Source of the DNA: an uncultured Rubrobacteraceae bacterium
GTDB lineage: Bacteria; Actinomycetota; Rubrobacteria; Rubrobacterales; Rubrobacteraceae
Direction: 5' to 3'
Assembly (NCBI GenBank): GCA_902806055.1
Contig: CADCVD010000031.1
Span: forward strand, 1-48,510
Length of the DNA: 48,510 nt
Within the stretch, counting starts at the first letter, position 1. Each line of letters starts with the position of its first letter. Under the pieces are notes generated by a model, which saw only the letters and a program-made list of their open reading frames with translations, was not told where the DNA came from and did not search any database. Positions 1-48,510 of the stretch are shown here, piece by piece. Both the position numbers and the translations under genes were made by a program.

Positions 1-2
1 AG

Positions 3-233
3 GTAGTGCTGTTTAGCACGTCCACGTGCTCTTGGTGTCGCCGGGCAAAGCGTTACCTAAGGGAGAACCGAGTGCGCTTCAAGGAAGTCAACATAGAGCG
101 TGATCCCAAAGCGGGTCAAGACCTACTCAAGAAGACCGGCCAGATGGGAGTACCGGTATTAAAGATCGGAGGCCGCTGGATAGTAGGCTTCGATCAGCCT
201 GCCATCGAGAAGGAGCTAGCTCGTCTATCGTAA
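3..233 (+). CDS. Glutaredoxin-family thiol-disulfide oxidoreductase (5' truncated by window edge)
   Basis: About 76 residues are visible. The protein carries a CSWC redox motif near its start (TSTCSWCRRAK) and the family's cis-Pro/substrate-binding stretch (GVPVLKIGG, then VGFD), the small thioredoxin fold of glutaredoxin/NrdH-like proteins that reduce disulfides in the cytoplasm. The ORF track starts it at a GTG at position 6, but family members normally have a few residues ahead of VVLFST and the frame is open to the window edge, so the true start is probably outside. No partner gene is visible downstream; the next gene is on the other strand. The fold is secure; the specific reductant or substrate is not. 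Confidence 0.85.
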   Translation, partial: VVLFSTSTCSWCRRAKRYLRENRVRFKEVNIERDPKAGQDLLKKTGQMGVPVLKIGGRWIVGFDQPAIEKELARLS

Positions 234-625
234 GACCGTAGTATCCGGCCTTGCCTGAGACCCACAGTTCGTACAGTAACCCTGTGGTTGCCTGGTTTAT
301 TCGCTCTCCGACACCCCTACCTTTCCTCGAACTTGCCTTTGAAGGAACCCTACACATAGCGGGTTCGTCTCTTTATGTGTGTTGGTCGCGCCTCATTGCC
401 ACAGGTATTTCCTTAGCTCTCCGTCGAAGTGTCCGTGCTCAAAACGCCGGCCGAAACGTGCCACGAGCGCAGCCGCATCTCGTATGAGTCCGTGCTCTCG
501 GAGGGTATAGACCGCATGGCGAAAGCTTGGGACCCGGTTGCGGAGTAAGGATCATCGCGTGACACGTGGACGGGGAAGGGTAAGAGTAGAGCGAGGGGCG
601 ACCGGCGAAGACGGCGAAGGGTACC
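234..625. other. Intergenic stretch, no supported gene
   Basis: About 390 bases separate the glutaredoxin and the 3' end of the CapA-like gene, which converge here. The ORFs listed by the track (251..487, 439..657) have no family motif and no convincing ribosome site. I see no strong hairpin terminator with a T tract. Confidence 0.5.
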
Positions 626-1615
626 CTAATCGGGCTCGAAAACCAGCCGGTCTTCATGGCGATCGAACACGCTTCCTATCTCGTTGGACAAGCGCTTCAT
701 CCGGTCGAAGATCACTTCCCGCTCGGCTCCGGCGGCGAGTTCCGTCTGGGCATAGTGGAGCCTGACCGGGAAGAGCTCCAGGCGCCGGAGCTCGCTTTCT
801 TCCAGAGAGATCTTGAAGAGGAAAGATTGGTCGTTGCGCAGCCTCTCGTCGACCGCGTAGTCGTCTATGAAGTCACCCGTGTCGTACAGGATCGGCTTGC
901 TGCGGTAGATCTCCACTCCCTGAAAGACGTGCGCGCTGTGCCCGTAGTAGATGTCCGCTCCCCTGTCCACGACGGAGTGGGCGAACCGGCGAAAGAGGTT
1001 GGAGGGACGCTGCACCATGTTCGGGCCCCAGTGGTTGGAGAACACGACGATCTCCGCTCCTGCCTCGCGCGCGCCCGCTATCACTGCCTCCACCCGATCG
1101 AGGATCTGCGGCTCCAAGGATACCGGGAGGTAGTTCGTTCCAGGACGGTCAGGCCCGGCTGCGAAGGGCGGCTCGTTGTCCGTGAAGGCGACCAGGGCCA
1201 CCCGGCCCGCGCGGTCGGAGCCCTCCTCAAGAATAGCCGGTCGCATGGCCTCCTCCGTGTCGCGGCCGGCCCCCGCGTGTCGGATGCCAGCCGCCTCGAG
1301 GTGCTTGAGGGTATCGAGCAGGCCTCTCTCCTCAAAGTCGAGGGTGTGGTTGTTGGCCAGCGAGCAGGCGTCGATGCGGGCCGCTTTGAGAACCTCGATG
1401 GTGGAAGGGGCGGCGCGGAAGTGGAAGACCTTTGGCGTGCGCGTCCACGGCTGCTCATGATCGGTGACGGCGCACTCCAAGTTGACTATGCGCAAGTCGG
1501 CGGAAAGGAGCAGGGGGAGCACGTCGCCCCACGGCTGCTCGGGAGCGAGGTCGCGGAGCGCCTCGTTAACTCCGCGCCCGAGCATTACGTCGCCGGTCAG
1601 CGCCAGGGTGATCAC
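626..1615 (-). CDS. CapA/PgsA-family putative metal-dependent phosphoesterase-like protein
   Basis: The family is named for poly-gamma-glutamate capsule proteins and has a calcineurin-like phosphoesterase fold. Visible signatures are LTGDVMLGRGV at the N-terminus, NLECAVTD, SLANNHTLDF, FSNHWGPNM and YYGHSAHVFQG, which together match the conserved Asp/Asn/His pattern of PGA_cap proteins. I start it at the GTG at 1615 instead of the track's 1681: that GTG overlaps the stop of the upstream gene as GTGA, giving 329 residues beginning directly with the conserved strand. No signal peptide is seen, so a cytoplasmic role is likely. It is the last gene of a minus-strand operon after a dienelactone-hydrolase-like gene. 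The substrate is unknown; there are no capsule genes nearby, so capsule synthesis should not be assumed. Confidence 0.82.
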   Translation of the reverse strand: MITLALTGDVMLGRGVNEALRDLAPEQPWGDVLPLLLSADLRIVNLECAVTDHEQPWTRTPKVFHFRAAPSTIEVLKAARIDACSLANNHTLDFEERGLLDTLKHLEAAGIRHAGAGRDTEEAMRPAILEEGSDRAGRVALVAFTDNEPPFAAGPDRPGTNYLPVSLEPQILDRVEAVIAGAREAGAEIVVFSNHWGPNMVQRPSNLFRRFAHSVVDRGADIYYGHSAHVFQGVEIYRSKPILYDTGDFIDDYAVDERLRNDQSFLFKISLEESELRRLELFPVRLHYAQTELAAGAEREVIFDRMKRLSNEIGSVFDRHEDRLVFEPD

Positions 1616-2301
1616 TTGAGATCCGATTCGGTTCGACCCGGGTCGTCCTCCGGGGCGGAGCCCAGGTAGCGTGTAAACCATTCAGCGGCGAGCCGGGCGA
1701 CCTCCTGCAGAGCCCCCGGCTCCTCGAAGAGGTGCGTAGCCCCCGGCACGATCTCCAGCTCTTTCTCGGCGCGTATCTGCGTAAGCGCCTCCCGATTCAT
1801 ATCGATCACAGGGTAATCTTCTTCTCCGACGATCAGGAGCGTCGGCGCCGCGACGTGGTGCAGGGCCTCCCCCGCGAGATCAGGGCGCCCGCCACGCGAG
1901 ACAACTGCTCCTACTCTCCTCGGGCGCTCGGCCGCCGCGACTAGAGCGGCCCCGGCGCCGGTGCTGGCGCCGAAGTAGCCGACAAAAAGGTCTCGCGTGT
2001 CCGGGTTTTGCGCCAGCCAGTCGGCGGCGCCAGCGAGCCTTTCGGCGAGCAGCCCGATGTCGAACCGGAGGTGACGTGTCCGCATATCCACCTCTTCCTC
2101 TTCAGGCGTGAGGAGGTCGATGAGCAAGGTTGCCAGTCTCGCTTCGCATAAAGCTTCCGCGACGTAGCGGTTTCGGGGGCTGTGCCGGCCGCTCCCGGAG
2201 CCGTGCGCGAACAGCACGATCCCCTGGGCGTCGTTGGGGATGCACATGTTTCCTTCGAGGATTGTCAACCCCGCCGAGACTTCGACCTCGCGCTCTTGCA
2301 T
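1612..2301 (-). CDS. Dienelactone-hydrolase-like alpha/beta hydrolase
   Basis: A 229-residue alpha/beta hydrolase. The oxyanion segment FAHGSGSG, nucleophile elbow GYFGASTGAGAA (Ser), acid VGEEDYPV (Asp) and GATHLFEEPG (His) give a complete Ser-Asp-His triad. The start is the ATG at 2301, preceded by GGGGAGG at a good distance; the track's longer form adds a Ser/Ala-rich leader that overlaps the upstream gene. It follows the phosphoribosyltransferase gene by 16 bases and overlaps the next gene by 4. Phosphoribosyltransferase plus this hydrolase, adjacent or fused, is a recurring pair in actinobacteria (established knowledge recalled, not searched). The substrate is unknown; true dienelactone hydrolase activity is not implied, since that enzyme normally uses Cys. 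Confidence 0.85.
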   Translation of the reverse strand: MQEREVEVSAGLTILEGNMCIPNDAQGIVLFAHGSGSGRHSPRNRYVAEALCEARLATLLIDLLTPEEEEVDMRTRHLRFDIGLLAERLAGAADWLAQNPDTRDLFVGYFGASTGAGAALVAAAERPRRVGAVVSRGGRPDLAGEALHHVAAPTLLIVGEEDYPVIDMNREALTQIRAEKELEIVPGATHLFEEPGALQEVARLAAEWFTRYLGSAPEDDPGRTESDLK

Positions 2302-2317
2302 CGGATCATGTCCTCCC

Positions 2318-3001
2318 CTATGGGCCGCTTGCGCTGCGCTCCACCTGTTGCTCGCGCTGGGCGCGCTCGAGCAGCTCGATGACTTCCTCATCTTCCACTT
2401 GGTAAAAGTCTTGGTACCAGAGGCTGATGGCCATAAGGTTGGAGGGCCTTTCCAGGCAGATCAGCTCGTCGACCTCCGGGCGTAGCAGCTCAGCCGCTTG
2501 CGCGGCACACACGGGCACGGCCAGGATGAGGCGTCTTGGGTTTCCTTGACGTAGTGCCTCTACCGCCGCCCGGGCCGTTACGCCCGTGGCGAGTCCATCA
2601 TCCACCAGGATTGCGGTCCGCCCCCTAACCTCGGGCTCTGGGCGCCCTTCGCCGCGCAGCAGCCTGAGGCGACGTTCTATCTCCTCTGTCTCCTCTTTTG
2701 CGGTGCGCTCTATGAATTCTTCGGGAATCTCTAGGGCCTCTACAGCACGCGTATTGAGAACACGCACCCCACCCTGCGCTATCGCCCCGATGCCGAACTC
2801 CTCGTGCCCCGGCGCCCCGAGCTTGCGTGCGATAAAGACATCAAGCGGCGCTCCCAAGGAGCGTGAGACTTCATACCCTACCGGTACACCTCCTCGCGGC
2901 AGGGCGAGGATTATCAGGTCTTCGTCTCGGTACCGAGTTAGCTTCACGGCGAGCCTTCGCCCGGCGTCTTCTCGGTCTCTAAAAGAAGTCCTTGTGCTCA
3001 C
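2318..3001 (-). CDS. Phosphoribosyltransferase-domain protein
   Basis: A 227-residue type I phosphoribosyltransferase. The PRPP-binding loop is AILVDDGLATGVT, followed by AAVEALRQ. An upstream ALPRGGVPVGYEV stretch matches the family pyrophosphate loop, and FGIGAIAQGG is the flexible hood region. The start is a GTG at 3001 with AGAGAGG eight bases upstream. It heads the intact part of an operon continuing into the hydrolase and CapA-like genes, and lies 25 bases after the archease/RtcB remnant. Such stand-alone proteins are often named as predicted phosphoribosyltransferases in stress gene clusters. The base or nucleotide substrate cannot be read from the sequence. Confidence 0.88.
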   Translation of the reverse strand: MSTRTSFRDREDAGRRLAVKLTRYRDEDLIILALPRGGVPVGYEVSRSLGAPLDVFIARKLGAPGHEEFGIGAIAQGGVRVLNTRAVEALEIPEEFIERTAKEETEEIERRLRLLRGEGRPEPEVRGRTAILVDDGLATGVTARAAVEALRQGNPRRLILAVPVCAAQAAELLRPEVDELICLERPSNLMAISLWYQDFYQVEDEEVIELLERAQREQQVERSASGP

Positions 3002-3026
3002 GTCAGTCGCCTCTCTCCCGCAAGCC

Positions 3027-3404
3027 TCACCCCTTTACTACGATCAGGGGTCGCAGGCGCGCCACCTTCTTCCCTATCCTAGCCCTGTCGGTGGTATCGA
3101 CGACCTCAGCGGCGTCTTTGTAGGCCTCAGGCATCTCCTCGTCTATGGTGGTCTTGTTGGCCGCGCGTATCAGGATGCCCTTATCCTCCAACTCCCGTCG
3201 CAGGTTTCGGCCCTTGGCAGCCTTCTTGGCGGCCCGGCGGCCTATCTTGCGACCCGCCCCGTGGGCGCTTGATCCGAAGGTCTCCTTCATGGCCCCCTCG
3301 GTGCCGGACAAAACGAAGGAGTAACGTCCGAAGAGGTTCTCGAGCGTCGGGGCCTCCGCCACCTCGAACCCAACGGCAGCGGTGTGGTCGAGCATCCGGA
3401 TCAT
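3027..3404 (-). pseudogene. Archease N-terminus fused in frame to RtcB C-terminus (deletion remnant)
   Basis: The start of this frame reads like the beginning of archease (MIRMLDHTAAVGFEVAE, then APTLENLF). After LFGR it turns abruptly into the C-terminal end of the RNA ligase RtcB (VLSGTEGAMKETFGSS, AHGAGR, then EEMPEAYKDAAEVV and KKVARLRPLIVVKG). Archease is normally about 140 residues and RtcB about 480; only about 25 and 100 remain. The guanylylated-His motif HGAGR survives, but the metal-binding N-terminal part of RtcB is gone, and the conserved archease HTAD is HTAA here. The product therefore cannot be a working ligase or activator. It precedes the phosphoribosyltransferase operon and may still be transcribed with it. 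The ORF continues upstream to 3509 without recognisable sequence, so the start is approximate. Confidence 0.8.
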
Positions 3405-3509
3405 CGCTTCGCGCGCAAGGTACGTTACCGGCCCTGGGTCCTCGGTTCGCCTTTTTGCTCCTCCAGCCCTCTTACCCGTTCCAAAAGGTCCGTTAACGCC
3501 CCGCCGCAC

Positions 3510-4067
3510 CTTCCTACCCCTGTTCTTCCCCTTACGCTACTCGTGGCGCCGATTATTTTGGACGCTTACTTAGAGCTTGTGCTAATAGGTGTGCAACGTA
3601 GTGCTTATGGGTGAGGCAAGTGCGCTTTAATTACTCGGAGAGCGTTAACCGTTGGGCGGCCATCTCTCTATTGGCGTAGCTTCTTAGAAGTCCTCTAAGG
3701 GAACCCCCGCACGTCTGAGACCTTCCCCGAATGTTTGTGATCAGCGGGCCGGTGTTATCCGGAACTCACACTCGTGGACAAGAACCTCCGGCGCTTGTCC
3801 GCCCCCGACGGTCAACCTCACGGTCACCAAGGCTATAGGCGAGATCCTGAAGGAGTTGGGCGGCCAAGTGCAGCGCGTGTCCGACAAGGGGATGGGGCAA
3901 GTTGGCTTCGCCGGGACCATCGCCGAGAGGCTCAAGACTCTGATCGACTCTCTCGCCAGCGAAGGAAACTCAGCCTCGGGGCGGTAGGAAAGTTCGCCGA
4001 AAGGCTCGCGGGAGCTTACGCGCTTACTCGAGAAAAGCGATGATCCTTTTGGTTCCTTCGGAGGACC
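3510..4067. other. Gap between RtcB remnant and pcm, containing an orphan start-less reading frame
   Basis: No intact gene is seen. On the plus strand an open frame ends at TAG 3985-3987 and reads protein-like over its last 60 codons (TVNLTVTKAIGEILKELGG, then GFAGTIAERLKTLIDSL). It has no ATG, GTG or TTG at a sensible place, so the ORF track misses it. It could be the 3' end of a gene whose 5' part was lost, in keeping with the neighbouring archease/RtcB deletion. I do not recognise the family. The track ORFs 3774..4043 and 3741..4679 are shadows. Confidence 0.4.
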
Positions 4068-4070
4068 GTG

Positions 4071-4076
4071 CATAAT
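4071..4076 (+). promoter_or_regulatory. Candidate -10 box for a leaderless pcm transcript
   Basis: CATAAT lies six bases before the ATG at 4083, the spacing expected if transcription starts at the A of the start codon. There is no ribosome site at a suitable distance from this ATG (GGAGG at 4060-4064 is 18 bases away). No convincing -35 is seen. Confidence 0.4.
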
Positions 4077-4082
4077 TGTGCC

Positions 4083-4721
4083 ATGACGAGTAGCCAGGAA
4101 GACCTCGTCCGGGCAATCGCCGCCCAGGGCGTGCGCGATCCCCGCCTCCTCCGGGCCCTGCTCCAGGTACCGAGGGCCGGGTTCGTCCCGCCCGACCTTA
4201 CCGAGGCGGCCTACCTGGACCGGCCGCTGCCGATACCCCACGATCAGGTGACTACCCAGCCCTCCCTCTCGGCGAAGATGATCGAGGCTTTGGGTCTGGA
4301 GGGGACCGAGCGCGTCCTGGAGGTCGGCACGGGATACGGTTTCCAGACGGCACTGCTTTGCCGCTTGTCCGGTTTCGTGCGCAGCGTGGAGCGCTTTGCG
4401 GACGTCGGCGAAACCGCTAGAGATAACCTGGCCCGTCAAGGTGTCGCAAACGTAGAGGTCGTCGTAGGCGACGGGACCGGAGGGCTCCCCGAGTACGCTC
4501 CCTACGATGCGATCCTCGTCTCGGCGGCGTTCCCTTCCGTCCCGCCGCCCCTGGTGGACCAGCTCGCCTTTAAGGGAAGGCTCGTCCAGCCGATGGGCCC
4601 GGGCGGCCGAGAGGACGTGGTCCTGTTCGAGAAGGGGCTCCAGGGTTTCGAGCGCTGTCGCACCGTCACCGGGGCCCACTTCGTTAGGCTATACGGCACG
4701 CACGCATTCCCAACAGGATGA
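4083..4721 (+). CDS. pcm: Protein-L-isoaspartate O-methyltransferase
   Basis: A 212-residue SAM-dependent methyltransferase that initiates repair of isoaspartyl residues in aged proteins. Visible are the PCMT N-terminal helix region (VRDPRLLRALLQVPRAGFV), PLPIPHDQVTTQPSLSAKM, the SAM motif I VLEVGTGYGFQTALL, the acidic end of motif II (SVERFADVGETARDNL), VVVGDGTGGLPEYAPYDAI and the late motif GRLVQPMGP. The length fits the family. I choose ATG 4083 over the track's GTG 4068 because the GTG is only three bases from GGAGG, whereas the ATG has a -10 at leaderless distance; the difference is five residues. It is divergent from the archease/RtcB remnant operon. Recalled pcm, rtcB and archease neighbourhoods in other genomes suggest a shared stress-repair context. 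Confidence 0.9.
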   Translation: MTSSQEDLVRAIAAQGVRDPRLLRALLQVPRAGFVPPDLTEAAYLDRPLPIPHDQVTTQPSLSAKMIEALGLEGTERVLEVGTGYGFQTALLCRLSGFVRSVERFADVGETARDNLARQGVANVEVVVGDGTGGLPEYAPYDAILVSAAFPSVPPPLVDQLAFKGRLVQPMGPGGREDVVLFEKGLQGFERCRTVTGAHFVRLYGTHAFPTG

Positions 4722-4915
4722 GCCTTCCTGGACTTCCGGTGGAGCGGGGAACCTTCCCCAGCTCCTATGTTGCCGAGATCGCCTTCGTCGAACCTTTAGA
4801 GGTGGAGCTGTGCTTCGACCACGAGAAGATTATCTCGGACTACGCGAAAGCGTGGATGAGAGTTTTGTGTAGACTGGGAGCGAACCTCCTTAAACGTGTG
4901 CCCATTTTAGCTTGA
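4718..4915 (+). CDS. Small ORF overlapping the pcm stop, doubtful
   Basis: A 65-codon frame starts with ATGA across the pcm stop, the classic coupling arrangement. The middle (SSYVAEIAFVEPLEVELCF) looks protein-like, but I recognise no family and the end runs into low-information sequence. It may be a remnant of a longer gene or chance. From here to 5047 nothing else is supported. Confidence 0.25.
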   Translation: MSLPGLPVERGTFPSSYVAEIAFVEPLEVELCFDHEKIISDYAKAWMRVLCRLGANLLKRVPILA

Positions 4916-5047
4916 TGCTTTCGTCGGACAACAGGGCGCTGAACCCGAACCCTGAGCGTTTTTGGGTTTCAAAAGCGTGTGTTCGCGCGCCGGCACCAGG
5001 AGCAGGTCTTGGTGCTGAAGAGGACCACCTTCGCCATCCGTCTCTCC

Positions 5048-5746
5048 TTACTTCATGTTGGCTTTGAGCGCCTCCGCGAGATGCTCGACCGGATCGAGCT
5101 TCTTCGGGTTCTCGAGGTCCATGTACCGGACGAACTCTTCCTCGTCTTCGAACAGCATCTTGGGGTTGCTCTTCTTCTCCTCGCCTAGTGTGGAGGAGGT
5201 GCGTCCTTGATAGTCGTGGCCGGGATAGACCTCGAGGCCGTCGGGGAGGCTTCTGTAGGTGTGGTAGAGCGTATGGTATTGCCGGGTCGCGTTGCCGTTG
5301 AGCAGGTCGGTGCGGCCGCAGGAGCCGATAAGGAGAGCGTCGGCCGTGAGGATCCTGCTCGGGAGCATGACGCTGACGAGGTCTTTGGCGTGGCCTGGGG
5401 TGTGCAGCAGCTTTACGGGGAGGTCGCCGAGATGCAGCATGTCGCCGTCCTCGACCCGTACATCCACGGTCCCGCAGGGGGCCTCCCTGTGCATGACTAG
5501 TTTCGCGACGGTCCTGGACTTCAGGATGTGCGCCCCGGATACGTGGTCAGCGTGGGTGTGGGTGTCGATGATGTAAGCTGGGCGTAGACCGTGCTCGAAC
5601 ACGTAGTCGACCATCGGCTCGACCATCTCCAGCTCCGGGTCTACCAGGGCTGTGAGCCTGGTCACCGGATCGGCGACAATGTAGCCTAGGCATCCCCGCG
5701 GCACTCGGAACTGCTTGAAGAGGTAATCTGGGTGCGCTCTCTCCAT
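5048..5746 (-). CDS. ETHE1-like MBL-fold hydrolase / putative persulfide dioxygenase
   Basis: A 232-residue metallo-beta-lactamase-fold protein. The metal motif is THTHADHVSGA, followed by LHTPGHAKDLVSVML, GSCGRTDLLNG and VYPGHDYQGRT. The GRTD and PGHDY motifs with the short helical C-terminus resemble ETHE1-type mononuclear-iron persulfide dioxygenases, which oxidise glutathione or low-molecular-weight persulfide to sulfite, more than classic glyoxalase II. The start is ATG 5746 after GAGGAGG at an ideal distance. It appears to be transcribed alone; there is no rhodanese or sulfide:quinone reductase beside it. Glyoxalase II activity is the main alternative. Confidence 0.8.
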   Translation of the reverse strand: MERAHPDYLFKQFRVPRGCLGYIVADPVTRLTALVDPELEMVEPMVDYVFEHGLRPAYIIDTHTHADHVSGAHILKSRTVAKLVMHREAPCGTVDVRVEDGDMLHLGDLPVKLLHTPGHAKDLVSVMLPSRILTADALLIGSCGRTDLLNGNATRQYHTLYHTYRSLPDGLEVYPGHDYQGRTSSTLGEEKKSNPKMLFEDEEEFVRYMDLENPKKLDPVEHLAEALKANMK

Positions 5747-5820
5747 CGTCTACCTCCTCGTCCGCCACCAGAGATCCTTGCAGACTAGAACACGCCTCGT
5801 TTGCCGCCGGGTCTCGTGTG

Positions 5821-5994
5821 TTACTCGCTCTGGTCGAGCTCGGGCAGTCTCTCGCGGGCCTCTCTTACCTCCGTATCGCCCGGGTTCTGGCGCAGGTATC
5901 TGTCCGTGGCGGCAGGTAAGGTAACGTCCTCGGGTTGAGGATCACGCAGCCGTTCCAACAGCTCCTGACGATCCTGATCTCCGTGCGTTCTCAT
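5821..5994 (-). CDS. 57-residue hypothetical protein downstream of the deacetylase-like gene
   Basis: This frame is too short for the ORF track. It starts at ATG 5994, nine bases after the stop of the deacetylase-like gene, and ends at TAA 5821-5823. The product is strongly charged and helical-looking (DRQELLERLRDPQPEDV, then TDRYLRQNPGDTEVREARER). Its hydrophilic composition and close spacing support a real third cistron in the adk operon. I do not recognise a family, and it has no Cys, membrane segment or signal peptide. Translation may depend on coupling because the upstream ribosome site is weak. Confidence 0.5.
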   Translation of the reverse strand: MRTHGDQDRQELLERLRDPQPEDVTLPAATDRYLRQNPGDTEVREARERLPELDQSE

Positions 5995-6003
5995 GGCTCT
6001 ATT

Positions 6004-7014
6004 CTACCGGAGGCTCTCCCAGAAGGGGGCCAGCGCCTTCCGAGATGCCTCGACGGGCGTTACGTCTCCAGAGTATCGACAGGTCCCGAACGGCTCCTCG
6101 ACCCCCTTTATGGTGGCGGCGACGCTCCCGGTGAGCGCGTTGAGGTTGTAGCCTCCCTCCAGTACGAGCGCGAGCGGAGCGGACCCGACCTCGCGGGCCA
6201 GAGACGCCAGCCCCGCCGCGAAGCGCCCGAAGGAGGCGGACTCGAGCCGCATCCCTCCCAGCGGGTCTGCAACATGCGCGTCGTAACCGGCGGAGACTAC
6301 GAGAAGGTCGGGACGGAACTCGCTGAGTACGGGAAGGAGGAGGCCCGCGAAGACCTCGGCGTAGAGATCCTCACGGGAGCGCGCAGGCAGGGGAACGTTT
6401 ACCGTGAAGCCCTTCGCGCTGCCCTCTCCGACCTCCCGGGCGGCGCCGGTCCCGGGGTAGAAGGGGCTCTGGTGGACCGAGAGGTAGAGCGCCTCGTCGT
6501 TGGCATAGAAGACGTCTTGCGTGCCGTTACCGTGGTGAACGTCCCAGTCGAGGATGGCCACCCTTTCGGCGCCTTGAGCTAGGGCGTACGCGGCGGCTAT
6601 GGCGGCGTTGTTCAGCAGGCAGAAGCCCATCCCGTAGGCGCGCCCGGAGTGGTGACCCGGAGGACGGGCGATGGCGAAGGCAGCAGCCCCGGAGAGGGCG
6701 CTCTCAACCGCCCCTACGGCGGCTCCGGCCGCGAGCTTGGCTGCCTCCAGGGAGTCCGGCCCGAGGGCCGTGTCGAAATCCACGTAGCCTCCGCCCGCGG
6801 CGGAGAGCTTCTCAAGGCCCTCTAGGTACTCAGGGGAGTGAACCGCCTCAAGGGCGGATCGTGGAGCAACCCGGCAGGGACGGTATTCCACCCGTGCGCC
6901 CGCTCTCCCGGCCTCTTCGGCCCCGGCAAGGGCCGCTCTGAACCTCTCCGGGGCCTCCACGCCCGCCATGTGGTTGACGTGGCGCTCTGAGGCGGGATCG
7001 CTGTAGACATGCAA
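6004..7014 (-). CDS. Histone-deacetylase / acetoin-utilisation (AcuC)-like amidohydrolase
   Basis: A 336-residue zinc deacetylase fold. Visible motifs in order are VYSDPASERHV, the paired active-site His in ARPPGHHSGRAYGMGF, the zinc site ILDWDVHHGNGTQDVF, SVHQSPFYPGTG, the second zinc Asp in VVSAGYDAHVADPLGGM, and the transition-state Tyr in VLEGGYNLNAL. All catalytic residues are present. Bacterial members deacetylate small molecules (polyamines) or acetyl-lysine on proteins such as acetyl-CoA synthetase; which applies here is unknown. The start is TTG 7014, chosen because AGGAG sits eight bases upstream, a stop lies two codons before it, and the next ATG would drop the conserved first strand. 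It is 36 bases after adk. Confidence 0.9.
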   Translation of the reverse strand: MHVYSDPASERHVNHMAGVEAPERFRAALAGAEEAGRAGARVEYRPCRVAPRSALEAVHSPEYLEGLEKLSAAGGGYVDFDTALGPDSLEAAKLAAGAAVGAVESALSGAAAFAIARPPGHHSGRAYGMGFCLLNNAAIAAAYALAQGAERVAILDWDVHHGNGTQDVFYANDEALYLSVHQSPFYPGTGAAREVGEGSAKGFTVNVPLPARSREDLYAEVFAGLLLPVLSEFRPDLLVVSAGYDAHVADPLGGMRLESASFGRFAAGLASLAREVGSAPLALVLEGGYNLNALTGSVAATIKGVEEPFGTCRYSGDVTPVEASRKALAPFWESLR

Positions 7015-7050
7015 CCTCTACGCTCCTAACTTAGCTGCTTTCGGCGATTA

Positions 7051-7704
7051 CTACGGGTGTCTCTGCGGGTAGCCCAAGACTTCCAGAATATTTTCCGTTG
7101 TCTTCTCGACCTCCTGATCTGCGTCTACAACGGCGAGGGTACCCTTCTCCTCGTAGTATTCCCTGATCTCCCCAGCCTCCTTGCGGTAGGCTTCCAGCTG
7201 CCGGCGGAGGGCCTCCTCGGTGTCGTCTTCTCGCTGCACGAACGGACCGGGGTCCTCGCCTTCGACAGGGTCCGGGGGTGGATCATACTCAAGGTGGTAG
7301 ACCCTGCCGGTTGCGAGGCTCTGCCGCCTGCCGTTGACGACCCGCTCGATAAGCTTCTCGTCGTCCGGGCCTTCCAGCATTATCACCTTGTCGAGGGCTG
7401 TGCCGTGTTTCTCCAACTCCTCATCTAGAGAGCGGGCCTGGTCTACGGTGCGCGGAACGCCGTCCAGTATCCAGGCGCCCGCCGGCTGGAGGTGAACCCG
7501 TATAAGGTTCATGATCGTATCGTCCGGGACCGGATCGCCCCGGTCGCTGTAACCTTTGAGCTCCTGACCGATCTCGGTGTCAGCCTCGATCTGGTCGCGT
7601 ACCAGATCTCCCGTAGAGACGCGCACGTAGTTGAGCCTCCCCGAGACCCTTTGGGCCTGTGTACCCTTGCCTACCCCCGGGGGGCCGAGCAGAGCTATCT
7701 TCAC
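7051..7704 (-). CDS. adk: Adenylate kinase
   Basis: Interconverts ATP + AMP and 2 ADP. The P-loop is LLGPPGVGKGTQA, with the AMP-binding regions STGDLVRDQI and ILDGVPRTVDQA, and a long LID from GRVYHLEYDPPPDP to VQREDDTEEALRRQL. The LID lacks the four-Cys zinc site. The start is the GTG at 7704, preceded by AGGAGG at seven bases; the track's longer start places the ribosome site inside the gene. The length of 217 residues is normal for the long form. It lies outside a ribosomal-protein operon, the usual place of adk in many bacteria, so a second copy elsewhere is possible. It heads an operon with the deacetylase-like and 57-aa genes. Confidence 0.93.
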   Translation of the reverse strand: MKIALLGPPGVGKGTQAQRVSGRLNYVRVSTGDLVRDQIEADTEIGQELKGYSDRGDPVPDDTIMNLIRVHLQPAGAWILDGVPRTVDQARSLDEELEKHGTALDKVIMLEGPDDEKLIERVVNGRRQSLATGRVYHLEYDPPPDPVEGEDPGPFVQREDDTEEALRRQLEAYRKEAGEIREYYEEKGTLAVVDADQEVEKTTENILEVLGYPQRHP

Positions 7705-7867
7705 CTCGCCACCTCCTGATTCCTTCCCGATCACGCGTGACCCGCGCCCCCTATATCTTAGCGAGATTGAGAGCCACGAGCATATCTGCCCCCACAGCCC
7801 CGTAACGGTCGCGCTCGCTGGGTTAACATCTGGGTCACATATCCCTCATATCCGCAAGGAGCCCGTG

Positions 7868-8269
7868 ATGCAACAGGAGAACCACCAGATTCTCGGACGC
7901 GAGAGACGAGGACCGATAAGCGCGGAGCAACTCGACACCGTACCGTGGAACCACGCCGACACGGACGCGACGGTCGAGTTCTCCACGAAAGAGCTTACAG
8001 CGATCTGTCCGGTTACCGGACAGCCGGACTTCTACGAGCTTAAACTGACCTACCGCCCGCGCTCCCGCCTTCTTGAGTCGAAAGCGATGAAACTATACCT
8101 GTGGGGCTTCCGTGACAGGGGCATGTTTGCCGAGGACATGGCCGCCTCGCTCTTGAAAGACCTCGTCCTCGCCTGCGACCCCGTCGAGATGACTGTAGAC
8201 CTCACCCAGCAGGTGCGCGGAGGACTGGAGATCCGAACCGTAGTGCGCCATCCCCCGGTACGTGATTGA
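7868..8269 (+). CDS. queF: NADPH-dependent 7-cyano-7-deazaguanine (preQ0) reductase
   Basis: Reduces the nitrile of preQ0 to the amine preQ1 in queuosine tRNA modification. The catalytic Cys and Asp lie in LTAICPVTGQPDFYEL, followed by YRPRSRLLESKAMKLYLW and FRDRGMFAED, the short (monodomain, YkvM-like) class signature. The start is ATG 7868 after AAGGAG six bases away; the longer ORF of the track runs back through the adk promoter region. The product has 133 residues, matching the short class. No other queuosine gene (tgt, queA, queC-E) is visible in the window. I looked for a preQ1 riboswitch in the 130-base leader and could not recognise one. Confidence 0.92.
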   Translation: MQQENHQILGRERRGPISAEQLDTVPWNHADTDATVEFSTKELTAICPVTGQPDFYELKLTYRPRSRLLESKAMKLYLWGFRDRGMFAEDMAASLLKDLVLACDPVEMTVDLTQQVRGGLEIRTVVRHPPVRD

Positions 8270-8396
8270 TGTCGAGCGGTGAGCCCGCGCTCCCGCTTCA
8301 CAGGGCTGCTCCCGGTAACGAGCCTTCGTCAAGTTGTTCGTCGCGCCGGTTCTGAGGATGACCTCTACGCTATCCTCGTTGGTCTAAGAGAGAGCG

Positions 8397-9080
8397 CTAA
8401 CCTACATCCACGTCGGTGACATCCACCTCCAGCACCCCGTCGAGGCCCATGATCTCTTCTATCCTGCCCTCAAGGTCCTCTTGAGCCGCGGCCCTACCGG
8501 TTAGCTCCACGACGCCGTCTTTCGCCGCGCGGACCTCTAGCTCGGTCCCGTTTATGAGATTCTCCACGTCGTCCGCGAGGGTCTCATTGTCCTTCATCGC
8601 CGGATCGAGCTCTTCCTCGCCCGTATCCGGGTCTATATACACGTCGTTGCGCGGGTAGCCTGAGTCAGCGGTGTTCGTGCCCTCGTCTTCGTAGCCGCTG
8701 GCTTCACTCGCCTGACGCTCCAACTCCTCGGGGGATTGTGCCTCGTCTGGGTCTTGCGGCGTGGTCACGAACTGTCCCTCGTGCTCGTAGTCGTTCGGCG
8801 CGTCAGACTGGGCGGGCGCGTAACCCTCCGGCTTCTCCATATCACCGAGATGGTCGCCGGGTTCCTCGTCGGAGGGATCGGCGTGGAACCTGGCGAAGTC
8901 CGCCTCCGGGTCGAGGGTGAGCGAGGATATGGGCATCTCTACCTGCTCCTCCTCGCTGCGCTCTACGATAGCGTGCGTCACCTCACCCGACCTCTCGTCC
9001 GTGATGAGCCCGGAGATCCTGCCGAGTATCTCCCCGTCCGCCGCCCTCGCCTCAAGACCGACCAAACCTCTGTCTTCCAT
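8397..9080 (-). CDS. PRC-barrel and BON domain protein
   Basis: A 227-residue acidic protein. The N-terminal ~60 residues (LVGLEARAADGEILGRI, then ITDERSGEVTHAIVE) form a PRC-barrel; the middle ~90 residues are an acidic, low-complexity linker; the C-terminal ~60 residues (LADDVENLINGT, VVELTGRAAAQEDLEG, VLEVDVTDVDVG) match a BON domain. BON proteins often bind envelopes or other macromolecules and are stress-induced. Start ATG 9080 has AAGGAGG ten bases upstream; the TTG three codons earlier is too close to it. No signal peptide is present. It is divergent from the Clp gene across an AT-rich promoter region. Its biochemical function is unknown. Confidence 0.8.
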   Translation of the reverse strand: MEDRGLVGLEARAADGEILGRISGLITDERSGEVTHAIVERSEEEQVEMPISSLTLDPEADFARFHADPSDEEPGDHLGDMEKPEGYAPAQSDAPNDYEHEGQFVTTPQDPDEAQSPEELERQASEASGYEDEGTNTADSGYPRNDVYIDPDTGEEELDPAMKDNETLADDVENLINGTELEVRAAKDGVVELTGRAAAQEDLEGRIEEIMGLDGVLEVDVTDVDVG

Positions 9081-9160
9081 GCCGCTCAAACCTCCTTGTA
9101 TCCTCGCACTTCGTTCAGAGATACCTTATTACCCCCTCGACCCGGATGCCACCGCTCACC

Positions 9161-9188
9161 TTGATCTAAATTGTAAAAGTAATAAAAT
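9161..9188 (+). promoter_or_regulatory. Promoter of the Clp ATPase gene
   Basis: TTGATC at 9161-9166 and TAAAAT at 9183-9188 are separated by 16 bases, a good housekeeping-type -35/-10 pair in an AT-rich island of otherwise GC-rich sequence. It points to the Clp ATG at 9286 and leaves a leader of about 90 bases. Confidence 0.6.
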
Positions 9189-9209
9189 ATGAGCATGTTG
9201 CACTCATAT
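9187..9209. promoter_or_regulatory. Inverted-repeat operator candidate at the Clp promoter
   Basis: ATATGAG at 9187-9193 and CTCATAT at 9203-9209 form a perfect 7-base inverted repeat with a 9-base spacer, overlapping the end of the -10 box and the likely transcription start. A third ATATGAG lies at 9242-9248 in the leader. It matches neither the CtsR heptamer, the HspR HAIR consensus, nor the orientation of CIRCE. Confidence 0.5.
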
Positions 9210-9285
9210 ACTGAAGAGTTAGAGTTTCGCTTTGTTCGGGAATATGAGAAGGAAGACATCTCTATTTTAGGAGGCCTTTTAAACA

Positions 9286-12006
9286 ATGATATGTGAGAAT
9301 TGCAGGTCAAGACCTGCGAGCGTACAGGTGACCCAGCAGCAGGGCGGGCAGAGGGCTTCGGTCTATCTCTGCACGCAGTGCGCGCGGGAGCTCGGTATGA
9401 TCGGAGGGAGCAGCTTCAGCGGCGCGAACCCGTTCGAGATGCTGCACAACCTGGTGCAGCAGCAGAGTCAGGGCCCGAGCAACTTCTTCGAGGCCCTCTC
9501 GGGCGAGGCACGGGAGAGTGTCATGCGGGCTCGAGAGGCGTCGGCCGGAACGACGAAGACCGCTGCTGTTGGCACGGATCACTTGCTGGCTGGTGTCGTT
9601 ACCGGCGAGAACGTCGCGACGGAGGCCTTGAGGCGTGCCGGCGCCAACGTCGACAAGATGCGCTCTGACTTCGGGGGGCAGCTAGGAGATCCGGGCGACC
9701 AGATCTACACCTTCACCCCGAGCGCCAAGCGGGCGTTGCAACTCGCCTTTACGGCGGCGCGGCAGATGGGTTCGGTTCAGGTCGGGAGCGAGCACCTGCT
9801 CCTCGGCCTGCTCGGTGAAGGCGACGGCAACGCCTGCCAGATACTGGCCCGCAACGGCGCCGGGGACGCGGATGCTTTGAGGCGTGAGATCGCGCGTCTC
9901 CTTCAGCAGCGCGGTCAGATGGGGCCGGGTGTTGCGCCCGGCGGACCCGGCGGCGGAGGCTTCGGTCCTGGCGGTGGTGGTTTCGGGGGCGGCGGAAGCT
10001 CCTTTGGTCAGGGCGGCCAGCAGGGCCCGGAGAGCCAGACGCCTACCCTGGATCAGGTAACCCGCGACCTTACCGAGGCAGCTCGCAACGGCGAGCTCGA
10101 CCCGGTGATGGGCCGGGCCGAGGAGATAGCCCGCGCCGTGCGCATCCTCAGCCGCAGGACAAAGAACAACCCTGCCCTTATCGGGGAGCCCGGAGTCGGC
10201 AAGACTGCCATCGTCGAGGGGCTGGCCCAGAGGGTGATCGCCGACGAGGTGCCCGAGACGCTCAAGGACAAGCGTGTGCTCGCCCTCGATACCGGCGCGC
10301 TGGTAGCCGGCACCCGCTTCCGCGGCGACTTTGAAGAGCGCATGAGCCAGATGATCAAGGAACTGCAGTCCGAAGAGAAGAACATCATTCTGTTCATCGA
10401 CGAGCTGCACACAATCGTCGGGGCAGGCGGGGCCGAGGGTGCCGTAAACGCTTCGAACATGTTGAAGCCGGCGCTGGCTCGCGGCGAGCTTCAGGTCATC
10501 GGCGCTACCACGCTCGACGAGTACCGCAAGCACGTCGAGAAGGACCCGGCGCTGGAGCGCCGCTTCCAGCCCGTGCTCGTGAGCGAACCGACAGTGGACG
10601 AGTCCGTGGCGATCCTCTTCGGTCTGCGCGATCGTTACGAGGCGCACCACCGGGTGCATATCTCGGACGACGCTATCATCGCCGCCGCGCAGTTAGGCGA
10701 CCGTTACATCACCGACCGCTACCTGCCGGACAAGGCCATAGACCTCCTCGACGAGGCGGCGGCCGAGGTCAGGCTCCGCTCGACGGTACCGCCGGTTGAC
10801 GTCAGGCGGATCGAGGAAGAGATAGCGCAGTTGGAGCGTGAGAAGGAGGATGCGGTAAGGGCCGAGGACTACGAGCAGGCCGCCGGCTATAAGCAGCGTA
10901 TTGAGCAGCTCAGGGCCGAACTCGACCAGCAGCAGCAGGGCTGGGCCGGCTCTCGCGAGTCGAACGCCCCCGAGGTTACGCGCGAGGACATCGCCCGTAT
11001 CCTCGAGGAGTGGACCGGCGTGCCCGCGACGAACATCGTCCAGGAGGAGGCCGAGAGGCTCCTGCAGCTTGAGTCGGTGCTGCACGAGCGGGTCATCGGG
11101 CAGGAGCGGGCCGTTACGGCCGTCGCGGAGGCGATTCGCAGGGCGCGGGCCGGCATCAAGGATCCGGACCGCCCGGTTGGCAGCTTCATCTTCCTCGGGC
11201 CTACGGGCGTCGGCAAGACCGAGCTAGCGAGAACGCTCGCCGAGTTTCTCTTCGGTGACCAGGACGCCATGATCCGGATAGACATGTCCGAGTTTCAGGA
11301 GCGGCACACGGTCTCCAGGCTCGTCGGCGCGCCTCCGGGCTACGTAGGCTACGACGAGGCCGGCCAGCTCACCGAAGCTGTAAGGCGTAGGCCCTACTCA
11401 GTGGTCCTCTTCGACGAGATCGAGAAGGCTCACCCGGACGTCTTCAACACCATGCTGCAACTCCTCGACGACGGCCGGTTGACGGACGCCCAGGGCCGGA
11501 CGGTCAACTTCCAGAACACGGTCATCATCATGACCTCGAACGTTGGGAGCCAGCACCTCGTCTCGACCAAGCAGTTCGGGTTCACCTCGCGCGACGGTGT
11601 GGACTTCCAGGAGACCGAGCGGCGCGCGATGGATGCTCTTGAGCGTTCCTTCCGGCCCGAGTTCCTCAACAGGATAGACGAGATCATCGTCTTCGAGCCG
11701 CTCACCAAGGAGGACGTGCTCAGCATCGTAGGCATCATGCTCAAGAGGCTCAACAAGCACCTTGAGAGCCAGAGGGTCTCCGTCGAGGTGACCGAGGCGG
11801 CCAAGGAGTTCCTGGCCGAGAAGGGTTACGACCCGAAATTCGGCGCTCGCCCCCTGGCACGGTCGATACGCCGGTACATCGAGAACCCGCTCTCCAGCCG
11901 AATCATCGGCGGCGAGTTCGATCCCGACGATACGGTCATCGTCGACCGTGCCGAGGACGGAACCGAGGACCTTGTCTTCCGCACGAAGGTAGCCGCGCCG
12001 CAGTAA
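9286..12006 (+). CDS. Clp-family AAA+ unfoldase with N-terminal zinc finger (ClpC/ClpE-like)
   Basis: A 906-residue Hsp100 ATPase that presumably unfolds substrates for ClpP or disaggregates proteins. Order: a CENC...CTQC treble-clef zinc finger (residues 3-35) as in ClpE/McsA; a Clp_N double repeat (about 65-200); a Gly-rich linker of about 40 residues ([16 protein letters not shown]); AAA1 with Walker A GEPGVGKT near 300 and Walker [10 protein letters not shown]; a UVR-type coiled segment near 520 ([16 protein letters not shown]); AAA2 with Walker A GPTGVGKT near 638; and the ClpB/C C-terminal domain ([16 protein letters not shown]). The UVR segment and lack of the long ClpB M-domain favour the ClpC/ClpE side. 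Start ATG 9286 has TAGGAGG nine bases upstream. The gene is monocistronic, ending in a strong hairpin. Confidence 0.9.
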
Positions 12007-12038
12007 GCGGCGAATCGCACTCAGACATACGCTCTAAA

Positions 12039-12066
12039 GAGAGGCTCTCCTAGCGGGGAGCCTCTC
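12039..12066 (+). terminator. Hairpin terminator after the Clp gene
   Basis: GAGAGGCTCTCC and GGGGAGCCTCTC pair into a 12-base stem (one G-U) around a TAGC loop, 32 bases after the Clp stop codon, followed by a short T-rich stretch (CTCTTGTT). Confidence 0.75.
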
Positions 12067-12207
12067 CTCTTGTTGGCGGTTGAATAAAAGCTGTTTGAGA
12101 AGCCTCGTAAAAGGCATCTTCACGCAGACCGGAAGGTTTCTCGCTTCTCCTATGTGGATAGGATCAACCCGAAACCTTTTCTACAAGAACAGAGAGAGGA
12201 TGAGAAG

Positions 12208-12465
12208 ATGGGGATTATTACCTGGATTATTGTCGGACTTATCGCCGGTGCTCTAGGCAAGCTGATTATGCCCGGCGACGACCCCGGCGGGATCATCGTC
12301 ACGATCCTGATTGGTATAGCGGGGGCCCTGGTCGGAGGATTTATCACGCAGAATCTCCTCGGCATGGGCGGCGGTGGCTTTATATGGACTATCGTTGTGG
12401 CTACCCTCGGAGCGATTATCTTGCTCGCCATCTACCGCGCTTTCGTGGGGAGCAGAAGAGCCTGA
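12208..12465 (+). CDS. GlsB/YeaQ/YmgE-family small membrane protein (transglycosylase-associated)
   Basis: An 85-residue, three-helix Gly-rich membrane protein (MGIITWIIVGLIAGALG, then GGIIVTILIGIAGALVGGFI and TIVVATLGAIILLAIY), matching the family seen in stress-induced YeaQ/GlsB proteins. The biochemical role is not established. I start it at ATG 12208 with GAGAGGATGAGAAG upstream; the track's longer form adds a charged leader that does not belong to the family. It is single and converges on the MarR gene through a shared hairpin. Confidence 0.82.
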   Translation: MGIITWIIVGLIAGALGKLIMPGDDPGGIIVTILIGIAGALVGGFITQNLLGMGGGGFIWTIVVATLGAIILLAIYRAFVGSRRA

Positions 12466-12486
12466 ACCATACTGGAGAGGTCAACT

Positions 12487-12525
12487 GTCGAGAGGGCTGA
12501 AGCTTGATGCTCCGGCCCTCTCGAC
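12487..12525. terminator. Bidirectional hairpin between the GlsB-type and marR genes
   Basis: GTCGAGAGGGC and GCCCTCTCGAC form a perfect 11-base inverted repeat with a 17-base loop between two converging genes, followed on the plus strand by TTTGGTTT. Confidence 0.7.
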
Positions 12526-12531
12526 TTTGGT

Positions 12532-13038
12532 TTAGTAGCCTCTTCGACTCCTCAACTCGTGTCCCGTTTGCCTGTTGGGCTTTCGTCCTGACTCCAGCGA
12601 AGCCGCGCAGCGATTCAAGGCCTCAGCAAGCCGGTGAATCTCGTCTCGATCCAACCTCGCTAGCATACGTTCCTCGATAGATTCGACTACGCGGTGTGCC
12701 TTAAAAACCGTTCTCTGACCTTTCTCTGTCAGAGAGGCTTGTAGTACGCGTCCGTGCTCCGGGTGGGACCGGCGGACTATGAGGCTCGCCTTCTCTAATT
12801 TCGTCAAGATCTGATGCATCGTCTGCGGCGTAACGAAACTTCTCCGGGCGAGCTCGGCCCCCGACAGGTCTGGTGCAGCCTGAAGCCCGCTCAGCGCAGC
12901 GTACTGCGGCCCCGTAAGGCCCATCTCCCGCAAAGCCTCGTCCATCTCGGTACGCAGCGCGTGCTGGGCACGCTTCATCTGGTACCCGACCCTGCTCTCT
13001 ACTTCACCCTCGACCGTTCTATCGTCTCTCACGAACAC
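12532..13038 (-). CDS. MarR-family transcriptional regulator
   Basis: A 168-residue winged-helix dimer. The recognition region reads LTGPQYAALSGLQ, LSGAELARRSFVTPQTMHQ, ILTKLEKASLIVRR, and the wing is HPEHGRVLQASLTEKGQ. The start is GTG 13038; a -10 (TAATCT) lies eight bases upstream, so the mRNA would be nearly leaderless, while a GTG two codons on (13032) has AGAGG upstream and is the alternative. It is divergent from the VOC protein, with a large palindrome in the shared promoter region, so autoregulation and control of the VOC/AlkA-like pair is the natural inference. The ligand is unknown. Confidence 0.9.
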   Translation of the reverse strand: MFVRDDRTVEGEVESRVGYQMKRAQHALRTEMDEALREMGLTGPQYAALSGLQAAPDLSGAELARRSFVTPQTMHQILTKLEKASLIVRRSHPEHGRVLQASLTEKGQRTVFKAHRVVESIEERMLARLDRDEIHRLAEALNRCAASLESGRKPNRQTGHELRSRRGY

Positions 13039-13041
13039 CTC

Positions 13042-13070
13042 TTGAAAGATTATCAGTACGCTTATATAAT
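13042..13070 (+). promoter_or_regulatory. Promoter of the VOC/AlkA-like operon
   Basis: TTGAAA at 13042-13047 and TATAAT at 13065-13070 with an exact 17-base spacer, reading toward the VOC gene at 13107. On the other strand, TTGATA (13075-13070) and TAATCT (13052-13047), also 17 apart, form the marR promoter, so the two promoters interlock. Confidence 0.7.
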
Positions 13071-13089
13071 ATCAATATACTGATATTAT
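13066..13089. promoter_or_regulatory. MarR operator candidate
   Basis: ATAATATCA and TGATATTAT form a perfect 9-base inverted repeat with a 6-base spacer. It covers the -10/+1 of the VOC promoter and the -35 of marR, where a bound repressor would block both. A second, wider repeat, TATCAGTA (13051-13058) with TACTGATA (13078-13085), overlaps it. Confidence 0.65.
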
Positions 13090-13106
13090 TTCAGAGGGAG
13101 GTAGAG

Positions 13107-13469
13107 ATGGCGAGGGTAATTGGTCCTGATTTCGTGGCGTTGCAGGTGCTTGATCTGGAGGCTAGCGCGCGGTTCTACGAGGAGAGGTTGGGGTTGGAGA
13201 GAGCCTCACACAGCCCGTCGAACGCGGTGGTGTTCCGCACCGAACCAGTCCCGTTCGCGGTACGGGAGCCGGTTGTGGATCTCGACGAGGTGGAGCGGCT
13301 CGGGTGGGGGGTTGCGCTGTGGTTAAAGTGCGACGATGCTCAGGAGTTGCACGACTCTCTTGATGAAGCGGGCGTACCTACAACTCAGGAGCCCTTCGAC
13401 GGACCCTTTGGCCGGACGTTTGCGTTTATGGACCCGGATGTCTACACGGTCACGGTGCACGGTGGCTAG
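13107..13469 (+). CDS. VOC-family (glyoxalase/bleomycin-resistance-like) protein
   Basis: A 120-residue vicinal-oxygen-chelate protein: DFVALQVLDLEASARFYEERLGL is the first beta-alpha-beta module, FGRTFAFMDPDVYTVTVH the second. Such proteins bind metals for ring-opening, isomerase or glyoxalase chemistry, or bind drugs. Start ATG 13107 follows GAGGGAGG at a good distance. It is first in an operon with the AlkA-like gene (one base between stop and start) and is probably controlled by the divergent MarR. The first metal His of canonical glyoxalase I is not evident (FVALQV), so binding rather than catalysis is possible. Confidence 0.8.
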   Translation: MARVIGPDFVALQVLDLEASARFYEERLGLERASHSPSNAVVFRTEPVPFAVREPVVDLDEVERLGWGVALWLKCDDAQELHDSLDEAGVPTTQEPFDGPFGRTFAFMDPDVYTVTVHGG

Positions 13470-13470
13470 A

Positions 13471-14394
13471 ATGCCGGAGGTAACAGGCCGATTCGAGATG
13501 CGCCCGGTAGGGCCGTACTCGCTCGCCGCGAGCGTGAGGTTCCTTGAAGGGTTCACGCCTGCAGCTTACGAGGGGGGCGGGAAGGACTATCTTCGCTTCG
13601 CGTTCGTCGCCGACGGGGGCGAGGCGGTCGCCGGGGTATGCGTGAGGGCAGAGGGAGCGGCGGTCGTCGGGGAGGTGTATGGCGAGGCGGATGCAGACAT
13701 CGTGCGCGTTCAGGTTGCGCGCATTCTCTCGCTCGACGTGGACGGTAACGGCTTCGCGGAGGTAGGAGAGCGAGACCCGGTTGTGGGGCGGTTGCAGGAA
13801 CGGTATCCGGGCTTGAGGCCGGTGTGTTTCTACTCGCCGTACGAGGCGGCGGCGTGGGCGCTCATCGGGCAACGCACCAGCATCGTTCACGCCGCAAAGA
13901 TCAAAGCGCGGATGGCGAGGGAGATAGGACCTCTCGTAGAGATACGCGGCGAGAGAGAGCACGCCTTCCCCGGACCTTCACGCCTGGCGAAGCTGGAGGA
14001 CTTCCCGGGGTTGTTCGGGCGCAAGGCCGAGTATCTGCGGCTTCTCGCCGGTAAGACCGCTGAAGGCAGGCTCGACGCGACGTACCTGCGCTCACTACCG
14101 GCTTGGGAGGCGCTAAAAGAGCTTAAAGAGATGCCAGGTATCGGCGACTTCTCGGCGGAGTTGATTTTGCTGCGCGGCGCGGGTAAGCTGGACCATCTGC
14201 CGGCCAACGAGCCGAGGCTGAAACGGGCTGTCGCGATCGCTTACGGGCTCGACAGAACGCCGGTCATGGAGGAGTTAGAGGAGATATCGGAGAGCTGGAG
14301 GCCATACCGAACCTGGGTCAGCCTGTATTTGCGGGCGATGTTGGAGGAGGAGACCGGCGAGATCTTCGGGGGAAGGCGAACGGGTAGTGGATGA
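13471..14394 (+). CDS. DNA-3-methyladenine glycosylase II-like (AlkA-type) protein
   Basis: A 307-residue HhH-GPD glycosylase that would excise alkylated bases. An N-terminal AlkA-like beta domain (FEMRPVGPYSLAASVRF, then YLRFAFVADGG) precedes the helical domain (YSPYEAAAWALIGQRTS) and the helix-hairpin-helix LKEMPGIGDFSAELILL near residue 220. In AlkA the catalytic Asp follows in a DD context; here the matching stretch is HLPANEPRLKRAV, with Glu near residue 247. I start at ATG 13471, one base after the VOC stop; the track's upstream extension is a shadow of the VOC gene. Co-transcription with a VOC protein under MarR suggests a response to an alkylating or electrophilic compound (inference). 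Confidence 0.82.
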   Translation: MPEVTGRFEMRPVGPYSLAASVRFLEGFTPAAYEGGGKDYLRFAFVADGGEAVAGVCVRAEGAAVVGEVYGEADADIVRVQVARILSLDVDGNGFAEVGERDPVVGRLQERYPGLRPVCFYSPYEAAAWALIGQRTSIVHAAKIKARMAREIGPLVEIRGEREHAFPGPSRLAKLEDFPGLFGRKAEYLRLLAGKTAEGRLDATYLRSLPAWEALKELKEMPGIGDFSAELILLRGAGKLDHLPANEPRLKRAVAIAYGLDRTPVMEELEEISESWRPYRTWVSLYLRAMLEEETGEIFGGRRTGSG

Positions 14395-14709
14395 GCTGCT
14401 TGAAGCACGCCTACCGGTAGTGAGACCCGGCGTTCTCCTTCGTGTCCCAGGTAGATCGCACTATCTCACGCGCGGAGCCGATGAGATGCGCTCCTTATCG
14501 GGGGAGAGCCCTGATGAGGTTCCGCAGGGCCTCTACCCTCTCACGCAGACCCTTGCCCTTGCCTATTGCTGACGCTAAGAGGTCTATCAAGGCTTGAGGT
14601 TGTGGTCCTTGAGGGGCGTCTTGGATTGCGGATCTCGACCTAGAGTAGCTCTCGCGCCGCGGTCGCGTACTGTTTGCGTACGCTGGCTAGAGGCGAAACT
14701 CGTGGAGCG
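14395..14709. other. Intergenic region with a start-less minus-strand reading frame
   Basis: No intact gene. On the minus strand an open frame of 63 codons between stops at 14687-14689 and 14495-14497 ends in a helical, coding-like stretch (PQALIDLLASAIGKGKGLRE, then VEALRNLIRAL). Its only start is a mid-frame TTG with no ribosome site. It may be a remnant of a gene lost downstream of the J-domain gene, or chance. The plus-strand ORF 14387..14572 has no support. Confidence 0.3.
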
Positions 14710-15759
14710 TCAATGAATTCGGAGTTTTAGCTCGCCGTAGGCGGCGTTGATCTCTTTCATTCTTAACTCGGCCATCTCGCGTACTTCGGGGGCGAGGGTA
14801 GCCACCCTATCGGGGTGGTATGTCTTGGCTTGCTTTTTGTAGGCGGCATCTATCTCCTTGCGGGAGGCGCTTTCGGGGACGCCAAGAATCTTTAGCAGCG
14901 AGCCGATTCTCTCGGCCTCAGCCTCGGCTCGGCGCCTCGCTCGCTCTCTTCTTGCAGAGCCGGCGTGCTGGCGCGGCTCTCCACCTCGCTCCGTGCTAAA
15001 GGCCTGCGCAAACCTGACGGCCGCTGCTTTGTTAGAGACGAGCAGACGTACAGGAGGCTGCGTGCCCGTTATCGAGAGTAGGCCGTACAGGACAAGGTCG
15101 CACCGTTTGTTTTGGGCGTAGCGGAGGTCAGGCGTACCGTCTGCGTTTACGTACGGCCAGGTCTCACCCACTGTCTCCGCGTCCTCCGGAATCTCTCCTT
15201 GCTCGGCTGTACGGGAGGGGCGGTAGATCACGCCTAGCGCGTCGTAGGCTAACGCCCGATAGTAACCGTCTTTGTAGGAGAGTACGGCTTCGGGCAGGAA
15301 GTAGAGGCTCGTTACGCCGGTCTCGATACCCCAGATCTCCACGTTGGCCGAGATGCCGGGCGGCTCCATCACTACTACCTCGGCCGGATGCCTCGACGAG
15401 TTTCCGTCGAACGCGAGCACCGCGCCTTCGGAGGCTCCTGCCGCCGTTGTCGTGTCCTCCTCGATACACCATACCTTCCGCGCGTCCGAGAGCGCCTTGC
15501 AGGCATCTCGCACATCATCGAATAAAGCAGCGGCCTCTCCGTCCAGGCTGTAGGCGAGCTTGGTGATCCGCGCCTCGACCTCTCTCCTATGTATTAGAAG
15601 AGCCCCCGCTCCTCCGACTACGAGCAGGACGGCGGCGGCTACGTACGAGATTAGCGGCCCTGCAGCGGCGGCCACGATCGCCTCGAGCGCTACGTAGGTT
15701 GCCGAACCTCCACCTCGGTGTCGCTCGTTGATCCTGGCGAGTTTGCGTTTGTCTAGCAT
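14710..15759 (-). CDS. Membrane-anchored J-domain protein
   Basis: A 349-residue protein with a hydrophobic segment near residues 30-58 (AAAAGPLISYVAAAVLLVVG), a central globular region of unknown fold (ETGVTSLYFLPEAVLSYKDG, then GETWPYVNADGTPDLRY), a charged Arg/Ala/Glu helix, and a C-terminal J-domain of about 60 residues with the HPD motif (KKQAKTYHPDRVATL). The C-terminal J-domain and intact HPD imply it recruits a DnaK-type chaperone to the membrane; the central part presumably defines the client. Start ATG 15759 has AAGGA almost abutting it. No DnaK or GrpE gene is in the window. J-domain assignment is firm, the role is inference. Confidence 0.8.
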   Translation of the reverse strand: MLDKRKLARINERHRGGGSATYVALEAIVAAAAGPLISYVAAAVLLVVGGAGALLIHRREVEARITKLAYSLDGEAAALFDDVRDACKALSDARKVWCIEEDTTTAAGASEGAVLAFDGNSSRHPAEVVVMEPPGISANVEIWGIETGVTSLYFLPEAVLSYKDGYYRALAYDALGVIYRPSRTAEQGEIPEDAETVGETWPYVNADGTPDLRYAQNKRCDLVLYGLLSITGTQPPVRLLVSNKAAAVRFAQAFSTERGGEPRQHAGSARRERARRRAEAEAERIGSLLKILGVPESASRKEIDAAYKKQAKTYHPDRVATLAPEVREMAELRMKEINAAYGELKLRIH

Positions 15760-16054
15760 TTCCTTGTTTATCGGTCATTCTGCCTTAGGACTTAAATTAG
15801 CATTCACCTCACAAGGAACGCGGTTCTCCCACCCGCATAGTCTGATATGACCCGGACCCAAAAGGCCCGCCGCATCTTCTCAGCGGCGACTTGCTAAGGT
15901 TCTGTTTAACCAACATTTAAATAGGATGTTCCACCGCTTTAACCACGGGTAGTTAGCGTCGTCTTACACTTCGTGCTGGTATGGAATTCTTCTCCACACC
16001 GCTGAACATGGTCCGCCCGATTCGACGACCCTCCACCAAAGACGGGAGTACGCT

Positions 16055-16405
16055 TTGAGCTTTATCGCCGAGAAGAGGCAGCTTACCACCGCCGATCCCC
16101 CCGAGGTAGCCGATACGCAGCGCGGGGAGGCTGAGCGTGAAGCCGACGAGCGTAGCGCCCGTAGGGCGGGATACGCGTTCGTGACGGTTGGTTTGCTGCT
16201 GATGTTTCTCTCTTCCGGGGGCTCGCTAGCGGATGTTATGCGGGGCCTGGAGACGGGACTACGTGAAGAGATCGGTCTGGGCCGCCTGCTCGATGTTTCA
16301 GGCTATGGCTTCGCTGATACGGAGGTCGAGCAAGACTTACTCTCCCCCGACTACGAGGAGATATTCCCCGGCGGAGAGACGCTGGACCCCGAGGGATCGC
16401 GTTAG
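16055..16405 (+). CDS. Hypothetical protein with one membrane segment
   Basis: A 116-residue product starting at TTG 16055 with GGGAG five bases upstream. A charged N-terminus (EREADERSARRAGY) precedes one hydrophobic helix (FVTVGLLLMFLSSGG, about residues 42-58), then an acidic C-terminal tail. I recognise no family. It is nine bases ahead of the next ORF, which carries a receiver-like domain, so the pair may be co-transcribed. The 295-base region upstream (15760-16054) is divergent with the J-domain gene and AT-richer than its surroundings, but I could not identify a clear promoter. Confidence 0.5.
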   Translation: MSFIAEKRQLTTADPPEVADTQRGEAEREADERSARRAGYAFVTVGLLLMFLSSGGSLADVMRGLETGLREEIGLGRLLDVSGYGFADTEVEQDLLSPDYEEIFPGGETLDPEGSR

Positions 16406-16413
16406 GTGAGCGG

Positions 16414-16956
16414 TTGGTTGGTCTCTGGCCCGGAGCCCGGCCTCTCGTGACCGCGGAACCTGTCGCCGAGGACACGGTTGGTCTGAGGCCTACGAAAGCT
16501 CGGGAAGATGTATTGGTGAACCGGCCCGCCGGAGGTGCTGCCGTTGAGCCTTCCCGGGTCGGGGTGCCTCGGGCGGTGATCTACGAACCACATCCCGCCG
16601 TGCGGGCCGTGCTCGAGCATCTCTTACTGCGGGAAGGCTACGCGGTCGAGGTCTGCGGTGAGGGCCGCGAGGCCGCGCCGGGGCCGGTGCTTCTCCTCGC
16701 AGGCTCGGAGGACGGGAGCGGACTATACGTGTTTCGGACGCGGGACGCGGCTGGAACACTGCCCCGGCTCTCAGGCGGACCGGATTCGCCGGGGGTATCT
16801 GGCCTCAAGGCTGTGGGCATCCACGCTTTTCTGCCCAAACCGTTCGGCGCCACGGACGTATTGCGGGTCGTCTGGGCCGTGGGCGGCTTCGATGAGCGTA
16901 AGAAGAGTCCGACGGCGGATAGAAGGTCTTCGGTAAGTTCCGCGAAGCTGTCGTAG
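16414..16956 (+). CDS. Degenerate response-regulator receiver-domain protein
   Basis: About 180 residues; the start is uncertain (TTG 16414, no strong ribosome site). After a ~50-residue unstructured leader comes a receiver-like fold: AVIYEPHPAVRAVLEHLLLR (first strand and helix), VLLLAGSEDGSG where the phospho-acceptor strand should be, then GIHAFLPKPFGATDVLRVVW, the conserved Lys loop and last helix. The first acidic pair is replaced by EPH and the phospho-acceptor Asp is absent, so it cannot be phosphorylated in the usual way. There is no output domain. It may act as an atypical, phosphorylation-independent partner protein, or be decaying. Confidence 0.6.
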   Translation: MVGLWPGARPLVTAEPVAEDTVGLRPTKAREDVLVNRPAGGAAVEPSRVGVPRAVIYEPHPAVRAVLEHLLLREGYAVEVCGEGREAAPGPVLLLAGSEDGSGLYVFRTRDAAGTLPRLSGGPDSPGVSGLKAVGIHAFLPKPFGATDVLRVVWAVGGFDERKKSPTADRRSSVSSAKLS

Positions 16957-17521
16957 CCGTTCGTGTAACAACCTGTCTCCTTGAGCGGGCCGGAGATGCA
17001 TCGGGGAGATCAGAGAGATGTACCAGTACGGCTGCTCCCCTTAGAGTGTATTTCAAAACCTGGTGCGACAGGTGAAGTGTGAGCGGTAAGCGGAGGGTAT
17101 TCGGCAGTGGTTGCTCCATTTCGACTCTTCGTTTGTCAGCCTCAGACACTCAAGTAGGGGTTTTAAAACGCACTATTAGTAGTCGTCTCGGCGGTCTTCG
17201 TTCCGGCTATCGCTTTCGGGCGTCCTGCTATCGAAGATCGGAAAGCTGATAACTGAACGCTGCGTCTTCTAGCACTTGATGCGTAGAAGATGGAGAGCGT
17301 AGCCCCTGTGAGTAGGGGCTACGCTCTTCGCTCGCAGGAGAGCCGCCAAGTTCCAGACAGCTCCTCGTCGGTACAAGGTTCTTCGTGCCGCCTCGATACT
17401 CTCTCGTACCACTTGCAGATAACGCTCTCCGGCAGCTCATCACAAAACAGACCACTTGGTCTGAAAGAGGCGCGATTCTGGTAACATGCAGCGGTAGTGG
17501 TGTCGATTAAGGGGAAGTGGC
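16957..17521. other. Long intergenic region with an orphan hairpin
   Basis: About 565 bases without a supported gene; the ORFs 17228..17455 and 17290..17484 look like chance. The region holds a strong inverted repeat (see next entry) that is not placed directly behind a gene. Confidence 0.5.
17295..17326. terminator. Perfect 12-base-pair hairpin in the gap
   Basis: GAGCGTAGCCCC and GGGGCTACGCTC pair perfectly around an 8-base loop (TGTGAGTA), and pairing can extend outward by A-T, G-U and G-C. No T tract follows, and the nearest upstream stop codon is about 340 bases away. It could be a terminator of an unseen transcript or part of a small structured RNA. Confidence 0.5.
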
Positions 17522-17917
17522 GTGGACGTTAGCTCGATGATGGAAAGAGACAGCGTGGTTAAGGACCTCGGGATAGAGTTCGCCGAGCTCGAGCCGGAGA
17601 GGGTGATGGCGACGATGCCGGTGGACGGGAGGCACGTTCAGCCTCTGGGATTTCTGCACGGCGGGATCAGCGTGACGCTCGCCGAGTCGGTGGCGACGGT
17701 CGGGGCCTGGCTCAACTGCCCTGAGGGAAAGATTGCCTTCGGGTCCGAGATCAACGCCAGCCACCTCCGCCCCAAGCGCGAGGGAACCCTTACTGCAGTT
17801 GGGATGCCGGTCCAGATAGGACGCACGAATCAGGTCTGGGAGGTTCATATACGCGACCAGGACAACAAACCCGTGTGTATTTCACGTTGCAGGCTCGCGG
17901 TCGTGGACGCTGAATGA
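17522..17917 (+). CDS. PaaI-type hotdog-fold thioesterase (first of two)
   Basis: A 131-residue hotdog thioesterase that hydrolyses acyl-CoA esters. The core HVQPLGFLHGGISVTLAESV has the family's N/H-G-G helix start, with AFGSEINASHLRPKREGTL and TNQVWEVHIRDQDNKPVCIS as the later strands. The motif HGG...AESVAT and the short length resemble phenylacetyl-CoA or DHNA-CoA thioesterases. The start is GTG 17522 after AGGGGAAGTGGC. Its stop overlaps the TetR start (ATGA). It begins an operon running to the MFS pseudogene, whose content (two thioesterases, oxidoreductase, epoxide-hydrolase-like enzyme, transporter) suggests catabolism of an aromatic or fatty compound. Confidence 0.83.
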   Translation: MDVSSMMERDSVVKDLGIEFAELEPERVMATMPVDGRHVQPLGFLHGGISVTLAESVATVGAWLNCPEGKIAFGSEINASHLRPKREGTLTAVGMPVQIGRTNQVWEVHIRDQDNKPVCISRCRLAVVDAE

Positions 17918-18525
17918 AGAAAGGCGAGAAGACCCGGCGCAGGATCGTCGAACGCGCGGCCGGGGTCTTTAACACGCGTGGCTACTTCGGCTCCTCCATG
18001 AAGGATCTCACGCGAGAGACGGGCCTCGAGAAGGGGGGCATCTACAACCACTTTGTCAGCAAGGAGGAGATCGCTTTAGAGGCGTTCGACTACGCCGCGT
18101 CCCTTATGCGAGCGCGCTTCGAAGCGGCGCTGGTAGGCCGTGACGGGTCGCTGGACCGTCTCTTCGCGATAGTCGACGTGCTCGGCGGCCTCGTCGGAGA
18201 CCCGCCTGTTCCAGGCGGCTGCCCCGTCCTCAATACCGCTGTCGAGGCCGACGACACCCACCCCGCGCTCAAGAAGAGAGCTCAGGAGGCGATGACCGGC
18301 TGGCTCCGGCTCGTCGGTAGCATCGTCAAGGAAGGCATCCGGAACGGGGAGATACGCACCGGTACGGATCCCCGAGAGACCGCGAGCGTAGTCGTAGCGA
18401 CGCTGGAGGGCGCGGTAATGATGAGTAGGCTCTGCGACGAGCCCGCGCACATGGTCAGAGCGGTGGACCATCTCAAGGAGCACCTGAAGTCCATTGCATC
18501 GGAGAGCGAGAGGAGCGGCGCATAG
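17914..18525 (+). CDS. TetR-family transcriptional regulator
   Basis: A 203-residue TetR/AcrR repressor. The N-terminal HTH reads RRRIVERAAGVFNTRGYFG, SSMKDLTRETGLEKGGIYNH, FVSKEEIALEAF. The ligand domain carries GGCPVLNTAVEADDTHPALK, typical of the regulators with a tetracyclin-repressor-like C-terminal domain. It is encoded inside the operon, overlapping the first thioesterase by ATGA and one base ahead of the second, so it probably controls its own operon in response to a substrate or CoA ester. A palindromic operator in front of 17522 was not evident. Confidence 0.9.
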   Translation: MKKGEKTRRRIVERAAGVFNTRGYFGSSMKDLTRETGLEKGGIYNHFVSKEEIALEAFDYAASLMRARFEAALVGRDGSLDRLFAIVDVLGGLVGDPPVPGGCPVLNTAVEADDTHPALKKRAQEAMTGWLRLVGSIVKEGIRNGEIRTGTDPRETASVVVATLEGAVMMSRLCDEPAHMVRAVDHLKEHLKSIASESERSGA

Positions 18526-18526
18526 G

Positions 18527-19060
18527 ATGGGGGAGACTACCGAAAGGACGCGTACCGTCGTGTGGCAGGATCCGCTGCCCGGGGCCGATGCTGCCAGAGA
18601 GTTGAGCGGGCTCGAGTACCTGCGGGCCATAGCGAACGGGGACTTGCCCGCTCCTCCGATCGCAGATCTCATGGGGTTTGACCTCTCCGAGATCGAAGAG
18701 GGGCGTGCCGTCTTCGAGTGCATGCCCGCCGAGTACCATTACAACCCCATAGGTACCGTCCATGGCGGGCTCGCCTGTACGCTCTTCGACTCTGCGATGG
18801 GCTGCGCCGTTCACACCATGCTCCCCGCCAGCGTCGGCTATACCACCGTCGAGCTAAAGGTCAACTTCTTAAAACCCATCACGGCGGAGACCGGAAGGCT
18901 GTTGTGCGAGGGAAAGACCATCCACGTCGGGGGGCGCATCGCGACCGCCGAGGCGCGGCTCTACGATGAAGGGGGCAAGCTCTACGGTCACGCAAGCACC
19001 ACCTGTATGATCTTCCGCGAGAGCTCGAAGGAACGCTCCGTTGGTGAGAGCCGCCGATAA
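18527..19060 (+). CDS. PaaI-type hotdog-fold thioesterase (second of two)
   Basis: A 177-residue hotdog thioesterase: IGTVHGGLACTLFDSAMGCA is the catalytic loop and helix, VGYTTVELKVNFLKPITAE the following strands, GGRIATAEARLYDEGGKLYG and HASTTCMIF the last. A ~50-residue N-terminal extension (VVWQDPLPGADAARELSGLE) is typical of the longer PaaI class. It is distinct in sequence from the first thioesterase, so this is not a recent duplicate. Start ATG 18527 follows the TetR stop by one base; the longer start of the track overlaps TetR. Confidence 0.85.
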   Translation: MGETTERTRTVVWQDPLPGADAARELSGLEYLRAIANGDLPAPPIADLMGFDLSEIEEGRAVFECMPAEYHYNPIGTVHGGLACTLFDSAMGCAVHTMLPASVGYTTVELKVNFLKPITAETGRLLCEGKTIHVGGRIATAEARLYDEGGKLYGHASTTCMIFRESSKERSVGESRR

Positions 19061-19076
19061 ACGAGAGGAGCAGATC

Positions 19077-20063
19077 ATGAAAGCCGTTCGGATCGAGGAG
19101 TTTGGCGGCCCGGAGGTGCTGCAAACGGCGGATATCCTCTTGCCCGAGCCAGAGGAAGATGAGGTTCTTATCGAGCTTCGGGCCTCGGGCGTGAACCGGG
19201 CCGACGTTCTCACCCGCAGCGGCGGTTACCACGTCGCCGGACAGCCCCCGATAGTACCGGGCTTCGAGGGTAGCGGGATCGTCCGAGAGATAGGCCCGGT
19301 GGTAGCGGGCGTGAGCATCGGCGACCGAGTCCTTGCCTTCGGCGGTCGACCGGGCTTCTACGCAGAGTACGTCGCGGTGTCGCAGCGCCGCGTGGTGAAG
19401 GTGCCGGAGGACCTGGACTGGGACTCTGCGGCGGCCCTCCCCGTCGCTCCTCTCTCAGCCTGGTACTGTCTACGGCGGCTCGCCCAACTTAGGAGCGGCG
19501 AATCGGTTCTCATCCGGGCGGCTGCCAGCGGCGTCGGCGACGCGGCTGTCCAGATCTCCAAACACCTCGGCGCCACGGTGATCGCCACCGCCGGATCCGA
19601 CGAGAAGGTCGCCTGGGCCTTAGAGAACGGCGCCGACGAGGGGATCAACCATGCGCGGGAGGACGTCCTCGGGAGGGTGAGAGAGATAGCCGGGGAGGGA
19701 GGCATCGAGGTGGTGCTCGACACCGTGGGAGGAAGGGTCTTCGGCGAGAGCCTCAAGCTGGCCGGCCACGGCGGGCGCGTGGTGGCCCTGGCGAACGTCG
19801 CGCTGGAGGAGAGCACGATAGACACCCGCGACTTCTACCCGAAGAACGTGACGATCTACGGGTTCCAGATCACAAACCTCATGCAACACCTGGGCTACGA
19901 TCCACGAGGCGACCTCGAAGAACTGGCGGGTCTCGTAGCTCGCGGGAAGCTCAAGATCAACGTGGATAAAGCCTTCCCTTTGGAGGAGGCAGGTGACGCC
20001 CATCGCTACCTGGAGGGGCGCCGCAATAAGGGCAAGGTTATGATCCACCCGCAAGGCTTGTAA
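19077..20063 (+). CDS. Zinc-independent NADPH:quinone oxidoreductase-like medium-chain dehydrogenase
   Basis: A 328-residue MDR family protein. N-terminal GroES-like part: [50 protein letters not shown]. The NADPH-binding Rossmann part has [20 protein letters not shown] and [20 protein letters not shown]. The Cys ligands of the structural zinc site are lacking, as in quinone oxidoreductases of the QOR/PIG3 type. Start ATG 19077 has AGAGGAG six bases upstream. It likely reduces a quinone or an enone in the operon's pathway; the exact substrate cannot be read. Confidence 0.88.
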
Positions 20064-20082
20064 GGAACCGAAGGAGCTACAC

Positions 20083-20985
20083 GTGGATAGCGCAATCTTC
20101 CCCGCGGAGTCTCCCGATCCGGCGCCCGCTGCGATCGGCATGGATGTTGAGGAACGTGCCGAACATCGTTACGCGGAGAACCAGGGAGTAAGGATTCACT
20201 ACGCGGCTCTAGGTGAGGGACCCCTGATCGTCATGCTCCACGGTTTCCCGGACTATTGGTACACCTGGCGCTACCAGATGGCCTCTCTCTCCAGAGACTA
20301 CCGAGTCGCCGCCCTCGACCTGCGCGGCTATAACCTCAGCGACAAGCCCAAAGGGATAGAGCACTATGGGATGCGGGCGCTTCTCGGAGACGTGGCGGCG
20401 GTGATCCGTTCTGAGCGATACGAGAGTGCCGTTGTAGCCGGTCACGATTGGGGTGGCGCGATCGCCTGGCAACTCGCGACGCGCGCGTCGGAGTTGGTAG
20501 AGAGGCTCGTGATCCTGAACCTCCCGCACCTCTCCGGTCTCACTCGCGAGCTCGCGGAGAACCCGCGCCAGCGCGAGGCGAGCGCCTATGCCCGCGACTT
20601 CCAGGAAGAGGGCGCACATGAGAGCCTCTCCGCCGAACGACTCGCCCGCTGGGTCTCGGAGCCCGAGGCGCGGTTCCGGTACGTCGAGGCTTTAGAGCGG
20701 TCGGATTTTGAGGCGATGCTCTACTACTACAAGCGCCACTACCCGCGCGAACCATACCAGCCGATGGGACCGCTAGGTGAAAAAGTGAGCGTGCCCGTGC
20801 TCCAGATCCACGGCCTGAGAGACCCCTACCTTCTGCCCGGAGCTCTCAACGACGCCTGGGAATGGGTCGACGGGTACTTCACGCTCGTCACCATCCCGGA
20901 GGCGGGGCACTTCGTGCAGCAGGACGCTGCGGAACTGGTGACGTGTACCATGCGCGGCTGGCTGTTGCGGCAACGAAATCTCTAG
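20083..20985 (+). CDS. Epoxide-hydrolase-like alpha/beta hydrolase
   Basis: A 300-residue alpha/beta hydrolase with the epoxide hydrolase pattern: oxyanion [11 protein letters not shown], Asp nucleophile in [13 protein letters not shown], acid in [11 protein letters not shown] and His in [13 protein letters not shown]. An Asp (not Ser) nucleophile fits epoxide hydrolases or haloalkane dehalogenases; the YYYKRHYP region in the cap has candidate epoxide-activating Tyr residues, favouring epoxide hydrolase. Start GTG 20083 follows GAAGGAG six bases away and is 19 bases after the oxidoreductase stop. It is the last intact gene of the operon. Confidence 0.87.
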
Positions 20986-20998
20986 GACAGAGATTCCT

Positions 20999-22304
20999 GT
21001 GCGGAAGCCGTTGAACAGGCGGCTCTACTATGGATGGGTCGTGGTCGGGGTCGTATTTCTGGCGTTGCTGGTCTCGGCGGGGTCCGAGCCGCGCCGGCGG
21101 TGCTCATAAACCCTCTCGAAGACGAGCTGGGGTGGGGGCGGGCGACTATATCCTTCGCCGTCTCGGTCGGCCTGCTTATCTACGGCCTCTCCGGCCCGGC
21201 GGCCGGTTGGCTGATGAATCGTCTCGGCCCGAAAAAGGTGACGCTAGCCGGCCTCGCCCTAATCGGGGGCAGCACCCTCGCGGGCGCCGCGATGACCGAG
21301 TATGGCAGTTGAACTTGTTTTGGGGCGTCTTGAGCGGCGTGGGGACCGGCGTCGTGGCCCCCGTCCTGGGCGCTACTGTCGCCAACCGCTGGTTCATCGA
21401 GCGTCGCGGCCTCGTCCTTGGCGTCTTCGGGGCGGCTGCCTCCGTCAGCCAGCTCGTATCCGTACCGGCCCTCATGTGGCTCGTAGTCGTCTTCGGCTGG
21501 CGCGAGGGGACGGTCCTGCTCGCCGTCGCCGTACTGATCGTACTGATCCCGGTGCTGTTCTTTATGCGCGACGACCCGTCGCGCCTGGGCCTGAATCCTT
21601 ACGGTGCCCCGGAGGGCGAAGAACACGGCACCGCCGCAGAGTCGTCGCCTTCTCCCGAGCCGGGCATGGCGGCGAACGCCCCGACGGAGACTCGCGGCGG
21701 CGCCGCCGTTTCGCGTGCCGCGCGTACCCCGGAGTTTTGGCTGCTCTCCGGGAGCTTCTTTATCTGCGGGGCCTCCTCGAACGGTATCATCGGGGTCCAC
21801 TTCGTCCCGCATTCCATAGACCACGGCATCCCGGAGGTCACCGCAGCCGGCGCGCTCGCATTGATGGGGGCTATGAACTTCGTCGGCACCATTACCTCGG
21901 GCTGACTCACGGATCGCTACGACCCGAGGAAGCTGCTCGCGGTCTATTACTTCCTGCGCGGCCTCTCGCTCCTGCTCTTGCCGTTCGTGACAGACTTCGC
22001 GGGGCTCTCTATCTTCGTGTTCTTCTTTGGACTCGACTATATAGCTACCGTACCTCCGACCGTCGCGCTCGTCGCCGACCGGTTCGGCAGGCTGAACGTC
22101 GGCGCAGTCTTCGGATGGGTGTTCTTCTCCCACCAAGTCGGCGCGGCCCTGGCCGCCTACCTGGGCGGCGTCGCCCGCGACTCGTTGGGCGACTATACTG
22201 CGGCGTTCCTCGCGGCTGGAGCCCTGGCCATACTCGCCGCTTTCATGGCCTCTAGCTTAAAGCGAGATCCACCCCCGATCGGCGCCGAAGGCGTCCGTGC
22301 TTGA
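20999..22304 (+). pseudogene. MFS transporter pseudogene (two frameshifts, one nonsense codon)
   Basis: A full-length major facilitator superfamily gene (about 435 codons) can be read only by changing frame twice and reading through a stop. It begins at GTG 20999 (RRLYYGWVVVGVVFLALLV); after the G run at 21079-21082 the frame must move (VRAAPAVLINPLEDELGWG); near 21300 it must move again (WQLNLFWGVLSGVGTGVV); at 21903-21905 TGA replaces the Trp expected in SG-W-LTDRYDPRKLL; the rest runs to TGA 22304 (YYFLRGLSLLLLPFVTDFAG). Both frame changes are consistent with single-base losses. It sits 13 bases after the epoxide-hydrolase-like gene, so it was probably the operon's uptake or efflux protein. 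Confidence 0.85.
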
Positions 22305-22490
22305 GCAACTCTTCACGACGGTCGGCACGCTTCACAGTCCCGGCCGGCGACGCTTGTGATTCTCGCGAGCGCTACCGCTGGCGTGTAGACTCGCAAGACG
22401 CAGGGTCTAGCAACCCGCCTCGCTTGTCCGGTACGATATCTTCTGGTCTGTGCCGCGCGGGGCCGCCCGCGCGCGAGACCGGATACAAGC

Positions 22491-23459
22491 TTAAGAGGCC
22501 GCTCTCCTCTTCGTGCCTTTGAGAAGAAACCTCTCTACCTCTTCGTTAAAGGTCTCGGCTCGCTCGTCGTGGGGCAGGAGGGCGGCGTTGCGGAATATTT
22601 TCATCTCCGCCCGCGGGTTGAGGCGGACGAAGCGGTTCGCCTGTGAGACCGGCGTGGTACGCGCTTGCTGACCCCAGGCGATTAGGGTCTTGTGGGGCAC
22701 GCGCGGCCACAGGTCCGAGAGCCCAAAGTTCAGCTTGCCGGAGACGAAGGCTGCCGGGAAGTGCTTCGCGCCCGGCTGGTGGCTTGTCTGATAGTAATCT
22801 TCGACGATCTCTTGCGTGACGAACTCCTGGTCGTGATAGGACATGCCGCCGAGGTAGTAGCGGATGCCGCGCCGGGAGACGAGGGCGTTGTAGAGAGCAT
22901 CTCCGAGGACGGGCGCGTAGAAGAGGCTATAGATAGTGTCGCCCAGAGAGCCCGAGGACCTGTCGAGGCTACCAAGCCCGGTCGGACAGATGAGAACGAG
23001 CTTCTTGAAGAGTCTCGGGCTACGTACGGCCGCCGGCACGACGAGCGCCGCCGAGAGCGAGCTCGCCACGAGATACACTTGTCCCCCGATCTCCTCCCGC
23101 GCGAAGTCCTCGACCTGCGCCGCTATGTCTTCCGGTCCGTACGAGCGCCGCGGTCTCTCCGAGAGCCCGCATCCCAACAGGTCCAGGGCGTATACCCGAA
23201 AGTTCTCCGAGAGCTCCTTAAAGTTCTTCCGAAACTCGTAGGAAGACGCCCCCGCATAGACCCCGTGTACCAGCAACACTGGCGGCGCCCCGGCTTCTCC
23301 CGCCACCCGGTAAGCCAGCCTCCAGCCTCGCCAGTTGTAACATCGCTCCTCGCCGTCCGCGAGCCGCGCGGGCTCCCCGACCTTTCTAAGACTCCGGTTC
23401 AACATCGAGAGCCCAACCAAACAACCCGCCATACCCGCGAACGCCGTCCGCAGCTTCAT
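22491..23459 (-). CDS. Alpha/beta hydrolase with N-terminal hydrophobic segment
   Basis: A 322-residue alpha/beta hydrolase. Motifs are VLLVHGVYAGASSYEFRKN (oxyanion), VYLVASSLSAALVVPAAV (nucleophile Ser in a SSLSA elbow where G-x-S-x-G is usual) and NAALLPHDERAETFNEEV (His). The N-terminus LRTAFAGMAGCLVGLSML may be a signal anchor. Start ATG 23459 follows GAGGAGG four bases away; the track's start six codons earlier puts this site inside the gene. Related plant-type proteins of this arrangement exist in plastid and cyanobacterial lineages, but I could not assign a substrate. It is a single gene facing away from the next. Confidence 0.82.
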   Translation of the reverse strand: MKLRTAFAGMAGCLVGLSMLNRSLRKVGEPARLADGEERCYNWRGWRLAYRVAGEAGAPPVLLVHGVYAGASSYEFRKNFKELSENFRVYALDLLGCGLSERPRRSYGPEDIAAQVEDFAREEIGGQVYLVASSLSAALVVPAAVRSPRLFKKLVLICPTGLGSLDRSSGSLGDTIYSLFYAPVLGDALYNALVSRRGIRYYLGGMSYHDQEFVTQEIVEDYYQTSHQPGAKHFPAAFVSGKLNFGLSDLWPRVPHKTLIAWGQQARTTPVSQANRFVRLNPRAEMKIFRNAALLPHDERAETFNEEVERFLLKGTKRRAAS

Positions 23460-23477
23460 ATTGCCTCCTCTTCGCAC

Positions 23478-23827
23478 AAAGACACTATCCTAGCCTGCGA
23501 TCGGCTCCAGGAGAAGCCCCGAGTAACCTCGTCTGTGTGTTGAAAAAGTCGCTCTTCGAGGTAACCTGCAGACTGTTTACTTCAGCAGGTTGGACGACAG
23601 GAGAGGTTGGTTGGATCACGAGCGGCTGACGATGGGGTCTTGATGCTTCTGCTGGTGCTCGCGCGGGGGAGCTGGCGTGCGATCATCTTCGCCTTCTCGC
23701 CCCTGACTCTGGGCTTATCCGTCGTCAGGAGCCTCCCTACCCCGACCTCACCGACGCTGTTCGTAGTTTCGGGCGGCTACTCTCTCCTCGAAGGCGCCCG
23801 CAGCCGTCGCAACAAGGGGTATACCGG
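23478..23827. other. Intergenic region, one doubtful ORF
   Basis: About 350 bases between the hydrolase and the redoxin-like gene. The ORF 23607..23831 (74 codons, partly hydrophobic) touches the next start by GTGA, but it has no ribosome site or family motif. A 7-base inverted repeat AACCTGC/GCAGGTT lies near 23566-23592; nothing else stands out. Confidence 0.35.
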
Positions 23828-24346
23828 GTGAGTCCCAAGGAGCGGTGCTCGAGAGTAGAGCGGCGAGGGATTTCAAACGCGGAACAGACGATCGGGGCAG
23901 GGGATCGGGTACCTTACTTCAAGGCCTTCGCCGTGGGGTCTGGACGGGAGGTCAGCTCTGGTAACTGCGCGGGACGTCGTCTCGTCCTGATCTTCCACTC
24001 TCAAGACAACGCGTACGTTCTCGAAGACATAAACCGGACGGTGAGGGAACACTACCCTTCAACCGAAGACGTATTAGTTGCGGGCGTCGTGGACTTGAGC
24101 CTCGTACCTCCCATGTACTGGCTCACGGCGAGCCTGGTGGTAGGGCAGGTCCACGGGCAGTCCGTACCCGCCGACGAAGCCTTGGCCCTTCAGGACTGGG
24201 GCGGCCGCATCAGACAGAGGTTCGGCGTACGGGGGGAAGGCCGGAACGTCACCGTCGTAGTCGTGAACGAGCACGCCCGGATCTCCGGCCTGTACAGGGG
24301 ACTAGAGCCCGGCAGGGCCGTGCTCCGCGCGCTCGAAGAAGGTTAG
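23828..24346 (+). CDS. Redoxin-fold protein lacking catalytic cysteines
   Basis: About 172 residues; the start at GTG 23828 is uncertain because the first ~20 residues are unlike the family. From IGAGDRVPYFKAFAVGSGRE onward it follows the peroxiredoxin/thioredoxin-like pattern: RRLVLIFHSQDNAYVLEDIN where the redox Cys would sit after the first long strand, VLVAGVVDLS, and VTVVVVNEHARISGLYRG before the end. No Cys is present at the active-site position, so a redox role is unlikely in the usual way. It precedes murJ by 42 bases but murJ appears to have its own promoter. Confidence 0.55.
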   Translation: MSPKERCSRVERRGISNAEQTIGAGDRVPYFKAFAVGSGREVSSGNCAGRRLVLIFHSQDNAYVLEDINRTVREHYPSTEDVLVAGVVDLSLVPPMYWLTASLVVGQVHGQSVPADEALALQDWGGRIRQRFGVRGEGRNVTVVVVNEHARISGLYRGLEPGRAVLRALEEG

Positions 24347-24375
24347 CGCCGGAACCATTGGGACGTTCTTTAAGT

Positions 24376-24381
24376 TAACAT
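24376..24381 (+). promoter_or_regulatory. Candidate -10 box for leaderless murJ mRNA
   Basis: TAACAT ends seven bases before the murJ ATG and there is no ribosome site between them, the pattern expected for transcription starting at or next to the start codon. Confidence 0.4.
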
Positions 24382-24388
24382 TCTCCAT

Positions 24389-25957
24389 ATGGCGTCTATC
24401 TTACGTGCGGTGCTCACATTATCGGCGGTAACCGCCCTCTCGCGAATAACGGGGTATGTGCGTACCATGGTGGCAGCGGCGGTCTTGGGGACCGGTATAG
24501 TAGCAAACGCCTACATCGTCGCGAGCGGGCTGCCCACCATGATCTACGAGCTCTTTATGGGCGGCATCCTCTGGTCGATCTTCGTCCCGCTACTCGTCGA
24601 ACGCATGACCACCCACGGCGAAGAGGACGCCCAGAACCTCACTAACGCTCTTCTCACCCTGATCCTGCCGTTCCTCGCGCTGCTCTCCGTGCTCGGCATC
24701 GTCTTCGCCGAACCTCTGGTGAACCTCTCGACGCTCTGGGAGAACTCCTCCCTCTCGGATGAGGAGGAGCAACGGACCTTCGATCTGGCGGTACTGCTCT
24801 TCCGCTTCTCCATCCTGCACGTCTTCTTCTACGGCATCGGCACCATCGGTACCGGCGTCCTGAACGCTCACCGGCGCTTCTTCCTCCCGACCTTCGTCCC
24901 GGTCCTTAACAACGTGTTCGCCATAGCCTGCTTTCTCGGCTACGCTCTGCTCGCCCCGAGGAACCCCGACGCCGCCGTCTACCTGCTCGCCGCCACGACC
25001 ATCGGCGTCGCGCTCATGTCGCTGATGCTGTTGCCGGCGATGTATCGTCTTGGGTACAGGCTACGGCCTGTCTTCGGACACCCGGCTCTCCTCCCCGCCG
25101 CGAAGCTCGCCGGACCTATGCTCATCTTCGTGGCGGCTTCGTTCGGCCTCCAGTTCGTCGTCACCCTGCTCAGCAGCGAGTTCTTCGCGGCGCCGCAAGT
25201 TGGGTACGCCTTCGTCGTCTTCTCGCTCCCCTATGGGATCTTTATCATCGCCCTCGAAACGGCTCTCATGCCGGAGCTCTCCGAGCAGCACGCCCGCGAC
25301 GACCTGGAGGACTATCGGGATACCTTCTCCTTCGGCCTGAGGACGATGGCCTTTATCATGGTCCCTTCCACGGTCGGCCTCATCGTTCTGGCGGACCCCA
25401 TCGTCGGTCTGCTCTATGAGCGTGGGAGCTTCACCCCGGAGGACACGGAACTCGTCGCGAACATCCTCATCGCCTACTCGGTAGGGCTCGTCGCCTACTC
25501 AGCGTACTTCCTGATCGTCCGAGCGTTCTACTCCCGACAGAACACTCGCACCCCTGCCCTCCTGAACGTCGGAGTATTTTTACTCTACGCGGCCCTCGCC
25601 TATGGCCTGTCGGACCTCGTGGGAGTGACCGGTCTTGGGTTCGCCCTCTCGGGGACCAGCACCGTCTTCGCCCTTCTCGGCCTCTGGGCGACGAGAGCCG
25701 AGATCGGGCGGCTCGGCGGGCGGCGTCTCCTACGCTCTCTCTCCAAGGTACTGGCCGCCGGAGCCGTGATGTACGCCTTCGCTCTCGTTGGCATGACCCT
25801 CCTCGGAACCGGCTCAGGAGGCTTCCTCGAACGCATGCTGGTCCTCGCTGTCGTGGGGAGCATCTCCCTCTTCGCCTACCTCGGCGCGGCTTATCTACTC
25901 GGAGCCGAGGAGTTGAAGTCCGTCGTCGCTTTGCTACGTCGGAGGATTAATAAGTGA
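24389..25957 (+). CDS. murJ: MurJ-family lipid II flippase
   Basis: A 522-residue membrane protein with about 14 hydrophobic helices, MOP exporter superfamily, that translocates the lipid-linked peptidoglycan precursor. The N-terminus is diagnostic: LTLSAVTALSRITGYVRTMV, then GTGIVANAYIVASGLPTMIY and MGGILWSIFVPLL. Later conserved stretches include GVLNAHRRFFLPTFVPVLNN and LLYERGSFTPEDTELVAN. The usual charged residues of the first helix (Arg in SRITGYVR) are present. It lacks the C-terminal kinase-like extension of mycobacterial MviN. It converges with the beta-lactamase-like gene and opens a long envelope-gene region. The Walker-less, oligosaccharide flippase-like fold leaves little doubt about family; the cargo is inferred. 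Confidence 0.9.
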   Translation: MASILRAVLTLSAVTALSRITGYVRTMVAAAVLGTGIVANAYIVASGLPTMIYELFMGGILWSIFVPLLVERMTTHGEEDAQNLTNALLTLILPFLALLSVLGIVFAEPLVNLSTLWENSSLSDEEEQRTFDLAVLLFRFSILHVFFYGIGTIGTGVLNAHRRFFLPTFVPVLNNVFAIACFLGYALLAPRNPDAAVYLLAATTIGVALMSLMLLPAMYRLGYRLRPVFGHPALLPAAKLAGPMLIFVAASFGLQFVVTLLSSEFFAAPQVGYAFVVFSLPYGIFIIALETALMPELSEQHARDDLEDYRDTFSFGLRTMAFIMVPSTVGLIVLADPIVGLLYERGSFTPEDTELVANILIAYSVGLVAYSAYFLIVRAFYSRQNTRTPALLNVGVFLLYAALAYGLSDLVGVTGLGFALSGTSTVFALLGLWATRAEIGRLGGRRLLRSLSKVLAAGAVMYAFALVGMTLLGTGSGGFLERMLVLAVVGSISLFAYLGAAYLLGAEELKSVVALLRRRINK

Positions 25958-26099
25958 CGTTCAACCGCCGGTGACGCTCCGAGAGACAGCGTATCCCAAA
26001 GGGGGGCCTGACACAGCGATCCGACGCTACGGATGCGGCCTGAATCCGCGCAAAGTAGCTCCGAGCCGGGGGCTGTCTAACTATCGCTGGTTTTGGGGA

Positions 26100-27635
26100 C
26101 TATCCGCCCTGCGCCTGCCAGACGCCCGCAGAGATATCTCTGAGTAGGGCCTTGCCCTCCTCCACGTCCGCCGAGCCATGCTTGCTGAAGATGGCTATGG
26201 TGTAGGGATTGTCCTCGTGGGCGACGATACCGGCCTCGTCGTAGACCTTATAGAGCCAGCCCCCCTTGTTGGCTACCTCCGTACCTTCGGGTAGGCCGTC
26301 TCTGAGAGACGACTGGAGGTCGTTGCTGCGCATGAGGTCGACCATCTCCTGGCAGCTCTCGGGGCTCGCCGCCCGACCCGTGTAGACGTTCTTGAGGATG
26401 CTCGACATGTCGCGGGGAGTGGTACGGTTGTCTAGTTGAGGGATGGCTGCCCGCTCGCTGGTTACCTTCTGGTAGAGCATCGTGTTCGTAGCGCCTAAAG
26501 AGGCGGAGACCGCGTTCACGTACTCAGGGCCGCCGACGAGACGCGTGAGGGCGTTGGTCGCCACGTTGTCTGATTGGGTCATCATTACCCTCAGGTACTC
26601 CTCGACGGTGTGGTAACCTCCGGCCTCCTGAAACTGTAACGTCCCGGCTCCGGCCGCCCAGTCCTCGGGAGCCGTTGGGAACTCCTCCTTCAAGGAGAAC
26701 CTCCCCTCGTCTATCCGCCTGTAGACGGCGACCATTATCGGGATCTTTATGACCGAGGCGCTGAAGAAGGTCTCGTCCGGGTTGACCCCGTAGCCCCAAC
26801 CTCCTTCGAGATCCTGCACGTATACCCCGGCGGTCCCCTCACGGACGTTCCCGTACTTCTCAATAGTCTTGCGCGCCTCTTCGAGCCCCTCCTCGACCCG
26901 CTCGCGGTCCTCCTCGGGCACCTCCTCGGAGGCTGCTTTGGCCGCCGGCGCCTGCGCCGAATCGACGGCGGGCAGGGAACCCGGCTCAACAGGCTGTGCG
27001 AGGAGCCCAGAAGGCTCTGAGATGGCGGCGTTCTGCGGGTAGACGGAGCCTATAAGGTCCTCAGGTACTCCGTCTAGTACGATGTCCTCGTACTCTGGAT
27101 TCTCCGGCTCGTCGGCCCGGATGGACTTGAGGGCCGTCCACGTCTCGTCCTGCCGCTTGAAGAAGAGCATATAGACTCCCTCGTCCTCCGGCCCTTCGAC
27201 GCGCACGGAGGCCCAAGCGGGATCTAGTTTGCTCTTATAGATGCCCTTGATACTCTCGGGGGTCATACCCGGTATCTCGGCGGCTACGGCCTTGTAGGCG
27301 AGGCTCTCCGGCGTCTCCTCCGACTGTTCTGCGGCAGCAGACTCCGGAACAGGTCCCGCCTCCGGGGTGGGAGACTCCGCAGGGGCCGAAGGCTCTTCGT
27401 TCGAGGAAAGGGAGGTTTTGCCGGATAGCGCCGAGAGGTACTCCCCGAAGCTCCCCGTACCGCCCGAGGCAAGGTCGAGGGCGAGAAGGGCACAGGTTAC
27501 GGAGACCAGCAGGATAGCCAGCATGCCCAGAGACCGCCACCGCCTCCGGAGACCGAAGAGCCTGCGGCGGCTCACGTTCCAGCCATTCTCTTCCAGCCGG
27601 CGGCGCGGCCCATAGCTTTTGAAGCGCTTTCTCAC
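26100..27635 (-). CDS. Membrane-anchored class A beta-lactamase-like serine hydrolase
   Basis: A 511-residue protein: a basic cytoplasmic start, one membrane helix (LGMLAILLVSVTCALLALDL, about 37-56), a Pro/Glu/Ala-rich linker, a small globular region (about 110-200) and a C-terminal serine beta-lactamase/transpeptidase domain. The active-site motifs are FSASVIKIPIMVAVY (SxxK near 292), MMTQSDNVATNAL (SDN near 354) and ANKGGWLYKV (KGG near 452). The Glu166-type omega loop of true class A beta-lactamases is not obvious, so a peptidase or esterase acting on cell wall is as likely as penicillin hydrolysis. The start is GTG 27635 after AGGAGAGG. Single gene, facing away from the GNAT cluster. Confidence 0.85.
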   Translation of the reverse strand: MRKRFKSYGPRRRLEENGWNVSRRRLFGLRRRWRSLGMLAILLVSVTCALLALDLASGGTGSFGEYLSALSGKTSLSSNEEPSAPAESPTPEAGPVPESAAAEQSEETPESLAYKAVAAEIPGMTPESIKGIYKSKLDPAWASVRVEGPEDEGVYMLFFKRQDETWTALKSIRADEPENPEYEDIVLDGVPEDLIGSVYPQNAAISEPSGLLAQPVEPGSLPAVDSAQAPAAKAASEEVPEEDRERVEEGLEEARKTIEKYGNVREGTAGVYVQDLEGGWGYGVNPDETFFSASVIKIPIMVAVYRRIDEGRFSLKEEFPTAPEDWAAGAGTLQFQEAGGYHTVEEYLRVMMTQSDNVATNALTRLVGGPEYVNAVSASLGATNTMLYQKVTSERAAIPQLDNRTTPRDMSSILKNVYTGRAASPESCQEMVDLMRSNDLQSSLRDGLPEGTEVANKGGWLYKVYDEAGIVAHEDNPYTIAIFSKHGSADVEEGKALLRDISAGVWQAQGG

Positions 27636-28072
27636 GCCCGGCCTCTCCTAAGTATAAGGGCGGGTGCGAGATCTTGAACAAACCCTGCCAACATCGCTGG
27701 CAAGACTACCGTTCCCTCGAAGCTTTCCAGGTAACCGATTCTGTCCCCCAATGTTGCTCTGCGACCATCGCAGTCGTTGCCAACGGGTATCCTAGCACAA
27801 GGGCGGCATCTTGCTCTGGAGTGTTTAATAGATGTGTAAGACCTGCCGCGAGCCACCCCGAGGCCGTAGGGGATAGTCCGGCTTGGACTTTGCGGGGTTG
27901 CTCCTTTACACTCTGGTTCTTATCTACTCCATGCGACAAACCTTGCGGAGCAGATAGTAGAGCTGCGTTACGACGAAGGAGGAAGACAGGTAGTGGAGAC
28001 GGACGGGCGTCTAAACCGGCGCCCAGGCGGAGATCCCGCGCAGAGACCGGAGGGAAGATCGGGGTCCGCGAG
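27636..28072. other. Divergent intergenic region upstream of the GNAT-ACP-ligase cluster
   Basis: About 440 bases between two divergent genes. The plus-strand frame is open back to 27674, which is why the track gives a 546-residue ORF, but the extra 133 residues have no domain and are Cys/Arg-rich shadow. Promoters for both genes should lie here; I see AT-richer patches (TGTTTAATAGATG near 27820) but no confident -35/-10 pair. Confidence 0.45.
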
Positions 28073-29314
28073 ATGAGGGCAACGGTCCGGCCGCTCGATG
28101 ACAGCACCAACCTTCGTGAGGGCACGGACAGGCTACGCGCGCTCGTGTATCCCGCCGCGCAGGACTCTCACGACCCGAGATGGCACCGCTTGCTATGGAG
28201 GTGGCTGGAGAGCCACCCGCTGGCGGCGGAGCATATGCACCGTTGGGTACTGGCTACCGAAGCGGATGAGGTGGTGGGGCACCTCGCGGCCACGCCCCAG
28301 TGGTACCGGATCAACGGGCAGAGGGTGATCGCCCACACGCCCGCTGACTACCAGGTGCTCCCCCAGTACGGCTTCCAGGCCCTCCTGCTCATGCGCAAGT
28401 TCTTCCGCACCATCGAGAACTGCGTCTCCATAGACATGCTGCCGTCGGTCATCGCGGTCGAGACGCGGCTCGGCGCCGAAGAGGCGGGGGAGATGCAGTA
28501 CATGGCGAAGCTGCTCAACGTCTCAAGGCTCCCCGCGCCGCCGCTCCCTTCGCGCATAAAGAAGCTCCTCAACCTTGAGGAGCGACCGGTCCTGAACGCG
28601 CAACCCGCCCCGGCGTATGCTGACCGGCCCGGTACGGACCCGCAGGGGTTCCACGAGAACGTCGTACCGCCGCCCAGTCGTCCGCGCGCCCCGATCCCTA
28701 AGCCTGTACAGGGGCTGCTAAACGGGGGGCTCCAGGTCGTCGATAAAGCGCTCGGCAGCGCCTTCGGAGGCGCGTTGAAGGTGGAGGTCCTAGACGAGTT
28801 CGACGAGTCCTTCGACGAGATGTTCGAGAAGGTAGCCGCCGAGGTGCCCGTCTTGCCGGAGAAGAACGCCGAGTTCTTGCGCTGGCGCTATGGGCCCGGA
28901 TCGCCGCAGCACCCGGTGACCATTCTCGGGGTGAGGGGCCGTGAGGGGCTCCTCGGCTACGCCGTGCTCGGGGTGACGATACAGGGGTTCTTCGACGGCC
29001 TGCGAGACGGCTACGTGCTCGACCTAATGACGCTCCCGGGACGCCACGACGTATCGAGGGCGCTGCTCCGGGAGGTAGTTAGTCATTTCAGGCAGTCGGG
29101 GGTGCCGCTCTTCAGATACCGGTTCCTTGAGTCTTCAACCTCGCCGCAGAGGAGCGATCTCCTGAAGCTAGGCTTCTTCCCCCGCAAGGGACGGCGCAAC
29201 AGCCTGCTCGTGAAGTTTGCGGACCCCGGCCTACACAAAGCGGCCCGCGACATAAACAACTGGTCGTATAGCATCGGCGACGGTGAGGCGACCTTCTGGG
29301 TTCGTTTAAGTTAG
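28073..29314 (+). CDS. GNAT-like N-acyltransferase at the head of the ACP/ligase cluster
   Basis: About 413 residues, started at ATG 28073 (GGGG eight bases upstream), where the recognisable sequence begins (MRATVRPLDDSTNLREGTDR). An N-terminal GNAT-like half (MHRWVLATEADEVVGHLAAT, HTPADYQVLPQYGFQALLLM) and a second half with VPVLPEKNAEFLRWRYG and VVSHFRQSGVPLFRYRFLES suggest a double acetyltransferase fold, in the manner of exopolysaccharide-cluster GNAT proteins. It is 18 bases ahead of the carrier-protein gene, so acyl transfer from a carrier-bound thioester is a reasonable idea. Donor and acceptor are unknown. Confidence 0.65.
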   Translation: MRATVRPLDDSTNLREGTDRLRALVYPAAQDSHDPRWHRLLWRWLESHPLAAEHMHRWVLATEADEVVGHLAATPQWYRINGQRVIAHTPADYQVLPQYGFQALLLMRKFFRTIENCVSIDMLPSVIAVETRLGAEEAGEMQYMAKLLNVSRLPAPPLPSRIKKLLNLEERPVLNAQPAPAYADRPGTDPQGFHENVVPPPSRPRAPIPKPVQGLLNGGLQVVDKALGSAFGGALKVEVLDEFDESFDEMFEKVAAEVPVLPEKNAEFLRWRYGPGSPQHPVTILGVRGREGLLGYAVLGVTIQGFFDGLRDGYVLDLMTLPGRHDVSRALLREVVSHFRQSGVPLFRYRFLESSTSPQRSDLLKLGFFPRKGRRNSLLVKFADPGLHKAARDINNWSYSIGDGEATFWVRLS

Positions 29315-29332
29315 ATATAGGAGGTAACTAGA

Positions 29333-29584
29333 ATGGCGGTTAACACCGAGAACGTGAACACTGAGATACGCGGCTGGCTCCAGGAGAACGTGACGGGGAG
29401 CCGGGACATACCCGACGGCTACGCGCTCATCGAGAACGGCGTTCTAACGTCGCTACAGACTGTCGAGCTGGTCATGTTCCTTGAGGACAGGTTCGGCATC
29501 ACCGTCGAGGACGAGGAGCTAGACGAGGAGAACTTCGGCTCGATCGACGCGATCACCAACCTGGTGGCCGGCAAGTCGGGTTGA
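29333..29584 (+). CDS. Acyl carrier protein (stand-alone)
   Basis: An 83-residue, acidic four-helix carrier: LIENGVLTSLQTVELVMFLE contains the Ser that would carry 4'-phosphopantetheine, followed by DRFGITVEDEELDEENFGSI. The usual DSL motif is TSL here; the Ser itself is kept. A fatty-acid-synthesis AcpP would normally have DSLDTVEL and fab genes around it; here the neighbours are a GNAT, an adenylating ligase and a decarboxylase, so this is a dedicated carrier. The ribosome site GGAGG is strong (ATG 29333). No phosphopantetheinyl transferase gene is in the window. Confidence 0.88.
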   Translation: MAVNTENVNTEIRGWLQENVTGSRDIPDGYALIENGVLTSLQTVELVMFLEDRFGITVEDEELDEENFGSIDAITNLVAGKSG

Positions 29585-29586
29585 GC

Positions 29587-31161
29587 ATGCGCCCTGAGTT
29601 TACTTTCAACGATCTGCTCCACAACTCTGTCGAGCGCGACACCGGTAAGGTCGCCATCGTCGACGGCAAGAGCGAGCATACTTACGAGGATCTGTCGCGA
29701 GAGAGCGGCGCCCTCGCCGCCGCGCTTCAGGACGCTGGAGTGAAGAAAGGCGAGCGGGTCGGCATTCTCATGGACAAGTACTGGGAGGCGATAGTGGCGA
29801 TGCTCGCCGCCACGCGGATCGGTGCCGCCTTCGTGAACGTCAACCCCATGCTCAAGCCCCCGCAGGTCCGCTACATCGCCGAGGACTGCGACATCCGCGT
29901 GATGATCGGAGACTCCCCAAAGCTCGACGACATGGAGCCGAAGACGGTCGAGAGGGCATTCTACAGGGGCGAGAAGCCGGATTCGCCCGGCGTCTGCGGC
30001 GAGCTCGTGGACCTCGCGGAGGTCCTGCAAGGAGACGATAAGCCCAAGGACGTGAGCGTCTCCGAGGTCGACCTCGCCACTATCCTGTACACGTCAGGCT
30101 CGACTGGCATGCCAAAAGGCGTCTCGACGAGCCACCGCAACTTCGTGGCGGGGGCTCAGATCGTCTCTACATACGTGGAGAATACCAGCGAGGACCGCAT
30201 CCTCTCGGCGCTTCCGCTGAACTTCGACGCCGGACTCAACCAGTTCACGACCTCGCTGCGCGTCGGCGCGACCCTGGCTCTCCTCCGGTCGAGATTGCCG
30301 GGTGATCTTTTGAAGGGGCTGCGCCGGCACGAGATAACGGGCGTCACCGGGGTGCCGCCGCTGTGGGCGCTCTTGCTCCGGGGCTCGAAGTCGATAGAGG
30401 AGGAGCCGCTCGCGCATCTGCGCTACGTTGCCAACACCGGTGGGCGCATCCCCCAGGCCAACCTCGACGAGCTGAGGCGTCTCCTGGAGCCCTCCGGCAC
30501 GAAGATATACCTGATGTACGGCCTCACGGAGGCGTTCCGCTCCACCTACCTGCCGCCCGAGGAGATAGACCGCGGGACCGAGTGCATCGGTAAGGCTATC
30601 CCGGACACCCAGATCATGGTGATCAACAAACAGGGCGAGGAGTGCGCCCCGGGCGAGGTAGGCGAGCTTGTCCACCGGGGCCCGACGGTCGCGATGGGCT
30701 ACTGGGGCAAGGAGGAGGCGACGCGCAAGGCGTACCGCCCGAATCCGCTCGCCCCGCCCGAACTGTTAGACGTCGAGCGTGTCGTCTACTCCGGGGACCA
30801 GGTCCGGCGCGATGAGGAGGGCTTTCTCTACTTCGTTGGCCGCGAGGACGCGATGATAAAGTCCCAGGGTTACCGGATGAGCCCCGAGGAGATAGAGAAC
30901 CTGCTCATAGGTTCGGGCCGCGTACACGAGGCGTGCGCCTTCGGGGTGCCGGACCCGAACGTGGGCCATCAGGTCATGGCGGTCGTCTCGCTCAACGACG
31001 GCGGCGACGATGGCGTCCTTGACGAGGTCCGGGAGTATGCCGTGAAGAACGGACCGCCGTACATGGTGCCGAAGGAGATAATCGTCCGGGACGAGTTGCC
31101 GAAGACTCCTTCCGGCAAGATAGACCGAAAAGGGATAAGCAATGCTTACGCAAACAGATAA
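29587..31161 (+). CDS. AMP-forming acyl/aminoacyl ligase loading the carrier protein (exosortase-A-cluster type)
   Basis: About 524 residues of the ANL superfamily. A3 P-loop TILYTSGSTGMPKGVSTSHR, A5 LMYGLTEAFRSTYLPPEE, A7/A8 YSGDQVRRDEEGFLYFVGR and KSQGYRMSPEEIEN, and the catalytic Lys in LPKTPSGKIDRKG are all present, so it should activate a carboxylate as the adenylate and transfer it to a thiol. The preceding gene is a carrier protein whose stop overlaps a possible TTG start (29581); I take the ATG at 29587. Its arrangement with an ACP and a PLP decarboxylase resembles ligases described in exosortase A-associated exopolysaccharide loci (from memory). Substrate, fatty or amino acid, is undetermined. 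Confidence 0.87.
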   Translation: MRPEFTFNDLLHNSVERDTGKVAIVDGKSEHTYEDLSRESGALAAALQDAGVKKGERVGILMDKYWEAIVAMLAATRIGAAFVNVNPMLKPPQVRYIAEDCDIRVMIGDSPKLDDMEPKTVERAFYRGEKPDSPGVCGELVDLAEVLQGDDKPKDVSVSEVDLATILYTSGSTGMPKGVSTSHRNFVAGAQIVSTYVENTSEDRILSALPLNFDAGLNQFTTSLRVGATLALLRSRLPGDLLKGLRRHEITGVTGVPPLWALLLRGSKSIEEEPLAHLRYVANTGGRIPQANLDELRRLLEPSGTKIYLMYGLTEAFRSTYLPPEEIDRGTECIGKAIPDTQIMVINKQGEECAPGEVGELVHRGPTVAMGYWGKEEATRKAYRPNPLAPPELLDVERVVYSGDQVRRDEEGFLYFVGREDAMIKSQGYRMSPEEIENLLIGSGRVHEACAFGVPDPNVGHQVMAVVSLNDGGDDGVLDEVREYAVKNGPPYMVPKEIIVRDELPKTPSGKIDRKGISNAYANR

Positions 31162-32473
31162 GGCCCAGGATCTCGCGAAGCGGTTCGGCGGCTGGCAGGA
31201 CGGCGAGTTCGCCCCAGGCGGCACCCTCGTAGGCCGGATCGCCGAGCAGTACGGTACACCCTTCTACCTCTACCACGGCGACATGATCGTGGACCGCGTC
31301 CGACGCGTGCGGAACGCGCTGGGCGGAGACGTCGAAGTCACCTACTCGGTCAAGGCCAACCCGAACCTAGCCGTCTGCCAGCTCATCGCTCGCGAGCGCC
31401 TCACCGGCGCCGAGGTAGCCTCCTCGGGCGAGCTGGTCGTGGCGCGCACGGCGGGCTTCGACCCTGAAGATATCGTCTTCGCTGGCCCCGCCAAGACCGA
31501 CGAGGAACTCAGAATGGCCGTGGACGAGGGCATTTTCGCGGTCAACGTCGAGTCCGTGAACGAGATCGACCGTCTCGCCGCCGTCGCGAAGCAGCAGGGC
31601 GAGAGGATAGGCGTCGGGCTCCGCATCAATCCCGCCGCCCAGCTTATGGGCTCCCAGATGCGCATGGGCGGGACGGTCGGACAGTTCGGCCTGGACGAGG
31701 CCGACCTCGCCGAAGCGGTCGAGAGGACGCTCTCCCACCCGGATCAGTTGACGTTACGCGGCATCCACGTCTACACGGCCACGCAGGTCTTCGATGCGGA
31801 CGCGCTCCTGGAGCATTGCCGCAACATCTTCGAGCTGGCGCTACAAACCGCCGACCTAGCGGGCAGGCCGCTACAGATGGTCGACTTCGGCGGCGGCTTC
31901 GGGGTGCCGTACTTCGAGAAGATGGAGGACTTCGACCTGGAGAGGTTCGGCCTGGGGTACCAGGAGCTCCTCGCCCGGTACCGTGCCGACCCGCGCTTCG
32001 AAGGCTGCCGCTTCGTCTTCGAGCTCGGACGCTACCTCGTGGCCGATGCAGGCGTCTACGTCACGCGGGTGGTGGACGTGAAGGACATGAAGGGCAAGAC
32101 CTTCGTCACGACCGACGGCGGGATGAACCATCACCTCACCGCAACCGGAAACATGGGGCAGGTCTTCAGGAAGGCGTACCCTATACTAAACCTCAGCAGA
32201 ATGGGAGGGGAGCCGGGCGAGCCGGTAGCGGTAGCGGGGCCGTGCTGCACGCCGCTGGATATGTTCGGGACCAGCATACCCATAGGCGAGCCGCAGCCGG
32301 GCGACCTCGTCGGGGTGTTCTACAGCGGGGCGTACGGTTTCAGCGCCAGCAACCTGGGTTTCTTGAGCCACCCGAACCCGGCTGAGATCTTGATCTGGCA
32401 GGGTGAGCCACGCCTGTTGCGGCCTGTCGGCAGGCCCGAGGACGTGCTCGCGGGCCAGAAGGCGCTCCTCTAG
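31142..32473 (+). CDS. PLP-dependent (fold III) amino-acid decarboxylase, LysA/ornithine-decarboxylase-like
   Basis: A 443-residue alanine-racemase-fold decarboxylase. PLP Lys in EVTYSVKANPNLAVC (about residue 71), GAEVASSGELVVA, VGLRINPAAQ, HVYTATQVFDADALLEH, the phosphate-binding Gly-rich loop MVDFGGGFGVPYFEKM, and the active-site Cys loop VAGPCCTPLDMFGTS, with VFYSGAYGFSASNLGFLSH at the end. It would decarboxylate a diamino acid or an acyl-carrier-bound amino acid. It overlaps the ligase gene by 20 bases, a tight coupling. Biosynthetic LysA is the main alternative, but the neighbours and overlap point to a role with the carrier-protein pathway. Start ATG 31142 has AAAGGG upstream. Confidence 0.88.
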   Translation: MLTQTDKAQDLAKRFGGWQDGEFAPGGTLVGRIAEQYGTPFYLYHGDMIVDRVRRVRNALGGDVEVTYSVKANPNLAVCQLIARERLTGAEVASSGELVVARTAGFDPEDIVFAGPAKTDEELRMAVDEGIFAVNVESVNEIDRLAAVAKQQGERIGVGLRINPAAQLMGSQMRMGGTVGQFGLDEADLAEAVERTLSHPDQLTLRGIHVYTATQVFDADALLEHCRNIFELALQTADLAGRPLQMVDFGGGFGVPYFEKMEDFDLERFGLGYQELLARYRADPRFEGCRFVFELGRYLVADAGVYVTRVVDVKDMKGKTFVTTDGGMNHHLTATGNMGQVFRKAYPILNLSRMGGEPGEPVAVAGPCCTPLDMFGTSIPIGEPQPGDLVGVFYSGAYGFSASNLGFLSHPNPAEILIWQGEPRLLRPVGRPEDVLAGQKALL

Positions 32474-32521
32474 CGCCCGCAAGATAGATCCCGTTTACTC
32501 GGCACAGGGAGGAGCACACCT

Positions 32522-33622
32522 TTGAACCCGCAGCCCATCCAGGCAACGGCCGTCTATAAGGTCAGAGAGATAGAAGACGCCGGACGGAGCGAATGGGATA
32601 GCTTGCTCGAGGGCGCGCCCGGAGGCGGGCACGTACTGCAGAGCCATGAGTGGGGCGAGTTCAAGAAGCAGATCGGCTGGCAGCCCGTGCGGCTCGTGCT
32701 TGAGAGGGACGAGGAGATCGTCGGGGTCGGGCAGTTTCTCACCTACAACACGGCTCCGGTCCCCGGCAGCCTCTGGTACTGCACCAAGGGCCCCTGGCTA
32801 CCGTGGCACGACGAGGACGCTGTCCGGGCGTTCTTCGAAGGCGTCCGGGACCTCTCCCGGCGCCGGGGCGCGCACACCATCAAGATAGAGCCCGAGGTCC
32901 TCGAAGAAGAGAAGGAAGTAAAGACGCTTCTCCTTGAAGAGATCGGCTTCAAAAAGGCCCGCTACGACCTGAACCACAAGACGACCATGCTGATCGACCT
33001 GAGCGCCTCGGAGGAGGAGTTGCTCGGGAATATGAAGAGCAAGACGCGCTACAACATTCGCCTGGCCGCCAGGAAGGGCGTTGAGGTGATAGAGTCTCCT
33101 TTCGAGGAGGCGTGGGAGGCATTCTTCGACCTGCTGAAGACCACCGCCGACCGGAACGGCTTCCCTATAAGAAGGTCGCCGGAGTACCTGCACGACGTAA
33201 CGCGGAGGATGCACGACGCGGGCAACGGACGCCTGTTCTTAGCTACGCATGAGGGCATGCCGCTAGCGGGTATTTACTCCTTTACCTTTGGCGAGAAGTA
33301 CTGGTACACCTACGGCGCCTCCAGGGACGAGAAGCGTAACCTCATGCCCACCTACCTCTTGCAGTGGGAGGTGATGCGCTGGGCCAAGCGTAACGGTCTG
33401 AGGTACTACGATATGGTTGGGGTGCCCAACCCGGAGAACCTCAACGAGGGCGACTCGCTGTGGGGCGTCTACAAGTTCAAGGTAGGCTTCGGCGGGGAGA
33501 TCGCCGACTCTCTGGGTTGTCTGGATCTACCGATAAGACCTACGCGCGCCTCCGCGTGGTATAGGTTCGAGCCCGTTTATTATCGTCTCTACCAAAAGAT
33601 GAAGAACAACGTATTCTATTAG
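32522..33622 (+). CDS. FemX/FemAB-family aminoacyl transferase
   Basis: A 366-residue protein with the two-GNAT-fold of Fem transferases, which move amino acids from aminoacyl-tRNA onto the peptide of lipid II or cell-wall precursors. Seen: HVLQSHEWGEFKKQIGWQ, YCTKGPWLPWHDE, KSKTRYNIRLAARKGVEV, YTYGASRDEKRNLMPTYLLQ, YYDMVGVPNPENLNEGDSLW and GVYKFKVGFGGEI, all typical of FemXAB. TTG 32522 is chosen because GAGGAG lies eight bases upstream and the frame has no nearby ATG. It ends the GNAT-ACP-ligase-decarboxylase series, 48 bases behind the decarboxylase. Similar FemAB proteins are reported beside exosortase-A ligases; the nature of the transferred group is not known. Confidence 0.87.
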   Translation: MNPQPIQATAVYKVREIEDAGRSEWDSLLEGAPGGGHVLQSHEWGEFKKQIGWQPVRLVLERDEEIVGVGQFLTYNTAPVPGSLWYCTKGPWLPWHDEDAVRAFFEGVRDLSRRRGAHTIKIEPEVLEEEKEVKTLLLEEIGFKKARYDLNHKTTMLIDLSASEEELLGNMKSKTRYNIRLAARKGVEVIESPFEEAWEAFFDLLKTTADRNGFPIRRSPEYLHDVTRRMHDAGNGRLFLATHEGMPLAGIYSFTFGEKYWYTYGASRDEKRNLMPTYLLQWEVMRWAKRNGLRYYDMVGVPNPENLNEGDSLWGVYKFKVGFGGEIADSLGCLDLPIRPTRASAWYRFEPVYYRLYQKMKNNVFY

Positions 33623-33776
33623 CAGTCAGCTCGCGCCCCAGTATAAAGCAAACAGGCTGTTCGTCGGCATGAAACTGGAGTTCCTTACGCGAGTCGCCTA
33701 CGTCTAGAAGCGCGACGACCATTAAAGAGTGACTACCCGGGGGGGGGCAAAGAATTAGGTATAGCTGACTGCTAAC

Positions 33777-35543
33777 CTACGGGTTTACAGGCGCTATCTC
33801 AAGCTCCTCAGCGTCGGCCGCGATGACCTTGCCCTTCTCATCCGTGAGGGGCTTGTAGCTGTCCTTATGAAGCTCGCCGTCGAAGATCACCTCGCCGTTC
33901 TCCGTCACCTTCTGGTAGGTGATCCACTTGGCCTCCTCGGGGGTTCTGTACTCGGGCTCGGAGTCCATCTCCACCTTCTTACCGGTAGGCTTGCCCCAGA
34001 TCTCGGCGTAGATGTAGCCGTCGTCCGCCACACGCTCCTGGAGGAGCACGTAACCGTCCGTGGTATTCTCGAACTTCATGTCCAGTGATCCGAACCACAC
34101 CGTCGCGTCCAGGCCCGGCCTGATGTAGGGTAACTGCGCGTAATGTGGATGGCGCTCTATTATGTCCAGTCCCGCGTAGTTGGCAGCCATATATAGCGTC
34201 GAGGAGACTTGGCACAATCCCCCACCGTCGGCCTTCTCCTCTCTGCCTTCGATGATGACTTTCGTCTTGTTGTACTCCAGTGGAGCGGCGACCTCGTTGA
34301 CGGAAAAAACCTCACCCGGCGCCAGGAACGTTCCGTTTATAGCGCTCGAGGCGATCTCGAGGTTCTCCGCCCGCTCGCCATCTTCGTCGGGTACTATCGC
34401 GTAGTTGGTCCGGTAGCTCCCGATAAGCTCCGTCGGCTTGAGCGCCTCGGCCTCCTCAGTGGTCAGCTCCGGTTCGGTAACCGTAACTGGCACCTGGAAG
34501 TTGCGCTGGCCCTGGAAGAGTCCCGCTTCGACGTTACCGAAGAGCTGCTCTTCCTCGATCTGCTTGCCTGTCTGACCCTCGACGACGGAGACTCCGTTGC
34601 CCTGAACCTCAAACTCAGCCTCTGCCGCCTCGACCGTGAGGTCGTCGAACATATCAGAGGCGACCTCACGGAATCTCTCCTGGTCCAGGCCTACACGCAA
34701 CTCGCCGCCCTCCGGCGTAAAGCTGAGGGTCTGCCCGATCTTCTCTGCTGAGAGCTTCCAGTTCTCGCCGCCGGCGCTCAGTTGGACCGGTCCCGAGGCC
34801 ATCGCCTGCTGTGCCTTCGCTGCAGCCGCCTCTGCGGCGGGGGTTAGGACTGCGGGGGCCTGCCTCTCCCCGACGACCTCGACCTCTCCGCTCATAGCGT
34901 TCAGCGCCTCGTCTACGTTCGCTGCCGTGGCGTCGACGTTCACGTTGTACCCCTCCCGGGACTCAACGACCTCGGCCTGACCTCCACTAATGTTCACGGC
35001 GCCGTCTCTCGGCTCCGCGTTTACCCGCGCGGCGAGGTTCTGGATCTCGCCACGAGCGGCTACACGGTTGTAGTCGACTACGGGCGGGACAGTTACAGTG
35101 CTCCACGCGGCCATCACCCGGTCGCCGAGACGCTTCAGAACGCTGCCCTCGCGCCCGACGCCGTACGCATCGTCCACGGTACCAGCAGCGTCGAAGCTCA
35201 GCCCCAGCCTCTGCGTGCTCAGAGATAAGTCTTCAGGCGCGCCGGTAAAGCGTATCTCCCGCAAGTCACTCGACGCTTGCTCTTCGACTAGCGCGCGTGC
35301 TTCATCCGGGGTTTTGCCGCCCAGGTCTACGCTCCCTACCGCGACGCCACGGTAGATCTCACCACTGTTGGTCCAGTAGTCAGCCGCCACCAGCAGCGCC
35401 AGGACGGCGCACAAGACGAGCACGGGCGCGACGATTCTCCGCTTGCCTCTCTTTCGCCTGTGCTTGTAGGAGCCACTGGCTGTATTCCTAACCCGGAAAC
35501 CCTCCTCTGGGCTTACTCTGACTTTGGATTTTTTGAGGCTCAA
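33777..35543 (-). CDS. VanW-family protein with YoaR-like putative peptidoglycan-binding domains
   Basis: A 588-residue secreted or anchored protein: basic N-terminus, one membrane helix (APVLVLCAVLALLVAADYW, about 39-57), two repeats of a YoaR-type peptidoglycan-binding-like domain (GVAVGSVDLGGKTPDEARAL; then VEVVESREGYNVNVD and VVEGQTGKQIEEEQLFGN), and a C-terminal VanW domain (NLEIASSAINGTFLAPGEVF, DGGGLCQVSSTLYMAANYAG, ERHPHYAQLPYIRPGLDATV). VanW proteins occur in vancomycin-resistance and envelope contexts, but their biochemistry is unclear. Start is TTG 35543 after GGAGG seven to eight bases upstream. It is convergent with femX. Confidence 0.88.
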   Translation of the reverse strand: MSLKKSKVRVSPEEGFRVRNTASGSYKHRRKRGKRRIVAPVLVLCAVLALLVAADYWTNSGEIYRGVAVGSVDLGGKTPDEARALVEEQASSDLREIRFTGAPEDLSLSTQRLGLSFDAAGTVDDAYGVGREGSVLKRLGDRVMAAWSTVTVPPVVDYNRVAARGEIQNLAARVNAEPRDGAVNISGGQAEVVESREGYNVNVDATAANVDEALNAMSGEVEVVGERQAPAVLTPAAEAAAAKAQQAMASGPVQLSAGGENWKLSAEKIGQTLSFTPEGGELRVGLDQERFREVASDMFDDLTVEAAEAEFEVQGNGVSVVEGQTGKQIEEEQLFGNVEAGLFQGQRNFQVPVTVTEPELTTEEAEALKPTELIGSYRTNYAIVPDEDGERAENLEIASSAINGTFLAPGEVFSVNEVAAPLEYNKTKVIIEGREEKADGGGLCQVSSTLYMAANYAGLDIIERHPHYAQLPYIRPGLDATVWFGSLDMKFENTTDGYVLLQERVADDGYIYAEIWGKPTGKKVEMDSEPEYRTPEEAKWITYQKVTENGEVIFDGELHKDSYKPLTDEKGKVIAADAEELEIAPVNP

Positions 35544-35704
35544 CGGTTGTCCTCCACACGTGGTCCCATGCCGACCTGCAACTAGCCTTGAGAGTGGTTC
35601 CCCTCCTCCTGCACGTCAAGCAACACCTCGACCCTGCTTCAGCGATGCTTCGTCAGCAAAGGCTAACATGGTGCGGAGGGTTACGCCAGCCTCTGCGGTC
35701 TGTT

Positions 35705-35723
35705 TACGTCTAAACTAGACGTA
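35705..35723. promoter_or_regulatory. Perfect 8-3-8 palindrome upstream of vanW and the 35761 ORF
   Basis: TACGTCTA-AAC-TAGACGTA is a perfect 19-base dyad, the size of a dimeric repressor site, between the divergent vanW-like gene (start 35543) and a small zinc-finger ORF (start 35761). A single copy of the half-site TACGTCTA also occurs at 33699-33706. Confidence 0.5.
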
Positions 35724-35760
35724 GCACCAAGAGTCGAGATCTGATGCTAGAGGAGGTAGT

Positions 35761-35878
35761 TTGATCTTAAACGAACCACCTGTTGTAACCGTATGTAATT
35801 TATGTGCAAGGCCGCCAATTCATACGGTCGCGTATACGCTCACGGATGTCGCCTCGGGCGCACTCTCTCACTTATTTA
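35761..35878 (+). pseudogene. N-terminal fragment of a zinc-finger protein
   Basis: A TTG at 35761 follows AGGAGG four bases away and opens a frame reading PPVVTVCNLCARPPIHTVAY, then TLTDVASGALSHLFRLC. The CxxC followed by RP and a later LC resembles the treble-clef finger of the Clp N-terminus in this window, but the fourth Cys is missing because the frame runs antisense into the GT39 gene at 35876. The ORF track continues it to 35994 without meaning. It appears to be the start of a gene whose rest was lost, although a real short product cannot be excluded. Confidence 0.4.
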
Positions 35879-37285
35879 GGCTTTGTCTTCCGGATCGAAG
35901 GAGTTCTTCACGTAGACCCACCAGGGACCTATCTTCTCAGCATGGTAACGGGCATTCAGCCGACCCATCAACTCACGTTTGTGCTCGTAGGTGAGGTGCT
36001 GGTTGAACAGGATCTGGCCTTCGGCGAGGAAGGTGAGCACGTCAGGATCGGACGCTTCGAGGTCGTCGAGCCAGCCGTTAAAGCCTCCGGGCGTCTCGCC
36101 CTCTATATACCCGTCTACTCCGGCGGAGAGCCAGAGGTAGGGGCTGGGGTTCTCCAGATGCAGGAGCACCAGAACCTGCGGCGATCCTATGGAGGCTATC
36201 TTTGCGTCCTCTCCGTACCGATCCTCGATCTCCTGTGCCCCCGCCCGCTGGGCCGGCAGGGTCACGCTCGTACCGGTCAACTTCTGGGCGGCGCTCGCGT
36301 TGATCACCTCAAAGGTGTTGCCGATCGCTATCGCGAGGAGGATCACGCCGAGGAGCGCCGCCGGTACCCGCGACGACTCGGCCCGCTTGATCCAGGTAGC
36401 TACGAAAGCGCCGAACCCGATGGCCGCGTACGGGAGGAAAACGTAGAAGTCGTCGGCGAGCTGGAAGTCTCGTATGGACCACAGGATAGGGCCCGGGAGG
36501 GTGATGAGGATCGGGGCGAAGCGGTACTCGAAGGGGCCCTTCACATAGAGGCGCAGGATGAAGAACAGCCCGATCAGGATGGGCACCAGCATCGTAGCGT
36601 ACGGCAAGATAATGTTGCCTGCCGCCCCGGCTAGCTGCGGCCCGAGGTTGAAATTGCCTCGCACCAGGTAGGTGGTGTTGAACACGAGCATCCCGTCGAG
36701 AAGGTACTTCAGGGCGTCGTGATAATAGTAGTACGCCAGGATAGCCAGGAGCGGGACGGATATCCCCGCCGCCGTCCGCAGCGCCGCCCCGGAGCGCTCC
36801 TCCCTCGGGCGCAAAACGGCAAGAAGGAAGGTCACGAACGGGAAGAAGCCCATTAGCTGCCATACAAGGAACGCCAGAGAACCGAAGAAGCCTGACCAGA
36901 ACCACCTCTTCTGGGTTGCGAAGAGCAGGCACAAAACCTCGAAGAGGACCATCGGGGTCTTTGGTTCGGGACCCGAGGAGGCTGGTTGGGCGAAGCCGTA
37001 GAAACCGAGGAAGGTCAGGGCCGCGAAGAGCCCCGCCCTCTCCGATCGGAACACGTTCTTGCCGAGCAGGTAGACCCCTAAGACGGTGAGACAGGCGGAA
37101 GCGAAGAAAACCCCGCGTACCGTATAGATGTCGTCCCAGCCGAAAATCTGAGAGATCACCACGCCGAGCCCGGCGATCATGGGCGCGAGAGGTCCTTTAT
37201 GGTCGAAGATGCCCGCGTAGGGTGGTATGCCTTCGGCTACTCTCTGACCCCCGTAGAGGTAGATGGAGTAGTCGCGGAGCAACAC
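35876..37285 (-). CDS. GT39/PMT-like integral membrane glycosyltransferase (start unclear)
   Basis: A polytopic protein of at least 469 residues with about ten hydrophobic helices and the pattern of lipid-linked-sugar transferases: RDYSIYLYGGQRVAEGIPPY and GIFDHKGPLAPMIAGLGVV in the first extracellular loop (the acidic pair needed for catalysis), QPASSGPEPKTPMVLFEVL, and a soluble C-terminal domain (KIASIGSPQVLVLLH, SPYLWLSAGVDGYIEG). The track's start at 37285 cuts off the first membrane helix. The frame is open upstream to a TGA at 37412-37414 and encodes that helix (ARKLVLPLLILALAVFVYGL), but no ATG, GTG or TTG occurs there. Whether the start is a rare codon, or the gene is damaged, is unresolved. 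It is a candidate for decorating an envelope polymer with sugars. Confidence 0.72.
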   Translation of the reverse strand: MLLRDYSIYLYGGQRVAEGIPPYAGIFDHKGPLAPMIAGLGVVISQIFGWDDIYTVRGVFFASACLTVLGVYLLGKNVFRSERAGLFAALTFLGFYGFAQPASSGPEPKTPMVLFEVLCLLFATQKRWFWSGFFGSLAFLVWQLMGFFPFVTFLLAVLRPREERSGAALRTAAGISVPLLAILAYYYYHDALKYLLDGMLVFNTTYLVRGNFNLGPQLAGAAGNIILPYATMLVPILIGLFFILRLYVKGPFEYRFAPILITLPGPILWSIRDFQLADDFYVFLPYAAIGFGAFVATWIKRAESSRVPAALLGVILLAIAIGNTFEVINASAAQKLTGTSVTLPAQRAGAQEIEDRYGEDAKIASIGSPQVLVLLHLENPSPYLWLSAGVDGYIEGETPGGFNGWLDDLEASDPDVLTFLAEGQILFNQHLTYEHKRELMGRLNARYHAEKIGPWWVYVKNSFDPEDKA

Positions 37286-37621
37286 TCCGTTGAACCCGTA
37301 AAGGCCGTAGACGAAGACGGCCAGAGCAAGGATTAGGAGCGGTAAAACTAACTTCCTGGCCCGGGTAAGGCTATCCTTATACGTTGCGCTCTTACTTATC
37401 GGTGCGGCCTCTCAGAGAGCTTGACAAAGCCCGGCTATCATAAACGCCCGTCAAGCCCTCCGCAATCACCGAGCAGGCGGGACTTCATGCCTCCGCGCGG
37501 CTCTGCGAGGTCCGTCGCAGGAGAGCGACCGTTACCCGGAAATGGTGCTTTTGGAGCGATGTGCATCTCTCTGCCGGCTGTTAGGGTTCTGGCAGGATAA
37601 GAACGCCGATAGGAGCAAACC

Positions 37622-40327
37622 ATGAGCGAGCTTGGCACGCTGCAAGCCTTTCTAGAGAAGCTCCCCGAGCGCGGCGACCGGCCGGCCTTGCTGGCGCTGC
37701 GCAAGGAGGACATTGAGCGCTGGTCCTACGCTGATTTGGTCGACCACGCGCGTCGGTTGGCTCGGGGTTTCGCCGAGAGGGGCGTCGGGCGCGGAGACCA
37801 CGTGGCGCTGCTCGCCGTCAACCGGCCCGAGTGGGTAGTGGCGTGTCTGGCGGTCATCGGGGCTGGGGCGGTGGCCGTGCCCCTCGACGCGCAGATCGGG
37901 GACAAGCTGCTCCGCGGCGCTCTGGAGGACAGCGAAGCGAAGCTCGTCTTCACTACGGTGGAGGGGGCTGGCCGGATCGAGGGCCTGGAGATGGAGGCTG
38001 CGCCGGAGCTCGTCTTGCTCGATGCGGAGGACGACGAGAGAGGCTGGCGGCGGCTCCTCTCCGACGGGGGCGGCGAGCTTCCGCGTGTTGAGCCGGAGGA
38101 TCAGGCGGCGCTGTTCTACACCTCGGGCACGACCGGGACGGCGAAGGGCGTGCCGCTCAACCACCGCAACCTCTCCTTTCAGCTCAACACGCTGCTCGAA
38201 ACGGACTTGGTGGCTGAGGACGACCGGGTCATGCTGCCGCTGCCGCTCCATCACGTCTACCCGTTCGTGATGGGGATGCTTACGCCGCTCGCGGCCGGGC
38301 TGCCGATAATCATGCCCCACGCGCTTACCGGGCCTCAGATCGTGCGCGCCCTACAGGAGGGAGAAGTCACCCTGATCGTAGGCGTTCCACGACTCTACGA
38401 TGCGCTCTATTCGGGCATAGAGGATCGGGCCACGTCCGGTTCTCGGATCGTCGCCGGGCTCTTCAAGGGCGGCATCTCTTTGAGCATGTGGCTGCGCCGC
38501 CGGCTTGGCCTGCGCGCCGGCGAGCTACTGCTCCACTCTATACGCCAACGTTTCGGGCCGAACCTGCGTGTCCTCGCCTCCGGCGGCGCCGCGCTCGACC
38601 CGGAGCTGGCCTGGAATCTGGAGTCTATGGGATGGCGGGTGGCGGCTGGGTACGGCCTGACCGAGACGGCCCCGCTCCTGACGCTCAACCCGCCGGACGG
38701 CGAGAAGCTGGGGAGCGTGGGGCGGCCGGTACAGGGAGTGAGGTTGCGCATAGATCCTTCGGCGATACCAGATGAGTCCGAAAACGGGGCGAAGCCGGAG
38801 CAACGCACCGACGAGCCTCAGGAGGAGGGGGAGATCCTGGCCCGCGGCCCGAACGTTTTCTCCGGCTACCGCAACCTGCCCGAGGAGACCGAGAAGGTCT
38901 TAACCGAAGACGGATGGTTCCGCACCGGGGATCTAGGCTACTTCGACGATGATGGCTACCTGTATGTTACCGGTCGGGCCTCCACTCTCATCGTCACCAA
39001 GGGCGGAAAGAATATACAGCCCGAGAACGTAGAGGAGGTCTATACGGCCCACTCGGTTATTCGCGAGATTGGGGTGCTACAGAGAGACGGGCGTCTGGTA
39101 GCGGTGGTCGTACCGGAGGCGAGGGAGATTCAGACCCGCGACACAGAGATCGAGGAGGCGATCCGTGATGCGGTCGAGGAATGCTCGAAGAGCCTGCCCT
39201 CCTACCAGCGCCTCTCGGACTATGCCGTAAGCCGTGAGCCGCTTGAGTACACTCAGCTCGGCAAGCTCCGCCGGCACCTCTTGTCCGATCACTACGATCG
39301 GGCGAAAGAGGGCGAGGAGGGCGAGGCGCCCGGCCCGATCTCGCCGGAGGAGATGTCCGAGGAAGACAGATCCCTCCTTGAGAACGAGGCGGCGGAGAAG
39401 GTCTGGGAGATGCTCGCGAGTCGCTACCCTGATCGGCGCCTGACCCCGGATACGAGCCCGCAGCTCGACCTCGATGTGGACTCGATGGAGTGGGTGAACC
39501 TGACGATGGAGATCGGGGAGAGCACCTGGGTGGAGCTGGACGAGGAGGCGATAGAGCGCGTAGAGACCGTACGCGACCTCTTGCAAGAGGTCGCCGAGTC
39601 TGGCGAGACTGCCTCCGGCGTCTCCCCGATCGAGCAGCCCGACAAAGTGCTCGACGAGGACCAGAAGCGGTGGCTCAGGCCGCTGGGACCGGCGTCGTCG
39701 GTAGCGGCGCGAGCGATGTTCCTGCTCAACCGGACCCTGGTGCGCGGGCTCCTCCGGCTGCGGGTCGAGGGGCTGGAGAACCTGCCCGAGAGAGGGCCGT
39801 TCGTGATCGCGCCAAACCACGTCAGCTACCTGGACTCTTTCGTGGTCGGTGCGGCGCTCGACTATCGTAGGCTACGGGAGACCTACTGGGCGGGCTGGAC
39901 CGGAGCGGCCTTCGGGAACCCCGTCACCCGGACGGTGAGCAGGCTCGCCCAGGTTGTGCCCGTAGACCCCGCCCGGGCCGGCACCTCCAGCCTCGCCTTC
40001 GGTGCCGCGATCTTGCAGCGCGAGAAGAATCTCGTCTGGTTTCCGGAAGGCCAGCGCTCCTCCAGCGGCGAGCTGCAGGAGTTCAAGCGCGGAATCGGGA
40101 TGCTCCTCGACCACTACCGGGTGCCGGTGGTGCCGGTATTTATACGGGGCGCCTATGAGGCGATGCCGCCGGGCAAGGCCATCGTTCGTCCCGGCAAGGT
40201 TACGCTCATCTTCGGAGAACCTATCAGCACGGACGACCTTGAACAACAGGGCGAAGGAGACGGCGCTCAAGCCCGTATCGTCGTCGGCTTGCGCGCCCGT
40301 ATAGCGGAGCTTGGCGACCTTTTGTAA
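37622..40327 (+). CDS. Three-domain acyl-ligase / carrier / PlsC acyltransferase fusion (Aas-like)
   Basis: A 901-residue multidomain protein. Residues 1-560 form an AMP-forming acyl ligase (ALFYTSGTTGTAKGVPLNHR, AAGYGLTETAPLLTLNP, GWFRTGDLGYFDDDGYLYVT, TKGGKNIQPENVEEVY). About 575-660 are a carrier-like domain with a Ser in LDLDVDSMEWVNLTM. About 690-890 are a PlsC-type 1-acylglycerol-phosphate acyltransferase with NHVSYLD (HX4D near 732), WFPEGQRSSSGELQEF and VPVVPVFIRGAYEAMP. This suggests activation of a fatty acid, loading on its own carrier domain, and transfer to a lysolipid. E. coli Aas has two of these domains in the opposite order and no carrier. Start ATG 37622 has GGAG six bases upstream. 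It seems monocistronic. Confidence 0.87.
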   Translation: MSELGTLQAFLEKLPERGDRPALLALRKEDIERWSYADLVDHARRLARGFAERGVGRGDHVALLAVNRPEWVVACLAVIGAGAVAVPLDAQIGDKLLRGALEDSEAKLVFTTVEGAGRIEGLEMEAAPELVLLDAEDDERGWRRLLSDGGGELPRVEPEDQAALFYTSGTTGTAKGVPLNHRNLSFQLNTLLETDLVAEDDRVMLPLPLHHVYPFVMGMLTPLAAGLPIIMPHALTGPQIVRALQEGEVTLIVGVPRLYDALYSGIEDRATSGSRIVAGLFKGGISLSMWLRRRLGLRAGELLLHSIRQRFGPNLRVLASGGAALDPELAWNLESMGWRVAAGYGLTETAPLLTLNPPDGEKLGSVGRPVQGVRLRIDPSAIPDESENGAKPEQRTDEPQEEGEILARGPNVFSGYRNLPEETEKVLTEDGWFRTGDLGYFDDDGYLYVTGRASTLIVTKGGKNIQPENVEEVYTAHSVIREIGVLQRDGRLVAVVVPEAREIQTRDTEIEEAIRDAVEECSKSLPSYQRLSDYAVSREPLEYTQLGKLRRHLLSDHYDRAKEGEEGEAPGPISPEEMSEEDRSLLENEAAEKVWEMLASRYPDRRLTPDTSPQLDLDVDSMEWVNLTMEIGESTWVELDEEAIERVETVRDLLQEVAESGETASGVSPIEQPDKVLDEDQKRWLRPLGPASSVAARAMFLLNRTLVRGLLRLRVEGLENLPERGPFVIAPNHVSYLDSFVVGAALDYRRLRETYWAGWTGAAFGNPVTRTVSRLAQVVPVDPARAGTSSLAFGAAILQREKNLVWFPEGQRSSSGELQEFKRGIGMLLDHYRVPVVPVFIRGAYEAMPPGKAIVRPGKVTLIFGEPISTDDLEQQGEGDGAQARIVVGLRARIAELGDLL

Positions 40328-40467
40328 CTATCCGTGCAGGGCAAAGGTATGCTTCAAACCGTCCCTGAACCGGGGCAAGAATAGCGTTTTCGTCTGCCGG
40401 CGGCCCTTGAACAGAGCGCTCTCTTCGATGCTCTTTATCACTTGACGTTTGTTAAACTGCTCCTTCT

Positions 40468-42408
40468 ATGACGCAAGCGCAGGACAACGTCGAGACGCCG
40501 CAAGAAGCATCGCGCTCCCTTCTGAGCAGCCGCGACTGGGTGTACCTGTTGAGCCTGCTAGTCCCCTTCTTCCTGTACGATCTATTGTTGAAGGGCGTTC
40601 TGGTCTTCTCGCGTCCCGAGGACCCCGGTCTCTGGGGAGCCTTGGGGCTAATGCGCTCGGATCTTCTGTTCAACCTGGGATACGCGCTGCTCTGGATCGG
40701 GCTGTTCGCGATAGCCAGGAGGGGCGCTTCGCGTCGGGCCGTCGTCGGGCTCTTCCACCTGTCCACGCTCCTAGTCGCCCTGATAACGACCAGCGCATAC
40801 CAGTATTTCAAGGTTACCGGCTCGACCCTCGACTCTGACTACATCTACCTCTGGCTCAATTCTCCCGAGGGTACAGGGGGGGCTATCGCGAGTGAGCTAA
40901 CCACGGGCATACTCATCTTGCTCGCGGCTGTCCTCGTCTATACGATTCTCGGTCCCTGGTTGGTGACTTGGCTCTTGGGCCGCTGGCGCGGCTGGTCCGG
41001 GGGCCGGACGGCGAGTATCTCATGGCTGCGAGTCGCCGGTGTCGGGCTCGCGGTGTACGCTCTGTTCTCGTTCTCGTTGCTCCCCGGCGGCGGCTCGACG
41101 GGCGCGAGCAAGTCCTTCTCCCGGGACGCCTTCATCAACGTAATCATGACCGCCGCCGAGGTGGCGGATGGCCAGAGTCTCCCCGATCCCGCCTCCCAGC
41201 CCGCCGAGGACTCGTCCGAGGCGAGCCTGAGGCCCCTCGTAAACTCCGGGGAGAAGCGAAACGTCGTCATGATCTTTCTAGAGTCCACCCGCGCAGGCGC
41301 TACCACCGCCTACAACAGCGACCTTAGCACGACGCCGTTTCTAGACTGGTTGGCGGATAGAAGCTTGCTCGTAAACAAAGCGTACACGGTCGTCCCTCAC
41401 ACTCACAACGCCCTCACCGCGACCAACTGCGGCATCGCGCCTCCGTTGGACCCCTGGGGGACAAAGGTGCTCAGCTATTACGAGCCGCCCTCCGACTGCC
41501 TGCCCGAGCTCCTCAGCGAGCAGGGATACAACAGCGCCTACTTCATGTCGCAGGAGGGGAGCTTCGAGAGCAGCCCGAAGATCCTGAAGAACGTCGGCTA
41601 CGAGGAGTTCCACTCGGTCGATACGATGGACACAGAGGGCTTTGAGAAGACGAACTACTTTGGCTACGAGGATGAGGTTATGCTGGAGCCGAGCAAGGAG
41701 TGGTTGGAGGAGAACGGAGACGAGCCTTTCCTCGCCACATACCTCACCTCGGCCCCTCACCACGACTACCTAGCCCCTGAGAAACGTTACGGGAGCAAGC
41801 AGTTTACCAACGACGAGCTGATCAACCGTTACCTGAACAGCGTTCGCAACCAGGACTTCTTCCTGAAGCAACTGTTTGAGCAGTACCAGGAGCTAGGTCT
41901 CTACGAGGACACGGTCTTCGTTATCGTCGGCGACCACGGCGAGGCCTTCGGAGAGCACGGCCGCTACCAGCACGACAACGCGATCTACGAGGAGGGCCTG
42001 AGGGTGCCGCTCCTTGTTCACGATCCACAGCGGTTCCAGAGCGGTGCGCGTCTGCCGGGACCGGTAAATCAACTCGATGTCTTACCGACCGTAGCAGACC
42101 TTCTGGGCTACGAGGTCGAAGGTGGGGAGTATCCGGGTTACTCGCTACTAGGACCGATCCCCACAGATCGCACCCTTATGGCGAGTTGCTGGAACGCGGC
42201 TGGATGCCTGGCGAGCATCAAAGGGACCGAGAAGTACATCTATCATTTCGACGACAAGCCCGAAGAGCTCTTCGACCTCTCCAAAGACTCAGCCGAGAAG
42301 AACAACCTCGCCGCTCAGAACCCCAAAGAGGTCGAGAAGCGTCGCCAGGAGCTACTGGAATGGCGCTCTGAGGTTTACTCGAAGTACGGTATCGAGCCCC
42401 CGGAGTAG
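40468..42408 (+). CDS. LTA-synthase-like membrane sulfatase / phosphoglycerol transferase family
   Basis: A 646-residue protein with five N-terminal membrane helices (e.g. WVYLLSLLVPFFLYDLLLKG, HLSTLLVALITTSAYQYF) and an extracellular alkaline-phosphatase-fold domain. Metal and nucleophile motifs are VVMIFLESTRAGAT (Glu near 270), PHTHNALTATNCGI (Thr region), and FVIVGDHGEAFGEHGRYQHD near 488. The fold is shared with lipoteichoic-acid synthases, which transfer phosphoglycerol from phosphatidylglycerol, and with phosphoethanolamine transferases. The C-terminus (KYIYHFDDKPEELFDLSKDS) is more like classical sulfatases. A -10-like TAAACT ends nine bases before ATG 40468 with no ribosome site, again suggesting a short or absent leader. 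Confidence 0.82.
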   Translation: MTQAQDNVETPQEASRSLLSSRDWVYLLSLLVPFFLYDLLLKGVLVFSRPEDPGLWGALGLMRSDLLFNLGYALLWIGLFAIARRGASRRAVVGLFHLSTLLVALITTSAYQYFKVTGSTLDSDYIYLWLNSPEGTGGAIASELTTGILILLAAVLVYTILGPWLVTWLLGRWRGWSGGRTASISWLRVAGVGLAVYALFSFSLLPGGGSTGASKSFSRDAFINVIMTAAEVADGQSLPDPASQPAEDSSEASLRPLVNSGEKRNVVMIFLESTRAGATTAYNSDLSTTPFLDWLADRSLLVNKAYTVVPHTHNALTATNCGIAPPLDPWGTKVLSYYEPPSDCLPELLSEQGYNSAYFMSQEGSFESSPKILKNVGYEEFHSVDTMDTEGFEKTNYFGYEDEVMLEPSKEWLEENGDEPFLATYLTSAPHHDYLAPEKRYGSKQFTNDELINRYLNSVRNQDFFLKQLFEQYQELGLYEDTVFVIVGDHGEAFGEHGRYQHDNAIYEEGLRVPLLVHDPQRFQSGARLPGPVNQLDVLPTVADLLGYEVEGGEYPGYSLLGPIPTDRTLMASCWNAAGCLASIKGTEKYIYHFDDKPEELFDLSKDSAEKNNLAAQNPKEVEKRRQELLEWRSEVYSKYGIEPPE

Positions 42409-42420
42409 CCTCGTTTGTCT

Positions 42421-42445
42421 ACCGCCGCCGGCTTCTGTTGGCGGT
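42421..42445. terminator. Weak hairpin between the sulfatase and cstA operon
   Basis: ACCGCC at 42421-42426 can pair with GGCGGT at 42440-42445 in the 100-base gap between two converging transcripts, but the stem is short and there is no T tract. Confidence 0.3.
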
Positions 42446-42510
42446 CCACAGCTTCTAACGCGTTTGACCGTTCTAGTTGCCTAGCGAGCCGACCGGCCCG
42501 CCAGAAGTCA

Positions 42511-42708
42511 TCACGGACATCGGCTGCCGGGATTGTTGTACTTCTCGTCCTGGCGCTTACGGTAGAACTCGCCGCGACCCAACGGTGGCTTGTCTGGATG
42601 GGTCGCGACGTGAAACGCGAGGTAGCGATCGTAGGCGTTCTCGCCGGAGATTTCCTTTACATACTCCCAGACGTAGCGGAGAAGATTTCTGGCGGGGTGC
42701 TCAGGCAT
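42511..42708 (-). CDS. YbdD/YjiX-family small protein paired with CstA
   Basis: A 65-residue protein: LLRYVWEYVKEISGENAYDR, then HPDKPPLGRGEFYRKRQDEK. The short length, the GENAYDRYL motif and the C-terminal KRQ...C pattern fit the DUF466 (YbdD/YjiX) family, which is regularly encoded right after cstA/btsT and is needed for transport activity. Its ATG overlaps the CstA stop by eight bases (ATGCCTGA), so translation is coupled. Confidence 0.82.
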   Translation of the reverse strand: MPEHPARNLLRYVWEYVKEISGENAYDRYLAFHVATHPDKPPLGRGEFYRKRQDEKYNNPGSRCP

Positions 42709-44848
42709 CCGGCCTCGTCCCGCCGCTTCCTGCGCCCGCGCCGACGGGCTCGCGTTCGATCTCGCGGCCTTCGGAGTCGAGGTGCGACTCCTCGTAGGTA
42801 GCCTCGCTCATCTCGGGCTCTTTCGTGCCTCTTATAAGGCCGAACCAGACGCGTGCAGCGTCGGCTATGATGATGATGATCAGGAGCGCGAATAGGATGG
42901 AGAGTACACCGTCTACCGTGGCGTTTGTGATTATCTGCTGGGTCTGCCCGAGAGTCTGGGCTCCGGTGAAGACCTCGCCCGCCTCATAAGCATCCACGGC
43001 GGCGGACCTCTGGGCGAAGAAGCCTATCTTGGGGTCGGCCGAAAAAATCTTGTACCAGCTCGCCGTTAATGTCACGATGGCGTCCCACGCGAGCGGTAAG
43101 AGCGTTACCCAGACGTACTTCAGCTTGCCCATCTTGATGAGGATCGTAGTTGCGACCGTAAGGGCAACGGCGGCCAAAAGCTGGTTGGCGATGCCGAAGA
43201 GCGGGAAGAGCTGATTGATGCCGCCCAGTGGATCGGTCACACCGACTATCAGGAAGTAGCCCCACGCCCCGACTATCAGGGCGCTCGCGATGATGTTGCC
43301 TGGCAGCCAGGAGGTGTTGCTGAAGGGCCGGTAGATATTGCCGACGAGGTCCTGGATCATGAACCGCCCGACGCGTGTCCCCGCGTCCACGGTCGTTAGT
43401 ATGAAGAGGGCCTCGAACATTATCGCGAAGTGGTACCAGAACGCCTGCAGCCCCCCGAGGAAGGCCGTCGCGCTCGCGAAGATCTCTGACATCCCGACCG
43501 CGAGCGTCGGCGCGCCCCCGGTTCGGGAGATGATGCTCGACTCGCCCACGTTGGCCGCCGTGGTCGATAGCGTCTCCGCGGTGACCGAGAACCCGAGACC
43601 CGTGATGGCGGAAGCCGCCGACTCAGGGGTGCCCCCGGTCACGGCGGCGGGCGCGTTCATCGCGAAGTAGATGCCGGGGTCGAGGACGGCGGCGGCGATA
43701 AGAGCCATTACGGCCACGAAGGACTCCATGAGCATCGCCCCGTAGCCGATCATGCGTACCTGCGACTCTTTCTGGATGAGCTTCGGGGTAGTGCCGGAGG
43801 CGATGAGCGCGTGGAAGCCCGAGAGTGCCCCGCAGGCGATCGTTATAAACACGAACGGGAAGAGGGGGCCTACCGGGGCAACGGGACCGCCTGTGGCCGA
43901 AGATGCGAACTCCGTGAGCCGCGGCATCTGCATTACGGGAAGGGTGATGGCTATACCTATGGCCAGGAGCCCGATGGTTCCGATCTTCATGAACGTCGAG
44001 AGATAGTCGCGTGGGGCCAGGAGCACCCACACCGGGAGCACAGAGGCGACGAAACCGTACACTATCAGGGCTATCGCGATCGTGACTCCGCTGAAGGTCC
44101 AAGCGTCGGCGTAGGCGGAGGACTCCGAGATCCAACCGCCCCCGAAGAGCGCCAGAATGAGGAGCCCCACCCCTATGGCCGAGACTTCTAGAATCCGCCC
44201 GGGCCTCAAGAAGCGCAGGTAGAAGCCCATAAAGAGCGCGATCGGGAGCGTCATCGCGATGGAGAAGGCGCCCCACGGCGAGTCGGCCAGAGCGTTAACC
44301 ACGACGAGCGCTAGAACCGCAAGCAGGATAACCATGATCGCTAGGACCGCTATGAGCGCCGCCGCTCCGCCGACAGGCCCTATCTCCTCGCGGGCCATCT
44401 GCCCCAGAGACTTGCCGTCGCGGCGCATCGAGAAGAAGAGGATCGTCATGTCCTGCACCGCGCCAGCGAGGATGACCCCGAAGATGATCCAGAATGTCCC
44501 CGGCAGGAAGCCCATCTGTGCCGCCAACACCGGCCCCACGAGCGGCCCTGCCCCCGCTATCGCGGCGAAGTGGTGTCCGAAGAGTATCCTGCGGTCCATC
44601 GGCTCGAAGTCCTGCCCGTTGTTCAACCGCTCGGCGGGCGTGGCCCGGTTGTCGTCGGTCTCTAGCACCTTGCGCTGGATAAAGCGGGCGTAGAACCGGT
44701 AGGCGATGGCGTAGGAGGCGAGCGCAGCGAAGAGTAGCCACACCGCGTTTACCGACTCTCCCCTGCCGAGGGCCAGCACCCCCCAACACACGGCCCCGAC
44801 GAGGGCTACTGCTACCCAAATAGCGTACCGACCAATACGGCTACCCAT
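42701..44848 (-). CDS. cstA: CstA-family pyruvate/peptide transporter
   Basis: A 715-residue transporter with about 16-18 membrane helices. The diagnostic segments are RILFGHHFAAIAGAGPLVGP, GVILAGAVQDMTILFFSMRR, CGALSGFHALIASGTTPKLI, TTVDAGTRVGRFMIQDLVGN and NQLFPLFGIANQLLAAVALT. The family imports pyruvate or peptides under carbon starvation. The C-terminal tail is acidic and hydrophilic. I start at ATG 44848, which has AGGAGGAG upstream; the longer start of the track places this site within the gene. It forms an operon with the YbdD partner, and a palindrome sits in its upstream region. Confidence 0.93.
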   Translation of the reverse strand: MGSRIGRYAIWVAVALVGAVCWGVLALGRGESVNAVWLLFAALASYAIAYRFYARFIQRKVLETDDNRATPAERLNNGQDFEPMDRRILFGHHFAAIAGAGPLVGPVLAAQMGFLPGTFWIIFGVILAGAVQDMTILFFSMRRDGKSLGQMAREEIGPVGGAAALIAVLAIMVILLAVLALVVVNALADSPWGAFSIAMTLPIALFMGFYLRFLRPGRILEVSAIGVGLLILALFGGGWISESSAYADAWTFSGVTIAIALIVYGFVASVLPVWVLLAPRDYLSTFMKIGTIGLLAIGIAITLPVMQMPRLTEFASSATGGPVAPVGPLFPFVFITIACGALSGFHALIASGTTPKLIQKESQVRMIGYGAMLMESFVAVMALIAAAVLDPGIYFAMNAPAAVTGGTPESAASAITGLGFSVTAETLSTTAANVGESSIISRTGGAPTLAVGMSEIFASATAFLGGLQAFWYHFAIMFEALFILTTVDAGTRVGRFMIQDLVGNIYRPFSNTSWLPGNIIASALIVGAWGYFLIVGVTDPLGGINQLFPLFGIANQLLAAVALTVATTILIKMGKLKYVWVTLLPLAWDAIVTLTASWYKIFSADPKIGFFAQRSAAVDAYEAGEVFTGAQTLGQTQQIITNATVDGVLSILFALLIIIIIADAARVWFGLIRGTKEPEMSEATYEESHLDSEGREIEREPVGAGAGSGGTRPDA

Positions 44849-44879
44849 AGACCCTACTCCTCCTACCTCTTCCCAAAGG

Positions 44880-44907
44880 CTATTGTGCTGGCATGCTAGC
44901 ATAATAG
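44880..44907. promoter_or_regulatory. Inverted repeat upstream of cstA
   Basis: CTATTGTGCT (44880-44889) and AGCATAATAG (44898-44907) pair in nine of ten positions with an 8-base spacer, about 30 bases before the cstA start codon. The size fits a repressor or activator site; I do not recognise the regulator. Confidence 0.4.
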
Positions 44908-45052
44908 AAGAGCGGGTTAAACGCGTTCGAGGTAGGGAACCATAAGCCTCTCTACCGCTTTTCCCTACGGAACTCGGACAGCCGGTCTACAGGTAGGCCT
45001 CCCCGACTCAAGCAGCTGCACGAATCTTTCGAGGGCTTTGAGGTGCCGTCAA

Positions 45053-45107
45053 CTATCAGGTATCCCTTCTCGTTAGAGCAGGAATACCTGATAGGAGAAG
45101 GGATACC
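45053..45107. repeat. Two mutually exclusive perfect hairpins 3' of the ABC exporter genes
   Basis: CTATCAGGTAT (45053-45063) pairs with ATACCTGATAG (45084-45094), and GGTATCCCTTCTC (45059-45071) pairs with GAGAAGGGATACC (45095-45107). Both stems are perfect (11 and 13 bases), but their left arms overlap by five bases, so only one can form fully. The right side is a rotated copy of the complement of the left side. The element begins ten bases after the stop of the ABC permease and may terminate that transcript. Confidence 0.7.
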
Positions 45108-45116
45108 GCTAACTCT

Positions 45117-45839
45117 CTAGAGCCGGGGTGAGAGAAGCCGTGGGGCGGTCAGGCTGACGCCGAGGGCGAGGACGGCGGCGATAATGCCCGGGTAGAGGAA
45201 AACCTCGAAGGGCGCAGAGCGGGCGGCGAGCCCGAAGACGGCCTGCAAAGCATCGTTCATGTAGGCGAACGGGACGAAGTCGCGCAAGAGCGCGCTTACC
45301 CCGGTCGGGTTCTGGTTTCGGAAGAAGCCCGAGACGTAGATCAGGGGCGCCAGTATCGCCGTGGCGTAGAGGAGCACGTCAGCGGGGGAGGAGGTGAAGT
45401 TCGCGATGAAGATACCGATGCAGTTCGCCGTTACGAGGGTCGCGAACACGCCGAAGGTAGCGGCCAAAATCCACACCAACGGCGCCGGGTTGAGCGCGTA
45501 GACGATGAGCAGGGCGGGCAGGATCTGGATGAAGTCCAGAACGGCGTTGACCGCCAGTATCTCGAAGACTATGCGCCGTGGCGAGAGTGGGGTGAGGGAG
45601 ACGCGCAGGAGGATACCGTCGTTCAGGTCTACCGTAAGGCTCTCGCCGGCCCCGAAGGTCCCGGCCATCACGGCTACTATCCCGATCACCGCCGCCGCGT
45701 ACTGGGCCGGGATGTCGCTCGCCGCTACCGGCACTATAAGCGCTATCGGATATAGCATCTTTATCATCAGCGCGAACCTCTTGCCGAAGAAGAGCGCGAC
45801 ATCCTTTTTCCAGTAGGCGTCCGGCGGGTTAAGCCTCAT
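45117..45839 (-). CDS. ABC-2-type transporter permease
   Basis: A 240-residue membrane protein with six helices (KMLYPIALIVPVAASDI, AVIGIVAVMAGTFGAGESL, ILAVNAVLDFIQILPALLIV, ATFGVFATLVTANCIGIFIA, LLYATAILAPLIYVSGFFRN). The intracellular stretch LNDGILLRVSLTPLSPRRIV and the SGFF.NQNPTG loop are typical of ABC-2 export permeases. It overlaps the end of the ATPase gene by 11 bases, so both subunits are co-translated. The cargo is unknown; nothing nearby suggests a natural product. Confidence 0.87.
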   Translation of the reverse strand: MRLNPPDAYWKKDVALFFGKRFALMIKMLYPIALIVPVAASDIPAQYAAAVIGIVAVMAGTFGAGESLTVDLNDGILLRVSLTPLSPRRIVFEILAVNAVLDFIQILPALLIVYALNPAPLVWILAATFGVFATLVTANCIGIFIANFTSSPADVLLYATAILAPLIYVSGFFRNQNPTGVSALLRDFVPFAYMNDALQAVFGLAARSAPFEVFLYPGIIAAVLALGVSLTAPRLLSPRL

Positions 45840-46797
45840 CGCGCAAAGCCTCCCCGGTCAGCTTTACGTACACGTCCTCAAGGCTCGGCCTGCGCACCGC
45901 GAGGTCCGTGATGTCCCCGCCCGCGCTGACCAGCCCTGCTACCACGTCGGCGACTAGACCCGGCCTCCCGGCGCAATGGAGCACGAGGTTGCGGCCCTCG
46001 GTAGCTACGCGCTCGACCCCTTCTACCTTTTTCAGAGCTTCGTAGTCGACCGGGTTGCGGAGCGCCGCGACGATGCGCCGCGTACCTTCGAGGGAGGAGA
46101 CGAACTCCTCCGGCGTCCCTTGAGCGATCAGCCTCCCTCTGTGCAAAAAGGCCACCCGGTCGCAGAGGGCTTCGACCTCGTCCACCTGGTTGCTGGCGAT
46201 CAGGATAGCGACGCCGGAATTCGAAAGCTCCCGAATCTTTTTCTGGTAGGCGAGCTGAGAGGTATAGTCGAGCCCGAGCGACGGCTCGTCGAGGAGCAGG
46301 AGATCCGGTCCGTGCGCCATCGCCTCGATTAGCGCGAGCTTCTTCCCCATCCCGTAGGAGTAGGTCTTCGTACGGTCATCTCTGTACTCGTCGAGACCGA
46401 AGTAGTCGAAGAGCTCCGCGAGTACGCTCTCCGCCTTCGCCTCCTCTATGCCGTATGAGCGGGCGAAGAGATAGGCGTTGGCCCAGCCTGTCAGGTCGCC
46501 GTAATGGGTCGGACGGTCTACCATGAGTCCCATCCTCGCGCGCGCCTTACGCTTCTCCCTGACGCCATCCGCGCCGCAGACCCGGAAGGCGCCGCTCTCC
46601 GGCTCGACGGCGGTTGAGAGGACGCGGAGCAGGGTGCTCTTGCCGGAGCCGTTCGGGCCCATCAGGCCGAAGATTTCTCCGGGCCGAACTTCGACGCTTA
46701 CCTCCGCGACGCCGCGCCCGCTGCTCTTGTAGAGGCGCGTAATCTTTTCGGCTGAGAGCGCTGCGGATCTCTCCAAGACTTCCTTCCCAACGGTCAA
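45829..46797 (-). CDS. ABC-2 exporter ATP-binding subunit with atypical signature and switch motifs
   Basis: A 322-residue ATPase. Walker A GLMGPNGSGKSTLL (47-55) and Walker B LLLLDEPSLGLD are intact. The signature is SYGMGKKLALIEAM rather than LSGGQ, common in ABCA/CcmA-type exporters, and the switch His is Asn (AILIASNQVDEVEALCDR). The ~100-residue C-terminal part ends VRRPSLEDVYVKLTGEAL, the usual tail of drug-exporter ATPases. The start is TTG 46797 without a clear ribosome site; a TAGAAT (minus strand, 46815-46810) 12 bases upstream could be the -10 of a very short leader. It is paired with the permease. Confidence 0.87.
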   Translation of the reverse strand: MTVGKEVLERSAALSAEKITRLYKSSGRGVAEVSVEVRPGEIFGLMGPNGSGKSTLLRVLSTAVEPESGAFRVCGADGVREKRKARARMGLMVDRPTHYGDLTGWANAYLFARSYGIEEAKAESVLAELFDYFGLDEYRDDRTKTYSYGMGKKLALIEAMAHGPDLLLLDEPSLGLDYTSQLAYQKKIRELSNSGVAILIASNQVDEVEALCDRVAFLHRGRLIAQGTPEEFVSSLEGTRRIVAALRNPVDYEALKKVEGVERVATEGRNLVLHCAGRPGLVADVVAGLVSAGGDITDLAVRRPSLEDVYVKLTGEALRDEA

Positions 46798-46809
46798 GAT
46801 GGCGCGTTT

Positions 46810-46873
46810 ATTCTAGCGGTGCTCTATAGAGTTCGTTGTTATGCGCATTACCCTAAGGGTCCTACGTTAGAAT
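46810..46873. promoter_or_regulatory. Divergent promoter region rich in short palindromes
   Basis: Between the ABC operon and the small PCP_red-type gene, both strands carry a TAGAAT -10 candidate (minus 46815-46810, plus 46868-46873). Between them lie CTCTATAGAG (46822-46831), ATGCGCAT (46841-46848) and ACCCT-A-AGGGT (46850-46860), three separate perfect palindromes. No good -35 was recognised on either strand. Confidence 0.4.
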
Positions 46874-46905
46874 AAGGCGAGAGATCAGAGAGAAAGGGAT
46901 ACGCT

Positions 46906-47091
46906 TTGGCGGACACCAGGATCACGTGGGACCCGGAGGCTGACCGGCGGATAAAGCGCAGCCCCTTTCTGATGCGCCGCTTTATCCGAAAGCGGATCGA
47001 GGATCGCGTCGTTGGCCGCGGCCGCAACCACGTCACCGAGGCCGACGTGGACGAGAGCGCCGGGATGTACCGCCAGTACCGCTTTAAATAG
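46906..47091 (+). CDS. Small PCP_red-domain-like protein
   Basis: A 61-residue basic protein: ITWDPEADRRIKRSPFLMRR, then VGRGRNHVTEADVDESAGMY. This resembles the short C-terminal domain of the light-independent protochlorophyllide reductase B subunit (W-(D/E)-A...-P-F-R, ..-VT-x-(D/E)-V-x-(D/E)-A), which also occurs as a stand-alone protein in non-photosynthetic bacteria. No chlorophyll or nitrogenase-like genes are present, so its role is unknown. Start TTG 46906 has AAAGGG upstream; it is divergent from the ABC operon. Confidence 0.65.
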   Translation: MADTRITWDPEADRRIKRSPFLMRRFIRKRIEDRVVGRGRNHVTEADVDESAGMYRQYRFK

Positions 47092-47209
47092 AAGTTTTCA
47101 GCGGTCGCCGATCAGTACTATAGCCGGTATCGCTGGGCGCCGTAGACCTCCGGCCCTGGCTAACGTTCTGACAACACGCCGCCCTAAAAGATAGGAAAAG
47201 CTCCTCGGT

Positions 47210-47632
47210 TTGTCGTTACTTTATTCCTATAGCGCTCTCTTTCTCTGGAGCTTTCTAGCAGCCACGGTGGTGCCGCTTAGCTCGGAGCCGCCCCTGATCC
47301 TACTCATAAGTAGGGAGGAGCTTTTGGTGGTGCCGGTGCTGGTAGGGACGTTGGGGAACGCCGTAGGGGCGTGTACGACGTACTGGATCTCGCGCCGCGC
47401 CGCCCAGGGCCTGGCGAGGCCGCGCAAGGTCTCTAAGAGCCGGCCGGCCCGGTTGTTCAAACGCTACGGGCAGCCGGCTCTGCTGCTCTCGTGGGTGCCT
47501 ATACTCGGCGACGGGCTGGTCGTGCTCGCGGGGGCGACACGGCTGCGTTTCTGGGGTTTCTGCTTCTGGATGACGCTGGGAAAGGGGCTACGCTACCTCG
47601 CGCTCGCGTTAGCCGCCCTGTACTTTCTCTAA
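47210..47632 (+). CDS. YqaA/DedA-like (SNARE-associated) small membrane protein
   Basis: A 140-residue polytopic protein: LFLWSFLAATVVPLSSEPPL, VLVGTLGNAVGACTTYWISR, LLLSWVPILGDGLVVLAGAT and FCFWMTLGKGLRYLALALA. The FLAATVVPLSSE entry loop and GD...GA..R motif with a G-K-R-Y end match YqaA-type DedA-family proteins, which are linked to membrane lipid flipping. Start is TTG 47210 with a weak ribosome site; the first membrane segment begins directly after it. It lies 118 bases behind the PCP_red-like gene. Confidence 0.78.
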   Translation: MSLLYSYSALFLWSFLAATVVPLSSEPPLILLISREELLVVPVLVGTLGNAVGACTTYWISRRAAQGLARPRKVSKSRPARLFKRYGQPALLLSWVPILGDGLVVLAGATRLRFWGFCFWMTLGKGLRYLALALAALYFL

Positions 47633-47741
47633 GCACACAGGGTGTTAAAGCGTACTTTGACCACAATCCCGAAGGACGACCGGAGATTGCGTCACTAAGG
47701 ATAGGGTCGGAGCTCTAAGACCAATGCGCGGAAACATGTAC

Positions 47742-47803
47742 GCTGCCCGGGACGGCGGCGCAAGGTATGAAACCTATTCCCTCGCGCCGCGTTAGAGGGC
47801 AGC
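47742..47803 (-). terminator. Nested hairpin 3' of metG
   Basis: GCTGCCC (47742-47748) pairs with GGGCAGC (47797-47803), and inside it GCGGCGC (47755-47761) pairs with GCGCCGC (47784-47790). It lies about 50 bases after the metG stop and may end that transcript; there is no T tract on the minus strand. Confidence 0.4.
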
Positions 47804-47849
47804 GACCGATCAAACTCAAGGTCGGTACGCTCAGGCGCTGGGTAGTGTG

Positions 47850-48510
47850 CTAAGCATCGCCTTTCGCCGCGTTCGCCAACTTCTCCTCGGCGGCGATTAC
47901 CTCTTCGTCTTCCACCCGGCGGAAGAGGGGGGTGGCTCCGGACACGCGGTAGCTCTCCGAAGGGTATAGCTCAGAGATACGCTCCACGGGCCCTTCGAAG
48001 AACGCGCGCAGCCGTTCGACCGCCTCCGGGACGTAAGGGGCGGCGTGGTAGGCGATAGTGCCGAGCAGCACGCAGCAGTAGTATAGCGCTACCCGCGCCT
48101 CCTCCGGGTCCTCCTTACGGCTCTTCCACGGGGCAGAGGCGTCGAAGAAACGGTTGGCCCGCTTGCTCATAGCCATCAGCTCCCCGAGGGCCTCCCTCGG
48201 CCTCCCGGCGTACATCCGCTCTTCGTAGCGAGCTTCGATCTCCTTTAGGTCGTCCAGAGCCTCGCGCGCGTCGTGGGGAACATCTCCAGGACGCTTCACC
48301 TCGCCGTCGAAGTACTTCTCGATAAACGAGAGGGTTCGGTTGATGTAGTTGCCGAGGTTTCCTATGAGGTCGGAGTTGACCCGGCTCTGGAACTCGCGCC
48401 AGGAGAACACCACGTCCCCTGTCTCCGGCAGGTTGGAGGCGAGGTAGAACCGCAAGAGGTCGGCCGGGAAACTGTCCAGCGCCTCGTGCAGCCATACGGC
48501 GAGGTTGCGG
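47850..48510 (-). CDS. metG: Methionyl-tRNA synthetase, C-terminal part (continues beyond window)
   Basis: About 220 residues from the anticodon-binding side of a class I Met-tRNA synthetase. LAVWLHEALDSFPADLLRFY and LASNLPETGDVVFSWREFQS are the end of the catalytic core, then VNSDLIGNLGNYINRTLSFI and ALYYCCVLLGTIAYHAAPYV belong to the helical anticodon-binding domain. The frame stays open to the window edge, so the start and the HIGH and KMSKS motifs are outside. The track's start at 48455 is internal. There is no C-terminal tRNA-binding (EMAP/Trbp111-like) domain: the protein ends in the helical domain plus a short acidic tail. Confidence 0.9.
   Translation of the reverse strand, partial: RNLAVWLHEALDSFPADLLRFYLASNLPETGDVVFSWREFQSRVNSDLIGNLGNYINRTLSFIEKYFDGEVKRPGDVPHDAREALDDLKEIEARYEERMYAGRPREALGELMAMSKRANRFFDASAPWKSRKEDPEEARVALYYCCVLLGTIAYHAAPYVPEAVERLRAFFEGPVERISELYPSESYRVSGATPLFRRVEDEEVIAAEEKLANAAKGDA

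Follow-up and report, generated by a model that had tools for sequence, protein, structure and literature searches.

Archease and the RNA ligase RtcB are encoded side by side in a tRNA-splicing and RNA-repair operon, and exchange of a single aspartate in the Pyrococcus horikoshii archease (D12A) cripples RtcB activation, more severely than any other archease change tested (PMC3973293). In human RTCB, the metal ligands are D119, C122, H227, H259 and H353 (PMC10944509). Here, we analysed a stretch of 48,510 nucleotides from an uncultured Rubrobacteraceae bacterium (draft genome G000), which we refer to as the window. One of its loci is like the archease-rtcB operon (PMC3973293) in that an archease 5' end and an rtcB 3' end stand in operon order, at the place that the operon occupies in relatives; unlike the operon, it lacks about 1.5 kb that make up most of the two genes, has an alanine in place of the metal-binding aspartate of archease, and can encode no ligase. 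The locus is also like the gene-fusion pseudogenes that arise from single deletions within operons, in which the head of one gene runs into the tail of its neighbour, the frame being kept by chance. As in such pseudogenes, the downstream genes are intact here, and we noted no difference of importance from this class. We consider it very likely that the chimeric gene is a pseudogene formed by a recent deletion-fusion, and that its genus is losing archease-RtcB ligation.

Results

An earlier note on this DNA described an open reading frame in which the start of archease is fused in frame to the C-terminus of RtcB. The frame is indeed present, with 160 codons and a GTG start, at 3509-3027 on the minus strand of the window, and its two halves match the two proteins separately. 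Residues 61-160 (3027..3329, minus strand, stop codon included) match positions 328-426 of the 426 positions of the Pfam RtcB family (PF01139; E-value 1.7e-30), and the score of 107 bits against a curated cut-off of 27 makes this tail a family sequence match over positions 328-426 only. NCBIfam RtcB models also match the tail, as do the C-terminal ends of the solved RtcB chains 2epg (residues 385-487; best structure match, E-value 6e-37), 1uc2 and human RTCB. The closest RtcB tail is that of G017, with 86% identity.

The archease piece, counted from the likely start Met36, consists of about 25 residues, MIRMLDHTAAVGFEVAEAPTLENLF (M36-F60; 3330..3404, minus strand), and runs in frame into the RtcB tail. 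In a direct tblastn search against intact relatives, the stretch from residue ~29 or 36 to residue 60 aligned with the first ~25 residues of archease at ~65-79% identity in nearly all of those examined, the matching archease gene lying on the same strand and in the same order, just upstream of rtcB. The N-terminal part thus has archease similarity, a lack of which the earlier note had considered fatal to its reading. Pfam and NCBIfam searches returned no family match for this part because only about 25 archease residues are left, and the archease model (PF01951) had no match in the genome even at an E-value of 10. As archease of the relatives begins with MIR/VIR.LDHTAD, the true start of the chimera is, judged from these alignments, most likely Met36 (window position 3404), in which case the fusion product would have ~125 residues. 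The preceding residues 1-35, with the GTG start (3405..3509, minus strand), have no consistent match to anything, and we assume that this region is probably an untranslated leader.

The retained RtcB tail corresponds to human RTCB residues ~391-507. It still contains the SSAHGAGR guanylylation motif with the guanylylated histidine (~residues 80-87 of the chimera) and the KG C-terminus. All five metal ligands lie upstream of the kept part, and the full catalytic domain with its Mn ligands is absent. The C-terminal aspartate and carboxylate metal site of archease falls within the deleted segment. The N-terminal metal aspartate that characterises the archease family is missing too, since the HTAD motif reads HTAA in the chimera (Ala45, codon 3375-3377), as the earlier note had pointed out, whereas HTAD is present in every relative examined. 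Matched by the motif, this is the same change as P. horikoshii D12A. In the RtcB tail, residue 144 is an arginine here versus a glycine in all 19 homologues compared. Alterations at two otherwise invariant positions, one in each piece, suggest that relaxation of constraint has begun. The product, if made, would be expected neither to ligate RNA nor to activate RtcB, because none of the RtcB metal ligands and hardly any of archease would be left in it.

The undeleted pair is found in the intact relatives, and in two complete genomes, G016 and G027, the gene order is HDAC - archease - rtcB - phosphoribosyltransferase - alpha/beta hydrolase - CapA. In the window, the genes for the phosphoribosyltransferase (2318..3001; Pfam Pribosyltran, 8.2e-19), which adjoins rtcB in G016 and G027, the alpha/beta hydrolase (1612..2391; identified by homology and by synteny with the same genomes) and the CapA-like protein at the end of the ancestral order (626..1681; Pfam PGA_cap, 2e-75, and synteny) follow the remnant, all on the minus strand, with a gap of 25 nt between the remnant and the first of them. 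The earlier statement that this downstream operon is intact holds by ORF length and homology. The histone-deacetylase-like gene (HDAC; 6004..7014, minus strand; Pfam Hist_deacetyl, 7.9e-85), which directly precedes archease in G016 and G027, lies upstream beyond genes for MBL-fold and PCMT proteins. This agreement of the flanks with G016 and G027 marks the site as the ancestral one, at which one deletion is the simplest account of the chimera. The two ancestral genes are separate and collinear in G016, G017 and others, and the interval between the two pieces is missing here. The junction F60|G61 (3329..3330, minus strand) was placed by DNA alignment and by the coordinates in G017 and G016, in which the distance from the end of the archease piece to the start of the RtcB piece is 1503 bp and 1483 bp, respectively. 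The single deletion within the operon proposed earlier is supported, and its size, given as roughly 1.4 kb, has to be corrected to ~1.48-1.50 kb as measured on these two genomes. No long flanking repeats were seen at the junction ends in the sequences of the relatives; the parental sequence is missing, and the junction would permit a microhomology of a few bases at most.

The PCMT and MBL-fold genes (window 4068-5746) are absent between HDAC and archease in G016 and G027; hence, the operon was interrupted or rearranged upstream as well. The ~550 bases that separate the remnant from the PCMT gene (3510-4060) contain no recognisable gene; a frame at 3810-3986 on the plus strand, TVTKAIGEILKELGGQVQRVSDKGMGQVGFAGTIAERLKTLIDSLASEG, resembles a gene scrap and has no Pfam match. 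G000 also carries a second phosphoribosyltransferase paralogue (C53, 31659-32324; L130, L177) with 62% identity to the one in the window, and two such paralogues are present in G003 and G004 as well.

Across the 10 genus genomes, several of which are incomplete, no intact archease or archease-partnered rtcB was found; the two best, G002 (94%, 2 contigs) and G007 (95%), also lack the pair. The loss of RNA 3'-phosphate ligation that the earlier note had suggested for this lineage can therefore be extended to the genus. In the sister genome G003, archease has a frame break, and rtcB lacks ~55 codons, changes frame and contains a TAG stop; a scrap of the RtcB tail lies on another contig just before a phosphoribosyltransferase gene. 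Decay reaches past rtcB there, since the operon's alpha/beta hydrolase gene (L172, C26, 895-1483) is likewise disrupted by an in-frame stop and frame shifts. G004 has an empty site, in which HDAC ends 26 bp before the phosphoribosyltransferase gene with neither archease nor rtcB between them. We considered a lesion inherited by G000 and G003 from a common ancestor and rejected it: the lesions differ, so at least the visible ones are independent. In an RpoB tree, a clade of 17 genomes (support 93/98) excludes the intact species G016, G027, G010, G019 and G018; G017 is its one intact member, and G000 and G003 carry remnants. Because the intact species lie outside this clade and G017 alone is intact inside it, several independent losses of the pair are likely, their exact count being limited by moderate branch supports within the genus.

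Horizontal gain from a G017-like source was also considered, as the RtcB tail is closest to that of G017, and a one-codon length in archease is common to G000 and G017 and missing from G003. However, the locus stands in the ancestral gene order, which would make vertical descent the simpler account.

Discussion

We propose that an ancestral archease-rtcB pair sat between the HDAC-like and the phosphoribosyltransferase genes. One deletion of ~1.5 kb would have taken out everything from archease codon ~26 to rtcB codon ~384, the frame being kept by chance; it probably arose by recombination between sequences with no more than a few bases in common. The case of G000 belongs to a broader disappearance of the pair within one large Rubrobacter-family clade.

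The alternative that survives best, and one that we regard as improbable, is an assembly artefact, in which an intact archease-rtcB pair exists in the organism and 1.5 kb of it dropped out during assembly. It draws on the state of G000, a draft of 192 contigs with 91.8% completeness and 5.1% contamination. However, no internal RtcB or archease fragment occurs elsewhere in the assembly, the relatives' sequences show no long repeat where the junction ends lie, and the changes on either side of the junction (HTAD to HTAA and Gly144Arg) are of the kind expected in a decaying gene. The genus is otherwise devoid of intact copies, so a loss is expected in G000. The earlier note had advised looking for a second intact rtcB; a family-model search of this 91.8%-complete draft found neither a second RtcB nor a second archease, an absence that is not absolute because the genome is a draft. 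One candidate, a 367-aa ORF on contig C106 beside a biotin-carboxylase-like gene, was rejected as its RtcB match of 25.5 bits lies below the cut-off. Weak matches of the same length in many genomes of the family suggest that ORFs of this type represent a conserved gene other than RtcB.

Even less probable, in our view, is that the fusion encodes a functional small protein or serves as a translated leader, acting for example by translational coupling or anti-polarity on the downstream phosphoribosyltransferase gene. The open frame and the 25-nt gap to the next gene fit this idea, as does a low dN/dS on the terminal branch. For the RtcB tail, 5 nonsynonymous and 14 synonymous changes fell on the G000 branch in the 75 of 100 codons that could be resolved, giving a dN/dS of 0.10 (bootstrap 0.02-0.26) for codons that are skewed to conserved ones, and the G017 branch was similar. 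This implies that most of the G000 branch was under RtcB-like constraint. Together, the open frame and the low ratio are what speaks against a pseudogene. The ratio fits either a recent deletion or ongoing constraint; on these counts the deletion is probably recent and, less likely, the chimera itself is constrained. A retained function has to contend with the two altered, otherwise invariant residues and with the metal sites missing from the remaining RtcB tail. In addition, the in-frame outcome has a chance of one in three in any case, and a consensus scan, which is weak evidence, found no promoter-like site upstream. The fusion was found in no relative: the short ORF, whose conservation in relatives the earlier note had named as telling against decay, is absent from 40 genomes of the family and from a scan of genome contigs. 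We likewise regard it as improbable that selection retains the ~125-residue product or its translation, be it for translational coupling to the phosphoribosyltransferase gene or for a residual nucleotide- or RNA-binding function of the RtcB tail. A functional fusion common to relatives was rejected, since no relative in these searches carries the chimera.

To return to the deletion-fusion pseudogene, one and the same site is intact, broken, fused or empty depending on the related species, and the archease-RtcB pair is lost as a unit, which fits with archease and rtcB forming one functional module. The pattern suggests that archease-partnered RtcB ligation is dispensable for the genus. The locus is a tidy but ordinary case of operon decay, with no new system or mechanism.

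A distant second RtcB-family gene is present in place of the archease-partnered one in G004 (L029), at L030, L031 and L032, and in G033 and G036, which together cover genera g7 and g12 besides G004. These genes reach ~220-290 bits with the Pfam RtcB model, the profile match being split or gapped in some, and their closest NCBIfam models are PRK09588/release_rtcB, with scores below the cut-off.
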